In this document: positions 1 to 52,774 of the stretch, piece after piece
How the letters are laid out: each line of letters starts with the position of its first letter
Position numbering within the stretch: position 1 is the first letter of the stretch
Origin: Treponema sp.
GTDB lineage: Bacteria > Spirochaetota > Spirochaetia > Treponematales > Breznakiellaceae
DNA length: 52,774 bases
Reading direction: 5' to 3'
NCBI GenBank assembly: GCA_012517385.1
Contig: JAAYUZ010000064.1
Coordinates: 1-52,774, forward strand
Position numbers and translations under genes: made by a program
Notes under the pieces: model-generated
The model's database searches: none
What the model saw: the letters and a program-made list of their open reading frames with translations, nothing else
Told to the model about the DNA's origin: nothing

Positions 1-1
1 C

Positions 2-1198
2 CATAAACTGGACAATGTCTGCTACGATATCCGTGGACCGGTCATGAAAGAGGCTAAGCGTATGGAGGCTGAAGGATTTCGGGTCCTGAAATTGAATATT
101 GGTAATCCAGCGGCTTTTGGTTTTAATGCTCCCGACGAAATCCTCCATGACATCATTATAAACCTGCAGAATGCCCAGGGCTATTCTGATTCCCAGGGCA
201 TATTTGTAGCCCGGAAAGCCATCATGCAGGAATTTCAGTCCAAAGGAATCATGGATGTAACTGTCGATGATATTTTTATCGGCAACGGGGTCAGTGAGCT
301 CATCATGATGGCCATGCAGGGCCTTCTGGATGAAGGGGACGAGGTTCTCATTCCATCACCGGACTATCCTCTCTGGACCGCTGCTGTAACCCTGGCGGGA
401 GGAAAGGCGGTGCACTATCTCTGCGATGAAGCATCGGACTGGAATCCTGATTTAGCGGATATCAAAGCTAAGGTGACAAGCCGCACCAAGGCCATTGTAA
501 TTATAAATCCCAATAATCCAACCGGGGCAGTCTACGACAGGACTATCCTGGAAGGTATTGCGGCCATTGCCAGTGAATCGGACCTGCTCGTCTTTGCTGA
601 TGAAATCTATGACAAAATTCTCTACGATGGGGCTGTGCATGTTCCTATGGCCAGCATTAATCCGGATATTTGTACCCTTTCCTTTAATGGTCTTTCTAAA
701 GCCTACCGGGCAGCGGGGTTCCGTTCGGGCTGGATGGTCATTTCGGGCAATAAGCGGCTCATATCCGGTTATAGAGAAGGGCTTGAAATGCTTTCTAATA
801 TGCGGCTCTGTGCGAATGTCCCTGCCCAATATGGGATTCAGACCGCTCTGGGTGGCTATCAGAGCATAAAAGATCTGGTTCTGCCCGGGGGCCGGCTTAA
901 AGAACAGCGGGATACCTGTGTGCATCTGGTGAATTCCATCCCCGGTCTTTCGGTCACCAATCCTAAGGGCGCCCTCTACTGCTTTCCTAAAATTGATGTA
1001 AAGCGTTTCAATATTACCGATGATGAGCAGTTTGTGATGGACCTCCTCCGCTCCCAGCGGATACTGCTCGTCCAGGGTACGGGCTTTAACTGGAAAGAAC
1101 CGGATCATTTCAGAATTGTGTTTCTGCCAGACAAGGAAACAATTGCAGATGCCATGAACCGGCTCAGAAACTTCCTCGCAAGTTATAAACAAATATGA
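2..1198 (+). CDS. alaA: Alanine/aspartate-type aminotransferase, AlaA-like (5' partial)
   Basis: PLP-dependent class I aminotransferase, most like the glutamate-pyruvate aminotransferase AlaA, which makes alanine from pyruvate and glutamate in the cytosol. The reading frame is open to the left edge. Codons from base 2 encode a segment containing LDNVCYDIRGPV, which in AlaA lies just inside the true N-terminus, so the real start is upstream of the window and the ATG at 44 is internal. Counting from base 44, the motifs are NPNNPTGAVY (155-164), FADEIYDKI with the PLP-pyridine Asp186 and Tyr189, and SFNGLSK with Schiff-base Lys219 followed by phosphate-contacting Arg227. The C-terminal DHFRIVFLP carries the substrate-carboxylate Arg. 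All catalytic residues are present. It converges on the minus-strand operon ending at 1380. The AlaA subgroup is likely from long near-identical blocks, but substrate specificity is inferred. Confidence 0.9.
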   Translation, partial: HKLDNVCYDIRGPVMKEAKRMEAEGFRVLKLNIGNPAAFGFNAPDEILHDIIINLQNAQGYSDSQGIFVARKAIMQEFQSKGIMDVTVDDIFIGNGVSELIMMAMQGLLDEGDEVLIPSPDYPLWTAAVTLAGGKAVHYLCDEASDWNPDLADIKAKVTSRTKAIVIINPNNPTGAVYDRTILEGIAAIASESDLLVFADEIYDKILYDGAVHVPMASINPDICTLSFNGLSKAYRAAGFRSGWMVISGNKRLISGYREGLEMLSNMRLCANVPAQYGIQTALGGYQSIKDLVLPGGRLKEQRDTCVHLVNSIPGLSVTNPKGALYCFPKIDVKRFNITDDEQFVMDLLRSQRILLVQGTGFNWKEPDHFRIVFLPDKETIADAMNRLRNFLASYKQI

Positions 1199-1265
1199 TT
1201 GGTGCATTGTCAAAACTCAGGGAGGTTTGACAGAGCCCCAAGTAACAAACTTTTGTAAAAACCTT

Positions 1266-1307
1266 AAAAAAAAGGCGATGCGCCTGGACGTCGTTATGCG
1301 CACCGCC
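1266..1307 (-). terminator. Intrinsic terminator of the lepB-PBP-DUF115 operon
   Basis: On the minus strand, 10-nt arms at 1307-1298 and 1283-1274 (GGCGGTGCGC and GCGCATCGCC) form a stem with one mismatch and a 14-nt loop. Eight U residues follow (A-run 1266-1273 on the plus strand). It lies about 70 nt past the stop codon of the minus-strand gene ending at 1380, as expected for a Rho-independent terminator. The rest of the 1199-1379 gap has no gene. Confidence 0.75.
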
Positions 1308-1379
1308 TCACTCATCAGAGGAATACACCCCGTTGATATGTTATATATCGGCTTATCTACCAGTTACTTTACAAAAAAG

Positions 1380-3221
1380 TTAGGTTCTCAATAATAAAAG
1401 TTGATATTCTATTGATTCTTTAAGTCCTGTATAAAAATTGTTCAGGTAGTTGATATAGGAAGCCAGTGCATCGGCGGAATCTGTGCCAGGTTTTTCGGTA
1501 AATAAAAAGCCCGCCACATCCTTTATAGGACTTTGACCAATCCGCTCATTTATTCTATCAAGTTCGGCCAGTTTTTCTTCTAACGGTATTTCCATTGGAT
1601 TGATGAATCCCCGCTGCATCGCTTCCTGAAGATTGGTGATAAGCTGGAGACCCTGCTGTGTTGTGGAGTACAGGTCTGTAAGGGCACCTGTAAGGGCTGC
1701 CCGTTCCCGTTCCCAGTCATTTCGCAGTCTTTCCTGATTCTCCGGGCTGAAAAAACTATCCTCCAGGTTATTAAAAAAGCTGATAAGTTTGGTTTGCAGT
1801 TCGCTTCGTATTACAGGCAATTGAAGAAGTTCCTCAACCGAACCAAGGCCTAAGCCTGATATGGCTATACCTTTGGGTGCAAGGCTTTTACATAAACCCG
1901 GTGGAAGCTGGCGGAGCCTGGCTTCGAACCAGGCGGTATAGAGGGAAAGCCGTTTGTCGGTTAATACGGTTCCGCCTGAAGCGCTGGGGGCAGTGAAGGG
2001 GCAGGCCCCCATGAGGCTACGAAATGATTGGGTCTCCGCTGGCAAAAATCGGTTCGAGCTATGAAAGGCCCGCTCTTCAAAAAGGGCTCCTGAAAAGTGG
2101 GTTTTGTAATCCGGATATGCCAGGTCCAAACCGGCGATATACACCGGGGCGGATCCCAGATGGAGGGCAAAATCTAATGCCGTAGTTGCCACTGAGCCCC
2201 CAGCCCCAAGCCGGCCCTTAGGGTCAATACCCTTCTCCAGGTAGCTTCCGAGGGGATACAGGGATGAGCAAAGCAGTTTATGTTGAAACTGGTGACGCAG
2301 CACTGTGGGATATACCGCAATCTCTGTGACAAGACAGGATGTGGGTGAATTACAAAAATCCAGATGCCGGGCATTCCAATATTGGGGATCCACCACAACC
2401 ACAAAATCAGGCTCTATGCCTGTACGAAGGATGGCCCTCAGGGCCGTATCAACGGAGATAATGAGACATCTTTCATACAGGGAAGGCATAAAAGGGAGCA
2501 CCTCATCAAGAGAGGGGCCCGCGGCAACCACCAGGGTCGGAATCGATGCAAATGCGCCTGCCAAATTTCTGATTCCCGGGGTGGTAACCAGGCATTTCTG
2601 GTTAAGGATGGTATTTTTCACCCAGCGTTTTCCAAATTTCTGAACCGTCGCTCGATTTACCTGGCTTTTAGTTTCCCAAATTGAGACTATGTGCAAAAGC
2701 TCTCTGGCTGCATCGGGCTCCGCTTCCCGATAGGGTCTGGGAATTACCAAATGGGGTCTGCAAGAAAAATGAGAAAGCAGTCCATGTAAAACATTAAAGT
2801 CCCTGTCAATAATAAAAATAAGGTTCGGAGCACTAAGGAGCCGGCTCAGATCCCGTGTTTCCAGAGCTTTGAGCAGGATCGTTAAGTTGGGCTCAATGAT
2901 AACCAGGGGATTCTCTGGAAACAGTTCCCGGATACATTCGGCCACATAACCAAGACCAAAACCAAGGAGAAGAATGGGTTCTTGATTATCTACCGGCGGT
3001 ATCTGAAAGGCTGATTGAATAAACCGCAGGCTTTCCTGTCGTGGATTCCTGCTCGAATGGAGCCAAATCCCTCTATACTTTATACTGGGATCTCCCGATG
3101 GGGTGCTCACAAGCTGAAGTTCATTAGAACTGGTGGTTTCGGCCGCCGATTCCTGTAAGAGCCTTGTGTACAGCTCGGGAAACACCTTTTCGAGGACTGT
3201 TCTGTTGGATTCAAGCATCAT
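1380..3221 (-). CDS. DUF115 / Maf-like (MptE-fold) protein
   Basis: A 613-residue protein of the DUF115 family, which includes 6-hydroxymethylpterin diphosphokinase MptE and the Maf motility-accessory proteins that glycosylate flagellins. The family core is visible: VVAAGPSLDE, then IISVDTALRAI and PDFVVVVDPQ, then GRLGAGGSVATTALDFA and YIAGLDLAYPD. These are the usual nucleotide-binding strands of the fold. The C-terminus is helical. The ATG at 3221 shares one base with the preceding gene's TAA, and a second ATG follows at once, indicating coupled translation; a start 75 nt further upstream would overlap the PBP gene and looks artificial. It is the last gene of the operon. Transfer of nonulosonic acid to flagellin is possible by family analogy. 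The cell-wall neighbours leave room for another glycoconjugate role. Confidence 0.75.
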   Translation of the reverse strand: MMLESNRTVLEKVFPELYTRLLQESAAETTSSNELQLVSTPSGDPSIKYRGIWLHSSRNPRQESLRFIQSAFQIPPVDNQEPILLLGFGLGYVAECIRELFPENPLVIIEPNLTILLKALETRDLSRLLSAPNLIFIIDRDFNVLHGLLSHFSCRPHLVIPRPYREAEPDAARELLHIVSIWETKSQVNRATVQKFGKRWVKNTILNQKCLVTTPGIRNLAGAFASIPTLVVAAGPSLDEVLPFMPSLYERCLIISVDTALRAILRTGIEPDFVVVVDPQYWNARHLDFCNSPTSCLVTEIAVYPTVLRHQFQHKLLCSSLYPLGSYLEKGIDPKGRLGAGGSVATTALDFALHLGSAPVYIAGLDLAYPDYKTHFSGALFEERAFHSSNRFLPAETQSFRSLMGACPFTAPSASGGTVLTDKRLSLYTAWFEARLRQLPPGLCKSLAPKGIAISGLGLGSVEELLQLPVIRSELQTKLISFFNNLEDSFFSPENQERLRNDWERERAALTGALTDLYSTTQQGLQLITNLQEAMQRGFINPMEIPLEEKLAELDRINERIGQSPIKDVAGFLFTEKPGTDSADALASYINYLNNFYTGLKESIEYQLLLLRT

Positions 3222-5086
3222 TATTCCAGTTCCAGATGAATTACCATCCCCTCCGTGATTGGTGTTCCCGGATCCGGGGTTTGTTTCTTTACCCACCCAT
3301 CACCTTCCAGATCTACGGCAATATCATCCCGTAAAAGCAGGGGAAGCAACTGTTTTTTTGAATATCCCCGCAGATCGGGCATGGTGTCCCCAATGGTAAT
3401 GCTTGGCGGGAAATTTAAGACCACCGATCCGGAATGCTCAATCTGGGGACTTTTGCCTCGGGGGATGCCCAGATAATCGGCCAATTCTTCCGCAGCTTCA
3501 CGGATTGCGGGGGCTGCTATGCGGCCCCCTAAATAGGATTCTCCCTTGGGGCGTATGATTACCATGTATAGTATGAGCGTAGGCTGCTCTGCAGGTACTA
3601 GGGCCAGGGTGCTGGCGATATAATCAGTTTTTGAATAGGTCCCCGTTTTAGGGTCGATAATCTGGGCAGTTCCTGTTTTAACCCCGATAGAGATATCATC
3701 CACTCGGGCCCGTCTGCCAGTTCCCGCTTCAGAAGCGGCGGCGATCATATATTTTCTCAGTTCCCGGGCTGTCTCTGGTCTAATAACCTGCCGGGGCTGG
3801 CCAGTTTGGATCTCCCGAACCAGAAGTCCCTCATGATTAAGTACCTTTGTTACTATTTTGGGTGGAACTAAAAGACCATCGTTCGCGATTGCTGAAGCAG
3901 CCTGCACCATCTGAAGGGCAGAAACGGATATTTCCTGACCTATTGCTATGGTTGGTTTTGACCGGGCAGACCAGCGGTTAACGGGCCGTAAAAAACCGCT
4001 CGTTTCTCCTGGAACTCCAAGACCGGTTTTATTGCCAAAACCGAATTGCTGCAGCATAGAAAAGAATGTGGAGGCATCAATCCTGTCCGATGCATAGGCA
4101 GCTCCAGCATTACAGGAATAGGTGATTATCTCCTGGGGGCGAACCGTTCCATGGGCTCCCAGACATTTAATAGTTATTTTTTCACCCCCTGTGGTGGTTT
4201 GTTCATATTGGCCATCACAGACAAAAGTGCTACTTGGTGAAATTGCCCCCGTATCGAGCATGGATGCAATAGTAAATACTTTAAAGACCGAGCCTGGTTC
4301 GTAGGCCCAAACAGCGGGGCGATCCATTCTATCCAGCTCTGTGGATCCGCTAATGTCATTGGGGTTAAAATTAGGTATAGATACATAACCCAGAATATCG
4401 CCGGTTTGGGGTGTCATGGCGATCATCATGGCTGCTTCTGCTTTGTTTTCTTCCAAGGTTTTTTTTGCAATTGATTCCAGAATGTATTGCACCTTCGCAT
4501 CGATGGTTAAAATGAGCTGGTTTCCATAGGATTGGCCGTTTTGTGGGGCCAGATCCGATTCAAAGGCATATTCAAGGCCACCAAGCCCCTGATTTTCATC
4601 CCCTACAAAACCAATAAGATTGCTGGCTAAGTTCTTTTCTGGATAAATACGGCCCATAACGGGTTCAATGGCAATACCGGGAAGCTTTCCTTCCTTGATG
4701 AGAGCTTCTACATTTCCCAGTACTGATTGGTCAAGGCGTTTTTTTAGATATATGAAGGAACTGGCAGATTGTCTTACCCGATCGATAATAAGTTTTTCAT
4801 TTATTTCTAAAAGGGGGGCGAGCAGTTTTGCACTTTGTTCCAATGTTTGAAGTGCCTCTGGTTTCCATACGGTAATATTACCCAACCGGGTTTGCATTGC
4901 AAGAATAGTCCCATTTCTGTCTAAAATAGGACCCCGTTCGATAAGATTGTTGGTCTCGATAGTATTACCTGCAGTTTCAGGGAACAGCATAAGTTGGGCA
5001 TAACGGAAATAGACCAGGAGTATAAACAGAGAAAAGAGGGATGCAAAAACAATGAACCTTCCCTTGCCTGGAGGATTTGCTTCCAT
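3221..5086 (-). CDS. Class B penicillin-binding protein (FtsI/PBP2-type transpeptidase) with C-terminal PASTA domain
   Basis: Monofunctional peptidoglycan transpeptidase of 621 residues, bound to the inner membrane by one N-terminal helix (about 12-30) and acting in the periplasm. The PBP dimerisation region (about 45-180) contains RGPILDRNG. The transpeptidase domain has SVFK (catalytic Ser266, Lys269), SCN (324-326) and KTGT (470-473), all intact. Residues about 565-621 form a PASTA-like module (MPDLRGYSKKQLLPLL, then PDPGTPI), as in many FtsI/SpoVD-type PBPs. The ATG shares one base with the lepB stop codon, and the stop overlaps the next ATG by one base, so three genes form a tightly coupled operon. 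Septal FtsI is the most likely role, but no ftsL or mur genes flank it, so an elongation or specialised PBP is possible. Confidence 0.88.
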   Translation of the reverse strand: MEANPPGKGRFIVFASLFSLFILLVYFRYAQLMLFPETAGNTIETNNLIERGPILDRNGTILAMQTRLGNITVWKPEALQTLEQSAKLLAPLLEINEKLIIDRVRQSASSFIYLKKRLDQSVLGNVEALIKEGKLPGIAIEPVMGRIYPEKNLASNLIGFVGDENQGLGGLEYAFESDLAPQNGQSYGNQLILTIDAKVQYILESIAKKTLEENKAEAAMMIAMTPQTGDILGYVSIPNFNPNDISGSTELDRMDRPAVWAYEPGSVFKVFTIASMLDTGAISPSSTFVCDGQYEQTTTGGEKITIKCLGAHGTVRPQEIITYSCNAGAAYASDRIDASTFFSMLQQFGFGNKTGLGVPGETSGFLRPVNRWSARSKPTIAIGQEISVSALQMVQAASAIANDGLLVPPKIVTKVLNHEGLLVREIQTGQPRQVIRPETARELRKYMIAAASEAGTGRRARVDDISIGVKTGTAQIIDPKTGTYSKTDYIASTLALVPAEQPTLILYMVIIRPKGESYLGGRIAAPAIREAAEELADYLGIPRGKSPQIEHSGSVVLNFPPSITIGDTMPDLRGYSKKQLLPLLLRDDIAVDLEGDGWVKKQTPDPGTPITEGMVIHLELE

Positions 5087-5490
5087 TATCTAATTCCTTC
5101 GACCCTGCCTAATACAAAATCAGCTGAAATTGGTCCATAATTCCGTGAATCATAGGATACTTCACTATTTTCGCCAAGGACAATTATATACTTTCCATCC
5201 TCTATTTGCACACAGCGTTTAACCGCAATGGTCCCCTGGGGAGAAGAAAATACGATAATATCTCCTATTCGCGGATAAGCCCAGCGAAGAGTATATGCTG
5301 TTGACCAGGGGAAACGGAATCCATAGGCTAATTTATTTATAAATAAGATCCGCCCAGATGAAATTGTGGGCCTCATGGATTCACCCTCGGCGATCATAAT
5401 ATCAAAGCAACATAGTTTTATAAGGAGCGCAACAAAGAGGGCTCCTATAATCGTAAAACCAAGGGAAATGTCCCTTTTGGGGTCTTTCAT
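5086..5490 (-). CDS. lepB: Signal peptidase I, short form
   Basis: Type I signal peptidase (family S26), 134 residues, with one N-terminal membrane helix (about 10-27). It cleaves signal peptides of exported proteins at the outer face of the inner membrane. Box B has GESMRPT with nucleophile Ser38. Box D has AVKRC with general-base Lys91. Box E reads GENSEVSYDSRNYGPI, close to the family consensus GDNxxxSxDSRxxGP. It is shorter than the E. coli enzyme and like Gram-positive-type minimal SPases. The start is set at ATG 5490. A longer frame to 5835 exists but would cross the divergent M23 peptidase gene and has no family similarity. First gene of the operon with the class B PBP and DUF115 genes. 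A -10 box lies only 8 nt upstream of the start and there is no Shine-Dalgarno. Confidence 0.85.
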   Translation of the reverse strand: MKDPKRDISLGFTIIGALFVALLIKLCCFDIMIAEGESMRPTISSGRILFINKLAYGFRFPWSTAYTLRWAYPRIGDIIVFSSPQGTIAVKRCVQIEDGKYIIVLGENSEVSYDSRNYGPISADFVLGRVEGIR

Positions 5491-5498
5491 GGTAATCC

Positions 5499-5527
5499 AG
5501 TATAATGAACTGACTTCTCTCTGTCGA
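5499..5527 (-). promoter_or_regulatory. lepB operon promoter (near-leaderless)
   Basis: On the minus strand TCGACA (5527-5522), a 17-nt spacer, then TATACT (5504-5499). The last -10 base is 8 nt from the lepB ATG, so the mRNA would have almost no leader. The -35/-10 pair has the same sequence and spacing as the glgC promoter. Confidence 0.6.
5501..5506 (+). promoter_or_regulatory. -10 box for the M23 peptidase gene, overlapping the lepB -10
   Basis: A perfect TATAAT on the plus strand at 5501-5506 overlaps the minus-strand TATACT at 5499-5504. A weak TTGGGG lies 18 nt upstream. Initiation near 5513 would give a leader of about 24 nt to the ATG at 5537, without a clear Shine-Dalgarno. Confidence 0.45.
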
Positions 5528-5536
5528 TAAACTACT

Positions 5537-6643
5537 ATGATGAACGAAATAATCCGCAAACAGCACATACAACAGCGACGACGTTTTGCTCCCCTTCCGC
5601 TCAATACTTCCCGGTTTCGAGTTGCTCCAAAAGTACAACATATACAGCGTTTTTCCCCTTCATTTAAACCTGCAGTGTATACAGATTTACCTGTCTCTAT
5701 ACCTGCAAAGCCCATGGTTCTTGCCTTCTTAGCAGGTATCGGTATTGCTTTTTTTGCGGGGATATTATTCTCCCCCTGGCCTGCAGGACTCGAACGGTTT
5801 GTTCTCCCGGCGGAGCCGGCGGGGACAGCGGCCAAATTAAAGGCCTATATTCATCAAAATATATCAGATTCTATAGATGCCGGTGAAAGCGAAACGATTC
5901 CCCTGGCATTGACTGAACAATTTGCCTGGCAATCATATCGGGTTCGTAATGGAGATACCCTACTGGGGATTGCAAAGTCATTTAACCTTTCGATAGATGC
6001 TATTATTGCCCTAAATGGAATAACAAACGCCCGTTCTCTGCGGAGCGGGACCGTTTTAAAAATACCCAATATGGATGGGATTCCCTATAGGGTAAAAAAA
6101 GGGGATAGCCTTTCAAAGATATCTCAGACCTGGGGCATACCGATGGAGGCAATCCTCGATGCAAATGATTTAAGCAGCGATGTGATTAATCCTGGGACCC
6201 AACTCTTTCTGCCTGGTGCTCGGCTCAGTTCTGTGGAACTTAAGCAGGTTCTGGGAAATCTTTTTATATATCCAGTATCCGGCCGGCTGACAAGTTTCTT
6301 CGGCTGGCGTAATGATCCCTTTACCGGGGTCAGGCGTTTCCATGCGGCCATCGATATTGCCCAGGATATTGGTTTCCCTGTTGGGGCTTCGATGGATGGT
6401 CGGGTATCTACCACAGGGTACAATTCTGTATATGGGAATTATATCATCCTCAGCCATGATGGGGGCTACCAGACGATGTATGCCCACCTGAGTGCAATCA
6501 ATGTAAAGAAGGGCGAACGGGTAAAACAAAAACAGAAGATTGGGGAGGTGGGAAATACCGGATACAGTACCGGACCACATCTTCATTTTGCAATTTTTAA
6601 AAATGGAAGGGCTATGAATCCTTTAGAGTTATTAGGAAAATAA
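5537..6643 (+). CDS. LysM-LysM-M23 peptidoglycan endopeptidase (membrane-anchored)
   Basis: A 368-residue envelope protein. The N-terminus is basic, followed by a hydrophobic helix at about 58-78, so it is probably an inner-membrane signal anchor with a periplasmic body. Two LysM peptidoglycan-binding modules follow: about 133-177 (YRVRNGDTLLGIAKSFNLS) and about 183-226 (YRVKKGDSLSKISQTWGIP). The C-terminal M23 (LytM/NlpD) domain covers about 245-368. It has zinc ligands His269 and Asp273 (HAAID) and His350 (HLH 348-350), plus catalytic His317 (YAHLS). All metal ligands are present, so an active endopeptidase is expected, unlike the inactive NlpD/EnvC activators. It is divergent from lepB-PBP with a 46-bp shared promoter region, which fits coordinated envelope growth. 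The start is one of two adjacent ATGs. Confidence 0.88.
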   Translation: MMNEIIRKQHIQQRRRFAPLPLNTSRFRVAPKVQHIQRFSPSFKPAVYTDLPVSIPAKPMVLAFLAGIGIAFFAGILFSPWPAGLERFVLPAEPAGTAAKLKAYIHQNISDSIDAGESETIPLALTEQFAWQSYRVRNGDTLLGIAKSFNLSIDAIIALNGITNARSLRSGTVLKIPNMDGIPYRVKKGDSLSKISQTWGIPMEAILDANDLSSDVINPGTQLFLPGARLSSVELKQVLGNLFIYPVSGRLTSFFGWRNDPFTGVRRFHAAIDIAQDIGFPVGASMDGRVSTTGYNSVYGNYIILSHDGGYQTMYAHLSAINVKKGERVKQKQKIGEVGNTGYSTGPHLHFAIFKNGRAMNPLELLGK

Positions 6644-6662
6644 TAAGTTTTGCAGAATTTTA

Positions 6663-6692
6663 TTGCATAAAAGTACCTGTCGGTGGTATACT
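6663..6692 (+). promoter_or_regulatory. Promoter of the 42-residue small ORF
   Basis: TTGCAT (6663-6668), an 18-nt spacer and TATACT (6687-6692). The predicted start of transcription is near 6699, just before the AGGAGG ribosome-binding site of the small ORF at 6715. Confidence 0.55.
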
Positions 6693-6714
6693 GCGGACAG
6701 GAACAGGAGGTTCC

Positions 6715-6843
6715 ATGCGGCAACTCGTATTTGTTTTAATAGCGCTGTTAGCGGTAGTTACCTTTATCCGTGCTTATGATGTCCCGGCAAACCAGGAACT
6801 TCATGGGGAGCAGACGGTTCAAACCCTTATTTCAAATAACTAA
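6715..6843 (+). CDS. Small secreted or membrane protein, 42 residues
   Basis: A short reading frame with unusually good expression signals: AGGAGG at 6705-6710, 4 nt before the ATG, and a sigma70-like promoter at 6663-6692. The product starts MRQLVFVLIALLAVVTF, a one-charge n-region plus hydrophobic core typical of a signal peptide or a single transmembrane helix. About 22 polar residues follow. If cleaved after IRA, the mature peptide is about 22 residues (YDVPANQELHG and onward). No family is recognised. It stands alone between the M23 peptidase and the PIN-PhoH gene. It may also be the remnant of a longer gene. The Shine-Dalgarno and promoter argue that it is translated. Confidence 0.5.
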   Translation: MRQLVFVLIALLAVVTFIRAYDVPANQELHGEQTVQTLISNN

Positions 6844-6862
6844 AATTTCTTATTACTTATAC

Positions 6863-6904
6863 TTGCATGCATCCATAGTCAGTAGTACACTTTTGGATGT
6901 ATGC
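6863..6904 (+). promoter_or_regulatory. Promoter and inverted repeat over the PIN-PhoH start codon
   Basis: TTGCAT (6863-6868), a 17-nt spacer and TACACT (6886-6891), ending 9 nt before the ATG at 6901. An 11-nt inverted repeat brackets this promoter: GCATGCATCCA (6865-6875) and TGGATGTATGC (6894-6904), one G:T pair. It covers the end of the -35 box and the start codon. It could be a repressor operator, or an RNA hairpin if transcription starts further upstream. Confidence 0.45.
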
Positions 6905-8175
6905 TCAAGTCTAACAAACTGTTCGTCATAGACACCAATGTTTTTATTCATAATCCCGAAGCGGTACTTTCATTTAGAGATTCGGAAATTGCCATTCCTC
7001 TGGTGGTTCTCGAAGAATTGGATAAACTTAAAACTTATCAGGACCATAGGGGAAAAAATGCCCGTGAGGCTATACGATTTTTTAATAATCTGATTAAAGG
7101 CGGAGATGTTCGACACGGCGTAAAGCTGGACAATGGGTCTATTTTACGGGTAATTTTTGGCGGTATTGGGGAACCCCCTGCAGATTTACCCCTGGATCGG
7201 AATGATAATGTGATTATTTTACAAGCTGCCGCTCTCCTGCAGAGCGGGCGTCCCGTATTCTTTGTTTCCAAGGATATCAATGCCCGGGTAAAAGCTGCAG
7301 TCCTTGGTTTAAAAGCCGTAGATTATGAAAAACAGAAGGTTAATGCGGCGGAACTCTATTCCGGGATTCGAGATGATTGTGTCATCCCCCTTTCTAACGA
7401 AGTAACCGAAAAGCTCCTCGCTAATGAATACATTTATGCCCCTAATACTAATCCAGAAGAAGATTTTTTAGGTCGATGGGATAAACAAAACGGTATGCTC
7501 CAAACAGTTCCGCAAGAACGGAAACAATGTTTCGGGATAAGAGCGCGGAATGAACGTCAATGGGCAGCCCTGGATCTACTGTTAAATCCGGACATCCCCT
7601 GTGTAACCCTCATCGGAAGGGCAGGCACCGGTAAAACCCTGCTTGCTATTGCAGCAGGCTTGCATCTTGTTATCGAAGAAAAGAAATATGATCGTATCCT
7701 GGTTTCCAGACCTATCGTTCCCCTTGGTAAAGATATAGGTTATCTGCCCGGGGAAAAGGCCGCCAAATTAGCTACCTGGATGGAGCCTATTTTTGATAAC
7801 CTGGAGTACCTGCTATCGATCAATAAGCGTCCAAACCTTAAAAATGTGGACCAGGTTTTTAAGGAACGATACATGGAAGTAGAAGCAGTTACTTATATCC
7901 GGGGCCGGTCGCTCCCCTCTCAATTTATCGTCATTGATGAAGCCCAGAATTTGACGCCCCATGAAATAAAGACTATTGTGTCCCGGGCCGGTGCTAATTC
8001 CAAGGTGGTACTGACCGGCGATCCGGAACAGATCGATAATATGTACCTGGATGCGAACTCTAACGGCCTCTCATATCTTGTAGAAGCTTTTAAGGGAGAA
8101 CCGCTTTTCGGTCATATTACGTTACAAAAAACTGAACGGAGTGAACTGGCTGAACTGGCTGCCAGATTGTTGTAG
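6901..8175 (+). CDS. PIN domain plus PhoH-like ATPase (PhoH2/YlaK type)
   Basis: A 424-residue cytosolic protein joining a PIN-type RNase domain (about 5-150) to a PhoH ATPase domain (about 205-424). PhoH2 proteins of this build are described as RNA helicase-ribonucleases. The PIN acidic residues are visible: Asp11 (IDTNVF), Glu38/Glu39 (VLEELDKL), the DRNDN segment near 99-103, and Asp125 (VSKDIN). The ATPase has Walker A GRAGTGKT (239-246), Walker B FIVIDEAQN (Asp346-Glu347) and sensor TGDPEQID. The terminal KTERS has the conserved Arg. There is no Shine-Dalgarno before the ATG, and a -10 box lies 9 nt upstream. It is separate from the KH-PhoH paralogue at 17076. A two-gene follow-on (coiled-coil mini-protein and NodB-like protein) continues in the same direction. 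Confidence 0.88.
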   Translation: MLKSNKLFVIDTNVFIHNPEAVLSFRDSEIAIPLVVLEELDKLKTYQDHRGKNAREAIRFFNNLIKGGDVRHGVKLDNGSILRVIFGGIGEPPADLPLDRNDNVIILQAAALLQSGRPVFFVSKDINARVKAAVLGLKAVDYEKQKVNAAELYSGIRDDCVIPLSNEVTEKLLANEYIYAPNTNPEEDFLGRWDKQNGMLQTVPQERKQCFGIRARNERQWAALDLLLNPDIPCVTLIGRAGTGKTLLAIAAGLHLVIEEKKYDRILVSRPIVPLGKDIGYLPGEKAAKLATWMEPIFDNLEYLLSINKRPNLKNVDQVFKERYMEVEAVTYIRGRSLPSQFIVIDEAQNLTPHEIKTIVSRAGANSKVVLTGDPEQIDNMYLDANSNGLSYLVEAFKGEPLFGHITLQKTERSELAELAARLL

Positions 8176-8186
8176 CAGGTATAGGG

Positions 8187-8375
8187 ATGCTTATGGTGAA
8201 AACGGGGTTTCAGGAAATTGTGGATGAATCTTTTCAAAGTTTGCAGGCTATGGAAGCGCAGCAGAAGCTGCTGTATATCCAAATCTATGAACAAAAACTG
8301 CAAAAGCTTGAAGAAGAATTGAATGTTTTTATAATGCAGGCAACAATTAAGCAAGATAGTAAGAAAAAAGGATAG
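8187..8375 (+). CDS. Small coiled-coil protein, unknown function
   Basis: A 62-residue protein (60 if translation begins at the second ATG, 8193). It is almost all helical and charged: FQEIVDESFQSLQAMEAQQK and QKLQKLEEELNVFIMQATIK give heptad-like spacing of hydrophobics, ending in a lysine-rich tail. There is no signal peptide. It lies 11 nt after the PIN-PhoH gene and 4 nt before the next gene, so it is almost certainly co-transcribed and translated. AGGG at 8183-8186 fits a start at 8193 better than at 8187. No family is recognised. A dimerising adaptor is one possibility, but this is speculation. Confidence 0.6.
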   Translation: MLMVKTGFQEIVDESFQSLQAMEAQQKLLYIQIYEQKLQKLEEELNVFIMQATIKQDSKKKG

Positions 8376-8379
8376 AACT

Positions 8380-10686
8380 ATGATACGTAAACTCAAAGGC
8401 AGCCTATTAACACTCATTCTTTTTATATACTCTTTACCCCTTTCTGCGGAGGTCCGTTTTAATGGTCTGGACCTTTTTCCCGATGGACGTCTCCTGTATA
8501 CCGTGCAGATTACCAATTCTGGTTCTGCTCCCCATGGGGGACTGTTTATAACTGACCTTGAGAAAAATAAGCACAAATTATTAACAGCCTATCCAGAAAA
8601 AATGGAACTTCTTGATGAAGGTCGAATTATCCAGATACGAAACGGATTTGGTACCTTCAGAATTCCTGTTAAAGGAGGACTTCCAGAATCGGTGGCTGGT
8701 TTTCCTACCTTTGCTGATGGGGCATCCATCCAATCCGGTCAGGTCGAAGCCATGTCCGCTTCCTTTGACGGCAAATGGGTCCTCTATGTGGAACCGGTAA
8801 GTGCTGCCTATGGCAATTTGGTGTTAGTTGATATTGCTTCCGCAAAGCGGTACCCCATTGCCACCCATATAGAGCGGCCTGGCCGATATTTCCCTGCGGT
8901 CTGGAGCAGAGATTCCAAGGTTTTTATCTATACTAAGGATGGTCAGCTCTATTATTATGCCCTCAGTACCTTAAACTCTGTCTCAATAGATGAGCAGTTC
9001 CGGCTCATCGGTGATGGCCAGATCAATTCTGTGTATTGGGGACCCCAGGGGGACTTCTTCTATGTGAATGGGAGGACCATCTATAAGGTTCGCAGTACTG
9101 AGCTTTTTGCCCGTTCTCTCTATGCGAACTTCATTGAAATTGGCCAAATTGCAGGTGTCTTGCCCTTTTCCTTTGATCCTTCCTTTGATCAATTCTGGAT
9201 ACATCCTGCATCGCAGTCCATCCTTGTTTCAAAGGCGGGGCAAATCCTGTTTTATTATCCCCTGCAAGAGCTTGGGAATCAAGTTTCCACTGCAATGGAC
9301 CAAAGCTCAGTATATCCCTACCTTAAGCTTCCCGCCATGTGCACTAATATTCGTCTGCTTTGGTCTACTACAGGGATTATTACTATTTGGGGGCTTCGAT
9401 CGGATAAAAGTTCCCTTGCTTTTTCCTACCGTCTCGATGCATCAAAACCAACAGGTCCCTATAGTTTTGTACCAGTAAAATTCCCTGCTGTTTCGGAGGG
9501 TCTCCTGTCTCCCGATGGAACTAAGGCTGTACTATGGGGCGATGGAGGCTGTTTTATCTATGACTATCAGGATTGGAAATCAAGGTTAACGGTCAGTACA
9601 ACTCAAACCTTAAATGTCCGGTGGCTCAATAATGACGAATTAATAATTGGCGATAATCAGTTTATATATCGATTCAAGCAGCCGGATACTCGCAGCATAA
9701 TAGGTCTTTCAAAGGCCGATACCTATGGCTTTGAAAAGACTTCGGGGGCAATACTTGCAAAGGTGAGCGATACCTGGTTTGGTACGGACGGTTCAGTTCC
9801 ATGGACCCGCCGCACCGATTCGATAAATCTTCGGCCTCCAGCCCTCAGCTCCGATCGGTACAGGGTGTATCTTGAAACTCAAGGCGGAGGACTTTATAAG
9901 AACATACCAATGATCAGGTTGATGGATGGGCTTACCACCGTGCCCCTTATCCTTGTTAATGGAACCCAGTATGAGCATATCAGTGATGTACCTGCTAAAG
10001 AAGCTGTTTCTTCATCCAGCAGTGTTTTCAATAATGGAAAACGCTATGGCTCTCGGACTGTATCCCTAACCTTTGATGTAATAGATTCCCCTGAAGGACT
10101 GACAACAGTACTGGATATATTAAAGCAATATAACATTCGAGCAACCTTTTTTGTAAACGGTGAATTCATCCGCCGTTATGCCGATTTAGCCCGCCTCTTA
10201 AGCGATTCGGGTCATGAAATTGGTTCCCTTTTTTATGCTCCCATAGATTTATCTGACACCCGATATCGGGTAGACGCCAATTTTATTAAAAGGGGCCTTG
10301 CAAGGAATGAGGATGAGTATCTTGCTGCAACCTCCAAGGAATTGTCTGCCCTCTGGCATGCTCCGTTTTATATCATATCTCCTGAACTCGTTTCGGCCGC
10401 ACGGTCGGCGGGATATAAAACGATAGGCCGGGATATTGATCCCTATGATTGGGTGGGCAAATCGGATGTACGCAGAAGTTATGTTCCCTATTTAAGCGCT
10501 TCTGAAATTATAGATCAGATCATGCAGAAGAAACGCCCCGGTTCTATTATACCGATTCGGATCGGTGCTAATGAAAAAGTAAGGACCGATTATCTGTTTA
10601 ATCGTTTAGATGTACTGCTCGATGCACTTTTACGGGCTGGATATGAGGTGGTACCGGTAAGCACCTTGATGGAACAGGCAAAATGA
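8380..10686 (+). CDS. Secreted beta-propeller plus NodB-like (polysaccharide deacetylase fold) protein, metal site lost
   Basis: A 768-residue protein with a signal peptide (cleavage likely after PLSA, residue 23). Residues about 24-530 contain repeated strand pairs such as FPAVWSRDSKVFIY, GLLSPDGTKAVLW and LNVRWLNNDELIIG, as in TolB/WD40-like propellers. Residues about 560-765 have the NodB fold: SLTFDVIDSPEG, IRATFFVNGEFI, DSGHEIGS and RDIDPYDW. In active CE4 deacetylases motif 1 is TFDD and motif 2 is HxxxH. Here motif 1 is TFDV (Asp567 kept, metal Asp replaced by Val) and the motif-2 stretch GSLFYAPIDL has no histidine. The usual FRPPYG is WHAPFYI. The enzyme is therefore probably inactive or altered. 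It may be a periplasmic glycan-binding protein. A strong terminator follows the stop codon. Confidence 0.75.
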   Translation: MIRKLKGSLLTLILFIYSLPLSAEVRFNGLDLFPDGRLLYTVQITNSGSAPHGGLFITDLEKNKHKLLTAYPEKMELLDEGRIIQIRNGFGTFRIPVKGGLPESVAGFPTFADGASIQSGQVEAMSASFDGKWVLYVEPVSAAYGNLVLVDIASAKRYPIATHIERPGRYFPAVWSRDSKVFIYTKDGQLYYYALSTLNSVSIDEQFRLIGDGQINSVYWGPQGDFFYVNGRTIYKVRSTELFARSLYANFIEIGQIAGVLPFSFDPSFDQFWIHPASQSILVSKAGQILFYYPLQELGNQVSTAMDQSSVYPYLKLPAMCTNIRLLWSTTGIITIWGLRSDKSSLAFSYRLDASKPTGPYSFVPVKFPAVSEGLLSPDGTKAVLWGDGGCFIYDYQDWKSRLTVSTTQTLNVRWLNNDELIIGDNQFIYRFKQPDTRSIIGLSKADTYGFEKTSGAILAKVSDTWFGTDGSVPWTRRTDSINLRPPALSSDRYRVYLETQGGGLYKNIPMIRLMDGLTTVPLILVNGTQYEHISDVPAKEAVSSSSSVFNNGKRYGSRTVSLTFDVIDSPEGLTTVLDILKQYNIRATFFVNGEFIRRYADLARLLSDSGHEIGSLFYAPIDLSDTRYRVDANFIKRGLARNEDEYLAATSKELSALWHAPFYIISPELVSAARSAGYKTIGRDIDPYDWVGKSDVRRSYVPYLSASEIIDQIMQKKRPGSIIPIRIGANEKVRTDYLFNRLDVLLDALLRAGYEVVPVSTLMEQAK

Positions 10687-10687
10687 T

Positions 10688-10720
10688 AAAAAAAGCCGCC
10701 CTTTGCAAGGCGGCTTTTTT
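10688..10720. terminator. Bidirectional intrinsic terminator
   Basis: GCCGCC (10695-10700) pairs with GGCGGC (10709-10714) around an 8-nt loop. The A-run on the left (10688-10694) and T-run on the right (10715-10720) make it work for both the plus-strand NodB-like gene and the minus-strand tRNA gene that ends at 10721. Confidence 0.9.
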
Positions 10721-10793
10721 GGGCGCTGAGAGACTCGAACTCCCGACATCCTCGGTGTAAGCGAGGCGCTCTAGCCAACTGAGCTAAGCGCCC
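10721..10793 (-). tRNA. tRNA-Val (anticodon TAC)
   Basis: A 73-nt cloverleaf on the minus strand. The acceptor stem is GGGCGCT with AGCGCCC. The D arm contains TAGCTCAGTTGGCTAGAGC. The anticodon stem CCTCG/CGAGG encloses loop CTTACAC with anticodon TAC. The T arm contains GGGAGTTCGAGTCTC. The CCA end is not encoded, so it must be added by the CCA-adding enzyme. Terminated by the hairpin at 10688-10720. Confidence 0.95.
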
Positions 10794-10802
10794 GATGGCC
10801 AG

Positions 10803-10832
10803 ACCTTACCATAAAAACGAAATAAAAGTCAA
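10803..10832 (-). promoter_or_regulatory. tRNA-Val promoter
   Basis: Minus strand TTGACT (10832-10827), an 18-nt spacer and TAAGGT (10808-10803). The predicted start is about 3 nt before the mature tRNA 5' end, so very little 5' leader would need removal by RNase P. Confidence 0.65.
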
Positions 10833-10914
10833 GAGAAATCGGGAGTAAGCTTATTTTTTTAACATCTTTCTGGGGCTTGTTAGGCTTGGTAAGTCCATGT
10901 ATTCTTTGTTCGTT

Positions 10915-13749
10915 ATGGATAAATTGATAATAAAAGGTGCCCGGGAACACAACCTTAAGAACATCGATCTTGAACTACCCCGGGATAAGTTGATTGTAAT
11001 ATCGGGGCTTTCAGGATCCGGTAAAAGTTCTCTGGCCTTTGATACCATCTTTGCCGAGGGCCAGCGGCGTTATGTGGAAAGCCTTTCTGCCTATGCCCGT
11101 CAGTTTCTAGGTAGAATGGATAAACCGGACCTGGATTATATCGAAGGGCTTTCACCTGCCATTTCCATAGAGCAAAAAACTACCCACCGGAACCCCCGTT
11201 CTACTGTTGGGACGGTAACGGAAATCTACGATTATTACCGGCTGCTTTATGCCCGGATCGGTATACCCCATTGTCCTTCCTGCGGCCGGGAAATTAAAGA
11301 ACAATCGGTGGATCAGATGGTCGATGCCATTATGGCCTTTCCATCTGGGACCAGGGTCCAGCTTTTAGCACCTGTTATCAGAGGAAAAAAGGGCGAGCAC
11401 CAAAAAATCATAGATGATGCACGAAGGGCAGGTTTTGTACGGGCCCGGATCGACGGCCTTTTAGTTAATCTGGAAGATGATATTAAGCTGGACAAACAGA
11501 AAAAGCATACCATTGAAATTGTGGTTGACCGGCTCGTTATAGGACCCGATATTCGGTCCCGGCTTGCTGAATCGGTAGAAGCTGCCCTGGATTCCGCTGA
11601 GGGTATCATGCAGGTCCTGCGATCAACCGAAGAGGGAGAAGAGGAACTCTTTTTTAGCCGTCAAAGTGCCTGTCCCGAGTGCGGTATCTCGATTCCCGAA
11701 TTGCAGCCCCGGCTTTTTTCCTTTAATAATCCCTTTGGAGCCTGTCCTGCCTGTACAGGCCTGGGAATAAAGATTGAATTTGATCCCGATTTGATTATTC
11801 CTGATAAGAGTCTCTCCTTTAATGAAGGGGGCTGTATACCCTATAACCCTGAATCTGCCTGGAATCGGAGCCGTTTCGAAAGCCTGGCAAAACATCTGCA
11901 TTTTAGCCTGGATACGCCCTTTGCAGAACTGCCTAAAAAAATCATGGATGCCATCCTGTATGGTACCGATGACGCCATTGATGTAGTATATGAAAACCGG
12001 GATAAGACCGGTAAATTTGAATATAAATCCCGGTTCCCTGGCATATTAGAGGACCTTAAACGGCGATACCGGGAAAGTCAGAGCCAGGCTATAAGGGATT
12101 GGCTTGAAAAATTCATGAGTCAGAAACCCTGTGAGGTCTGCGGTGGCCGCAGGCTTAAACCGGAGGCGCTGGCTGTTACCGTTGGCGGCAGAAATATTCA
12201 TGAGTTAAGCAGCCTGTCCGTAACGGATTCTCTTACATTTTTCGAAACCGTTCATTTTACGGAAACGGAACGAACCATCGCAAAACAAATCCTTAAGGAA
12301 ATTATTGCCCGCCTCGGGTTTATGAAAAATGTGGGTCTTGATTACCTCACCCTGGAGCGGAAAGCAGCTACCCTTTCGGGGGGTGAGGCCCAGCGGATAC
12401 GGCTTGCAACCCAGATTGGTTCCAGTCTTGTGGGAGTTCTCTATATTCTGGATGAACCTTCTATAGGTTTACACCAGCGGGATAACCAGCGTCTTATTGA
12501 TACGCTTCTCTATCTCAGGGACATTGGCAATACCCTCATTGTGGTTGAACACGATGAACAGACCCTCAGAACCGCCGATTATATTGTAGACCTTGGCCCA
12601 GGGGCTGGAGTTCATGGAGGAAAGGTTATAGCCCAGGGGACGCCCCAGGAGGTGATGAAAATCCCTGAAAGCCTTACCGGTCAATATCTGGCGGGAACCC
12701 TCTTTATGGAGGTTCCAAAGATCCGTCGGAATGGAAATGGAAATTATATACGGTTAAAAAATGCTACGGAACATAATCTAAAGGGCATAGATGTACAAAT
12801 TCCCCTGGGGGCATTTACCTGTATCACCGGTGTCTCCGGTTCTGGAAAATCTACCCTCCTGTCGGATGTTCTGTATCCGGCAATTTCTAACCGGGTCGGT
12901 AAAACAAGTCTCCCTGAAGGGGCCTACGATTCGATAGAAGGGGTGGAGTATATCGATAAGGTTATCAATATAGATCAGAGCCCTATCGGCCGCACCCCCC
13001 GGTCCAATCCGGCTACCTATGTGGGGGTCTTTTCGGGGATTCGGGATCTGTTTGCCAGCCTGCCCGATGCTAAGGCTCGGGGATACAAACCGGGTCGTTT
13101 TTCATTTAATGTTAAGGGCGGCCGCTGTGAGAATTGTCAGGGTGATGGAACCATTAAAATTGAGATGAACTTTCTCCCCGATGTGTACATTACCTGCGAT
13201 GTCTGTCACGGAAAGCGTTTTAATAAGGAAACACTGGAGGTCCGATATAAGGGTAAAAATATAGCCGATGTGCTGGACATGACCATAGAAGAGGCGGCAG
13301 AGTTTTTTGCTTTTATTCCCCATGTGGCCCATAAACTGGAGACCCTTCTCTCGGTTGGGCTGGGGTATATCAAGCTGGGACAGTCCGCATTGACCCTTTC
13401 TGGCGGTGAAGCCCAGCGGGTAAAGCTGGCTCTGGAGCTTTCCAAACGTTCTACCGGTAAAACCCTCTATATTCTCGATGAGCCTACTACGGGACTGCAT
13501 TTCGCCGATGTAAAACAACTCATGGAGGTTATTCAACGGCTTGTGAATGGGGGAAACACGGTGGTTATGATCGAACATAATCTGGATGTCATTTTACAGG
13601 CTGATTATATAATCGATCTTGGCCCCGAAGGGGGAGATAGGGGTGGTTCTATTGTAACCACCGGCACACCGGAAGAAGTAGCTGCCTGCGAAAGATCCTA
13701 TACGGGTTATTATATAAAAGAGCAACTGGAACGGAGCCAAAAAAACTGA
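10915..13749 (+). CDS. uvrA: Excinuclease ABC subunit A
   Basis: Damage-recognition ATPase of nucleotide excision repair, 944 residues, close to the usual length. There are two ABC ATPase modules. The first has Walker A GLSGSGKS (31-38), signature [14 protein letters not shown] and Walker [13 protein letters not shown]. The second has Walker A GVSGSGKS (from about 639), signature [14 protein letters not shown] and [12 protein letters not shown]. Zinc-module cysteines are CPECG...CPAC in the first half and CENCQG...CDVCHG in the second (about 738-764). The start is placed at ATG 10915 because [20 protein letters not shown] matches the UvrA N-terminus. An ATG six codons upstream (10897) is in frame and cannot be excluded, and neither has a clear Shine-Dalgarno. 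The stop TGA overlaps the ATG of the LptD-like gene. Confidence 0.97.
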
Positions 13750-16700
13750 TGGTAAAAAGGGGGATTTTTGCACCTCTTTTAGTGGTGCTTTTGGCTTTTT
13801 CTGTCCTGGCCCAATCAGAAAAAGCATCCGATATTCTGCCCGACTATATCGAAATGGATATTCGGACTTCCAGGCTTGATGAACTGGCAGACTGGTGCCG
13901 CCGTCTTGGTTTATCCGATGCGGGCAGTCGGGATGAACTAGCTGTGAGGTTGCGGGACTACTTTGGGATTGCTTCAAGCCAAGTTGCTTCGGATGCCCAA
14001 TCAGCAAGATCCATAACCATTGAGTCTGCCCAAAGTACCGAGTATTTTACCCTTGAAACGGTGAATGAATCCTATGCCCGGCTTTCCGGTTCAGTCCTGA
14101 TTACCCTCATGGATGGGGATACCATACACAAGTTAAAAGCCGAAGAGGTCCTGTTTAACCGTACCCGGAATATATTGAATGCCAAGGGTAGTGTTGAATA
14201 TACCAAAGAAGGCGGCGGTGTAAAGGAGTCATTTAAGGGAGATTCCATTACCATTTCACTGGATAATTGGGAGGGGGTGTTTCTTGGAGGCGCTTCGGAA
14301 CGTTCCCTATCTGATAAAAGTACCACCTATCGTTTTGCCGGGGAGGTTATTTCCCGGGATGCGGAGGATGTGACGGTTTTAAAAAATGCAAAAATAACTA
14401 CCGCAGGTCGGGATGAAGCCTATTGGTCCATAGATGCGACAAAACTGTGGCTCCTGCCTAGTTCAGATTGGGCTATGGCCAATGGAGTATTAAAAGTAGG
14501 GGAGGTGCCTCTTTTAAATATTCCCTTTTTCTATCTTCCCGGTGATGAAGTGATATTTCATCCGGTGCTGGGATACCGTTCCCGGGAAGGCTCCTTTGTC
14601 CAGACAACAACCTATCTCCTGGGCCGGCCAAAGGCAAGCAGTTCATCGGAAAATTCGATAACTAAAATATTAGGGTCAGGGGCTGACACAGAGCGAAAGC
14701 AGGAGGGCCTTTTTCTTCGGAGTACGGGTAAAAGGGCAATTAATCAGGATGCTCCCAGTCTCAGCCTTTTATTTGATGTTTATACAAACCTGGGTGCCTA
14801 TGTGGGAATGAATTCATCTATACCGAAAACTGGCATCCTGGGTAAGACGGACCTTTCTTTGGGTTTAGGCTTTACCAGGGATATTTATCAACCTCAAGTT
14901 AACTATTATACGCCCTTTAAAAATAATGATGGCATCAGCAATTGGAATAGTTCAGACCTTTTTGGCGCAGCAGTCCCTTTTAGGTACCGATTTAAAAGCA
15001 ACGGTTCTCTCCAGACTTCACTGTTTTCGTTATCCTGGGAATTGCCCTTTTATTCTGATCCCTTTGTAGATCGGGACTTTCTTAATAGAACCGAATCTAT
15101 GGACTGGCTTCAGATGCTTAAAGAAGGAAGTAATCAGACCCAATCGGGTTCTGGGACTCAGGTTGGTACCATAGGTTCTTACCAGTGGCGTCTTAACACC
15201 AGCTTCTCTGGCCCAGTTCTATCGATAAAACCTTCTCTTGCAACACTCTCAGTGAACGCACTTTCTTCCAGCCTTTACTTTAATACCCGTTCGGTCAGCA
15301 ATCCATCATCGCCATTGGATTCGCTGTTTTTCTATCCTGAGCGGTTTACCCTCTATACAACGAGTTTTTCTTTCCGGGGCAGTCTGCTGGGTAAGGAGAA
15401 CACAGACATGGCTAAGTCCAGCCCCACATCTCAGGCCGTTTCCGATGCTTCTAAGTCTCTACCGGAACTAAAAGTTCCCGATGCATGGTCTCCCTGGGCT
15501 GATGAAAATGTACAAAAAACTAGAAGTCCTGCTTCACCATCCGTATCCTCAAAGGATCCACTGGATGCGTTGCTGCCGCCGGATATTCAGCAAAGTTTTA
15601 CAATCAGTACTGCACAAAGTCCGGTAAACGTACGGCTTGATTTTAGTATTAATCCATCTTTCTCTACGGAACTGTTTTATCGTTCATCTTCTGCCCATTG
15701 GCCAACCAAAGAGTCCATACGATGGGATGAATATTCATCAATTTTTACCAGTTTTCGCAGCGATGCTAACCTTGGTCTTTCTGTATCCGATCCAACGGGA
15801 ATGATCTCCACAGCTTTTAAGCTGACCGATCAGAATGCATTCCAGGTGTATAACTATATGAACGAGGATGCTGAAGAGTTTGATACCCCCCAGGAAAAAG
15901 ATGCGGCCCTCCTGCGGGCATATAACGGAACATACAACACTATTAATCCAGAGTTTAATTTTAAGTTATCACCCTTTATACAGGATGAGGTCTGGAAAGC
16001 AACAAGTTTGCAGTATATTCTCAAAGGCACCTGGGTAAAGACCACCTATCTAGGAGATGTGGCAAGTGGCTCCTGGCTCACCAGTTATGGAGAATGGACA
16101 AAGGACTATATCTCGCTTCACCAGATTCAGCTGAATGTGAATGCCTCTACGGGCTCCCAAACACAGAGCAGTTCCCTGTTTCTCGATTTGCCGCCCCGGG
16201 ATAGCAATCTGAAGAGTGCGACTACTATTTCCCTGGGTATCAGCCGGACCAGTGTTTCATTTACTATCTCTGATCCCTTTGAAACTCCCGTCTATAATCC
16301 AATTACTGCAACGGAGGAACTAAAACTGAACCAAAAAATAAGTCTTAAGCAGGATCTGATCTATGATCCGAAACTTAAGGCTATCACTTCATGGAATACA
16401 GGAACAGTGCTTGGTCCCCTTTCAGCTTACTATAGAGCACAAAGAAACACTGCAACCGAAACGCTAGATCCGATCAGCCTCTCTGTTAATTATGTAGACT
16501 CATTTAAAAATTCTGAACTCTGGAAAAACCGAATTTCCTACACCCTGGATATAAACAGCAGCTTAAACATGGATCTTCAGCGCTATACCAATTCGGTCTT
16601 TTCCTTTTCTCTGGGGACTACCCTAAAAATTGCCCAGTTTCTGGATCTTAGTTTCAGCACTAAGTCTCAGAATTCTGTAGTGTTCCGCTATGTACAGAAT

Positions 16701-17024
16701 TGGCCTGTTTGGGACAGTCATACAAATATGCCAGGTGAACAAAATCCTCTGATAGATTTACTGGATTCTTTTCGTTTTGATAATGAAGAATTACGAAAAA
16801 AATCCGGTTTTAAGTTAAAATCCTTGAGTTTCAAGGCTGTTCATTATCTTGGTGATTGGAATGCAACCCTAGGTATCGATTTGAATCCCTATCTCAACAC
16901 AACAGTTACCCCAAAGCGATATCAATTTAATACATCCGTTTCATTTCTGGTACAGTGGAGCCCCATACCAGAGATTAAAACCGAAACCTTCAGTGATTCT
17001 AAAAATGGCTTTGTCTTTAAATGA
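13749..17024 (+). CDS. LptD/OstA-like outer-membrane assembly protein
   Basis: A 1091-residue protein with a signal peptide (cleavage likely after VLAQ). An OstA-type N-terminal beta-jellyroll covers about 90-260, with phrases such as LSGSVLITLMDGDTIHKLKA, VLFNRTRNILNAKGSVEY and FLGGASE. Next come WSIDATKLWLLPSSDWAMAN and VPLLNIPFFYLPG, the LptD junction. A long beta-barrel region with alternating polar and aromatic residues runs to a C-terminal Phe-x-Lys. LptD inserts lipopolysaccharide into the outer leaflet. Treponemes lack classical LPS, so the cargo may be another lipid or glycolipid. The ATG overlaps the uvrA stop by one base, so the pair is co-translated. Poly-Ser/Thr linkers around 560-610 suggest a flexible insert in the barrel. 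Confidence 0.8.
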   Translation: MVKRGIFAPLLVVLLAFSVLAQSEKASDILPDYIEMDIRTSRLDELADWCRRLGLSDAGSRDELAVRLRDYFGIASSQVASDAQSARSITIESAQSTEYFTLETVNESYARLSGSVLITLMDGDTIHKLKAEEVLFNRTRNILNAKGSVEYTKEGGGVKESFKGDSITISLDNWEGVFLGGASERSLSDKSTTYRFAGEVISRDAEDVTVLKNAKITTAGRDEAYWSIDATKLWLLPSSDWAMANGVLKVGEVPLLNIPFFYLPGDEVIFHPVLGYRSREGSFVQTTTYLLGRPKASSSSENSITKILGSGADTERKQEGLFLRSTGKRAINQDAPSLSLLFDVYTNLGAYVGMNSSIPKTGILGKTDLSLGLGFTRDIYQPQVNYYTPFKNNDGISNWNSSDLFGAAVPFRYRFKSNGSLQTSLFSLSWELPFYSDPFVDRDFLNRTESMDWLQMLKEGSNQTQSGSGTQVGTIGSYQWRLNTSFSGPVLSIKPSLATLSVNALSSSLYFNTRSVSNPSSPLDSLFFYPERFTLYTTSFSFRGSLLGKENTDMAKSSPTSQAVSDASKSLPELKVPDAWSPWADENVQKTRSPASPSVSSKDPLDALLPPDIQQSFTISTAQSPVNVRLDFSINPSFSTELFYRSSSAHWPTKESIRWDEYSSIFTSFRSDANLGLSVSDPTGMISTAFKLTDQNAFQVYNYMNEDAEEFDTPQEKDAALLRAYNGTYNTINPEFNFKLSPFIQDEVWKATSLQYILKGTWVKTTYLGDVASGSWLTSYGEWTKDYISLHQIQLNVNASTGSQTQSSSLFLDLPPRDSNLKSATTISLGISRTSVSFTISDPFETPVYNPITATEELKLNQKISLKQDLIYDPKLKAITSWNTGTVLGPLSAYYRAQRNTATETLDPISLSVNYVDSFKNSELWKNRISYTLDINSSLNMDLQRYTNSVFSFSLGTTLKIAQFLDLSFSTKSQNSVVFRYVQNWPVWDSHTNMPGEQNPLIDLLDSFRFDNEELRKKSGFKLKSLSFKAVHYLGDWNATLGIDLNPYLNTTVTPKRYQFNTSVSFLVQWSPIPEIKTETFSDSKNGFVFK

Positions 17025-17029
17025 TGCCC

Positions 17030-17058
17030 TTGACGTTGCTCCCTCCCCTCTATACACT
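17030..17058 (+). promoter_or_regulatory. Promoter of the phoH-pgpH-ybeY-tlyC-TPR operon
   Basis: TTGACG (17030-17035), a 17-nt spacer and TACACT (17053-17058). Initiation near 17065 leaves a leader of about 10 nt that just holds AGAGG (17066-17070), 5 nt before the TTG start at 17076. Confidence 0.6.
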
Positions 17059-17075
17059 TTCCTCCAGAGGTTCCT

Positions 17076-18050
17076 TTGGACAGTAGTGTAACCATAATAC
17101 TGGATAGCCAGGACATCGCCAGTGGTGTCTGTGGCGCGAATGATAGCAATTTAAAGGTTATCGAAACATCTCTGGGGGGGCATATTGCTACCAGGGGTAA
17201 CGAATTACGTCTGGAAGGTTATGATGAGGCTCTGCAATCCCGCATTAAAATGATTATAGATCATTTAATAGATGCGGTACGAAAGGGCGAACACCCTTCA
17301 CCGGAATATGTCCGGTCCCTGACTCTTACGGTCGAATCCAGCCACAACGATAATGCTGAAATATCAAAGGCACTCGATCCCTTGCGGGAAGCGGTAATCC
17401 AGATTCCAAATGGATTTGGACGGGTGTACCCCAGAACACTGAATCAGGCTGCCTATATTCAGGGTATCCGCACCCATGAAATTGTTTTTTGTGTTGGCCC
17501 TGCAGGTACCGGTAAAACCTTTCTGGCGGTTGCAGAAGCCCTGAGACAGGTGCTTTCAAAAAAAAGAAGAAAACTGGTTCTTACGCGGCCCGTAGTAGAG
17601 GCTGGGGAAAGCCTGGGATTTTTGCCAGGGGATCTGGCTCAAAAAATAAATCCCTACCTGCGCCCTCTGTACGATGCCATGGAAGCCCTGGTGCCCTATG
17701 AGACCATCCGCAGGATGGAAGATAACCGGGCTATAGAGATTGCTCCCCTGGCTTATATGCGGGGCCGCAGTTTAAACGATTGTATAATTATATTAGACGA
17801 AGCTCAAAATACAACCAGGGAACAGATGAAAATGTTCCTGACCCGAATTGGGGAGGGCTCCCAGGCGATAGTAACCGGGGATACCACCCAGATAGATCTG
17901 CCCCGCCGCAGCGATTCGGGACTTCTCCATGCAATCTCTCTGCTGCACGCAGTGGAAGGACTGCATTTTTCCTATTTGAATACCGCTGATGTGGTTCGAA
18001 ATCCACTCATCAAAAAGATCATACAAGCCTATGATAACGAATCAAAGTAA
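17076..18050 (+). CDS. PhoH family ATPase (PhoL/YbeZ type)
   Basis: A 324-residue cytosolic ATPase linked to RNA metabolism. Its gene pairs with ybeY in many bacteria, as it does here two genes downstream. The N-terminal region (about 1-80) has the KH-like fold seen in YbeZ. The ATPase has Walker A GPAGTGKT (141-148), the RPVVEAGESLGFLPGD segment, Walker B IIILDEAQNT (Asp241-Glu242) and sensor TGDTTQID. Translation starts at TTG 17076, chosen because AGAGG lies 5 nt upstream and no suitable ATG is near. First gene of a five-gene chain. Confidence 0.9.
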   Translation: MDSSVTIILDSQDIASGVCGANDSNLKVIETSLGGHIATRGNELRLEGYDEALQSRIKMIIDHLIDAVRKGEHPSPEYVRSLTLTVESSHNDNAEISKALDPLREAVIQIPNGFGRVYPRTLNQAAYIQGIRTHEIVFCVGPAGTGKTFLAVAEALRQVLSKKRRKLVLTRPVVEAGESLGFLPGDLAQKINPYLRPLYDAMEALVPYETIRRMEDNRAIEIAPLAYMRGRSLNDCIIILDEAQNTTREQMKMFLTRIGEGSQAIVTGDTTQIDLPRRSDSGLLHAISLLHAVEGLHFSYLNTADVVRNPLIKKIIQAYDNESK

Positions 18051-20238
18051 ATCCTTTATGAGCAGCCTCTGGCCAAAACCTATCAGATTCTGGCCAGCCC
18101 TTACCATTGTAACATCCTTTCTGGTACTGTTTCTGCTCAGTCTGAGTAATATCGGCAGTCCCACTGCAAGCAGTCCTGTGTTAAGAGAATTTGAGGTTGG
18201 TAAAGTAGCCACCCGGGATCTCATAGCAGATAAGACCATATCTTACATTGATGAAGAGGCGACCCAGCTCCGCAAAAAAGCCGAGGAACGTCTTGTGCCG
18301 GCCGTATTCCGCTATTCCAATGAGGCGACCAAGGATGCTCTTACCTCATTTGGGAGGTTTAAATCCCTGGTGCGATCCCTTTTTACTAACCGGGTATCAG
18401 CGGAAGCCTTTAAATTAGGCATACAGGCCGAGTATCCCGGTGTATTCCCTCAAAATGTACTCGATATACTGTATCGCAGTCCTTCCAGGGAACGATTCCT
18501 GGAATATGCCGAATCGGTGCTTAAAATATTGCTCGATGAAGGCATATTTTCGGTGGGAAAAGTAAATTTCGATATATATAATCCCGATCAGGTAGAAGTA
18601 ATTCGGAAGGGATCTTTACGTACTGAACGGGAACGTATTCCGGTAAGCCGGATGGTAACGGTAACGAATGTTAAGGATCGTATAACAGAAATTGCCAGTT
18701 CAGGATCCTATCCTTCACAATTTATTACAATTGCTCCATCTGTGCTGAATCCCTTTGTAACAGAAAATGTATTCTTTTCACAGGAAGATACCAATCTCCG
18801 TCTGGATGAAACAAAGGCACGGCTGGAGCCGGTGGTTCGTCAGATTGAGCGGGGTGAACGGATTATTAAAAAGGGTACTATTGTCTCAAAGGATGATATG
18901 GTCCGTCTGAAAGCCCTTAATCAGATGAATGATAAAGCAAACCCTCAGTATGTTATTGGTCTTCTGGGAATATTACTCTTCTCTTTTGGGTTTATTATTT
19001 TTCTTGATAGTCCTGCTCTTATTGGAAGACCCCTCGATTCTAAAGAAATTTATTTTCTGACAGCTTTGGGTGGGCTTTATGGTATTGTTACCATTATTCT
19101 TTCCAGAATGCTCGATTTTGAGTATTTGCCCCTTTCTGTTTTTATTCCAACAGCCCTTTTTATTATGCTTCCTGCTGTTATCATTGGCAGCCGGACTGCT
19201 ACAGGCTTCGCAATCGCCATGCCCATTATGGCTCTGGCCATTGGCGTTTACGATGATAGGGCTTTCCTCTTCGCCCTTGCTGCAGGAATTGGCAGTGTCT
19301 ATTCGATACGGGGTGCTGAACGGAGAATCGATCTTATAAAAGCAGGACTTTTCGTTGCGGTTTTACAGGCCCTCATTGCATTTATGCTGCTTCTTTTTGA
19401 GCAGGCGCCCCTATCAGTGCTGCCCATGGTACTTTTTTGGTCCGCCTTTAATGGGCTCATCTGCGGTATGCTGGTATTAGGATTCTTACCCCTCCTTGAA
19501 CAGGCCCTAAATACAACCACAACCTTCAGGCTCATGGAATTGGCGGATTTAAATTCACCAGTTCTGAAGCGGCTTCTCACGGTTGCGCCGGGAACTTACA
19601 GCCATTCAGTTACGGTGGCTAATCTGGCTGAATCGGCATGCAGGGACATAGGCGCCAATGCGCTCCTGGCCCGGGTTGGGGCCTATTATCATGATATTGG
19701 AAAGATGGATCAGCCCGATTATTTTATAGAAAACCAGGCAGCTTATAATAAACATGACGAGCTGGCTCCCCTTATGTCAGCCACTATTATCCGCAGCCAT
19801 GTGAAGCTTGGTATTGAGAAAGCCAGGCTCTTAGGATTACCCCAGGCGGTTATCGATATTATTTCTGAACACCATGGAAACTCAGTTATCGCCTGGTTCT
19901 ATAATGAGGCCCTAAAACAGGAAGATCAGGTCCGGGCCGACGATTTTTCCTATCCGGGCAATCCACCTCGAAGCAAGGAAGCCGCGGTGGTCATGCTTGC
20001 CGATACGGTAGAGGCTGCCATGAGGACTTTAAAAAAACCGACCCTTGCAAAAATAGAGAAATTTGTCCATGAGTTGATTATAGGCAAATTTGAGCAGGGG
20101 CAATTAAATCAATCTGAATTAACATTCAGGGATCTTGAACTCATAAAGAATGCCTTTATCCGGGTACTGTCAGGTCACTATCACTCTCGGATCGAATATC
20201 CCAAAATGATGAGGGAGGTTCCCTTTGAACAGGATTGA
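18031..20238 (+). CDS. 7TM-HD membrane phosphodiesterase (PgpH-like)
   Basis: About 735 residues. One N-terminal membrane helix (WPALTIVTSFLVLFLLSL) is followed by an external 7TMR-HDED-type domain (about 45-310), a multi-helix membrane block (about 315-500) and a cytosolic HD hydrolase domain (about 510-735). HD motifs are intact: TYSHSVTVANLAE, YYHDIGKMDQP, the His in ISEHHGNSV and the Asp in VMLADTVEAA. In PgpH this build hydrolyses cyclic di-AMP; the same activity is inferred here. The start is uncertain: ATG 18031 overlaps phoH by 20 bp, while ATG 18058 leaves a 7-nt gap. Neither has a Shine-Dalgarno, so coupling to phoH translation is likely. The 3' end overlaps ybeY. Confidence 0.88.
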   Translation: MITNQSKSFMSSLWPKPIRFWPALTIVTSFLVLFLLSLSNIGSPTASSPVLREFEVGKVATRDLIADKTISYIDEEATQLRKKAEERLVPAVFRYSNEATKDALTSFGRFKSLVRSLFTNRVSAEAFKLGIQAEYPGVFPQNVLDILYRSPSRERFLEYAESVLKILLDEGIFSVGKVNFDIYNPDQVEVIRKGSLRTERERIPVSRMVTVTNVKDRITEIASSGSYPSQFITIAPSVLNPFVTENVFFSQEDTNLRLDETKARLEPVVRQIERGERIIKKGTIVSKDDMVRLKALNQMNDKANPQYVIGLLGILLFSFGFIIFLDSPALIGRPLDSKEIYFLTALGGLYGIVTIILSRMLDFEYLPLSVFIPTALFIMLPAVIIGSRTATGFAIAMPIMALAIGVYDDRAFLFALAAGIGSVYSIRGAERRIDLIKAGLFVAVLQALIAFMLLLFEQAPLSVLPMVLFWSAFNGLICGMLVLGFLPLLEQALNTTTTFRLMELADLNSPVLKRLLTVAPGTYSHSVTVANLAESACRDIGANALLARVGAYYHDIGKMDQPDYFIENQAAYNKHDELAPLMSATIIRSHVKLGIEKARLLGLPQAVIDIISEHHGNSVIAWFYNEALKQEDQVRADDFSYPGNPPRSKEAAVVMLADTVEAAMRTLKKPTLAKIEKFVHELIIGKFEQGQLNQSELTFRDLELIKNAFIRVLSGHYHSRIEYPKMMREVPFEQD

Positions 20239-20689
20239 AATATCTACAGATGAAAGCCTGGGCGATATCCCCTGGCTCCCGAAACTGGAATCCTTTGCAC
20301 TCGCTATCCTCGAGGAGCTTAAAAAGGATCGATGGGATATTTCAATACTGCTCTGTGATAACAGAACCATCCAGCAGCTTAATGCGGAATATAGAAACAA
20401 AGATGAACCTACCGATGTATTATCTTTTGAATTAGGGGAAACTATACTAGATGAAATGGATGGACAAGAACGTTTCCTTGCTGGAGATATAGTCATATCC
20501 CTTGAAACGCTGTATGAAAATGCTGAATATTTTAAGGTTAGCCCCGATGAGGAGTTCCGCCGGCTTATAATCCATGGTATTCTTCATTTATCAGGTATGG
20601 ATCACCAGACAAATGATATGTCGGAACCTATGTTACAATTGCAGGAACGTATCTTGGAGCAAAAAAAAGAGGAGCATATTCTTTTATGA
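20225..20689 (+). CDS. ybeY: Endoribonuclease YbeY (16S rRNA maturation)
   Basis: A 154-residue zinc-dependent endoribonuclease needed for rRNA 3'-end maturation and ribosome quality control. The signature HGILHLSGMDH (His117, His121, His127) gives the H-x3-H-x5-H zinc site. The upstream segments NRTIQQLNAEYRNKDEPTDV and LAGDIVISLETL match the family. The start is TTG 20225, supported by GGGAGG 6 nt upstream. It overlaps the pgpH 3' end by 14 bp. The next gene's ATG overlaps its TGA. Confidence 0.95.
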   Translation: MNRIEISTDESLGDIPWLPKLESFALAILEELKKDRWDISILLCDNRTIQQLNAEYRNKDEPTDVLSFELGETILDEMDGQERFLAGDIVISLETLYENAEYFKVSPDEEFRRLIIHGILHLSGMDHQTNDMSEPMLQLQERILEQKKEEHILL

Positions 20690-21468
20690 GTATTAAGGAT
20701 ATCTGGAACAGGGTATTTAATACAACGACTCAAGGAGAAATTAAAGAATTCGATAAACTGGAATCGGATCAGAAGGATATGATCCGGGGAGTTGTTGAAC
20801 TTTCAGATACCACAGTAAAAGAAGTTATGGTTCCCAGGATCGATACGGTTTTTCTCTCCGTTGATATGGATCATGATGAACTGCTGGAAAAAATTGCCGA
20901 AAGCGGTCATTCCCGATTTCCGGTGTATAAGGATACCATTGATAATGTCATCGGTATTCTCTATGTAAAAGACCTTTTAAGAACCCTGGTAAAACATGAA
21001 ACGATAAATATACCTACCATAGTTCGGAAACCCTTTTTCGTTCCCGAATCAAAGCGTATCGATGATCTTTTGCGGGATATGCGCCGCAAACGGGTTCACA
21101 TCGCAGTCGCCGTAGATGAATATGGGGGCGTTTCCGGCATCGTTTGTATGGAAGATATCATCGAAGAGATCGTCGGTGATATACAGGATGAGTTTGACAA
21201 TGAGCGGGAGGATATACTTCAGATTGGTGAGGGGGTGTATCTTTGCGACGCCCGGCTTAATCTGGAGGATCTTGCCGAGGAGCTGAAACTGGATCTCCCG
21301 GTAGAAGATTTTGATACCCTTGGCGGCTTTGTGTTTGATCTCTTCGGTAAAATACCGGTAAAATATGAAAAAGTGAGCTATGGTGGCCATGATTTTATCA
21401 TTCAGGATATGGAGGGCCATAAAATAAATACCGTTAAAATTGTACTGAAACGGAGTCCTGCGGAATGA
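20686..21468 (+). CDS. TlyC/CorC-like protein with paired CBS domains
   Basis: A 260-residue cytosolic protein. Two CBS domains (about 45-105 and 110-168) open with VKEVMVPRIDTVFLS, and the second contains VDEYGGVSGIVCMEDIIEEI. A CorC_HlyC (transporter-associated) C-terminal domain follows (about 185-258). There is no DUF21 membrane part, so it matches the short TlyC/CorC form. Treponema members are often annotated haemolysin TlyC, but family knowledge favours metal-ion or nucleotide sensing. The ATG overlaps the ybeY stop (ATGA), as in the other couplings of this operon. Confidence 0.88.
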   Translation: MSIKDIWNRVFNTTTQGEIKEFDKLESDQKDMIRGVVELSDTTVKEVMVPRIDTVFLSVDMDHDELLEKIAESGHSRFPVYKDTIDNVIGILYVKDLLRTLVKHETINIPTIVRKPFFVPESKRIDDLLRDMRRKRVHIAVAVDEYGGVSGIVCMEDIIEEIVGDIQDEFDNEREDILQIGEGVYLCDARLNLEDLAEELKLDLPVEDFDTLGGFVFDLFGKIPVKYEKVSYGGHDFIIQDMEGHKINTVKIVLKRSPAE

Positions 21469-23447
21469 GAAGGAATGTTAAAGCCATCAGTATCGGACTC
21501 TTCCTGCTAATTTCCCTGACGGTGTTTATACAGGCCCAGCAAAATTTGTCTTCCTGGTATGAACAGGGACAGAGGGCCATGGTGCAGGAAGATTGGTATA
21601 CCGCCGCAGAGGCTTTTCTTGAAGTTCTTAAAATCAATCCCTCCCATGCGGATGCCACCGCTGCCCTGGCTGAATGTTACTTTGAGTTGCGGGAATATGA
21701 TCAGGCCCTTTCCTGGGTGCAAAAAGCCAGAGCCCTCTCTCGATCTTCCATGTCCCTGGCCAATCTTGAGGCATTCATTTTAATAGCCATGGGTAAATTA
21801 GATACCGCAGCCTCAGTCCTTGCAGACATTCTTTCCCGGGAACCCTATAATAAGGACGCCCTGTTTGCCACGGCGGAACTGGAGCTTGCAAAGGGAAAAA
21901 TTGGAGAGGCTCTTAAAAAATACCGTGAGGCGGTTAACCGCTATCCCGATGACCGGCAAGCCCTCCTATCCTTAGCCCTTGTTTTAGGCTCCCTCGGCGA
22001 ATATGATACGGCCCGAACCTATGTAACAAAAGCGGTAACCCTGCACTCCGATGACTACCGGGTTCACTATTACGCTGCCTATCTGGATGCTTTAGCAGGC
22101 AAATTAGACAGCGCAGCCAATTCTCTGGATATTGCCCTTACCTTAAAACCTACTTTTCAGGCCGGCCGGGCCTTATTGGCTACTGTTCGTTACCGTGCTA
22201 ATCGTTTTGAAGAAGCCAGCCGACTGGCTGATCAGCTTATTGCAGCCAATCGGAATGATGTAAGTGCCTGGTATATAAAGGGGATGGCCTTTGTCCGGCT
22301 TGGGCGGCTTTCCGAAGCCCGCCAGATCCTTGCTATGGCTCTTAGCATTGACAAGGATGATGAATTTGTTCGTTCTGCCCTGGAGGATGTGGTACTTAAA
22401 TCGACAGCGGTGGAATCTGCAGAACGGGCTAACTGGGCTGAATGGCATTTTAAAAAGGCCCGGGAATATTTAAGCAACAATCTTTCCCAGGAGGCCCTCT
22501 TTGAGTATCGTCGGGCCCTTCGGATTAATCCCTATGCGGCAGAACGGCAGGAATATGCTGAACTATTGCGTATTCAGGGATATCCCGGCCGTCAGCTAGA
22601 AGAACTTAAATTTTTACAGGATATTGGCCGCTCTAATCGTACGATAAATGACACAGTAGAGGCCTATAATTCTCTCCTTTATGATACCTTACCTCGAATT
22701 TGGCAGGTGAATCCCTATACTCTGCAGAATCGGCATTGGAAACTTGCAGTGTTTTCGGTCGGAGCCCAGTCTGGGATGAAACATGTTGATGCCGGCGCTG
22801 TTGTTGCTTCATATCTGCAGGATATCCTGACTCAGGACGGCAATATCCTTACCATGCCCCTGGAAATACGGCAGACAAGTTTTTCTACAGCCTATAGAAC
22901 TGCCCGGGAGGCCGGTGCAGATTATTTCCTTATAGTTTCAGTGAAGGAACAGGATCGGGATCTGAGCATACAGGTCGACATGTATGTGGGTAGAACCGGA
23001 TCGCGAGCTGCTTCTTTCTCAGTTTATAAGGTGGGACAGGACAGGCTCAGGAATGGGAGCCGCCAGATTGTTTCCCAGTTACAAAATTTTTTACCCTTCA
23101 GGGCTGTTATCCTGCAGCGGAAGGCTGGTCTTGTGCTAATCGACAAGGGAAAAGCCGATGGGGTTGAAAAAGGAAATTCCTATCAGATCATCAAAAAGGG
23201 AAGTGCAACAGTTAAAAATGAAGGTATCGGACTCATCTATACCCAGCAGGATGTAATAGGTACCGTCGTTATAGATACGGTGGATGAATTGATTGCCCAG
23301 GGTACTGTTACGAGGGCTGGTTTTTATGATGAAATTACCTCTGGAGATGAAGTTATTGCCCTTCCTGAGAAGGGGGCAAATCCTGTTCCACAAAAGAATG
23401 AAACCATCGATCCGGAATTAAGGGACCTTCTCAGGACGCTTCGCTAA
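21465..23447 (+). CDS. Secreted TPR protein with C-terminal beta domain
   Basis: A 660-residue protein with a signal peptide (MRRNVKAISIGLFLLISL, cleavage near IQAQ), so probably periplasmic. Residues about 28-400 are tetratricopeptide repeats, for example WYTAAEAFLEVLKINPSHAD, EYDQALSWVQKARALS and GEALKKYREAVNRYPDD. The middle (about 410-520) resembles a CsgG/FlgT-like fold (LAVFSVG, GAVVASYLQDIL, FLIVSVKEQD), though this is a weak call. The C-terminal 120 residues (VLIDKGKADGVEKGNSYQII, GTVVIDTVDELIAQG) look like the FlgT-type C-terminal beta domain. The ATG overlaps the tlyC stop codon by the ATGA pattern. Role unknown; envelope scaffolding is plausible. It converges on the next gene with only 6 bp between stop codons. 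Confidence 0.75.
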   Translation: MRRNVKAISIGLFLLISLTVFIQAQQNLSSWYEQGQRAMVQEDWYTAAEAFLEVLKINPSHADATAALAECYFELREYDQALSWVQKARALSRSSMSLANLEAFILIAMGKLDTAASVLADILSREPYNKDALFATAELELAKGKIGEALKKYREAVNRYPDDRQALLSLALVLGSLGEYDTARTYVTKAVTLHSDDYRVHYYAAYLDALAGKLDSAANSLDIALTLKPTFQAGRALLATVRYRANRFEEASRLADQLIAANRNDVSAWYIKGMAFVRLGRLSEARQILAMALSIDKDDEFVRSALEDVVLKSTAVESAERANWAEWHFKKAREYLSNNLSQEALFEYRRALRINPYAAERQEYAELLRIQGYPGRQLEELKFLQDIGRSNRTINDTVEAYNSLLYDTLPRIWQVNPYTLQNRHWKLAVFSVGAQSGMKHVDAGAVVASYLQDILTQDGNILTMPLEIRQTSFSTAYRTAREAGADYFLIVSVKEQDRDLSIQVDMYVGRTGSRAASFSVYKVGQDRLRNGSRQIVSQLQNFLPFRAVILQRKAGLVLIDKGKADGVEKGNSYQIIKKGSATVKNEGIGLIYTQQDVIGTVVIDTVDELIAQGTVTRAGFYDEITSGDEVIALPEKGANPVPQKNETIDPELRDLLRTLR

Positions 23448-23453
23448 ACAGGC

Positions 23454-24698
23454 TTACATGCCTCTTGAGTCCAGCAAGGGTAAAATGGACTGAATCCATT
23501 CACGGGCTTCAGCAGGATAGAGATTTTTCATCAGGAGAAACTCAAACAGGGCTTCCCGATATTTACCTGTCATGTAATATGCCTGGCCTAAATAGAACCG
23601 GCTTCGGGCTTCTATAGTGGATGAACGGGGAAGAGAGAGGAATCGTACTAATTGTTCAATGACACTGTTCCAATCCCGGTTATTAAAGGCTCCCTGCACA
23701 ATGGATCGGAGCGTGAATTCCTCACCACCACCTATGGCATTGAGATCCTGGGAAAATACCCGTGGCTTTTTTAGAGCAGCCTTTTTGGGCTCCGGAAATG
23801 GCAGAGCTGAAACAGCTTTGGAAGCTTCCGGACTGAGCGGAAGTGCGAAAACCGGTACCTGTATTGTATTAAGTGCTCCTGGAACGGTTGCTGTAACAGA
23901 GAGCAGGGGCAGCGGAATGGAACGAATATCCTTCTGAGGCCCAGGCAGGCCAATTCGGAATGTACCAGCTGGCACCTCAGCTGGTATAAGGGTAACATTT
24001 TTACCTCCTTCCAATCGCAGATTCCCCTGTTTAATGTCATCTTCAAACACCAGGGCATAATAATAGGGAATGTCAGGGACAGGATAATCAATATAAGGAC
24101 TGGATGTAATACCTCCCTGTACAATAACGGCCTGTACCAGATCCTGAACATATCGTATCGGCTGGGTACTCCGATAGAGAACCAGGGGCTGGATGGACTT
24201 TGTTTCGGAACCATTCAAAGTAAAGGATATAATAATGCTATCCTTCTGCACCTCAGTTTTTAAGGAAGAGATATTCTGGTATTTAGAATCCGATTTGGAA
24301 AGTGGTAGGGGTGTTTTTTTTACATCAATTTCGATGTAGTTAGTATTTGGAATTCTCACCGTATAGGGAACCCCATTTGCATCGCTGGCAAGCACCAAAT
24401 AGGAACGAAGTCCATCTGATTCAATGGGGTCAATGTAGGATTGAACACCCCGGGGGACCTGAACCGGATCCAGGTCTTGAGGTACGGAGGATCCTGAACT
24501 TATTATTTTTCGATAAATATAAACTGGTCCTGTCCCGCCCTGAGCATCAACCCATTGGAGCATGACCTTATTATCCTGAATCGTTGCAGTAAGCTGGCGT
24601 ACAAAGGTCTGCACTGAAGACCTATCTTCCGTAAAACTCCAGGTGAGTCCCAGTACTGAAAATAACACAACGGTAAAAAACGTTTCTCGGAATTTCAT
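23454..24698 (-). CDS. Secreted protein of unknown function with FN3-like repeats
   Basis: A 414-residue protein. The N-terminus MKFRETFFTVVLFSVLGLTW is a signal peptide. Residues about 30-115 (VQTFVRQLTATIQDNKVMLQW, GPVYIYRK, SYLVLASDANG) and about 135-235 (IIISFTLNGSE, LVLYRSTQPI, YYYALVFEDD) each look like fibronectin-III-type beta sandwiches. A linker rich in Pro and Ala follows, and the last about 80 residues (SRFYLGQAYYMTGKYREALFEF) form a TPR-like helical pair. An ATG six codons upstream is in frame, but ATG 24698 is preferred because it gives the proper signal peptide and lies 6 nt from a -10 box. No named family is recognised. Confidence 0.7.
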   Translation of the reverse strand: MKFRETFFTVVLFSVLGLTWSFTEDRSSVQTFVRQLTATIQDNKVMLQWVDAQGGTGPVYIYRKIISSGSSVPQDLDPVQVPRGVQSYIDPIESDGLRSYLVLASDANGVPYTVRIPNTNYIEIDVKKTPLPLSKSDSKYQNISSLKTEVQKDSIIISFTLNGSETKSIQPLVLYRSTQPIRYVQDLVQAVIVQGGITSSPYIDYPVPDIPYYYALVFEDDIKQGNLRLEGGKNVTLIPAEVPAGTFRIGLPGPQKDIRSIPLPLLSVTATVPGALNTIQVPVFALPLSPEASKAVSALPFPEPKKAALKKPRVFSQDLNAIGGGEEFTLRSIVQGAFNNRDWNSVIEQLVRFLSLPRSSTIEARSRFYLGQAYYMTGKYREALFEFLLMKNLYPAEAREWIQSILPLLDSRGM

Positions 24699-24704
24699 AG
24701 TAAC

Positions 24705-24710
24705 AGTATA
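24705..24710 (-). promoter_or_regulatory. -10 box, leaderless configuration, for the FN3-like gene
   Basis: Minus strand TATACT (24710-24705) ends exactly 6 nt before the ATG at 24698. No Shine-Dalgarno is present. No convincing -35 is seen. Confidence 0.4.
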
Positions 24711-24764
24711 TCCCATGGTTTCATTTTCGGCTATTTCTTTTCTGTTTCGTAGGTAAAAGATGGT

Positions 24765-24793
24765 TTGACAGAAGCGCCCCTTTTCCGTAAGCT
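24765..24793 (+). promoter_or_regulatory. Promoter of the Cas2-like/prfB operon, leaderless configuration
   Basis: Consensus TTGACA (24765-24770), a 17-nt spacer and TAAGCT (24788-24793), then 6 nt to the ATG at 24800. Transcription is predicted to start at or next to the A of the ATG. Confidence 0.65.
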
Positions 24794-24799
24794 ACGTAT

Positions 24800-25078
24800 A
24801 TGTTTGTATCGGTCGCATTAGATCCCGGTTCAGAGGAACGGGCCAGAGAATTGGCAGATCTGCTTGCCCAGTACGGATTCGAAAAGGTACAGCGGGGGCT
24901 TTGGGAATCAGGCCTTGTTCATCCTTCCAGTCTGGAACGCTTAAAACACGATATCGACAGACTTACCGATGCGTATGATAGGATACGGATATTCCAGTAT
25001 CCGGTAGACGGTACCCTGGTAATTTCATCACTTAGGGATAAAAAATGGCGCAGGCTGATTGCCCGTCCTTCAGCATAA
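24800..25078 (+). CDS. Solitary Cas2-like (ferredoxin-fold) protein
   Basis: A 92-residue protein whose pattern resembles Cas2. Strand 1 is MFVSVALD with an Asp at the strand end. An amphipathic helix follows (SEERARELADLLAQYG), then FEKVQRGLWES as the second strand, a helix SLERLKHDIDRLTD, then RIRIFQYPVDG and LVISSLRDKKW. Cas2 and the related VapD are small nucleases or structural dimers. No repeat array, cas1 or toxin-antitoxin partner is visible in the window. It sits 12 nt before prfB, and the intervening AAGGAG serves prfB, so it is the first gene of the long operon. The fold is assigned by eye; a generic ferredoxin-fold protein cannot be excluded. Confidence 0.55.
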   Translation: MFVSVALDPGSEERARELADLLAQYGFEKVQRGLWESGLVHPSSLERLKHDIDRLTDAYDRIRIFQYPVDGTLVISSLRDKKWRRLIARPSA

Positions 25079-25090
25079 GGAGAACTAACG

Positions 25091-26207
25091 ATGTTACTTT
25101 CTGAATTAGGAAACCCGATCCAGGAGCTAAAGGCTCAAATATATGATACCTGGAGGCGTCTTTGAAGCCGCTGGATTCGATGAAAAAATAAAAGCCCTTG
25201 AATCAACAACCCAGGAACCTGACTTTTGGAATGATACTTCAAAAGCTGAAAAGGTGATGAATGAGATTAAGGCTCTCAAAAACCGTTTTGAACCTTGGAA
25301 GGATCTGGTTGCGGAGATAGATGATCTGGAAGTACTGTATCAGCTTGCCAGTGCAGAAAATGATGAATCCCACGCTGCTGAAATTGAAGGCACCCTAAAG
25401 GAGCTTCAAAAACGCTTTGAAAAGCAGAACCTGCTGGAACTTATGTCCGGAGAGGTAGATCAGAGCAGCTGCTTCCTTACCGTTCATGCCGGGGCTGGAG
25501 GGACAGAGGCCTGTGACTGGGCCCAGATGCTCTATCGGATGTATCTTCGCTGGGCTGAACGCCGCGGTTATTCCATAGAAGAGGTGGATATGCTGGAAGC
25601 CGAGGGGGGCATAAAATCGGCTACCGTAAAGATTGATGGTGATTACGCCTATGGGTATCTGAAGGGTGAGAGTGGTGTACATCGGCTTGTTCGTATATCC
25701 CCCTTCGATGCAAATGCTCGGCGGCATACCTCCTTTGCCTCAGTCTATGTCTTTCCTGTCCTCGATGATTCAATAGAAGTAGAGATCCGACCTGAGGATC
25801 TCAGGGTTGATACCTATCGTTCAGGGGGTGCAGGCGGCCAGCATGTTAACAAAACTGATAGTGCTGTGCGGCTTACCCACCTGCCAACGGGTATTGTAGT
25901 AGCATGCCAGAATGAACGGAGTCAGATAAAAAACAAGGCTACTGCCATGAGTATGCTCAAAGCGCGGCTCTATGAATATTACCGGGCGGAAAAGGAGAAG
26001 GAGAATGAGCGCTTTGCCCAGGAAAAAAAGGACATTTCCTGGGGTAACCAAATCCGCTCTTATGTGTTTCAGCCCTATACCCTGGTTAAGGATTCTCGGA
26101 CTAAGATAGAAGTGGGAAATATTCAGGCGGTCATGGATGGCGATATAGATGTGTTTATTGAGGAGTATCTCCGTTTTGCCTGGCATAACTCGCAAAAGCA
26201 GACCTAA
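25091..26207 (+). CDS. prfB: Peptide chain release factor 2 (with +1 programmed frameshift)
   Basis: RF2 (371 residues after frameshift) releases peptides at UGA and UAA. The zero frame starts at ATG 25091 (MLLSELGNPIQELKAQ...) behind AAGGAG and stops after 24 codons at TGA 25163-25165. Reading continues in the +1 frame from GAA 25164 to the stop at 26207. The RF2 anticodon-like SPF is present (VRISPFDAN), as is the hydrolysis motif GGQ in SGGAGGQHVNKTDSAV. Helical domain 1 lies before them. A coding start within the +1 frame at 25143 has no merit compared with the frameshifted form, which restores the normal RF2 N-terminus. It overlaps the next gene by about 30 bp. Confidence 0.95.
25152..25165 (+). 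promoter_or_regulatory. RF2 programmed +1 frameshift site
   Basis: GGAGG (25152-25156), then three bases, then CTT TGA (25160-25165). This is the known prfB arrangement: an internal Shine-Dalgarno 3 nt before the CTT slippery codon followed by an in-frame UGA, which RF2 itself recognises. It gives autoregulation, because low RF2 favours the shift. Confidence 0.95.
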
Positions 26208-27675
26208 GCCTCCTGCTGTTCTGCTTTTTTTCTCTTTTACTCTGTTTTTGTCACTGCCCCCTCTTTTTAGCCTCGGCAAAGCTGAGGGGCCCCAAAAAAC
26301 AGAGGTGATAGAAAAATCCGAAACGGTAGTATATATCTGCGATGTGGATGTTTCCAGACTGCCTGCAGAACAGCGGATTGCCGGTCTTCGAATCCGAACG
26401 GCCCTGGTTAATTTCCTTGCCCAGATCCATGAACGGAAACGGAGCCATGAAGAAATTACCCAATATCAAAATCGGCTCTGGCAGCAACGGCAAGATGCTG
26501 CTGCCAAGGCCCTGGCTGATGCTCGGAATACCAGGGATATGCTCCTTTTTAAGGGCTATTCAAAACAAAAGTATGAATCTGAATTAGAAAAAATTACCGC
26601 ATCTATTCGGGACCTCGAAAAAAAACAAACCCAAGTACGGGAGAATCCACCCCTAATAGCTGAAACAGCCCAGCTTGTTTTGCATAGGGATATGGCGAAT
26701 GGAGTTTTTTCTGGTGCTCCAAAAGATGTGGAACGAAAGAATTTCTGCCAGACCCGCAGTATTGACTTACTGCTTTCCAGCTCTCTCCGGGAATTATATG
26801 GCAGGTGGATTTTATCCTACAGCATGTATCGAGCTATTGATGACAGGGAACTCTATTCCGATATTGTAGCCTTTGATCCCGAGGAATTGGAATCCATACT
26901 TCCTCAAATTGGTTCTGTACTTTACCAGGTATGTTCAGGTCTTCCTACAGGGGCTGTTCAAATTTCTGCACAGCCAGATTCGGCAGGGATTATCGTAAAT
27001 GAGGAAATAAAAGGCAGAGGAACGACACCGGTGCTAGAGGGGCCACCGGAAGATCTTAGGGTTACAATTACCAATCCCGGTTATTTCCCCAATACATTTA
27101 TATTAGAAAGGAAGCCTGATTATCTTAGTAGGGCCCGACTTTCTTTAAGTCCCATGGCGCGAAATGTCTTTCAGATTTCATCTAATGATTTTTCTGATAT
27201 TAAATTGTATATAGATGGACTCTATCGCGGGCAAAGCCCCCTTTCTGTAGAGCTTCCAAAGGGACTCTATTCGCTGCAGGTTATCAAAGGAAGTGGGGAT
27301 TCTGAAGTGCAATCTGTACCGTTTATTCTTAGAACGGAGGATGGAACCCTATCGATTCAGGATTCATACCTGCAGAAAGGGCCAGAAAAACCAGTAGAGA
27401 GGGCTCGTAAACAGTTTTATAATGCCTTTGGCCGGTTCTGGATTGCCTTGCCCGTTGCTTTTATTATAAATGGTGTGGCCGACACATATATTAATGCAAT
27501 TAATTATGGGGGAAACGAAAATCTGTTAGACCCGGCCACTAAATGGTATTATTCAGCCCAGGGTGCATGGGTCCTCACCGGTGTGTTTTTGGTTGAAACC
27601 CTATACCGCCTAGGCTCCTATGTGTATAGTGCTAACAGAGAAACCAGTCCGGTGATTGAACCTCACAAAGAATAG
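26176..27675 (+). CDS. PEGA-type membrane/periplasmic protein
   Basis: About 499 residues from the TTG start at 26176, preferred because GAGGAG lies 10 nt upstream and the product then begins with basic residues and a hydrophobic segment (PPAVLLFFSFTLFLSLPPLF), a good signal peptide. An in-frame ATG at 26149 is the alternative. A helical coiled-coil region covers about 60-180 (QNRLWQQRQDAAAKALADAR). Two PEGA-like beta modules follow (VQISAQPDSAGIIVNEEIKG, then IKLYIDGLYRGQSPLSVELP). Two hydrophobic segments near the C-terminus (FWIALPVAFIINGVADTYI, GAWVLTGVFLVETLYRL) would anchor it. PEGA modules occur in surface and sensor proteins. Function unknown. It overlaps prfB by about 30 bp. Confidence 0.7.
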   Translation: MPGITRKSRPKPPAVLLFFSFTLFLSLPPLFSLGKAEGPQKTEVIEKSETVVYICDVDVSRLPAEQRIAGLRIRTALVNFLAQIHERKRSHEEITQYQNRLWQQRQDAAAKALADARNTRDMLLFKGYSKQKYESELEKITASIRDLEKKQTQVRENPPLIAETAQLVLHRDMANGVFSGAPKDVERKNFCQTRSIDLLLSSSLRELYGRWILSYSMYRAIDDRELYSDIVAFDPEELESILPQIGSVLYQVCSGLPTGAVQISAQPDSAGIIVNEEIKGRGTTPVLEGPPEDLRVTITNPGYFPNTFILERKPDYLSRARLSLSPMARNVFQISSNDFSDIKLYIDGLYRGQSPLSVELPKGLYSLQVIKGSGDSEVQSVPFILRTEDGTLSIQDSYLQKGPEKPVERARKQFYNAFGRFWIALPVAFIINGVADTYINAINYGGNENLLDPATKWYYSAQGAWVLTGVFLVETLYRLGSYVYSANRETSPVIEPHKE

Positions 27676-27681
27676 GTAAGG

Positions 27682-28581
27682 ATGGTTAAGGTGTCACAAA
27701 GATACTTTGCAGAAAAGCTAAAGCAATTATTTGGAATAGGGACAAAACTTTCAGAAGAACTTTTTGATGAACTGGCGGACCTCCTGGTGGAAGGCGATTT
27801 CGGCGCATCAGAGGCCTTTGCGACCGTAGAAACATTAAAGAACCGGTGTAAAAAGGCTGGATATGCTGATGTCGTGCAGGTAAAAGAAATGCTTGCACAG
27901 ATTCTAAAGGAAAAATTAATAGCCCCTCCTGAAAACCATGGATTATATACCAGGCCAGAGGCTTTGGCCATTATTCTCCTTCTGGGGGTAAATGGGGTTG
28001 GCAAAACAACCACCGTTGCAAAACTAGCCCATCGGTATGATGAGCTCTATCGGATTAAACCCATTTTAGCTGCGGCCGATACATTCAGAGCTGCCGCTAT
28101 CGATCAGCTTAAGATTCACGGAGAACGGCTCGGGCTGCGGGTAGTAGCCCATAAGCAGGGGGGAGACCCGGCGGCGGTTGTATTTGATGCAATCGAAGCG
28201 GCTCAGGCTTCCGGTTCCTCTGTGGTGATCGGCGATACGGCTGGCCGCATGCATACCAGGACCGCATTGGTCGAAGAACTGAAAAAGATAGATCGGATCG
28301 TTGCTTCCAAGGCTGGTCAGGACCGGTATTATAAGCTGCTTGTATTGGACGCTACTACCGGCAGGAATGCAATAGCCCAGGCTGAGGTGTTCCACAGCGC
28401 GGTCAACCTGGATGGGGTTATACTGACAAAATATGATTCCAGTGCAAAGGGTGGGGTAGTATTCTCCCTTGCGGATTCCATGAAACTCCCGATTCTTTAT
28501 GTTTGTACCGGAGAAACCTATGGGGATATTCATATATTTGATCCGGACCTCTTTGTGAAAGAATTTATCGGTCTTGTTTAA
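27682..28581 (+). CDS. ftsY: Signal recognition particle receptor FtsY
   Basis: SRP-receptor GTPase, 299 residues, directing ribosome-nascent chain complexes to the inner membrane. It is a short FtsY: only the N and G domains, without a long acidic A region. The N helices span about 1-85. G motifs are P-loop GVNGVGKT (102-109), DTFRAAAIDQL, DTAGRMHT and TKYDSSAKGG. AGGTAAGG immediately precedes the ATG. It lies 6 nt after the PEGA gene. Confidence 0.95.
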   Translation: MVKVSQRYFAEKLKQLFGIGTKLSEELFDELADLLVEGDFGASEAFATVETLKNRCKKAGYADVVQVKEMLAQILKEKLIAPPENHGLYTRPEALAIILLLGVNGVGKTTTVAKLAHRYDELYRIKPILAAADTFRAAAIDQLKIHGERLGLRVVAHKQGGDPAAVVFDAIEAAQASGSSVVIGDTAGRMHTRTALVEELKKIDRIVASKAGQDRYYKLLVLDATTGRNAIAQAEVFHSAVNLDGVILTKYDSSAKGGVVFSLADSMKLPILYVCTGETYGDIHIFDPDLFVKEFIGLV

Positions 28582-28588
28582 TGTTAGT

Positions 28589-29611
28589 ATGAAGAAACTA
28601 CTCGTACCGCTGATATGTATAAATGTTCTATATTCGTCTTTTGCTTCAGAATGGTATCGATCGAACCCGGGAGGTCTTGCGCTTGAATCCATTTCACATG
28701 TCAAAGCCATGAGAGAGACCTATGCCTTAGAGGTGATAGAGCTTGATCCCAGCGGGACCCCCGAAATTCTGCAAAAACTGGAACCGGGACTACATAGGGT
28801 CCTTGCAGAGCGGCTTTACCATGAGAATAAAATAATTATGCACCGTTATAAATTATATAATTCTCAGAATACCATCATAGCCGCTTCCCAGTTTGCCGAA
28901 GATGGATATTCATGGATTGAACGGTATGATACAAAACAGCGGCTCATAGAAGAATTCTGGAAGATTAATTCATCAATCTGGTTTAGACGAACCTACTCTT
29001 TTCTGAAAGAAAAAATCGCTGAAGCAAGAACCTATACTGGTGAGCCGGGAGAGGAGGGAAATCTCCTCTACATTGATGTGTATCGATATGACCGGACCGG
29101 TTTCCTTCGGTTTGTAGAGCGGCAATTAACCGATGGGAGTACAGAAGGGTCCCGTACCGAATGGTTTACCCGCAGTGTGGTTCCTTTTACCAGTATGAAT
29201 CGGCCTGGCCCTGGAAGCACCGGCCTGCCTAATGATACAAAAACAGTAAAGGGATTGAGTATTGTATATAGTCTAGATGCAATGGGCAGGGTAGTTCGGG
29301 AACAGCATAAAGATAACGATGGAAACCTTGTGTATGATAAGACTAATACGTGGGAAAAGGACAGATTGAGCTCCGTAGTAATTACTGAACAGGGTAAGAC
29401 CACACGAATCGAATACAGTTATGATGGCAAGGGGAATCGAACCGGTGAAAAATACTATTCCGATTCTGAACTGGTTCGGCAGATTTTTATTGATGGCAAT
29501 AAGGAAACGGAAGAACTCTATGATAAGGGGCAACTGATTCTACGGACCCTTTGGGTGGATGGCGTGAAGCAGTCAGAACAGCGGCCCCGTCGTCCTGTTA
29601 TAAGGCCATGA
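28589..29611 (+). CDS. Secreted YD-repeat-like protein, unknown function
   Basis: About 340 residues. ATG 28589 gives a signal peptide, MKKLLVPLICINVLYSSFA, with cleavage likely before SEWY. A start codon five codons earlier overlaps ftsY and is less likely. The body is beta-rich, with short YD-like units: LYNSQNTIIAASQFAEDGYS, YSLDAMGRVVREQHKDNDGN, and EYSYDGKGNRTGEKYYSDSE. It is far too short for an Rhs toxin and has no toxin tip. Such units occur in spirochaete periplasmic or outer-membrane proteins of unknown role. It lies between ftsY and the lolCDE genes, suggesting a part in envelope export, but this is context only. Confidence 0.65.
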   Translation: MKKLLVPLICINVLYSSFASEWYRSNPGGLALESISHVKAMRETYALEVIELDPSGTPEILQKLEPGLHRVLAERLYHENKIIMHRYKLYNSQNTIIAASQFAEDGYSWIERYDTKQRLIEEFWKINSSIWFRRTYSFLKEKIAEARTYTGEPGEEGNLLYIDVYRYDRTGFLRFVERQLTDGSTEGSRTEWFTRSVVPFTSMNRPGPGSTGLPNDTKTVKGLSIVYSLDAMGRVVREQHKDNDGNLVYDKTNTWEKDRLSSVVITEQGKTTRIEYSYDGKGNRTGEKYYSDSELVRQIFIDGNKETEELYDKGQLILRTLWVDGVKQSEQRPRRPVIRP

Positions 29612-29638
29612 AAGAGCCATATTAAAAAGGAAACAGCT

Positions 29639-30949
29639 ATGGAAAAGTTCCGCTGGATCAGTTTTATTGCACTCCGCTACCTTTCACATTCAAAAAAACG
29701 GCGAACCTCTTCCGCTTCTGTATCATCCCGTTTTGCCATAGGGGGAATTGCCATTGGTGTGTTTGCCCTCATTATCGTCATTGGAATCATGAATGGATTT
29801 CAGATGGGATTTATCGAAAGTATTCTGGAAATTTCATCCTTCCATATTCGTATAGAATTGCCTGCCGGGTATCCCCCTCCGGAATTGCATCATCCCGCTA
29901 TCCGTTCATCCCTGCCGTTTACGGAATTTCAGGCTATTCTAAAGGGGAGAAGCACCAAACAGCAGGTTGCACTGGTGAGGGGGCTACCGGTTAATGCATC
30001 TGAATTGGATAGTACCATGGTCCAGGCGCTTCAAATACAAAGGGGCGCTTTTGATATACAAGAACAGAATGCTATCGTCCTTGGCGCAGAACTGGCACGG
30101 AGTCTCGCCCTACGTCTTGGAGATAGGGTTTCCCTGGCTTCTATTACTGGAGACCTTTTGGCAGAGACGAAGCCTGAACTGGATACTTTTATTGTTACCG
30201 GAATATTCCGTTCCAATTTCTATGAATTTGACTCAACCTGGGCGTTCATCAATATGGATCGGGCTCTGGCTTTACAGGATGCAACAGGGAAGGTAGAGCT
30301 GGGCATAAAACTTCTTGACCGCTGGCAGGATCAACGGGTCGTACAGGATCTTGCACGACAGTATCCCGCCCTCGCAGAACGGATTAGTTCCTGGAGGAAT
30401 TACAATCGGTCCTTCTTTAGCGCCCTTAGGACTGAGAAGTTGATCATGTTTCTCCTTGTGGCCCTTATTTTTGTGGTAGTTTCCCTTAATATTTACCAGG
30501 CTCAGCGGAAAACCGTCCTAGAACGGAGAGAAGAAATCGGTCTCCTCAGAGCCTTAGGGGCTTCGATTTCTGCTATTCAAACAATTTTTATTACCGATGG
30601 ATTTGTCATTGGTATTGCCGGTGCGACCCTGGGCTTAGTTCCCGCCCTCTGGTTTTCGGGAAATATCACCCTGTTTTTTTCAATCCTGGAGGGCTTAGTA
30701 AACGGTGTCCTGGGTATTGTTAACGGCGCCGCGGGGCTTCTGTTTCATTCACCAGTTACTGGCGATCAGAATTTTGCATTTTTTTCTCCCCAGGTTTTTT
30801 ATATTAAGGATATTCCTTGCAGACTCATCCCCCATGAGGTAATCATAATCTATCTGTTTGGTGTTTTATCTGCCAGCCTTGCAGCGGTATGGGCTGCAGG
30901 TCCCCTGAGTAAGCTCTACCCTGCGGAGGTACTACGGTATGATCAATAG
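29639..30949 (+). CDS. Lipoprotein-release ABC permease (LolC/LolE type), first copy
   Basis: A 436-residue integral membrane permease of the LolCDE type that extracts lipoproteins from the inner membrane. It has the FtsX/MacB architecture: TM1 near the N-terminus (FAIGGIAIGVFALIIVIGIMNG), a periplasmic domain of about 220 residues, then three TM helices (LIMFLLVALIFVVVSLNIYQ, FVIGIAGATLGLVPALWFS, VIIIYLFGVLSASLAAVWAA). The EEIGLLRALGAS coupling motif is present. An insertion of about 60 residues (GLVNGVLGIVNGAAGLLFHS...) sits before the last TM. AAGGAAA lies upstream of the ATG. It overlaps lolD by 11 bp. Confidence 0.88.
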   Translation: MEKFRWISFIALRYLSHSKKRRTSSASVSSRFAIGGIAIGVFALIIVIGIMNGFQMGFIESILEISSFHIRIELPAGYPPPELHHPAIRSSLPFTEFQAILKGRSTKQQVALVRGLPVNASELDSTMVQALQIQRGAFDIQEQNAIVLGAELARSLALRLGDRVSLASITGDLLAETKPELDTFIVTGIFRSNFYEFDSTWAFINMDRALALQDATGKVELGIKLLDRWQDQRVVQDLARQYPALAERISSWRNYNRSFFSALRTEKLIMFLLVALIFVVVSLNIYQAQRKTVLERREEIGLLRALGASISAIQTIFITDGFVIGIAGATLGLVPALWFSGNITLFFSILEGLVNGVLGIVNGAAGLLFHSPVTGDQNFAFFSPQVFYIKDIPCRLIPHEVIIIYLFGVLSASLAAVWAAGPLSKLYPAEVLRYDQ

Positions 30950-31664
30950 TGAAGTAACACAGAATACGGATCCGGTTTTAGAAATTCGTGATCTTTACAA
31001 ATCCTATATTTCTGGTTCAGAAACACTCGCCATTTTACATTCCGTTTCCTTTTCTGTTCCCTCCGGTATAAGTGTGGCCATCAGGGGCGAAAGCGGCAGC
31101 GGTAAAAGTACCCTGCTTAATATTATCGGCGGCCTTGACCGCGCCGATGCAGGCACCGTCCGGGTTGGGCACTTTAACCTTGAACAATTAAGCGAAGCTC
31201 AGATGAATGAATACCGGGGCCGTCATGTGGGGTTTATTTTTCAATTTCATTATCTCCTTAAGGATTTTACTGCCCTGGAAAATGTGTTTCTTCCAGCCTT
31301 TATGGCCGGCAATTCCAAAAAGGATGCCACAGAACGGGCCCGCCAGCTGCTAGCCGATGTGGGGATGGAACACCGGCTCCACCATTATCCCAGTCAACTC
31401 TCCGGGGGTGAACGCCAGCGGGTTGCCGTGGCCCGATCGCTGGTGAATGATCCGGATCTTATTTTAGCCGATGAACCGACAGGTAACTTAGATCCCTATA
31501 ATAGTCAGTCTGTAGCGGACCTTTTGTTTTTAAATGCAGAAAAGTATCATAAAACCTTGCTGGTGGTTACCCACGACGACCGTATCGCCGCTCGTGCTCG
31601 TATCACATACAGGCTCAATGGAGGCGTGCTGGAACATCTTGATGATTCTGGAGAACGTCCATGA
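30939..31664 (+). CDS. lolD: Lipoprotein-release ABC ATPase LolD
   Basis: A 241-residue cytosolic ABC ATPase that powers the two flanking permeases. Walker A is GESGSGKS (50-57), the Q-loop region is FIFQFHYLL, the signature is LSGGERQRVAVARSL, Walker B is LILADEPTGNLD, and the switch His is in VVTHDDR. The MacB/LolD subgroup is inferred from DEPTGNLD and from lying between two FtsX-type permeases. It overlaps both neighbours (11 bp, and the ATGA overlap). Confidence 0.92.
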   Translation: MINSEVTQNTDPVLEIRDLYKSYISGSETLAILHSVSFSVPSGISVAIRGESGSGKSTLLNIIGGLDRADAGTVRVGHFNLEQLSEAQMNEYRGRHVGFIFQFHYLLKDFTALENVFLPAFMAGNSKKDATERARQLLADVGMEHRLHHYPSQLSGGERQRVAVARSLVNDPDLILADEPTGNLDPYNSQSVADLLFLNAEKYHKTLLVVTHDDRIAARARITYRLNGGVLEHLDDSGERP

Positions 31665-32929
31665 AACAGCGGGTACGGTTTTTTATTGCCCTGCGGTATC
31701 TGCTGGGTCGGTCTCCTGAGGGGGCTCGATATTTACGAGGGGCGGCACTGGGAATCGCTATCAGCATGGTTCCCATCATGGTTACCCTCATCGTTTCCGA
31801 TGGGATGATTCAGGGAATTACAAACCGTTACCTGGAATTGGGAACGGGGCACCTGCAGGTCTACTCTTACGTGTCTGGCATTGATGAGGTTTCTCTGCTT
31901 ATACCACGTCTCAAGGATTTGCCAGGTATCCAAATGATCAGTCCTGAACGGGATGGAATGGGAATTCTTGTAGGGCCAAAAGGGAAGACAGGAGCTACAT
32001 TGCGATCTATATCAGAGGATTTTCTTGCCTATTCCGGTACAAAACAGTATCTTTCGGTCCTTTCGGGTGATCTAAGCCTGTCTTCTTCTCGGAGCTGCCT
32101 CATTGGCACAAAGGTTGCGGAGACAATCGGCGCGCAACCGGGGGATACAATACGTCTTATGACGATACGTACCACCGATTCAGGGGCTATGATTCCACGG
32201 ATTACTTCCTTAACTGTCAGCGGTATCATATCCTCAGGTTATCGTGAACTGGATGCTCTATGGTGTTTTATACCCTATGATTTAGGTCGATCTATCTTGC
32301 CTGCGGATACATCAAAGTCATTTCTCATGATGAAGATTGCCAATCCATATAAGGATCTGGATGCCACGGCGGTAAAAATACAGGAACTGCTGGGCGATGA
32401 TATTGGGGTATACGGCTGGAAAGAGCTGCAGGCTACTCAATTTCAATCCTTTGAATCTACCCGGCAAATGCTGCTTTTAATCATGGCCATTATTGTATTA
32501 GTGGCTGCTGTGAATGTAGCTTCTGCTACCTCTATGCTGGTAATTGAACGCAGAAGAGAAATTGCAATACTGAAATCCTATGGGGCAAGGCCTGAAGATA
32601 TGGCTGCCCTTTTTGCCCTTGGGGCAGGGATTACCGGTTTTATAGGGGCCTTGTTGGGTATCGCCTTTGGACTTGGAATTGGGTATACTATAAATGAAAT
32701 CCTCCATGGACTGGAATACTTATTATCAATGATCTCCGGTCTCTTTCACGGGGACCCGGTGGTTATTCTTAATCCGTCCTATTATCTTGAACGGATACCT
32801 ATTGTGGTAAACTGGTCCTTGGTAGGTATTTTATTTGGGGTAACAGTCCTTGGTTCTATCATTGCTGCCCTCGGCAGTGCCCGCAGGGCAGGGAGATTGT
32901 CTCCAGTCGAAATACTGCAAAAATATTAG
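31661..32929 (+). CDS. Lipoprotein-release ABC permease (LolC/LolE type), second copy
   Basis: A 422-residue partner permease. TM1 is about 25-50 (GAALGIAISMVPIMVTLIV), followed by a large periplasmic domain and three C-terminal TM helices (LLLIMAIIVLVAAVNVASAT, GFIGALLGIAFGLGIGYTI, WSLVGILFGVTVLGSIIAAL). ERRREIAILKSYGARPEDM is the coupling motif. Two separate permease genes plus one ATPase match the LolCDE heteromer rather than the LolFD form. Its ATG overlaps the lolD stop. mcsA begins 12 nt after it. Confidence 0.88.
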   Translation: MKQRVRFFIALRYLLGRSPEGARYLRGAALGIAISMVPIMVTLIVSDGMIQGITNRYLELGTGHLQVYSYVSGIDEVSLLIPRLKDLPGIQMISPERDGMGILVGPKGKTGATLRSISEDFLAYSGTKQYLSVLSGDLSLSSSRSCLIGTKVAETIGAQPGDTIRLMTIRTTDSGAMIPRITSLTVSGIISSGYRELDALWCFIPYDLGRSILPADTSKSFLMMKIANPYKDLDATAVKIQELLGDDIGVYGWKELQATQFQSFESTRQMLLLIMAIIVLVAAVNVASATSMLVIERRREIAILKSYGARPEDMAALFALGAGITGFIGALLGIAFGLGIGYTINEILHGLEYLLSMISGLFHGDPVVILNPSYYLERIPIVVNWSLVGILFGVTVLGSIIAALGSARRAGRLSPVEILQKY

Positions 32930-32941
32930 GGAAGATCATTC

Positions 32942-33475
32942 ATGCTATGTGATATGTGCGGAAAACGGGAAGCCATTGTTTTCATTCATCAGGTAGGGGC
33001 TGAGGAAAAAAAAGAGCTGCACCTCTGTGCCCAGTGTGCCTATGAGCATGGGCTGCAGCATCTCGAAGGTGATGTCGGGAAAGCCCTCTCTGAGCTTCTC
33101 AAAAATCTTTCTCTGGATAAGATCCCAACAGCGGGCGGAAACCTAATTTCCAAACAAAAAAAGAAATATCCCGAACACTGCTCAAACTGTGGTGTTTCGC
33201 TTCAGGACATTAAAAAGAATCCGATAGCAGGCTGTGAATCCTGTTGGAACAGTTATGCTGATCTGCTTTTGGGTTCAGTAACAAAGCAACGGGTCTCTGT
33301 GCCCTATAAGGGGCGGTTTTCAGTAAAAATCGCTGAGTCCATAGCTAAAAAACAGGAACTTGATCGGCTTGAACAGTTATTACATACCGCCGTTGTTATG
33401 GAAGATTATGAACAGGCTGCCATATACCGGGATCGTATTCGTCTGCTTAAACAGGGAGAAAAGGTCGATGAATAA
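32942..33475 (+). CDS. mcsA: McsA, zinc-finger UvrB/C-motif activator protein
   Basis: A 177-residue protein. In Bacillus, McsA activates the protein-arginine kinase McsB and helps deliver substrates to ClpC. Here the zinc CxxC pairs are all kept: LCDMCGK (3,6), HLCAQCAY, HCSNCGV and GCESCWN. The C-terminal UVR motif (DRLEQLLHTAVVMEDYEQAA, about 140-172) is the usual ClpC/McsB contact. It overlaps mcsB by 8 bp and precedes clpC, the canonical mcsA-mcsB-clpC order, though no ctsR is seen here. Confidence 0.9.
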   Translation: MLCDMCGKREAIVFIHQVGAEEKKELHLCAQCAYEHGLQHLEGDVGKALSELLKNLSLDKIPTAGGNLISKQKKKYPEHCSNCGVSLQDIKKNPIAGCESCWNSYADLLLGSVTKQRVSVPYKGRFSVKIAESIAKKQELDRLEQLLHTAVVMEDYEQAAIYRDRIRLLKQGEKVDE

Positions 33476-34544
33476 GGCCTGCGTTGAGAACTGGTTCTGG
33501 TTTGGCGATAATTCAGATCTGGATTGTATTGTCTATTGCCGGCTTGGATTATACCGGTCTATTGCGGGGGAACTTTTTCCTCATCGTTGTACCAATGAAG
33601 ACCTGGAAGAAATTCAAACACGGCTGCTTCGATCCCTTTCATCAATTGAAAGCGAATCCCAGTATATTATTTCACCACACGGTGAAGTGGATTGCCTCTC
33701 ATCTGTCCGTGAAGTGTTTGATGTTTCATCAATTTCCACAGTACAACCTGGTCAGGCAGTCATTCTAGGTTCAAAGGGTTTCTTTGCTACCATCAATATG
33801 AATGCTCATCTGTATTTTTCACAAATGGGACCTGGAACGCAAAAGCTCGAAACATGGAAAGAACTTATTGCTCTTGATGAAAGGCTGGACCATGAACTCG
33901 AATGGGCCTGCATGGAAAACTATGGTTTTTTAAATCCGGATCCTCATCATATCGGGAGCGGATTGGAATGTGAAGCCCTTCTTTTTCTGCCGGGGATCAT
34001 GGATAGTTCCATGTATGAACGGGTTATGAAGGGGCTTTTATCCCAGGGGTTTGAACTTTCAGTGTATAATGGGGATGATTCACAGGGGGAAGCCGCCTCT
34101 CCTTTTGTTAAGCTCCACTATACGGTACCACCTGGAATGCCAGAACAGGAAGGAATTGAGCGGATTAAAAATGCCCTGGACGGTCTTATTACCGGAGAGC
34201 GGGCTACCAGGGATCGATTGGCACAAAATATTTCAGATGAAATTGCCGATAGTGCCAGCCGTGCCTTTGGGGTGCTTTCACATGCACGGCTTTTAGAAAA
34301 AGAAGAATGCCGAACATATTTGTCTGATGTAAGGAAAGGGCTTGTATATAACTGTGTGCACTTTGAACATCAAGAAGGGCTTTTACAACACCTTGATCGG
34401 TTATGGTTCACAACAGAAGCCCTGATTCGTCAGAATCTGGAAATGATAGAACCACATCAAATCACCGAAAAAAATATCAAAAGCCTTCGGGCAAAACTTG
34501 TCCGGAGCATACTTTCGCAGTACCATATAGATAGGGGGATATAG
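33468..34544 (+). CDS. mcsB: McsB-like protein with degenerate kinase site
   Basis: A 358-residue McsB homologue, identified by position and by scattered similarity (IHxFP-like LYRSIAGELFPHR, SRAFGVLSHARLLEKEE, LSDVRKGL). McsB phosphorylates arginines to tag proteins for ClpC. The guanido-kinase residues are gone. The ATP-binding SSRIRLARN is YCRLGLYRS. The catalytic NEEDHLR loop is NMNAHLY (110-116), losing the Glu and Arg. CPTNLGTGLR is NPDPHHIGSGLE (156-167), losing Cys and Arg. RGxYGEGSE is VYNGDDSQ. Catalysis is very unlikely, so it may act as a binding adaptor to McsA and ClpC. ATG 33468 is set by AAAAGG and the McsB-like length; the reading frame is open back to 33360 but that part overlaps mcsA. 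Confidence 0.78.
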   Translation: MNKACVENWFWFGDNSDLDCIVYCRLGLYRSIAGELFPHRCTNEDLEEIQTRLLRSLSSIESESQYIISPHGEVDCLSSVREVFDVSSISTVQPGQAVILGSKGFFATINMNAHLYFSQMGPGTQKLETWKELIALDERLDHELEWACMENYGFLNPDPHHIGSGLECEALLFLPGIMDSSMYERVMKGLLSQGFELSVYNGDDSQGEAASPFVKLHYTVPPGMPEQEGIERIKNALDGLITGERATRDRLAQNISDEIADSASRAFGVLSHARLLEKEECRTYLSDVRKGLVYNCVHFEHQEGLLQHLDRLWFTTEALIRQNLEMIEPHQITEKNIKSLRAKLVRSILSQYHIDRGI

Positions 34545-34545
34545 C

Positions 34546-37092
34546 TTGTTTAAAGGTCTTACTCAGCGGGCACAACGAATTCTCACTGTTATAGCCCAGG
34601 ACGAAGCTCGGCGTTTTCATAGTGACCAGCTTTTGCCTGAGCATATTCTTGTTGCAATCATTAAGGATGGTTCAGGAACGGCCTGCAGGGCTTTGGAAGA
34701 TCTGGCTATAGATCTCCAGGATTTTCGGCATGTACTGGAACGGGAAATACCTCAAAAAACCGGAACTTTTATTTTTGGTGATGTGCCACCCTCCCGCAGG
34801 GCCCGAACGCTCCTGGAAGCTGCCGCAGAGGAAGCCCGTAGCTTTGGTCACGAATATGTAGGTACAGAGCACCTGCTTCTGGCATCCATCAGGGAAGAGG
34901 ATTCACCCTCTGCAAGGTACCTTTTTGAAAAACATATCAGTCCTGAGATGCTTCGGTCTACAATTCAATTGGTATTAAGTCAAATCCGGGACGATAATCC
35001 TGCGGAGGATCCGAGGGATAGCTCTCATATCCCAAATTCAAATCCTTTTAGCAATACAGTGCCTGGGGGTGTAAAAAACACAAGGACCCCCATACTCGAT
35101 GAGTTTTCCAGGGATCTCACCGCCATGGCCCGGCTCGGTTCTTTGGACCCGGTAATTGGCCGCGAAAAGGAGGTTAAACGGGTAGTCCGTATTCTTGCAC
35201 GGCGAACTAAGAATAACCCTATCCTGGTGGGAGAACCGGGGGTAGGAAAAACCGCCGTTGTAGAAGCCCTGGCCCAACTAATTGCTTCGGAAAATGTCCC
35301 GGAAATACTCGCTGAAAAGCGGCTTCTGGCCCTCGATTTGGCCTCCGTGGTGGCAGGTACAAAATATCGGGGTGAATTTGAAGAACGGCTTAAGAAGATA
35401 ATGAAGGAGATCAGCCAGGTCGGCAATATTATTCTTTTTATCGATGAAATCCACACCGTCATTGGAGCCGGTGGCGCGGAGGGCACCATCGATGCTTCTA
35501 ACATGCTGAAACCCGCCTTATCCCGGGGTGAAGTGCAATGTATAGGTGCTACGACCCTCTCTGAATATCGCAAACACTTTGAAAAGGATGCAGCCCTGGA
35601 ACGGCGTTTCCAGATGGTTCCGGTAGAAGAAGCAGGTTTGGAAGAAACAATACAGATTTTGAGGGGAATTAAGTCTCGCTATGAGGAACATCACCGGGTA
35701 AGCTACAATGATGGAGCCATAGTCGCAGCAGCAACTCTGGCTCAGCGGTATATCACCGGCCGCTTTATGCCAGACAAGGCCATAGACCTTCTCGACGAGG
35801 CTGGAGCGAAACGAAAACTGGAAACCGATATTAAACCAGCCGAGCTGGGTGATATAGAAAACGAGATAAAGCGGCTTACGGAAGAAAAGGTTCGCCTCGT
35901 AGCAGCCCAGGATTACGAAAAGGCAGCGGAACTACGGGATCAGGTGCGATCTCTCCGATACCAGCTGGAATCGGTAAAAAGGGCCTGGGAGCGGCTTTCC
36001 CGGGAAGAACGGCCTGAGGTTACCGAAACTGATATTCGGCAGGTTGTGGCGGAAGCCACAGGTATTCCCCTGGCAAGGCTCGAAGAAAGTGCATCCCGCA
36101 AACTGCTCCGTATAGAAGAAGAACTTCACCGATCCGTAATCGGACAGGACGATGCGGTCCAGCGTATTGCTGCTGCAATCCGGCGGAGCAGGGCTGGGGT
36201 TTCATCCCTGAAGCGACCCCAGGGATCCTTTATTTTCCTGGGTCCTACAGGGGTCGGTAAGACACTCCTCGCAAAACGGCTTGCCGAATACCTTTTTGGA
36301 ACCGAAGAGGCGCTGGTGCGGATTGACATGTCCGACTACATGGAAAAACACAATGCATCCCGCCTAGTTGGTGCCCCCCCAGGCTATATTGGGTATGAAG
36401 AAGGGGGCGTTCTCACGGAAAAAATCCGCAGAAATCCCTATCGGGTCATCCTCTTCGATGAAATCGAAAAGGCCCATCACGATGTCTTTAACCTGCTCCT
36501 TCAGGTACTCGAAGAAGGAGAACTCAAGGATAACCTAGGCCATACGGTAAGCTTCCGTAACACGGTGATAATAATGACAAGCAATGCCGGTGCCCGCGAA
36601 ATTTCCCGGGATGCACGGCTCGGCTTTAACCCAGATTCGGGTATCATGAACTTAGAAGAAATCCGTTCAGCTGCCCTTACAGAACTTAAGCGGCTCTTTA
36701 ACCCTGAATTCATTAACCGGGTTGATGACATCGTGGTCTTCCATGCACTGAACAGAGAACAGGTACAGGCTATCCTTACCCTGGAAATTCAGGATCTTAA
36801 TAAGCGGCTCCATGACCAGGGATATACTATCCAGGTAAAACAAAGCGCTCAGGATATTCTGATTGAAAAAGGGTGGGATCCCAAATATGGTGCCCGCCCC
36901 ATGCGTCGGGCCATACAAAAGGAATTGGAAGATGTTCTGGCGGTGCTTATCCTTGAACAGGAGTATCCCGCCGGTACCGTCTTTATTGCGGAAGGACGGG
37001 ATGGTAAAATCAGCATAAAACCCAAAAGGAACAAACCAACCTTGGTAAGTTCCGTCCCCGTAGTGCCCACAGAACCAATCAGCAAATCCTAG
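34546..37092 (+). CDS. clpC: ClpC AAA+ protease ATPase/unfoldase
   Basis: An 848-residue Hsp100 ATPase, the unfolding partner of ClpP. N domain 1-145 (two Clp_N repeats). D1 Walker A is GEPGVGKT (229-236) and Walker B IILFIDEIH. A middle domain carries a UVR motif (447-475, AAQDYEKAAELRDQVRSL). D2 Walker A is GPTGVGKT (566-573), with VILFDEIEKAH and the C-terminal GARPMRRAIQKELED. It is longer than the Bacillus protein by a C-terminal tail of about 30 residues. TTG start at 34546 is supported by AGGGGG 7 nt upstream and lies one base after the mcsB stop. The tail after residue 815 is Pro/Lys-rich. The ClpP-binding loop was not checked. Confidence 0.95.
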   Translation: MFKGLTQRAQRILTVIAQDEARRFHSDQLLPEHILVAIIKDGSGTACRALEDLAIDLQDFRHVLEREIPQKTGTFIFGDVPPSRRARTLLEAAAEEARSFGHEYVGTEHLLLASIREEDSPSARYLFEKHISPEMLRSTIQLVLSQIRDDNPAEDPRDSSHIPNSNPFSNTVPGGVKNTRTPILDEFSRDLTAMARLGSLDPVIGREKEVKRVVRILARRTKNNPILVGEPGVGKTAVVEALAQLIASENVPEILAEKRLLALDLASVVAGTKYRGEFEERLKKIMKEISQVGNIILFIDEIHTVIGAGGAEGTIDASNMLKPALSRGEVQCIGATTLSEYRKHFEKDAALERRFQMVPVEEAGLEETIQILRGIKSRYEEHHRVSYNDGAIVAAATLAQRYITGRFMPDKAIDLLDEAGAKRKLETDIKPAELGDIENEIKRLTEEKVRLVAAQDYEKAAELRDQVRSLRYQLESVKRAWERLSREERPEVTETDIRQVVAEATGIPLARLEESASRKLLRIEEELHRSVIGQDDAVQRIAAAIRRSRAGVSSLKRPQGSFIFLGPTGVGKTLLAKRLAEYLFGTEEALVRIDMSDYMEKHNASRLVGAPPGYIGYEEGGVLTEKIRRNPYRVILFDEIEKAHHDVFNLLLQVLEEGELKDNLGHTVSFRNTVIIMTSNAGAREISRDARLGFNPDSGIMNLEEIRSAALTELKRLFNPEFINRVDDIVVFHALNREQVQAILTLEIQDLNKRLHDQGYTIQVKQSAQDILIEKGWDPKYGARPMRRAIQKELEDVLAVLILEQEYPAGTVFIAEGRDGKISIKPKRNKPTLVSSVPVVPTEPISKS

Positions 37093-37101
37093 GAGGTTCC
37101 C

Positions 37102-37809
37102 ATGGTTACCCTGCCACTTAAAGGATCAGACAAGACGGTTACCCTTGCGCCATCAAAAATTATCGCAGTGGGTCTTAATTATCATGCCCATATTCAGGAA
37201 AGCAAGGTTTTTGACCTGAAGAAACTTGATGTCCCCACCGAACCTGTCCTGTTTGCCAAGACCCCTAATGTACTGATTGGCCCCAACGAACCCATCGTCA
37301 TTCCTTCATTTCTTAAGGAGTATCATTTTGATGAACCCAGGATAGATCCTGAAGCGGAGCTTGCAATTATAATTGGCAAGGGTTGTAAAAATGTCACTGA
37401 AGCTGAGGCCTTAAATTACGTGTTAGGCTATACCTGTTTTAATGATGTAAGCCAGCGGAATATTCAGAAGCTCGATGCCTCTGGCTGGTTCAGGGGCAAA
37501 TCCTTTGATACCTTTGGCCCAATCGGCCCTGTGATTGTACCGCCCAGTTTTATTCCTGATCCGCAGAAGCTGGCTATAAGCTGCCGGATTAATGGAAAAA
37601 CCACCCAGGCAGCCACTACTGCAGATATGATTTTTTCGGTCAGGAAACTCATCTCCTATATTTCTAAAAATTTCACCCTAGAGGCCGGGGATATTATTGC
37701 CACCGGGACCCCCAGCGGAGTCAGTCCTATAAAATCGGGAGACGAAGTAGAAGTCGAAATAGAAGGTATAGGGATCCTCAGAAACCCGGTCATCGAGGAA
37801 AACCGATAA
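37102..37809 (+). CDS. Fumarylacetoacetate-hydrolase-family protein
   Basis: A 235-residue enzyme of the FAH family (acylpyruvase/hydroxyhept-diene-dioate isomerase type). The metal-binding acidic residues are visible in IDPEAELAIIIGKG (Glu-x-Glu) and CFNDVSQRN (Asp). SFDTFGPIGP, GKTTQAATTADMIFSV and IATGTPSGVSPIKSGDEVEV are also characteristic. Family members hydrolyse or decarboxylate short beta-diketo acids, and oxaloacetate decarboxylase activity is known for some. AGGAGG 5 nt upstream of the ATG. Nine nt after clpC, and directly followed by the aminotransferase, so probably the same mRNA. Confidence 0.85.
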   Translation: MVTLPLKGSDKTVTLAPSKIIAVGLNYHAHIQESKVFDLKKLDVPTEPVLFAKTPNVLIGPNEPIVIPSFLKEYHFDEPRIDPEAELAIIIGKGCKNVTEAEALNYVLGYTCFNDVSQRNIQKLDASGWFRGKSFDTFGPIGPVIVPPSFIPDPQKLAISCRINGKTTQAATTADMIFSVRKLISYISKNFTLEAGDIIATGTPSGVSPIKSGDEVEVEIEGIGILRNPVIEENR

Positions 37810-39297
37810 ATGAAGCATCTGGAAGAACATTTTTCTCAATTCCGACGGAATACTATAGGGATTGATGCAAGCCTTACAGGTCCTTATGGGAAGGTTCCTC
37901 TTGTATACGCCGATTGGATCGCCTCTGGAAGACTCTATGGCCCCATAGAAGAGCGGATGTTCCATATCGCCTATCCCTATGTGGCAAATACCCACTCAGA
38001 ATCAAGTGCCCTTGGTGCCAGCATGACCCGGGCATACCATGAGGCCCGGCGAAGGATAAAAGCCCATGTACATGCAGGGCCCGAAGATGTGCTTATCACC
38101 GCCGGATCCGGCATGACCGGGGCGGTGAATAAACTGCAGCGCATCCTCGGCCTCCGTATCCCGGAGCGGGCCCGGGGCCTCTGCGGCAGAGGTAACTGCG
38201 AAATACCCGAAGCAGAGCGGCCTGTGGTTTTTATTACCCATATGGAGCACCATTCAAACCATACCAGCTGGCTTGAATCCTTTGCCGATGTGGTTATTCT
38301 GGAACCCGACGAAAACCTCATGGTGCAATGCGAAGAACTGGAAAAACAATTAAAGCACTATGCCAAACGGCCAGTTAAAATCGGAGCCTTCTCCGCAGCA
38401 TCTAATGTCACCGGCATACGGCCGCCCTATCGTGACCTGGCCCGGCTCATGCATCGTGCAGGCGGTATCGCCCTGGTGGATTTTGCCGCCGCAGCCCCCT
38501 ATGATCAGATTGATATGCATCCTGAAGGAGACCCCGAGTCGTATCTTGATGGCATATATTTAAGCCCCCATAAATTCCTCGGCGGTCCAGGTTCACCGGG
38601 GATTGTGGTTTTTAATAAACGGCTCTACCATAACACCACACCGGATGATCCTGGAGGCGGTACTGTAAAATGGACCGATCGCTGGGAACATGCCCACTAT
38701 GTGGATGATATCGAAGCCCGGGAAGATGGGGGAACCCCGGCTTTTCTGGGGACCATTCGGGCCGCCATGGCCATGGAGCTTAAAGAACAGATGGGGACCG
38801 AAGCAATCCATGAACGGGAGAAGGAGCTTATCAATCGAGCATTCGAAGGGCTTCTTGCTCTTCCCCGGCTTCATATTCTGGCCCCACAGGAACGGGAACG
38901 CATAGGGGCTATATCTTTTTATTTTGATCACCTTCATTACAATCTGGTGGTGCGTATCCTGTCAGAAAAATATGGAATACAGGTCCGTGGAGGTTGTTCC
39001 TGTGCGGGAACCTACGGACATTATCTGCTTCATATCGATAAGAAGTGGTCCCATATGATTGCATGCCAGGTTGAATCGGGGGATCTTTCCAAAAAACCCG
39101 GCTGGGTGCGGCTTTCCTTGCATCCCACCATGACTAACAGTGAACTTGATTACATAGTAGGGGCTATTAAAGAAATCGGTCTTCAAGGTCCCACATGGGC
39201 AGAAGAGTATTATTTTGATAAAGCCTCAGGGGAATTTTTTAGAAAAGACGGTCGGGACTTTACCGCCTTTACTACCGAAGAGTTATTTACAATCTGA
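37810..39297 (+). CDS. Class V aminotransferase (cysteine-desulfurase-like fold)
   Basis: A 495-residue PLP enzyme, long for the family. The Schiff-base Lys is in YLSPHKFLGGPG (Lys255). Other class V markers are ITAGSGMTGAVNKL, THMEHHSNHTSWLE, ALVDFAAAAPYDQIDMHP and GTPAFLGTIRAAMA. An insert with GLCGRGNCEIPEAE carries two Cys. A later RGGCSCAGTYGHYLLHID lies where desulfurases keep their catalytic-Cys loop, but the spacing differs, so desulfurase activity is not assured. No sufB, sufE or iscU gene is near. The ATG directly follows the FAH stop codon. The specific substrate is unknown. Confidence 0.82.
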   Translation: MKHLEEHFSQFRRNTIGIDASLTGPYGKVPLVYADWIASGRLYGPIEERMFHIAYPYVANTHSESSALGASMTRAYHEARRRIKAHVHAGPEDVLITAGSGMTGAVNKLQRILGLRIPERARGLCGRGNCEIPEAERPVVFITHMEHHSNHTSWLESFADVVILEPDENLMVQCEELEKQLKHYAKRPVKIGAFSAASNVTGIRPPYRDLARLMHRAGGIALVDFAAAAPYDQIDMHPEGDPESYLDGIYLSPHKFLGGPGSPGIVVFNKRLYHNTTPDDPGGGTVKWTDRWEHAHYVDDIEAREDGGTPAFLGTIRAAMAMELKEQMGTEAIHEREKELINRAFEGLLALPRLHILAPQERERIGAISFYFDHLHYNLVVRILSEKYGIQVRGGCSCAGTYGHYLLHIDKKWSHMIACQVESGDLSKKPGWVRLSLHPTMTNSELDYIVGAIKEIGLQGPTWAEEYYFDKASGEFFRKDGRDFTAFTTEELFTI

Positions 39298-39314
39298 TTT
39301 TCTTGCTATAGTTT

Positions 39315-39348
39315 AAAAAATCTTTACACTATTTGTAGGATTTTTTTT
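39315..39348 (+). terminator. Terminator-like hairpin after the long plus-strand operon
   Basis: AAAAAATC (39315-39322) pairs with GATTTTTT (39339-39346), with an inner TACA/TGTA pair, and two further T residues follow. Weak and AT-rich, but placed at the end of the operon running from 24800. Confidence 0.45.
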
Positions 39349-39353
39349 GAAAA

Positions 39354-39384
39354 TTGTACAATATAATATTGTGCAAAATATAAT
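39354..39384 (+). promoter_or_regulatory. OhrR-type operator overlapping the gpx-ohrR promoter
   Basis: A palindrome: TTGTACAATA (39354-39363), spacer TAA, TATTGTGCAA (39367-39376), one mismatch in ten pairs. It resembles the known OhrR operator type TACAATT-AATTGTA. A consensus -10 TATAAT at 39379-39384 and a -35-like TTGTAC at 39354-39359 place it over the promoter, so repressor binding would block RNA polymerase. Confidence 0.65.
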
Positions 39385-39415
39385 AATGTACTATATTTAT
39401 TATATGGAGGATTTT

Positions 39416-39901
39416 ATGGAAGCAACTATTTTTGATTTACAAGGTGAATTAAGTAATGGTACCCAATGTGCACTTTCACAATATAAGGGTAAAGTTTTAT
39501 TGGTAGTGAATACCGCAAGCCAATGTGGATTTACCCCCCAATATAAGGGACTCGAATCCTTATATAAAAAATATAAGGAAAAAGGGCTTGTGGTACTTGG
39601 TTTTCCCTGTGATCAGTTTGCACATCAGGAGCCCGGTACGGATGAAGAGATTCAACAGTTTTGTGAAAGAAATTATGGAGTAACCTTTCCTATTTTTAAA
39701 AAAATAGAAGTAAATGGCCCTGGTACTCATCCTGTTTTTTCATTCTTACGTAAACAGGCCCCTGGATTAATTGGTGATTCAATCAAATGGAATTTTACTA
39801 AATTTCTTGTTTCTAAAGACGGGAAAAAAGTGAAACGCTATGCTCCGACTGTAGAACCGGAACAGCTTGAATCAGACATTTTTGCTGCCCTTGCATCATG
39901 A
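39416..39901 (+). CDS. Glutathione-peroxidase-family thiol peroxidase (Cys type)
   Basis: A 161-residue GPx-fold peroxidase. ATG 39416 is chosen from GGAGG 5 nt upstream; a longer in-frame reading from 39347 lacks homology. The peroxidatic residue is Cys37 (TASQCGFT, coded by TGT, so Cys not selenocysteine). The partner residues are Gln67 in FPCDQF, Trp125 and Asn126 in WNFTKF. Cys-type bacterial GPx enzymes usually take electrons from thioredoxin. It is the first gene of a two-gene unit with OhrR and is visibly AT-richer than neighbours (38% GC by hand count of 39481-39540). This suggests recent acquisition. Confidence 0.92.
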   Translation: MEATIFDLQGELSNGTQCALSQYKGKVLLVVNTASQCGFTPQYKGLESLYKKYKEKGLVVLGFPCDQFAHQEPGTDEEIQQFCERNYGVTFPIFKKIEVNGPGTHPVFSFLRKQAPGLIGDSIKWNFTKFLVSKDGKKVKRYAPTVEPEQLESDIFAALAS

Positions 39902-40329
39902 ATAAAGAATTATTACTTTCGAATCAAATTTGTTTTCTCGTATATCGTCTCGATAGGGAAATACAAGCAAGATATAGGCCCCTTCTTGATACACTGGGAG
40001 TAACCTATCCTCAATACCTTGTATTGCTTGTCCTTTGGGAATATCAATCCTTGGAAGTAGGAAAGTTGTGTACTATTCTTGGTCTCGATACGGGCACAAT
40101 TTCTCCGCTTCTTAAAAGGATGCAAAATGCAGGATTGATACAAAAAATACGTTCCAGGAAAGATGAGCGGGTTGTTACGATATTATTAACCGAAAAAGGT
40201 AAAAATTTGCAGGAAGAGGCTTTAAAGATACCCAAACAAATCTATGACTGTTTATTCAAAGAATCAGAAGAGTATGTAGCCTTAAAACAGCTTCTTTCCA
40301 CCTATGTATCACGATTGTCTTCTTCCTGA
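39898..40329 (+). CDS. ohrR: OhrR-like MarR-family peroxide sensor
   Basis: A 143-residue MarR-family repressor, close to OhrR. The N-terminal SNQICFLVYRLDRE carries Cys12, aligned with the redox-sensing Cys of Bacillus OhrR (NQLCFLLYASSRE). The winged helix is visible: LGLDTGTISPLLKRMQNAGL and RSRKDERVVTILLTEKG. One Cys at position 12 plus others at about 59 and 120 are present. Peroxide oxidation of the first would release it from DNA. The ATG overlaps the gpx stop codon (ATGA). It is likely autoregulated with gpx through the palindrome at 39354-39376. Confidence 0.85.
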   Translation: MNKELLLSNQICFLVYRLDREIQARYRPLLDTLGVTYPQYLVLLVLWEYQSLEVGKLCTILGLDTGTISPLLKRMQNAGLIQKIRSRKDERVVTILLTEKGKNLQEEALKIPKQIYDCLFKESEEYVALKQLLSTYVSRLSSS

Positions 40330-40351
40330 TGTTTTTGCAAACCCCTCTAAG

Positions 40352-40390
40352 GTTGCTCTTTCAAAACTCAAAGAGTTTTAAAAGAGCAAC
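40352..40390. terminator. Long near-perfect hairpin between ohrR and glgC
   Basis: GTTGCTCTTT (40352-40361) pairs with AAAGAGCAAC (40381-40390); inside, AAAACTC (40363-40369) pairs with GAGTTTT (40373-40379) around loop AAA. This is 17 pairs with one C:A mismatch. There is no U-run after it in either direction, so a classical intrinsic terminator is not shown, but it sits between convergent genes where one is expected. Confidence 0.45.
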
Positions 40391-40404
40391 TGGCAGTAAA
40401 TAGA

Positions 40405-41679
40405 TTAAATCACTGTTCCTGGATACAGCACTGCGTTTTTAGGAATGACAATAATGCCGTCTACGATATGGTAGTGGCCGTAATCTCCATCGGTTCGATT
40501 AAGGTCATCGATGCCGATTCGGCAGCCTTCACCGATTCGGGCATTTTTATCGATAATCGCGCCTTTTACAATGGTTCCCTTCCCGATTCCGATGTCAGGA
40601 AGCCTGGCTTCGGCGTTTTGCCGTTTCTGTTCCTCCGATTCATAATAATCAGCCCCCATACAGACCACACCATTAAGGCTTGCCCCGGATTCTATTATGG
40701 TTCGGATACCGACGATGGAGTTAGATATGGAAGCATTGGTAATGATACAACCCTCCGCAGCTATGGATTGATTCATGTTGCTGAAGTTCATCTTAGAAGG
40801 GGGCAGGTTCCGCATATGGGTGTAAATTGGAGCTTTTTCATCATAAAAATCGAATTTAGGGGTCAGACTGGTAAGGTCCAGGTTGGCTTCATAAAAGTTT
40901 TTTATGGTACCGATGTCTTCCCAGTACCCGTCATAGATATAGGCATTAACCTTTTTTTTGCCAATTAAGGATGGAATTATTTCTTTACCAAAATCGGTAT
41001 ATTCATTATCAAGACTGGCTTCCATCGCTGCTGCATCGAACACATAGATACCCATGGAAGCAAGGTATTCTTTGCCCTTGGTCCTCCGGTCGGTTAGGAG
41101 TTCGGAGGGAATCTTAAAATCGTTGATGTCCTTTACCGGTCCTGGTTTTTCCAAAAATTCGGTGATTTCATTCTTTTTATTTGCCTTAAGAATACCAAGC
41201 TGGCTTGCATCTTCCCGTGTGACGGCGGTACAGGCGATGGTTACTTCAGCGCCGGATTCTTTATGCTGCTTCAGAAGTTCCTGCAGGTCCATACGATAGA
41301 GCTGATCCCCCGATAGTATGAGGTAGTGACTGGGGTTCTGGGTTCTGAAGTGAATAAAGTTTTTCCTCACCGCATCAGCGGTTCCCTCGTACCATCCTGA
41401 GTGTTCAAAAGTTTGTTCTGCCGCAAGAATCTCTACAAAACCCCGGGAGAAGGAGTCAAAGGAATAAGTATGGGCCACATGCATATGGAGGGATGCGGAG
41501 TTAAACTGGGTAAGAATATATACCTTTCGGAGATTGGAATTGATGCAGTTTGAAATAGGAATATCTACCAGTCTGTATTTTCCTCCAAAGGGAACCGCTG
41601 GTTTTGCCCTCGATTGAGTTAGGGGAAACAGTCTGGTTCCTTTACCTCCTCCCAGCACAATAGATAGTACCTCAGTCAT
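40405..41679 (-). CDS. glgC: Glucose-1-phosphate adenylyltransferase
   Basis: ADP-glucose pyrophosphorylase, 424 residues, first committed step of glycogen synthesis. The N-terminal nucleotidyltransferase motif is LGGGKGTRLFPLTQSRAKPA, followed by FGGKYRLVDIPISNCINS. YLILSGDQLYRMD is the central loop, with a left-handed beta-helix C-terminus containing repeating hexapeptide-like turns (IGKGTIVKGAIIDKNARIGEG). Starts ATG 41679 behind GGAGGAG. Other glycogen genes are not adjacent here. Confidence 0.93.
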   Translation of the reverse strand: MTEVLSIVLGGGKGTRLFPLTQSRAKPAVPFGGKYRLVDIPISNCINSNLRKVYILTQFNSASLHMHVAHTYSFDSFSRGFVEILAAEQTFEHSGWYEGTADAVRKNFIHFRTQNPSHYLILSGDQLYRMDLQELLKQHKESGAEVTIACTAVTREDASQLGILKANKKNEITEFLEKPGPVKDINDFKIPSELLTDRRTKGKEYLASMGIYVFDAAAMEASLDNEYTDFGKEIIPSLIGKKKVNAYIYDGYWEDIGTIKNFYEANLDLTSLTPKFDFYDEKAPIYTHMRNLPPSKMNFSNMNQSIAAEGCIITNASISNSIVGIRTIIESGASLNGVVCMGADYYESEEQKRQNAEARLPDIGIGKGTIVKGAIIDKNARIGEGCRIGIDDLNRTDGDYGHYHIVDGIIVIPKNAVLYPGTVI

Positions 41680-41722
41680 GATGCTCCTCCTGAAAGTAAA
41701 ATTATTACCACCCTTTTCTTGT

Positions 41723-41751
41723 AGTATACGGTGAGATATTCCATCTGTCGA
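41723..41751 (-). promoter_or_regulatory. glgC promoter
   Basis: Minus strand TCGACA (41751-41746), a 17-nt spacer and TATACT (41728-41723). The leader is about 35 nt and includes an AGGAGG Shine-Dalgarno before ATG 41679. Confidence 0.65.
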
Positions 41752-41762
41752 TACTTTCTTGT

Positions 41763-41768
41763 TATAAT
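41763..41768 (+). promoter_or_regulatory. -10 box, leaderless configuration, for mrfA
   Basis: Perfect TATAAT, then 6 nt to the ATG at 41775. No Shine-Dalgarno and no clear -35. Confidence 0.45.
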
Positions 41769-41774
41769 TCCGTT

Positions 41775-44096
41775 ATGAATCAAAGCCAGGCCCAGCTCAA
41801 GGCATTGGATGAACTGCTTACAAATCCAGCCTTTGCGGATCATATTGTTTTAGAAAAACGGCTGCCCCCAGCAGCTCCTCATGTTGTTCCTATTCCTGAA
41901 GGGGTCGATCCTCGGCTTACACAGGCCCTGAAAGCTCGGGGCATTCAAGAATTGTATATACACCAGGCAGAGGTTTGGGATCATGTCCGCGGAGGCCGGC
42001 ATACCGTGGTCGTAACCCCAACCGCATCGGGCAAGACCCTTTGTTATAATCTGCCCACCCTGCAGGCACTTCTGGAAGATGAACATGCACGGGCTCTGTA
42101 CCTTTTCCCTACAAAAGCCCTTTCCCAGGATCAGCAGGCGGAGCTCAATGAACTTGTGGATGGCCCTGCGGTAAAACTGCCCATAAAGGTGTGTACCTAC
42201 GATGGGGATACTCCTGAATCCTTACGGCTTGCTGCAAGAGATACGGGCAGAATCATCGTATCTAATCCTGATATGGTTCATGCAGGGATTCTTCCTAATC
42301 ATCCCAAATGGATAAAGTTTTTTTCCCGCCTTACCTATGTGGTCATTGATGAAGCCCATACATACCGGGGGGTATTCGGCAGCCATGTGGCGAACGTCAT
42401 TCGCAGACTGCTACGGGTTGCAGCTTTTTATGGCTCCCATCCACGGGTAATTCTCTGTTCTGCTACCATAGGAAACCCTAAGGAGCTAACTGAAAGCCTT
42501 ATAGGCCAGCCTGTGGAACTGGTAGATAAAAATGGTGCCCCCAGGGGAGAAAAGCGGGTAATCCTGTATAACCCGCCCCTGGTAGATGCTGTACAGGGTA
42601 TCCGCCGCAGTGTGGTGACCGAAAGCCGGCGCTGGACCGTTTCACTGCTTCGAGCTGGTATAAAAACTATTCTCTTTGCCCATTCAAGGCTTAAAACAGA
42701 GGTGGCCGCATCCTATATCAGGGAAGACCTGAAGAATATATACACCGATAATCAGCACATCCGGGTGGAACCTTACCGGGGAGGGCTGCTCCCGAATGAA
42801 CGGCGGGAAATAGAACGGGGGCTCAGGGATGGTACGATTCAGGGAGTGGTTTCCACCAATGCTTTGGAACTGGGGATCGATATCGGGGGTCTTGATGCGG
42901 CGGTAGTGGCGGGATTCCCCGGCTCCTTTAATTCATTCTGGCAGCAGATCGGCCGGGCAGGACGCCGGGGCGGAACATCTCTGGCGGTTTTTATTGCATC
43001 CTCCTCACCTCTGGATCAGTATATCATCCAGCATCCGGATTGGTTTTTCCGCAGTTCCGCCGAAGAAGCCCGACTCGATCCGGATAATCCCTATATACTT
43101 ACTGATCATGTAAAATGTGCCGCCTTTGAACTACCCTTTACTGAAGGGGATATCAGTTCCGGCAAAGAGCCCTTTGGCCAAAACGTCAGGGATGTTCTTT
43201 CATACCTGGAAGAGGACGGTATTGTCCGTTGTGTTTCCGGCCGCTGGTACTGGGCTGACCGGTCCTACCCAGCAGAAAGCATCAGCCTCCGGTCGGCCAC
43301 TGCGGATAATGTGGCGATTATAGATACGACCGAGGGGAGGAACCTGGTCATCGGTGAAATGGACCGGCCCAGTGCAAAGGAACTGATATTCGACAACGCG
43401 GTCTACATTCACCGGGGGCGGCAGTATCTGGTAAAAAAACTTGATATACAAAATAGAAAGTGCCTCGTTGAAGAGGCGGATGTGAATTACTATACCGATG
43501 CTCTGGTAAAGACCGACATAAAGGTACTTTCGGAGGATGATCGGCGGGAAGTGCAGGGAAACCTGTGCCGCAATGTTCTAGGGGATGTGCTTGTCCGGTC
43601 TCAGGTGGCAAAGTTTAAAAAAATCCGCTTTCATACCCATGAAAATATAGGTTATGGAACCATTGAGCTCCCTGAAGAGGAACTGCAGACCCGATCGCTG
43701 GCCCTCCTTTTTGAATCGGATACTACATCAGGTGCAGCTTTTCTGAGGCGGGATGAACAGGAAATAGGCCGAATATTGGCTGGTATTGGGACCCTTGTAA
43801 AACGGATAGCCCCTGTCTTTGTGCTATGCGATCCTCGGGATATCGGTATTTCAGAACGGGTCCGGGATCCCCACTTTATGGTGCCGGCTATCTATATCTA
43901 TGATCATTATCCGGGAGGCACGGGACTAGCCGAAGCTCTGGCAGAGCGGATACCGGATCTGCTCCGTTCAGTGGCCGAAAGGGTAGCTGCCTGCCCCTGT
44001 GAGTCCGGCTGTCCAAGCTGTGTCGGTCCCGATGGGGATAAACGGGCGGTTCAGGATTTTCTTGCCTTGACATTGGGTTATGGCGGGAAATCTTAA
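41775..44096 (+). CDS. mrfA: MrfA-type DEAH helicase (YprA family, DUF1998)
   Basis: A 773-residue superfamily 2 helicase. Walker A TPTASGKT (81-88), DEAH box VIDEAHTYRG, motif III CSATIGNP, and motif VI QQIGRAGRRGG. The C-terminal DUF1998 region has the zinc Cys cluster CPCESGCPSCVGPDG. In Bacillus, MrfA with MrfB repairs mitomycin-induced DNA damage. The partner gene overlaps its 3' end by 17 bp, which strongly supports the pairing. Transcription is predicted to begin at or next to the ATG. Confidence 0.88.
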   Translation: MNQSQAQLKALDELLTNPAFADHIVLEKRLPPAAPHVVPIPEGVDPRLTQALKARGIQELYIHQAEVWDHVRGGRHTVVVTPTASGKTLCYNLPTLQALLEDEHARALYLFPTKALSQDQQAELNELVDGPAVKLPIKVCTYDGDTPESLRLAARDTGRIIVSNPDMVHAGILPNHPKWIKFFSRLTYVVIDEAHTYRGVFGSHVANVIRRLLRVAAFYGSHPRVILCSATIGNPKELTESLIGQPVELVDKNGAPRGEKRVILYNPPLVDAVQGIRRSVVTESRRWTVSLLRAGIKTILFAHSRLKTEVAASYIREDLKNIYTDNQHIRVEPYRGGLLPNERREIERGLRDGTIQGVVSTNALELGIDIGGLDAAVVAGFPGSFNSFWQQIGRAGRRGGTSLAVFIASSSPLDQYIIQHPDWFFRSSAEEARLDPDNPYILTDHVKCAAFELPFTEGDISSGKEPFGQNVRDVLSYLEEDGIVRCVSGRWYWADRSYPAESISLRSATADNVAIIDTTEGRNLVIGEMDRPSAKELIFDNAVYIHRGRQYLVKKLDIQNRKCLVEEADVNYYTDALVKTDIKVLSEDDRREVQGNLCRNVLGDVLVRSQVAKFKKIRFHTHENIGYGTIELPEEELQTRSLALLFESDTTSGAAFLRRDEQEIGRILAGIGTLVKRIAPVFVLCDPRDIGISERVRDPHFMVPAIYIYDHYPGGTGLAEALAERIPDLLRSVAERVAACPCESGCPSCVGPDGDKRAVQDFLALTLGYGGKS

Positions 44097-45372
44097 GGCC
44101 CGGCTGGAACGTTTACGGGTCTATAGTGCAGTGTCTAAAACTGCTCAGGAGCCCTATAAACCTTCTAGTGCCCATGTCCCAGAATCTGTTTCCACAGGTT
44201 CCTTCCCTCCGCCGTGGATAAGCCTGGCCCCGCTGGTTCTTTTTCGACGGGAGCTGCTTCCATTCCCCGGTGAAGGTTTACTGGATCTATGTCAGGTTCC
44301 CCGGGATTTTATAAAAGTGCTCTTTCGTGGTAATGAACATGTTCCAGAATCATTGAATCTCGGCGATCTCCTTTTCTTTGACCTGGAAACATCAGGCCTT
44401 TCTGGCGGTGCGGGTACGGTGGCCTTCCTTGCAGCCTTTAGTGATATTCATGGGGATACACTAGAAGTTCGCCAATACCTCCTTTTAGATTATCCCGGCG
44501 AAGGGGCCTTAATAGAGTGCATAGCCCAGGAACTGAACCGAAATCCTAAAACAGCCCTTGTATCCTTTAACGGCAAGGCCTTTGATACCCAGATTCTCCG
44601 CAGCCGTTTTATTCTTCAGGGCCGTTTATTCCCTGAATTGAACCATATCGACCTTCTGGGTATTTCAAGGCTCCTCTGGACTGGCCTTGTACCATCCTGT
44701 TCTCAGCAGGTGTTAGAAGATCAGCTCCTGAAAAAAAAGCGGAAAGGGGACATTCCAGGAGCCTTGGCGCCCCAGATTTGGTTTTCCTTTTTGCGGGAAG
44801 GCTTGGGCTCTTGTCCTTCGGAGCCCGCGGCCCAGGATCTTCTGGGTGTCTGTAACCATAACCTCCTCGATATCCAGGGTATGGTAGAACTTTTGGGTCT
44901 GATCTTAAAAATCGGGGCAAATCCTCTGCTTGCCCTTGAAACATATCCCTTTAATATGGACCGTCTCGCCCTCTCCTGGCCTGAGGGGGAGCAACGACTG
45001 GGACTTCTGCAGGAAGCGGGCCGGCGGGGGTATCCAAGGGCCCTCTACGAGCTTGCCCGGATTGCCCGGCAGGATGGAAACTGGGAAGCATACTGTGAGC
45101 TTTTAGAACAAATTCTAAAGGGTCCGCTTCAGGCTTCGCTGGTCCTGGGGCTTCGGGCAAGCATCGGGCTTGCAAGCTACTATGAATGGAAACAAGGGGA
45201 CCTGGATAAGGCGGAGGAATATACACGCCGGGCCTTCAGCTTGCTCGAAGCCCTGGTCGCTGAACGAAGCAGGATTGGTGCCAAGGGGCCCCCTCCATCC
45301 ATCAATATAAAACTAAAGGCCCGGCTTGAACGGATCACCGCTAAACAGCAGAACAGGCAGCGCCTCCTGTGA
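44080..45372 (+). CDS. mrfB: MrfB/YprB-like RNase H-fold exonuclease
   Basis: A 430-residue protein. Residues about 85-270 form a DEDD-type exonuclease: LLFFDLETSGLSGGAGTVAF (catalytic Asp-x-Glu), VSFNGKAFDTQILRSRF, and CNHNLLDIQGMV. The C-terminal about 150 residues form TPR-like helical pairs (YPRALYELARIARQDGNWEA, KAEEYTRRAFSLLEAL). This matches MrfB, the nuclease partner of MrfA in mitomycin repair. Its start overlaps the helicase by 17 bp. It converges on uvrD. Confidence 0.85.
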   Translation: MAGNLKARLERLRVYSAVSKTAQEPYKPSSAHVPESVSTGSFPPPWISLAPLVLFRRELLPFPGEGLLDLCQVPRDFIKVLFRGNEHVPESLNLGDLLFFDLETSGLSGGAGTVAFLAAFSDIHGDTLEVRQYLLLDYPGEGALIECIAQELNRNPKTALVSFNGKAFDTQILRSRFILQGRLFPELNHIDLLGISRLLWTGLVPSCSQQVLEDQLLKKKRKGDIPGALAPQIWFSFLREGLGSCPSEPAAQDLLGVCNHNLLDIQGMVELLGLILKIGANPLLALETYPFNMDRLALSWPEGEQRLGLLQEAGRRGYPRALYELARIARQDGNWEAYCELLEQILKGPLQASLVLGLRASIGLASYYEWKQGDLDKAEEYTRRAFSLLEALVAERSRIGAKGPPPSINIKLKARLERITAKQQNRQRLL

Positions 45373-45388
45373 AGTGTGCCCCATGTAT

Positions 45389-45444
45389 GGCCCCCGGCAT
45401 TTTGTACGCCTCCAGGTAAGGCTACCGGCATTTCGCGGGCCTCC
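45389..45444. repeat. Imperfect 25-nt direct repeat between mrfB and uvrD
   Basis: Copies at 45389-45413 and 45420-45444, sharing CCGGCATTT and GCCTCC (19 of 25 positions). They lie in the 89-nt gap between convergent genes. No ORF or T-run is seen there. Confidence 0.4.
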
Positions 45445-45461
45445 AAACAAATCGTACTTTA

Positions 45462-47465
45462 TCAGGCAAACTTGCTTTTTATTTGAGCAAAATAACGGGC
45501 CGCTTCGTCGGGGCTTTCTATGGCGGCTTCACCCTCATGGTATTCTACCAGATGCTGGGGTATTTCTTCCAGGAAGGGTGAGGGACTGCACTCCATCAGG
45601 CTCTGCAGCCGGCGCCGTTTGCGGCAGCTCGTGATTAAAAGCTTGTCCCGGGCCCGGGTTATGGCCACATAAAAGAGGCGCCGTTCTTCTTCAATATTGC
45701 CGTCCCCCTCCTCAAGGCTCCGGGCGTGGGGTATAAGCCCGTCCTCGGCACCGGCAATGAATACCACGGGGAACTCCAGTCCCTTGGATGCGTGGATGGT
45801 CATCAGATTGACCTTGCCTTTACCCGCTTCTTCGTTATCATCGTCCCGGGTTATGAGGCTGATCCGGTTCAGGTAGGGAAACAGGGTGGGGTCAAAGTTG
45901 TCAGGATCGTTTTCCCAGGTTTCGATGGACTGAATGAGATGTTCTATGTTCAAAAACTTCCAGCGGGCCGCCTTTTCGTTTTTGTTGTATTCGGTAACCA
46001 GGTAGCTCCAATAATCGATATTGTCCACCAGGGCCCGGACCTTTTTGGCCAGTCCCCGTTTCCCGAGCATCTCCCCCCGGAAATATTCGATGAGGGTAAT
46101 AAAGCTTTCCACGTCGATGCGGCCCTTTTCCGGGAACAGGGTGTCCTTGGCATAACGGAGCTGGTTCATCGCATCCCAGATCGATGTCTGGTGTTGTTTG
46201 GCATGGCTTGTAATGTGTTCGATGGAGCTTTTACCAATGCCCCTTCGGGGTGTATTGATGATTCGCAAAAGGTTTACGTCGTCATCGGGGTTTGCGATGA
46301 CCCGGAGATAACTGATGATGTCCTTTATTTCCTTGCGCTGAAAAAAGCTTGTGCCGCCGGAGACCCGATAGGGGATGTTTTCTGCAAGGAAGGCTTCTTC
46401 TATATGGCGGGTCATGGAGTTGGTTCGGATTAGAACGCCGAAATCATCATATTTCAGTTTTTCCTTCATCATGATGGACCGGATTGATTGGGCTATAAAA
46501 TCCGCTTCATCGCTTTCGTTTTCCGGATAAAATATTTCTATCGGTTTACCGCCCCCATTGCCGGACCAGAGTTTTTTATCCTTGCGATTGGTGTTATGGG
46601 AGATGACTCCGTTGGCGGCTTCCAGAATGGTGCTGGTGGAGCGATAATTCTGTTCAAGTGTTATTTCCACCAAGCCCGGAAAATCCCGCTCAAAGTTAAG
46701 GATGTTTTCGTAATTGGCACCCCGCCAGGAATAGATAGACTGGTCATCATCCCCAACCACACAGACATTCCGGTCCGCCAGCAGATGCATCATGCGGTAT
46801 TGGGTCAGGCTGGTGTCCTGGCATTCGTCGACCATGATGTAGCGGTACCGGTGACGGTAACTTTCCAGTACATCGGGGTGTTCTTCGAAAAGCTGAATCG
46901 GCAGTACCAGCAGGTCATCAAAGTCGACAGCATTGTATACCTTCAGGCTGTGCTGGTATTCCTTGTATACCCGTTCATATTCATCGTTCGCCCCATCTCC
47001 CCATTGGTAGCGGCCTATTTTGACATTCGAAAAAAGCTGGCCAATTTTATACAGGTCCGCCGTTTCCGTAGATAGTCCGCATTCCCGGATACAGTCCTTA
47101 ATCAGCTGGGTCCGGTCTGTTTCGTCATAAATGGAGAAATTATGCCGGTAACCCAGGCGGTCGATATGGGAACGGAGTATCTGAACTCCAAAGGCATGAA
47201 AGGTGCTTACGGTCAGGTTCTGCAGTTTCTTACCGGTTAATTCCCGGACCCGTTCTTCCATTTCACGGGCCGCCTTATTGGTAAAGGTCAGGGCTAAAAT
47301 GGCAGATTGGGGAATGCCCTGTTCAAGCATATAGGCGATCCGGTAGGTAATAACCCGGGTCTTCCCCGAGCCGGCCCCTGCGATGATAAGCACTGGACCT
47401 TCTATGGTTTTAACCGCCCGGATCTGCTGCTCATTAAGTTCCTGTTCAAAATTCAGTTTTGTCAT
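45462..47465 (-). CDS. UvrD/PcrA/Rep-type DNA helicase
   Basis: A 667-residue SF1 helicase. Q-motif NEQQIRAVKT, Walker A AGAGSGKT (near 29-36), Ia LTFTNKAAREM, Walker B MVDECQDTS, III GDDDQSIYSWRGA, IV/V LEQNYRST, VMTIHASKGLEFPVVF, and VI ERRLFYVAITRA. The C-terminus beyond motif VI is short, with no Tudor-like RNAP-interaction domain seen, so Rep-like or a short PcrA is likely. Last gene of a four-gene minus operon starting at rdgB. AGCAGG precedes ATG 47465. Confidence 0.93.
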   Translation of the reverse strand: MTKLNFEQELNEQQIRAVKTIEGPVLIIAGAGSGKTRVITYRIAYMLEQGIPQSAILALTFTNKAAREMEERVRELTGKKLQNLTVSTFHAFGVQILRSHIDRLGYRHNFSIYDETDRTQLIKDCIRECGLSTETADLYKIGQLFSNVKIGRYQWGDGANDEYERVYKEYQHSLKVYNAVDFDDLLVLPIQLFEEHPDVLESYRHRYRYIMVDECQDTSLTQYRMMHLLADRNVCVVGDDDQSIYSWRGANYENILNFERDFPGLVEITLEQNYRSTSTILEAANGVISHNTNRKDKKLWSGNGGGKPIEIFYPENESDEADFIAQSIRSIMMKEKLKYDDFGVLIRTNSMTRHIEEAFLAENIPYRVSGGTSFFQRKEIKDIISYLRVIANPDDDVNLLRIINTPRRGIGKSSIEHITSHAKQHQTSIWDAMNQLRYAKDTLFPEKGRIDVESFITLIEYFRGEMLGKRGLAKKVRALVDNIDYWSYLVTEYNKNEKAARWKFLNIEHLIQSIETWENDPDNFDPTLFPYLNRISLITRDDDNEEAGKGKVNLMTIHASKGLEFPVVFIAGAEDGLIPHARSLEEGDGNIEEERRLFYVAITRARDKLLITSCRKRRRLQSLMECSPSPFLEEIPQHLVEYHEGEAAIESPDEAARYFAQIKSKFA

Positions 47466-47473
47466 AGGACCTG

Positions 47474-47953
47474 CTACAGTTTTTTTATAAAAATAGAGAA
47501 GGCTGAAATACCCAGCAGAGAAACGGCGGTAACAATACAGCCTGCCACTATTACCCCGATAATAACCGAAAGGAGGGTCTTCTTTCTATCAAGTCCCAGA
47601 ATCCAGGCCCCCAGGGTTCCGGTCCACGCGCCGGTTACCGGTAAAGGTATGGCTACAAAGGCTGCTATACCGAGCCAGCCCCAGGCTTCAACCTTTTGAT
47701 GTACCTTGCCCCGGGCCCGTTCAACAAAGGCATCAAAAGTTCGTTTATACCAGCTCCAGCGGTACAGCAGGCGGTGCACCGTGGAAAGAAAAATCCAGCA
47801 TACCGGAGCGACCAGGGCGTTTATAAACACGCTGTAGAGCAGGGCCGCATACCAGGGCATACCCTGGGACAGTGCGAAGGGGATGGCGCCCCGCAGCTCA
47901 GAAATAGGCAGGAAGGCAAAAAAGGTGGTCCAAAACAGGGTCTTAAAACTCAT
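47474..47953 (-). CDS. Small multidrug-export family membrane protein (Sm_multidrug_ex)
   Basis: A 159-residue inner-membrane protein with four to five predicted helices. The conserved start is TFFAFLPISELRGAIPFALS, and a loop carries VAIPLPVTGAWTGTLGAWILGLDRKK. This is the family named Sm_multidrug_ex (COG2426); transport is named by family only and the substrate is unknown. It lies 8 nt before uvrD and 9 nt after the transporter gene. GAGGAT lies 6 nt before the ATG. Confidence 0.75.
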   Translation of the reverse strand: MSFKTLFWTTFFAFLPISELRGAIPFALSQGMPWYAALLYSVFINALVAPVCWIFLSTVHRLLYRWSWYKRTFDAFVERARGKVHQKVEAWGWLGIAAFVAIPLPVTGAWTGTLGAWILGLDRKKTLLSVIIGVIVAGCIVTAVSLLGISAFSIFIKKL

Positions 47954-47962
47954 GGTACATCC

Positions 47963-49225
47963 TCAGGTACATATCAAATAAAGGGTTCCCAGCATAATGG
48001 TTACCAGGGTAGTGGGCAAGCCCACCTTAAGATAGGTTCCAAAACTGATATGAATACCAAAACGTTTGGCGCTTTCAGCCACAATCAGGTTTGCTACGGA
48101 ACCCAGGAGGGTCAGGTTTCCTGCATAGGTGCTGGCCATGGCAAGAACCAGAAAGAATTGCTCCTGGTTAGGAAAATACTGGGCCAGGGGCCGCATGAGC
48201 ATTACTGCGGGAACATTGGAAATAAGATTGGAAAGCACCAGGGTAAAGGCCGAAAGCCCCGCCATGCTCTGGCCAACCAGTGGTAAGGCCCTGGCAACAA
48301 ACCAGGAGAAGGCATCTGTCTTTGCTACCGCAGCGGTAATGATGAAGAGGCCGCCAAAAAAGGCAATGATAGTCCAATCCAGTTCTGCAAAGACCCGTTC
48401 CGGATTGATCCGCCGGGTTGTAAGGAGTATGGCAGCGGCTGCCATGGCAGCGGCATACACCGGAGCATCCAGAATAAATGCCACGGTCATCACCAGTATT
48501 GCAAAGAGACTCTTATAAAGGAGGGGCTTGTAGATTTTTCGTTCCGCATTCCCATCAAGGGCAAGGTCTGTTATGGTAATCTTTTCGTTATCTGCAAATT
48601 CCTTTCTGAAAACAAGAACCGTCAGCAGGTAGGCAACCACAAGACCAGCAACAGAAGGAATTGCCAGACGGGAGAGGAACCGCATAAAGGGTATTCCGCT
48701 CGAAGCTCCAATAAGCATATTCTGGGGATTGCCGATAATGGTGGCCGCCGATCCGATGTTGGCAGACAAGGCCAGGGCAATGAGGTAGGGGACCGGGTCC
48801 CGTTTCGACCGCTGGCATAGAACCGCCACAAGGGGTGTCATCATGATACAGATGGTGTCGTTCAGAAAGAGGGCTGAAAGCACCGCAGATGAGGCCATAA
48901 CCAAAGTAAGGAGTTTGCGCGGCCGGTCTGCCGCCCGGAGCACCAGGTTCCCCGCCAGATCAAAGAAGCCAGAAAATTTTAGATTTGCGGTGATGATCAT
49001 CATGGACAGGATAAGGATCAGGGTGCTTAAATCGATGGCGGCTGCGGCTTCCTCCGCTGAAATTCCCCCCAGGGCAATCAGAAAAGCTGCCCCTGCAAAG
49101 GCAATGGTAGCCCGGTTCATTCTAAGCCGGGGAAGCCGGCCGATGGCGATCCCGATGAGGGCAAGCAGGATCACCCCATCTACCATAATGGTCTTTCCGA
49201 ACTGTCCAAAGGCTGAAGTAAACAT
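47963..49225 (-). CDS. SLC13/ArsB-NhaD superfamily transporter
   Basis: A 420-residue inner-membrane transporter with about 11 helices. The two re-entrant-loop signatures are visible: ANIGSAATIIGNPQNMLIG in the first half and LSNLISNVPAVMLM in the second. The LNDTICIMMTPLV segment matches the ArsB/P-protein group. It could carry sodium-coupled carboxylates or inorganic anions (sulphate, arsenite). No ars genes flank it, so an arsenic role is unlikely from context. It lies 15 nt after rdgB. Confidence 0.82.
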   Translation of the reverse strand: MFTSAFGQFGKTIMVDGVILLALIGIAIGRLPRLRMNRATIAFAGAAFLIALGGISAEEAAAAIDLSTLILILSMMIITANLKFSGFFDLAGNLVLRAADRPRKLLTLVMASSAVLSALFLNDTICIMMTPLVAVLCQRSKRDPVPYLIALALSANIGSAATIIGNPQNMLIGASSGIPFMRFLSRLAIPSVAGLVVAYLLTVLVFRKEFADNEKITITDLALDGNAERKIYKPLLYKSLFAILVMTVAFILDAPVYAAAMAAAAILLTTRRINPERVFAELDWTIIAFFGGLFIITAAVAKTDAFSWFVARALPLVGQSMAGLSAFTLVLSNLISNVPAVMLMRPLAQYFPNQEQFFLVLAMASTYAGNLTLLGSVANLIVAESAKRFGIHISFGTYLKVGLPTTLVTIMLGTLYLICT

Positions 49226-49240
49226 AGTATTAATATAGGC

Positions 49241-49828
49241 TTATACAATATGGGCTAGTAACTGGGCTACAGCCCGACCAGCCTTTCCGCGGTGGCTTAT
49301 ACGGTTTTTTGCATCCTCCGAAAGCTCCGCCACTGTACAACCCTGTTCTGGAATGTACAGAATAGGATCATAGCCAAAACCACCGCTTCCACGGCTCTCC
49401 CGGATTATTTCTCCCTCCAGGGTTTCCTGGACCACAAAAAAACGGTCATGGCTGAAAAGGAGTACCATGGAACAAATAAAGCGGGCCTTTCGGTTTGTTA
49501 TCTGTTCCATTTCTTTAAGCAGGAGCTCGTTCCGTTCCCAGCTTTCCAGTTTTTTCCCATTTGTACTGCCGTACCGGGCAGAATAGATCCCTGGCCGGCC
49601 ATCCAAGGCATCGATGCAAAGGCCCGAATCATCGGCAAGTACCGGTTCATGAACCAGATCATATAAAGCCCGGGCTTTAATGAGGGTGTTTTCAAGAAAG
49701 GTGCTTCCACTTTCCTCAGGATCAAAGACAAGTCCCACCGAGCCGGGGGTAACCAGGGTATGTCCGGAAAAGATCGCTTCCAATTCCCGCTTTTTATGTT
49801 CATTATTTGTCGCAAGCCAGAATTTCAT
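49241..49828 (-). CDS. rdgB: XTP/dITP diphosphatase (RdgB/HAM1)
   Basis: A 195-residue house-cleaning pyrophosphatase that removes ITP, dITP and XTP. Motifs are WLATNNEHKKRELEAIF at the N-terminus, LADDSGLCIDALDGRPGIYS, GSGGFGYDPILYIPEQG and SHRGKAGRA. First gene of the minus operon. A -10-like TAGTAT lies 6 nt before the ATG and no Shine-Dalgarno is seen. Confidence 0.93.
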   Translation of the reverse strand: MKFWLATNNEHKKRELEAIFSGHTLVTPGSVGLVFDPEESGSTFLENTLIKARALYDLVHEPVLADDSGLCIDALDGRPGIYSARYGSTNGKKLESWERNELLLKEMEQITNRKARFICSMVLLFSHDRFFVVQETLEGEIIRESRGSGGFGYDPILYIPEQGCTVAELSEDAKNRISHRGKAGRAVAQLLAHIV

Positions 49829-49834
49829 GGGGCC

Positions 49835-49864
49835 ATACTACAACAGGAAAGCCCCCTGAGACAA
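49835..49864 (-). promoter_or_regulatory. rdgB promoter, leaderless configuration
   Basis: Minus strand TTGTCT (49864-49859), an 18-nt spacer and TAGTAT (49840-49835), then 6 nt to ATG 49828. Confidence 0.45.
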
Positions 49865-49937
49865 TAAGGGTGTGAATTTGATGATACGCCCAGAGGGAGC
49901 TTCAGTTTTGAATGGTGAATCCCAAATAGCTTTCGGC

Positions 49938-49966
49938 TTGCGGAGCCTAATAAACTGCGGTACAGT
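49938..49966 (+). promoter_or_regulatory. Candidate promoter of the methyltransferase gene
   Basis: TTGCGG (49938-49943), a 17-nt spacer and TACAGT (49961-49966), then 8 nt to ATG 49975. Weak match. No Shine-Dalgarno. Confidence 0.3.
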
Positions 49967-49974
49967 ACCCTTTC

Positions 49975-50733
49975 ATGAACTGTCCCCTCTGTAACGCCGG
50001 TTCAAGCCGAAGCCTGGTTACAAAAAAACGGACCTTTTTTGTCTGTGATTCCTGCTGTTTTATCTGGGCAGACCCCAGGTCCTATCTGGACGATACTGCG
50101 GAACGGCTCCGGTATGGACTTCACAACAATGACCGAACTAATGCCGGATACGTCCAGTTTATCACTCAAATTCTGGATAGGGGCTTACAGCGCTGGAAGA
50201 CCCTCCATCATATTGATGAACCTTCAGTGGACGCGGAGGCTCATTTTCCCCTGATCCTCGACTGGGGTTCCGGACCAAATCCGGTGGCTACGGAACTCCT
50301 CCGGGAACGGAATTTTCAGGTTTCATCCTATGACCCTATATATGGTCCGCAGCTTCCGCTGAACCACCAGAGTTTTGACATCATCTTTTGTATTGAAGTG
50401 GCTGAGCATTTTAAGAACCCTCTGCAAGACTTTAATGCAATGGTTCGTTACCTGAAACCAGGGGGCCTCCTCGTGGTTCATACCCATACAATTCCCCAAG
50501 ATGTCTTTTATGCTCAAGCTTTAGCTAAAGCTTCAGCTAAAGCTTCAGCTAAAGCTTCAGCTCTGGAAGCCTTTTTCCAGTCCTGGTGGTATAAGGAAGA
50601 CCCGACCCATGTATCTTTTTATTCAGAGCAGGCTTTTAAGAACCTTGCTCAAATAAATAAGCTCTATTACGAAAAAACAGAAAAGCCTGGAGACAAAGGG
50701 GCCGGAAAACTCCATTTTTTTATAAAAGCATAG
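49975..50733 (+). CDS. Class I SAM-dependent methyltransferase with N-terminal zinc knuckle
   Basis: A 252-residue protein. The N-terminus has two CxxC pairs (Cys3/Cys6 and Cys24/Cys27), a rubredoxin-like zinc knuckle. Next comes the SAM-binding motif ILDWGSGPNPVATELL (motif I), CIEVAEHFKNP and YLKPGGLLVVHTH, in the arrangement of small-molecule or C-methyl transferases with zinc fingers. Near 180-195 lies a repeat-derived AKASAKASAKASA tract. The substrate is not known. It is a single gene with no close partner. Confidence 0.8.
   Translation: MNCPLCNAGSSRSLVTKKRTFFVCDSCCFIWADPRSYLDDTAERLRYGLHNNDRTNAGYVQFITQILDRGLQRWKTLHHIDEPSVDAEAHFPLILDWGSGPNPVATELLRERNFQVSSYDPIYGPQLPLNHQSFDIIFCIEVAEHFKNPLQDFNAMVRYLKPGGLLVVHTHTIPQDVFYAQALAKASAKASAKASALEAFFQSWWYKEDPTHVSFYSEQAFKNLAQINKLYYEKTEKPGDKGAGKLHFFIKA
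50512..50562 (+). repeat. 12-bp tandem repeat inside the methyltransferase gene
   Basis: Three perfect copies of GCTAAAGCTTCA (50524-50535, 50536-50547, 50548-50559), a degenerate copy GCTCAAGCTTTA just before (50512-50523), and a partial GCT after. Each unit adds Ala-Lys-Ala-Ser. The period is a multiple of three, so copy-number change alters length without a frameshift. Confidence 0.9.
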
Positions 50734-50758
50734 AGATACCAAACCACATGAAACTCTG

Positions 50759-50787
50759 TTGCTATAAGCGGGCACCCAATATAGAAT
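50759..50787 (+). promoter_or_regulatory. Promoter of the metallophosphoesterase-flbB unit
   Basis: TTGCTA (50759-50764), a 17-nt spacer and TAGAAT (50782-50787). AGAGGG (50796-50801) then precedes the GTG at 50809. Confidence 0.5.
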
Positions 50788-50808
50788 TGATACCTAGAGG
50801 GTATTCAA

Positions 50809-51870
50809 GTGGCGGCAGATCTGGTTACAGCGACAAAGGAATTGCATAGAGGTTTTACGGAAGCAGAAATCCTCACCCTTACACCGGAAGACCGGGTCCT
50901 TATTATCAGTGACTTTCATATGGGAAATGGGGGCCGCAGTGACGATCTTATTAAAAATCAGGAACTGGTTCAGGATATCCTGGAAAAATATTATCTTCCT
51001 CAAAACTGGTATTTGGTATTAAACGGAGATATCGAAGAACTACAGCGCTATTCCTATAATCAGATCCGATCCTACTGGAAGAAACTCTATGAAATTTTCG
51101 ATGCCTTTTATCAGAAAAAAAGGCTATTTAAGATCCTGGGGAATCATGATGATGAGCTTATTCTTGTAAAACAGTATCCCTTTCCCCTGCTCGGCTCCCT
51201 GAGAATCGAAACGCCGGTCATCCCGGTCTATGTGTTTCATGGGCACCAGAGTTCCAAGGTGTATACCAACTATAATCATATAGTCCGGGCGAGCCTTCGT
51301 TTTTTTTTAAAACCCCTGGGAATACGCAACATTTCCTCTGGCCGCAGTCCCCGCCACCGTTTTACTGTAGAAAAGAGAGCCTATGATTATGCAAGGAACA
51401 ACGGTCTTATTTCGGTAATTGGCCACACCCATCGTCCCCTTTTTGAATCCTTAGGGCGCTATGATTATATAAAGTTTGAAATTGAACGGCTCTGTCGGGA
51501 ATACCCCCTGGCCAGCGGTGAGGACCGGAAACGGATAGCCGATGAGGTGCTCTTCTTACGAATTGAGCTCGCCAAGCTTAAACGATCGGAACGGCGAAAA
51601 AGTATTAAGGAAAGCCTATATGGGGATGAACTTCCGGTGCCCTGTCTATTCAATTCCGGCAGTGTAATTGGCAAGAAGGGTATCAATGCCATAGAACTGG
51701 ATAGTAGTACCATTTCTCTGGTCTACTGGTTTACCGAAGGGCGGGGTAAAAAGTTCGTCCACCGGGGATCCTATAATATTGATGTTCTGGAGGGGACCGA
51801 ACAGCGGCGTTCTGTTATAAATACGGACCGTTTAGACTATATTAAGGCAAAAATTGAATTATTAGGATGA
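50809..51870 (+). CDS. Metallophosphoesterase (calcineurin-like)
   Basis: A 353-residue cytosolic protein with the full two-metal signature: ISDFHMG (Asp35, His37), LNGDIEEL, LGNHDDE, VFHGHQS and IGHTHRP. No signal peptide. The region at about 230-290 is a charged helical insert. GTG start at 50809 is fixed by AGAGGG 7 nt upstream. The substrate is unknown; UDP-diacylglucosamine pyrophosphatase-like or general phosphodiesterase activity is possible. Its TGA overlaps a 21-codon ORF that leads to flbB. Confidence 0.8.
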   Translation: MAADLVTATKELHRGFTEAEILTLTPEDRVLIISDFHMGNGGRSDDLIKNQELVQDILEKYYLPQNWYLVLNGDIEELQRYSYNQIRSYWKKLYEIFDAFYQKKRLFKILGNHDDELILVKQYPFPLLGSLRIETPVIPVYVFHGHQSSKVYTNYNHIVRASLRFFLKPLGIRNISSGRSPRHRFTVEKRAYDYARNNGLISVIGHTHRPLFESLGRYDYIKFEIERLCREYPLASGEDRKRIADEVLFLRIELAKLKRSERRKSIKESLYGDELPVPCLFNSGSVIGKKGINAIELDSSTISLVYWFTEGRGKKFVHRGSYNIDVLEGTEQRRSVINTDRLDYIKAKIELLG

Positions 51871-51932
51871 AATCCTTGACGCACGATAGCCCTTGGGGCA
51901 ATACTGATGAAGAACTGTTTAAAAGGGGATAA
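51867..51932 (+). CDS. Possible 21-residue coupled peptide
   Basis: ATG 51867 overlaps the metallophosphoesterase stop as ATGA. The 21 codons (MKSLTHDSPWGNTDEELFKR, then Gly) end 3 nt before the flbB GTG. It uses the overlap style common in this window and might couple translation into flbB. No homology; it may be chance. Confidence 0.25.
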   Translation: MKSLTHDSPWGNTDEELFKRG

Positions 51933-51935
51933 AGA

Positions 51936-52568
51936 GTGGCTGGCTACGGATCGCAACATATTTTAGGAAGGGTAATTGTACTTATACTCCTCATCATTGT
52001 GCTTGCCATAGGCGGCCTGATTTGGTTTGACTACCTGGCCATCATCGATGCCAAGGCCATGTTAAGCCCCCTCTATTCATTTTTAGGCTTAAAACCCCGG
52101 ACCCAGCAGACCCTAAGTGATGCCCAGACCCTCTCTATCGATGCAGAACGGCTTGCGGTTCGGCTTGAGGAACTTAATCTTCGGAGCCTCGAACTTGATA
52201 AACGGGAAGCGGAATTGCAAAAAAAAGAGGCAGAAATAGAACAAAAGGCCCAGGAATTAACAGAACGGCAGAAAGCGCAGGATGAACGGGAAAAAACCTT
52301 TAACCTTACGGTCCAACAGTTCGAAAATAGAAGGGTAAACATCGAACAGAATGCGCGATACCTGGTTGGTATGCCGCCGGATAAGGCGGTTAAGATTTTA
52401 GCAGCCATGGATGACCAGGATATTATCGACGTATTTCGGATGACCGAGGAAATAGCTCAGAAGGAGGGTAAGGCCTCCCTGGTTGCCTACTGGCTCTCCC
52501 TGTTGCCGCCGGAACGTTCCGCCGAATTGCAGAGAAAAATGGCCGGAAAGCCCCGGACCCTGAATTGA
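51936..52568 (+). CDS. flbB: FlbB, periplasmic-flagellar collar protein
   Basis: A 210-residue motility protein of spirochaetes. In Borrelia, FlbB is the base of the collar around the periplasmic flagellar motor. One N-terminal membrane helix (about 11-35, IVLILLIIVLAIGGLIWF) is followed by a charged periplasmic coiled coil (about 60-140: RLEELNLRSLELDKREAELQ). The C-terminal MotE/MgtE_N-like domain includes VGMPPDKAVKILAAMDDQDI. GTG start at 51936 behind AAAAGGGG. The preceding gene is a metallophosphoesterase, not fliJ. Confidence 0.85.
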   Translation: MAGYGSQHILGRVIVLILLIIVLAIGGLIWFDYLAIIDAKAMLSPLYSFLGLKPRTQQTLSDAQTLSIDAERLAVRLEELNLRSLELDKREAELQKKEAEIEQKAQELTERQKAQDEREKTFNLTVQQFENRRVNIEQNARYLVGMPPDKAVKILAAMDDQDIIDVFRMTEEIAQKEGKASLVAYWLSLLPPERSAELQRKMAGKPRTLN

Positions 52569-52625
52569 GCCCTTCTTTCCTCCCCGGTCGCCGGCCTGTC
52601 CGGTGTTTCAGGAGGAGGATGGATC

Positions 52626-52774
52626 GTGTTTGTACCCCCCAATGTATCCACCACAACACCAGCACCTGGGAAAAAAACGGGAGCTCAATCAGCACATACA
52701 CCTCTTTGGGGTGCTGGGAACCAAAAAAAGGCTTCTTTTTTTAGCGCCTTCGAAGGGCTTATGAAGAATCTGAA
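52626..52774 (+). CDS. Start of a FliK-like hook-length control gene (3' partial)
   Basis: Open frame to the right edge from GTG 52626, about 49 residues, behind GGAGGAGG. The product MFVPPNVSTTTPAPGKKT and onward is rich in Pro, Thr, Ser and Gln, like the disordered N-terminus of FliK. In spirochaetes a FliK-like gene follows flbB, so this is a context-based guess. A frame from ATG 52618 stops after about 40 codons. Confidence 0.45.
   Translation, partial: MFVPPNVSTTTPAPGKKTGAQSAHTPLWGAGNQKKASFFSAFEGLMKNL

Follow-up and report, generated by a model that had tools for sequence, protein, structure and literature searches.

The marking of bacterial proteins for ClpCP is ascribed to the enzyme McsB, and the residues that this requires have been mapped in Bacillus subtilis, where each of the substitutions R29K, R31K, R34K, R125K, R176K, R207K and R337K abolishes kinase activity in vitro and where the C167S variant is likewise kinase-inactive (PMC7235348). 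With C167S, MgsR was still degraded faster than in the deletion, from which the authors deduced a kinase-independent adaptor function, but the effect of the variant was only partial, and ClpX rather than ClpC was suggested to act on MgsR (PMC7235348). Phosphoarginine is received by the RDxxRA motif, that is R337, D338 and R341, together with S285 (PMC8370763), the zinc finger of McsA contacts McsB in Staphylococcus aureus at Y147-Y153, just ahead of the cysteine (reviewed in PMC12467219), and ClpC has phosphoarginine pockets at E32 and E106, which also stabilise its resting state and are covered by MecA (PMC12583610). Arginine phosphorylation has furthermore been proposed for Chlamydia (PMC11708050, PMC10128030), and C. 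trachomatis ClpCP was found to degrade casein in vitro only if this was arginine-phosphorylated, the substrate having been phosphorylated with Bacillus and Geobacillus McsB and not with chlamydial McsB (PMC10128030). Among openly licensed papers we found no relevant one on spirochaete McsB and none that calls spirochaete or chlamydial McsB catalytically dead, which is no proof of novelty.

The homologue described here belongs to a Treponema sp. of the family Breznakiellaceae, with a genome of 2.97 Mb that is 93.8% complete, and lies between mcsA and clpC in a window of 52,774 nucleotides, by which we mean the whole stretch of DNA that was analysed. Its features are listed below; substitutions are given in B. 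subtilis numbering, obtained through an alignment with PDB 8wtb as the chain number minus 2 (C169 becoming C167 and the RD pair R337/D338).

32942..33475, + strand: mcsA, encoding McsA, which has four CxxC pairs and, at its C-terminus, a UVR motif; 8-nt overlap with mcsB
33468..34544, + strand: mcsB homologue whose active site has degenerated, encoding a protein of 358 aa (pseudo-McsB)
33534..33560, + strand: YCRLGLYRS, equivalent of SSRIRLARN; R29 and R34 kept, R31 replaced by G
33795..33815, + strand: NMNAHLY, equivalent of NEEDHIR; E120M, E121N and R125Y, with H123 kept
33909..33929, + strand: residues 148-154, equivalent by alignment of the S. aureus McsB Y147-Y153 loop; conserved within the genus
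33933..33968, + strand: NPDPHHIGSGLE, corresponding to the SCPTNVGTGLR loop, with C167D and R176E; inside the 25-residue stretch of the protein that is best conserved in the genus
34059..34091, + strand: SVYNGDDSQGE, equivalent of RGIYGEGSE; R207S and E212D, E215 ambiguous, locally low model confidence
34143..34514, + strand: helical C-terminal domain (residues 226-349) corresponding to the dimerisation domain of McsB; most family-invariant residues present
34476..34493, + strand: IKSLRA, in the place of the phosphoarginine receptor RDxxRA; R341-A342 retained, but R337 and D338 lost
34546..37092, + strand: clpC, encoding a protein with two Clp_N repeats, a pair of AAA modules with their Walker A boxes, and a UVR motif; equivalents of E32 and E106 present

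The open reading frame of mcsB runs from an ATG at 33468 to a TAG stop at 34542-34544, and when start, stop and codon count were rechecked the coordinates 33468-34544 and the 358 codons given in an initial annotation of the window proved exact. The same annotation had the gene overlapping its neighbours, which is correct for mcsA, ending at 33475 and hence sharing 8 nt with mcsB, whereas the junction with clpC, which starts with a TTG at 34546 one base past the mcsB stop, abuts without overlap. Both partners are intact, as had been proposed, since the four CxxC pairs of McsA (C3/C6, C29/C32, C80/C83 and C98/C101) and its UVR motif are all present and ClpC has both Walker A boxes and a UVR motif. 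It had also been argued that the gene is not a pseudogene, and indeed a pseudogene, a frameshift or an assembly error can be ruled out, since four species of the genus have the frame open and share most of the changes in it, most of the active-site losses recurring in the three other members. Furthermore, mcsB is under purifying selection, a comparison of two genus members giving a dN of 0.031, a dS of 0.226 and a dN/dS of 0.14, and it evolves faster than the compared part of clpC in the same two (dN 0.0095, dS 0.267, dN/dS 0.04).

Pseudo-McsB is an McsB by descent. It matches the McsB chains of the PDB with an E-value of 1.5e-21 (phmmer) and Pfam ATP-gua_Ptrans with 44.9 bits (cut-off 22.4), and it has the genetic partnership of the family with mcsA and clpC; its best NCBIfam equivalog score is 112.9 bits against a cut-off of 385, which intact spirochaete homologues miss too, so that this shortfall says little about activity. 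An AlphaFold2 model (mean pLDDT 92.1, pTM 0.90) superposes on McsB 6fh1 with a Z of 35.0 and an rmsd of 2.8 over 341 residues (VIA-align), a match that is expected and not independent since the model was built from 60 homologues. Both McsB domains appear complete in this model, the superposition giving a phosphagen-kinase-like domain and, after it, the helical dimerisation domain of McsB, and family-invariant positions are kept far more often in the C-terminal domain (17 of 20) than in the catalytic part (17 of 55; Fisher p 4e-5).

The residues R29, R31, R34, E120, E121, R125, C167, R176, R207 and E212 are invariant in 34 of 34 intact controls, which comprise four Planctomycetota/Kiritimatiellae and 30 Bacillota McsBs, the latter being the best 30 of 189 positive genomes and therefore leaning towards typical forms; R86 was dropped as a catalytic marker, being conserved in only 3 of the 30 Bacillota. 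Alignment with characterised McsB chains, which the initial annotation had suggested as a check, reveals that eight of the ten are missing from pseudo-McsB (R31G, E120M, E121N, R125Y, C167D, R176E, R207S and E212D) and that only R29 and R34 are retained. The alterations that had been read from the motifs hold up for the NEEDHIR loop, now NMNAHLY, and for the cysteine loop, where CPTN..GLR has become DPHH..GLE. SSRIRLARN has likewise been replaced by YCRLGLYRS, but two of its three arginines remain and only R31 is gone, and in the GEGSE loop R207S and E212D are confirmed while E215 is ambiguous, a Glu two residues further on (SQGE) aligning with it in both HMMER and MAFFT. Compared with the B. 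subtilis mutants, pseudo-McsB is without C167 and without five of the seven essential arginines (R31, R125, R176, R207 and R337), so that the catalytic Glu and Cys, the essential Arg set apart from R29 and R34, and R337/D338 of the RDxxRA receptor are all gone. Catalytic positions are lost in excess of other family-invariant positions in Chlamydiota (p 0.008) but not significantly so in pseudo-McsB alone (p 0.17), in which a good deal of the catalytic domain near the pocket is altered as well. The fold is present, the catalytic residues are gone and the gene is maintained, and the earlier description of the protein as a pseudokinase is strongly supported by residue loss, published mutagenesis, kept fold, operon and purifying selection; that it is a catalytically dead form of McsB is in other words well supported.

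Pseudo-McsB is the sole PF00217 (guanido-kinase) match found in the Treponema sp. genome, and a second, intact McsB elsewhere was sought by protein and by PF00217 without success, the single-contig relative G001 having one match only. The sole low-molecular-weight phosphatase found in the genome carries the signature CTGNSCRS, which we take to be typical of arsenate reductases, and not the YwlE-type CTGNTCRS. The latter is present in three of three Bacillota and in one intact spirochaete (G070), is absent from most intact spirochaetes and was found in none of the eroded-McsB genomes tested; as a witness for phosphoarginine loss this pattern is only suggestive. The ClpC pockets were considered as a second witness and say nothing on phosphoarginine, since the E32 and E106 equivalents are found beside pseudo-McsB and also in 16 of 16 relatives without McsB (the two glutamates of the S. 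aureus ClpC reference being checked against primers printed in PMC12583610). The kept pockets do leave room for a MecA-like adaptor using them. The proposal that arginine-phosphate tagging is absent in this lineage is supported by the single PF00217 match and by the lack of a YwlE-type signature, but it was drawn too narrowly, the loss of the catalytic cysteine extending across class Spirochaetia and Chlamydiota, in loci that have retained mcsA.

A profile search of 392 spirochaete genomes found 220 to be McsB-positive, and the active site was read in 61 spirochaete sequences; the class and family names of the groups compared are those that we presume to apply. Comparison with other spirochaete homologues, likewise suggested at the outset, established that the loss of C167 is common to the class, the residue being absent in 44 of 44 McsBs of Spirochaetia and present in 9 of 17 from other spirochaete classes. 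Since these nine also retain E121 and both RxR arginines, intact-looking McsB does exist within Spirochaetota. Within class Spirochaetia, E121, R31 and R176 are lost patchwise, the genus of the present Treponema sp. being among the most eroded, and the decay is stepwise across the order. Among 116 genomes of Chlamydiota, reached via the chlamydial 16S signature, 98 have an McsB homologue, and all 57 of the chlamydial McsBs that were read (loci L224-L281, e.g. L265:2018-3088) are without C167, R31 and E120 and without almost all pocket arginines, E121 remaining in 10 and H123 and R34 in all. A cysteine is often found in Chlamydiota at position 171, four residues past the lost one (e.g. DPLRCGTAL in L265), and a Hydrogenedentota homologue (L286, genome G545) has a long lid-loop insert and almost no catalytic residues. 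One chlamydial mcsB, from a genome of 1,044,459 bases, is flanked by tRNAs and lies between a secretin-like gene and frr-/pyrH-like genes, and its product scores 590 bits with the NCBIfam model NF002191 'protein arginine kinase' (cut-off 381). We take this McsB to be of the C. trachomatis type, partly from gene order. The tRNA flanking agrees with the C. trachomatis mcsAB locus, which is also tRNA-flanked (PMC10128030).

A phosphorylation-free arrangement probably extends across class Spirochaetia and Chlamydiota. In a tree of 93 sequences, calculated with the motif columns left out, Chlamydiota form one supported clade apart from most of class Spirochaetia, the grouping of all dead forms in a single clade is rejected with a p-AU of 0.0005, and six changes are required on the best tree. 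More than one loss of activity is thereby supported, the number being uncertain on account of several long and open deep branches. Losses of the catalytic core and of D338 are strongly correlated in raw counts, but on the tree they come down to just two independent pairs. It should also be mentioned that the dead McsB L108:797-1828 is sister to the intact L100 within the intact clade, with mcsA and clpC still adjacent, and apparently represents an independent loss of activity.

The order mcsA-mcsB-clpC is found in nearly all spirochaete loci examined, and co-occurrence was compared by eye. None of the 392 spirochaete genomes has an McsA match at E <= 1e-12 without McsB, while in about 13, of which nine belong to family f49, McsB is accompanied by no more than weak McsA matches. 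In this family (G100, G117, G133, G157, G164, G176 and others) the McsB matches are themselves very weak (E 1e-4 to 1e-12), and the matches are either extremely diverged pairs or chance. In the Breznakiellaceae sample, strong McsA occurs in the four McsB-positive genomes and not in the rest, none of the complete genomes sampled that lack mcsB having a strong mcsA, and most relatives retain ClpC; G004, G017 and G021 (Breznakiellaceae/f1), like most of the family, have kept clpC with no detectable mcsB. In the sister family f4, McsA and McsB share one reading frame in two genera (L117:1486-3057 and L118:2322-4574), suggesting a natural fusion that ties the two physically, and the McsB of this lineage is also without the catalytic cysteine. 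Within the genus, the most conserved 25-residue stretch in four species comprises residues 152-176, i.e. the former cysteine loop (76% invariant vs 40% overall), and since this stretch adjoins the equivalent of Y147-Y153 a retained contact with McsA is favoured. The pocket of the genus has become fixed with the sequence NPDPxHxGSGxE, H114, D158, H161 and E167 being conserved in the four species.

On balance we favour the notion that a complex of McsA and pseudo-McsB acts as a phosphorylation-independent adaptor of ClpC, a role that is predicted from the operon and the precedent of McsB and that we hold to be probable though by no means certain. The zinc finger of McsA would dock on the loop next to where the catalytic cysteine used to be, holding pseudo-McsB as a stable complex, and this complex would recruit or release ClpC and present substrates to ClpCP without phosphorylation, which is the adaptor half of the known dual role of McsB. 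The faster evolution of mcsB than of clpC counts against this notion, as do the ability of C. trachomatis ClpC to respond to phosphoarginine and the partial effect and suggested ClpX partner of the B. subtilis precedent. The faster evolution is equally what would be expected of a lineage that first lost the kinase activity and is now losing mcsAB altogether, as most genera of the family have done, and the absence of both mcsB and mcsA from most sampled genera of the family and the stepwise erosion across the order fit such a decay as well. We nevertheless find decay towards loss unlikely, since four species of the genus have a full-length frame with a dN/dS of 0.14, since the former active-site loop is the most conserved stretch, the opposite of free decay, and since the form without the cysteine has been retained throughout the class and in all Chlamydiota examined, including reduced genomes of 1.0-1.2 Mb. 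That same conservation may alternatively mean that the active site has been repurposed for ligand binding or for a different reaction, as in some other pseudokinases, and the fixed NPDPxHxGSGxE with its four conserved residues as well as the presence of H123 and R34 (B. subtilis numbering) in all Chlamydiota read would agree with this; the pocket residues vary however between families, and the adjoining McsA contact loop explains the conservation equally well, so that we likewise consider a new use of the pocket improbable.

Two further explanations would have the protein do something other than serve ClpC as a dead kinase. Pseudo-McsB may regulate McsA or another unfoldase such as ClpX, which we regard as quite unlikely given that the order mcsA-mcsB-clpC is so widely kept, even though the occurrence of McsB is mirrored more closely by McsA than by ClpC, B. 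subtilis McsB has itself been suggested to act as an adaptor of ClpX (PMC7235348) and mcsAB is found apart from clpC in Chlamydia (PMC10128030). It is also conceivable that the protein is still an arginine kinase with a rearranged catalytic site, since R29, R34 and H123 remain, an acidic residue is found near E212/E215, and the chlamydial cysteine often lies four positions past the lost one; some cysteine mutants of arginine kinase are moreover reportedly partly active, to judge by the title of one paper. Both glutamates of NEEDH, the cysteine, R125, R176 and R207 have however gone together, and in B. subtilis these three arginines do not tolerate even lysine (PMC7235348), which makes persisting kinase activity very improbable. 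A bolder form of the adaptor reading would be that McsA and a dead McsB constitute a phosphoarginine-free branch of ClpC control with more than one origin (Spirochaetia and Chlamydiota at the least), with the NPDPxHxGSGxE pocket of the genus rebuilt for docking or ligand sensing; in this full form the idea is speculative and probably does not hold.

Kinase residues are missing, to varying degrees, in all Spirochaetia McsBs examined, and even reduced genomes have retained the McsA-McsB pair. The Chlamydia papers propose McsB phosphorylation as a developmental trigger, yet the required residues are missing in every chlamydial McsB examined. If the adaptor reading is true, McsAB would operate without phosphoarginine in one whole phylum and one large class, the adaptor function of McsB could be studied separately from its kinase function, and current database names, such as the arginine kinase of NCBIfam NF002191, would mislead.

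Among known systems, pseudo-McsB is closest to the McsBs of B. subtilis, G. stearothermophilus and S. aureus (6tv6, 6fh1 and 8gqd), with which it shares the whole fold, domain order and length as well as the McsA partner and the clpC neighbour, but unlike these it has lost the catalytic Glu and Cys, most of the phosphate-binding Arg residues and R337/D338 of the receptor. The phosphagen kinases, i.e. arginine and creatine kinase, resemble the model in the catalytic domain alone (Z about 19-20); they do not have the McsB C-terminal helical domain, and in their wild-type forms they have, unlike pseudo-McsB, the catalytic residues. The McsB of Chlamydia (CT675, annotated as protein arginine kinase) is like pseudo-McsB in being without the catalytic Glu and Cys and the RxR arginines and in having mcsA adjacent, but it belongs to a separate clade, its clpC is not adjacent, and it is treated as an active kinase in the literature and by NCBIfam. 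The C167S variant of B. subtilis McsB is, like pseudo-McsB, without the catalytic cysteine and keeps a kinase-independent adaptor effect, but it is a laboratory point mutant in which the other residues are intact. MecA, finally, binds ClpC and delivers unmodified substrates, which is the way in which pseudo-McsB is proposed to work; the two proteins are as far as known unrelated, and the likeness is one of proposed mode only.
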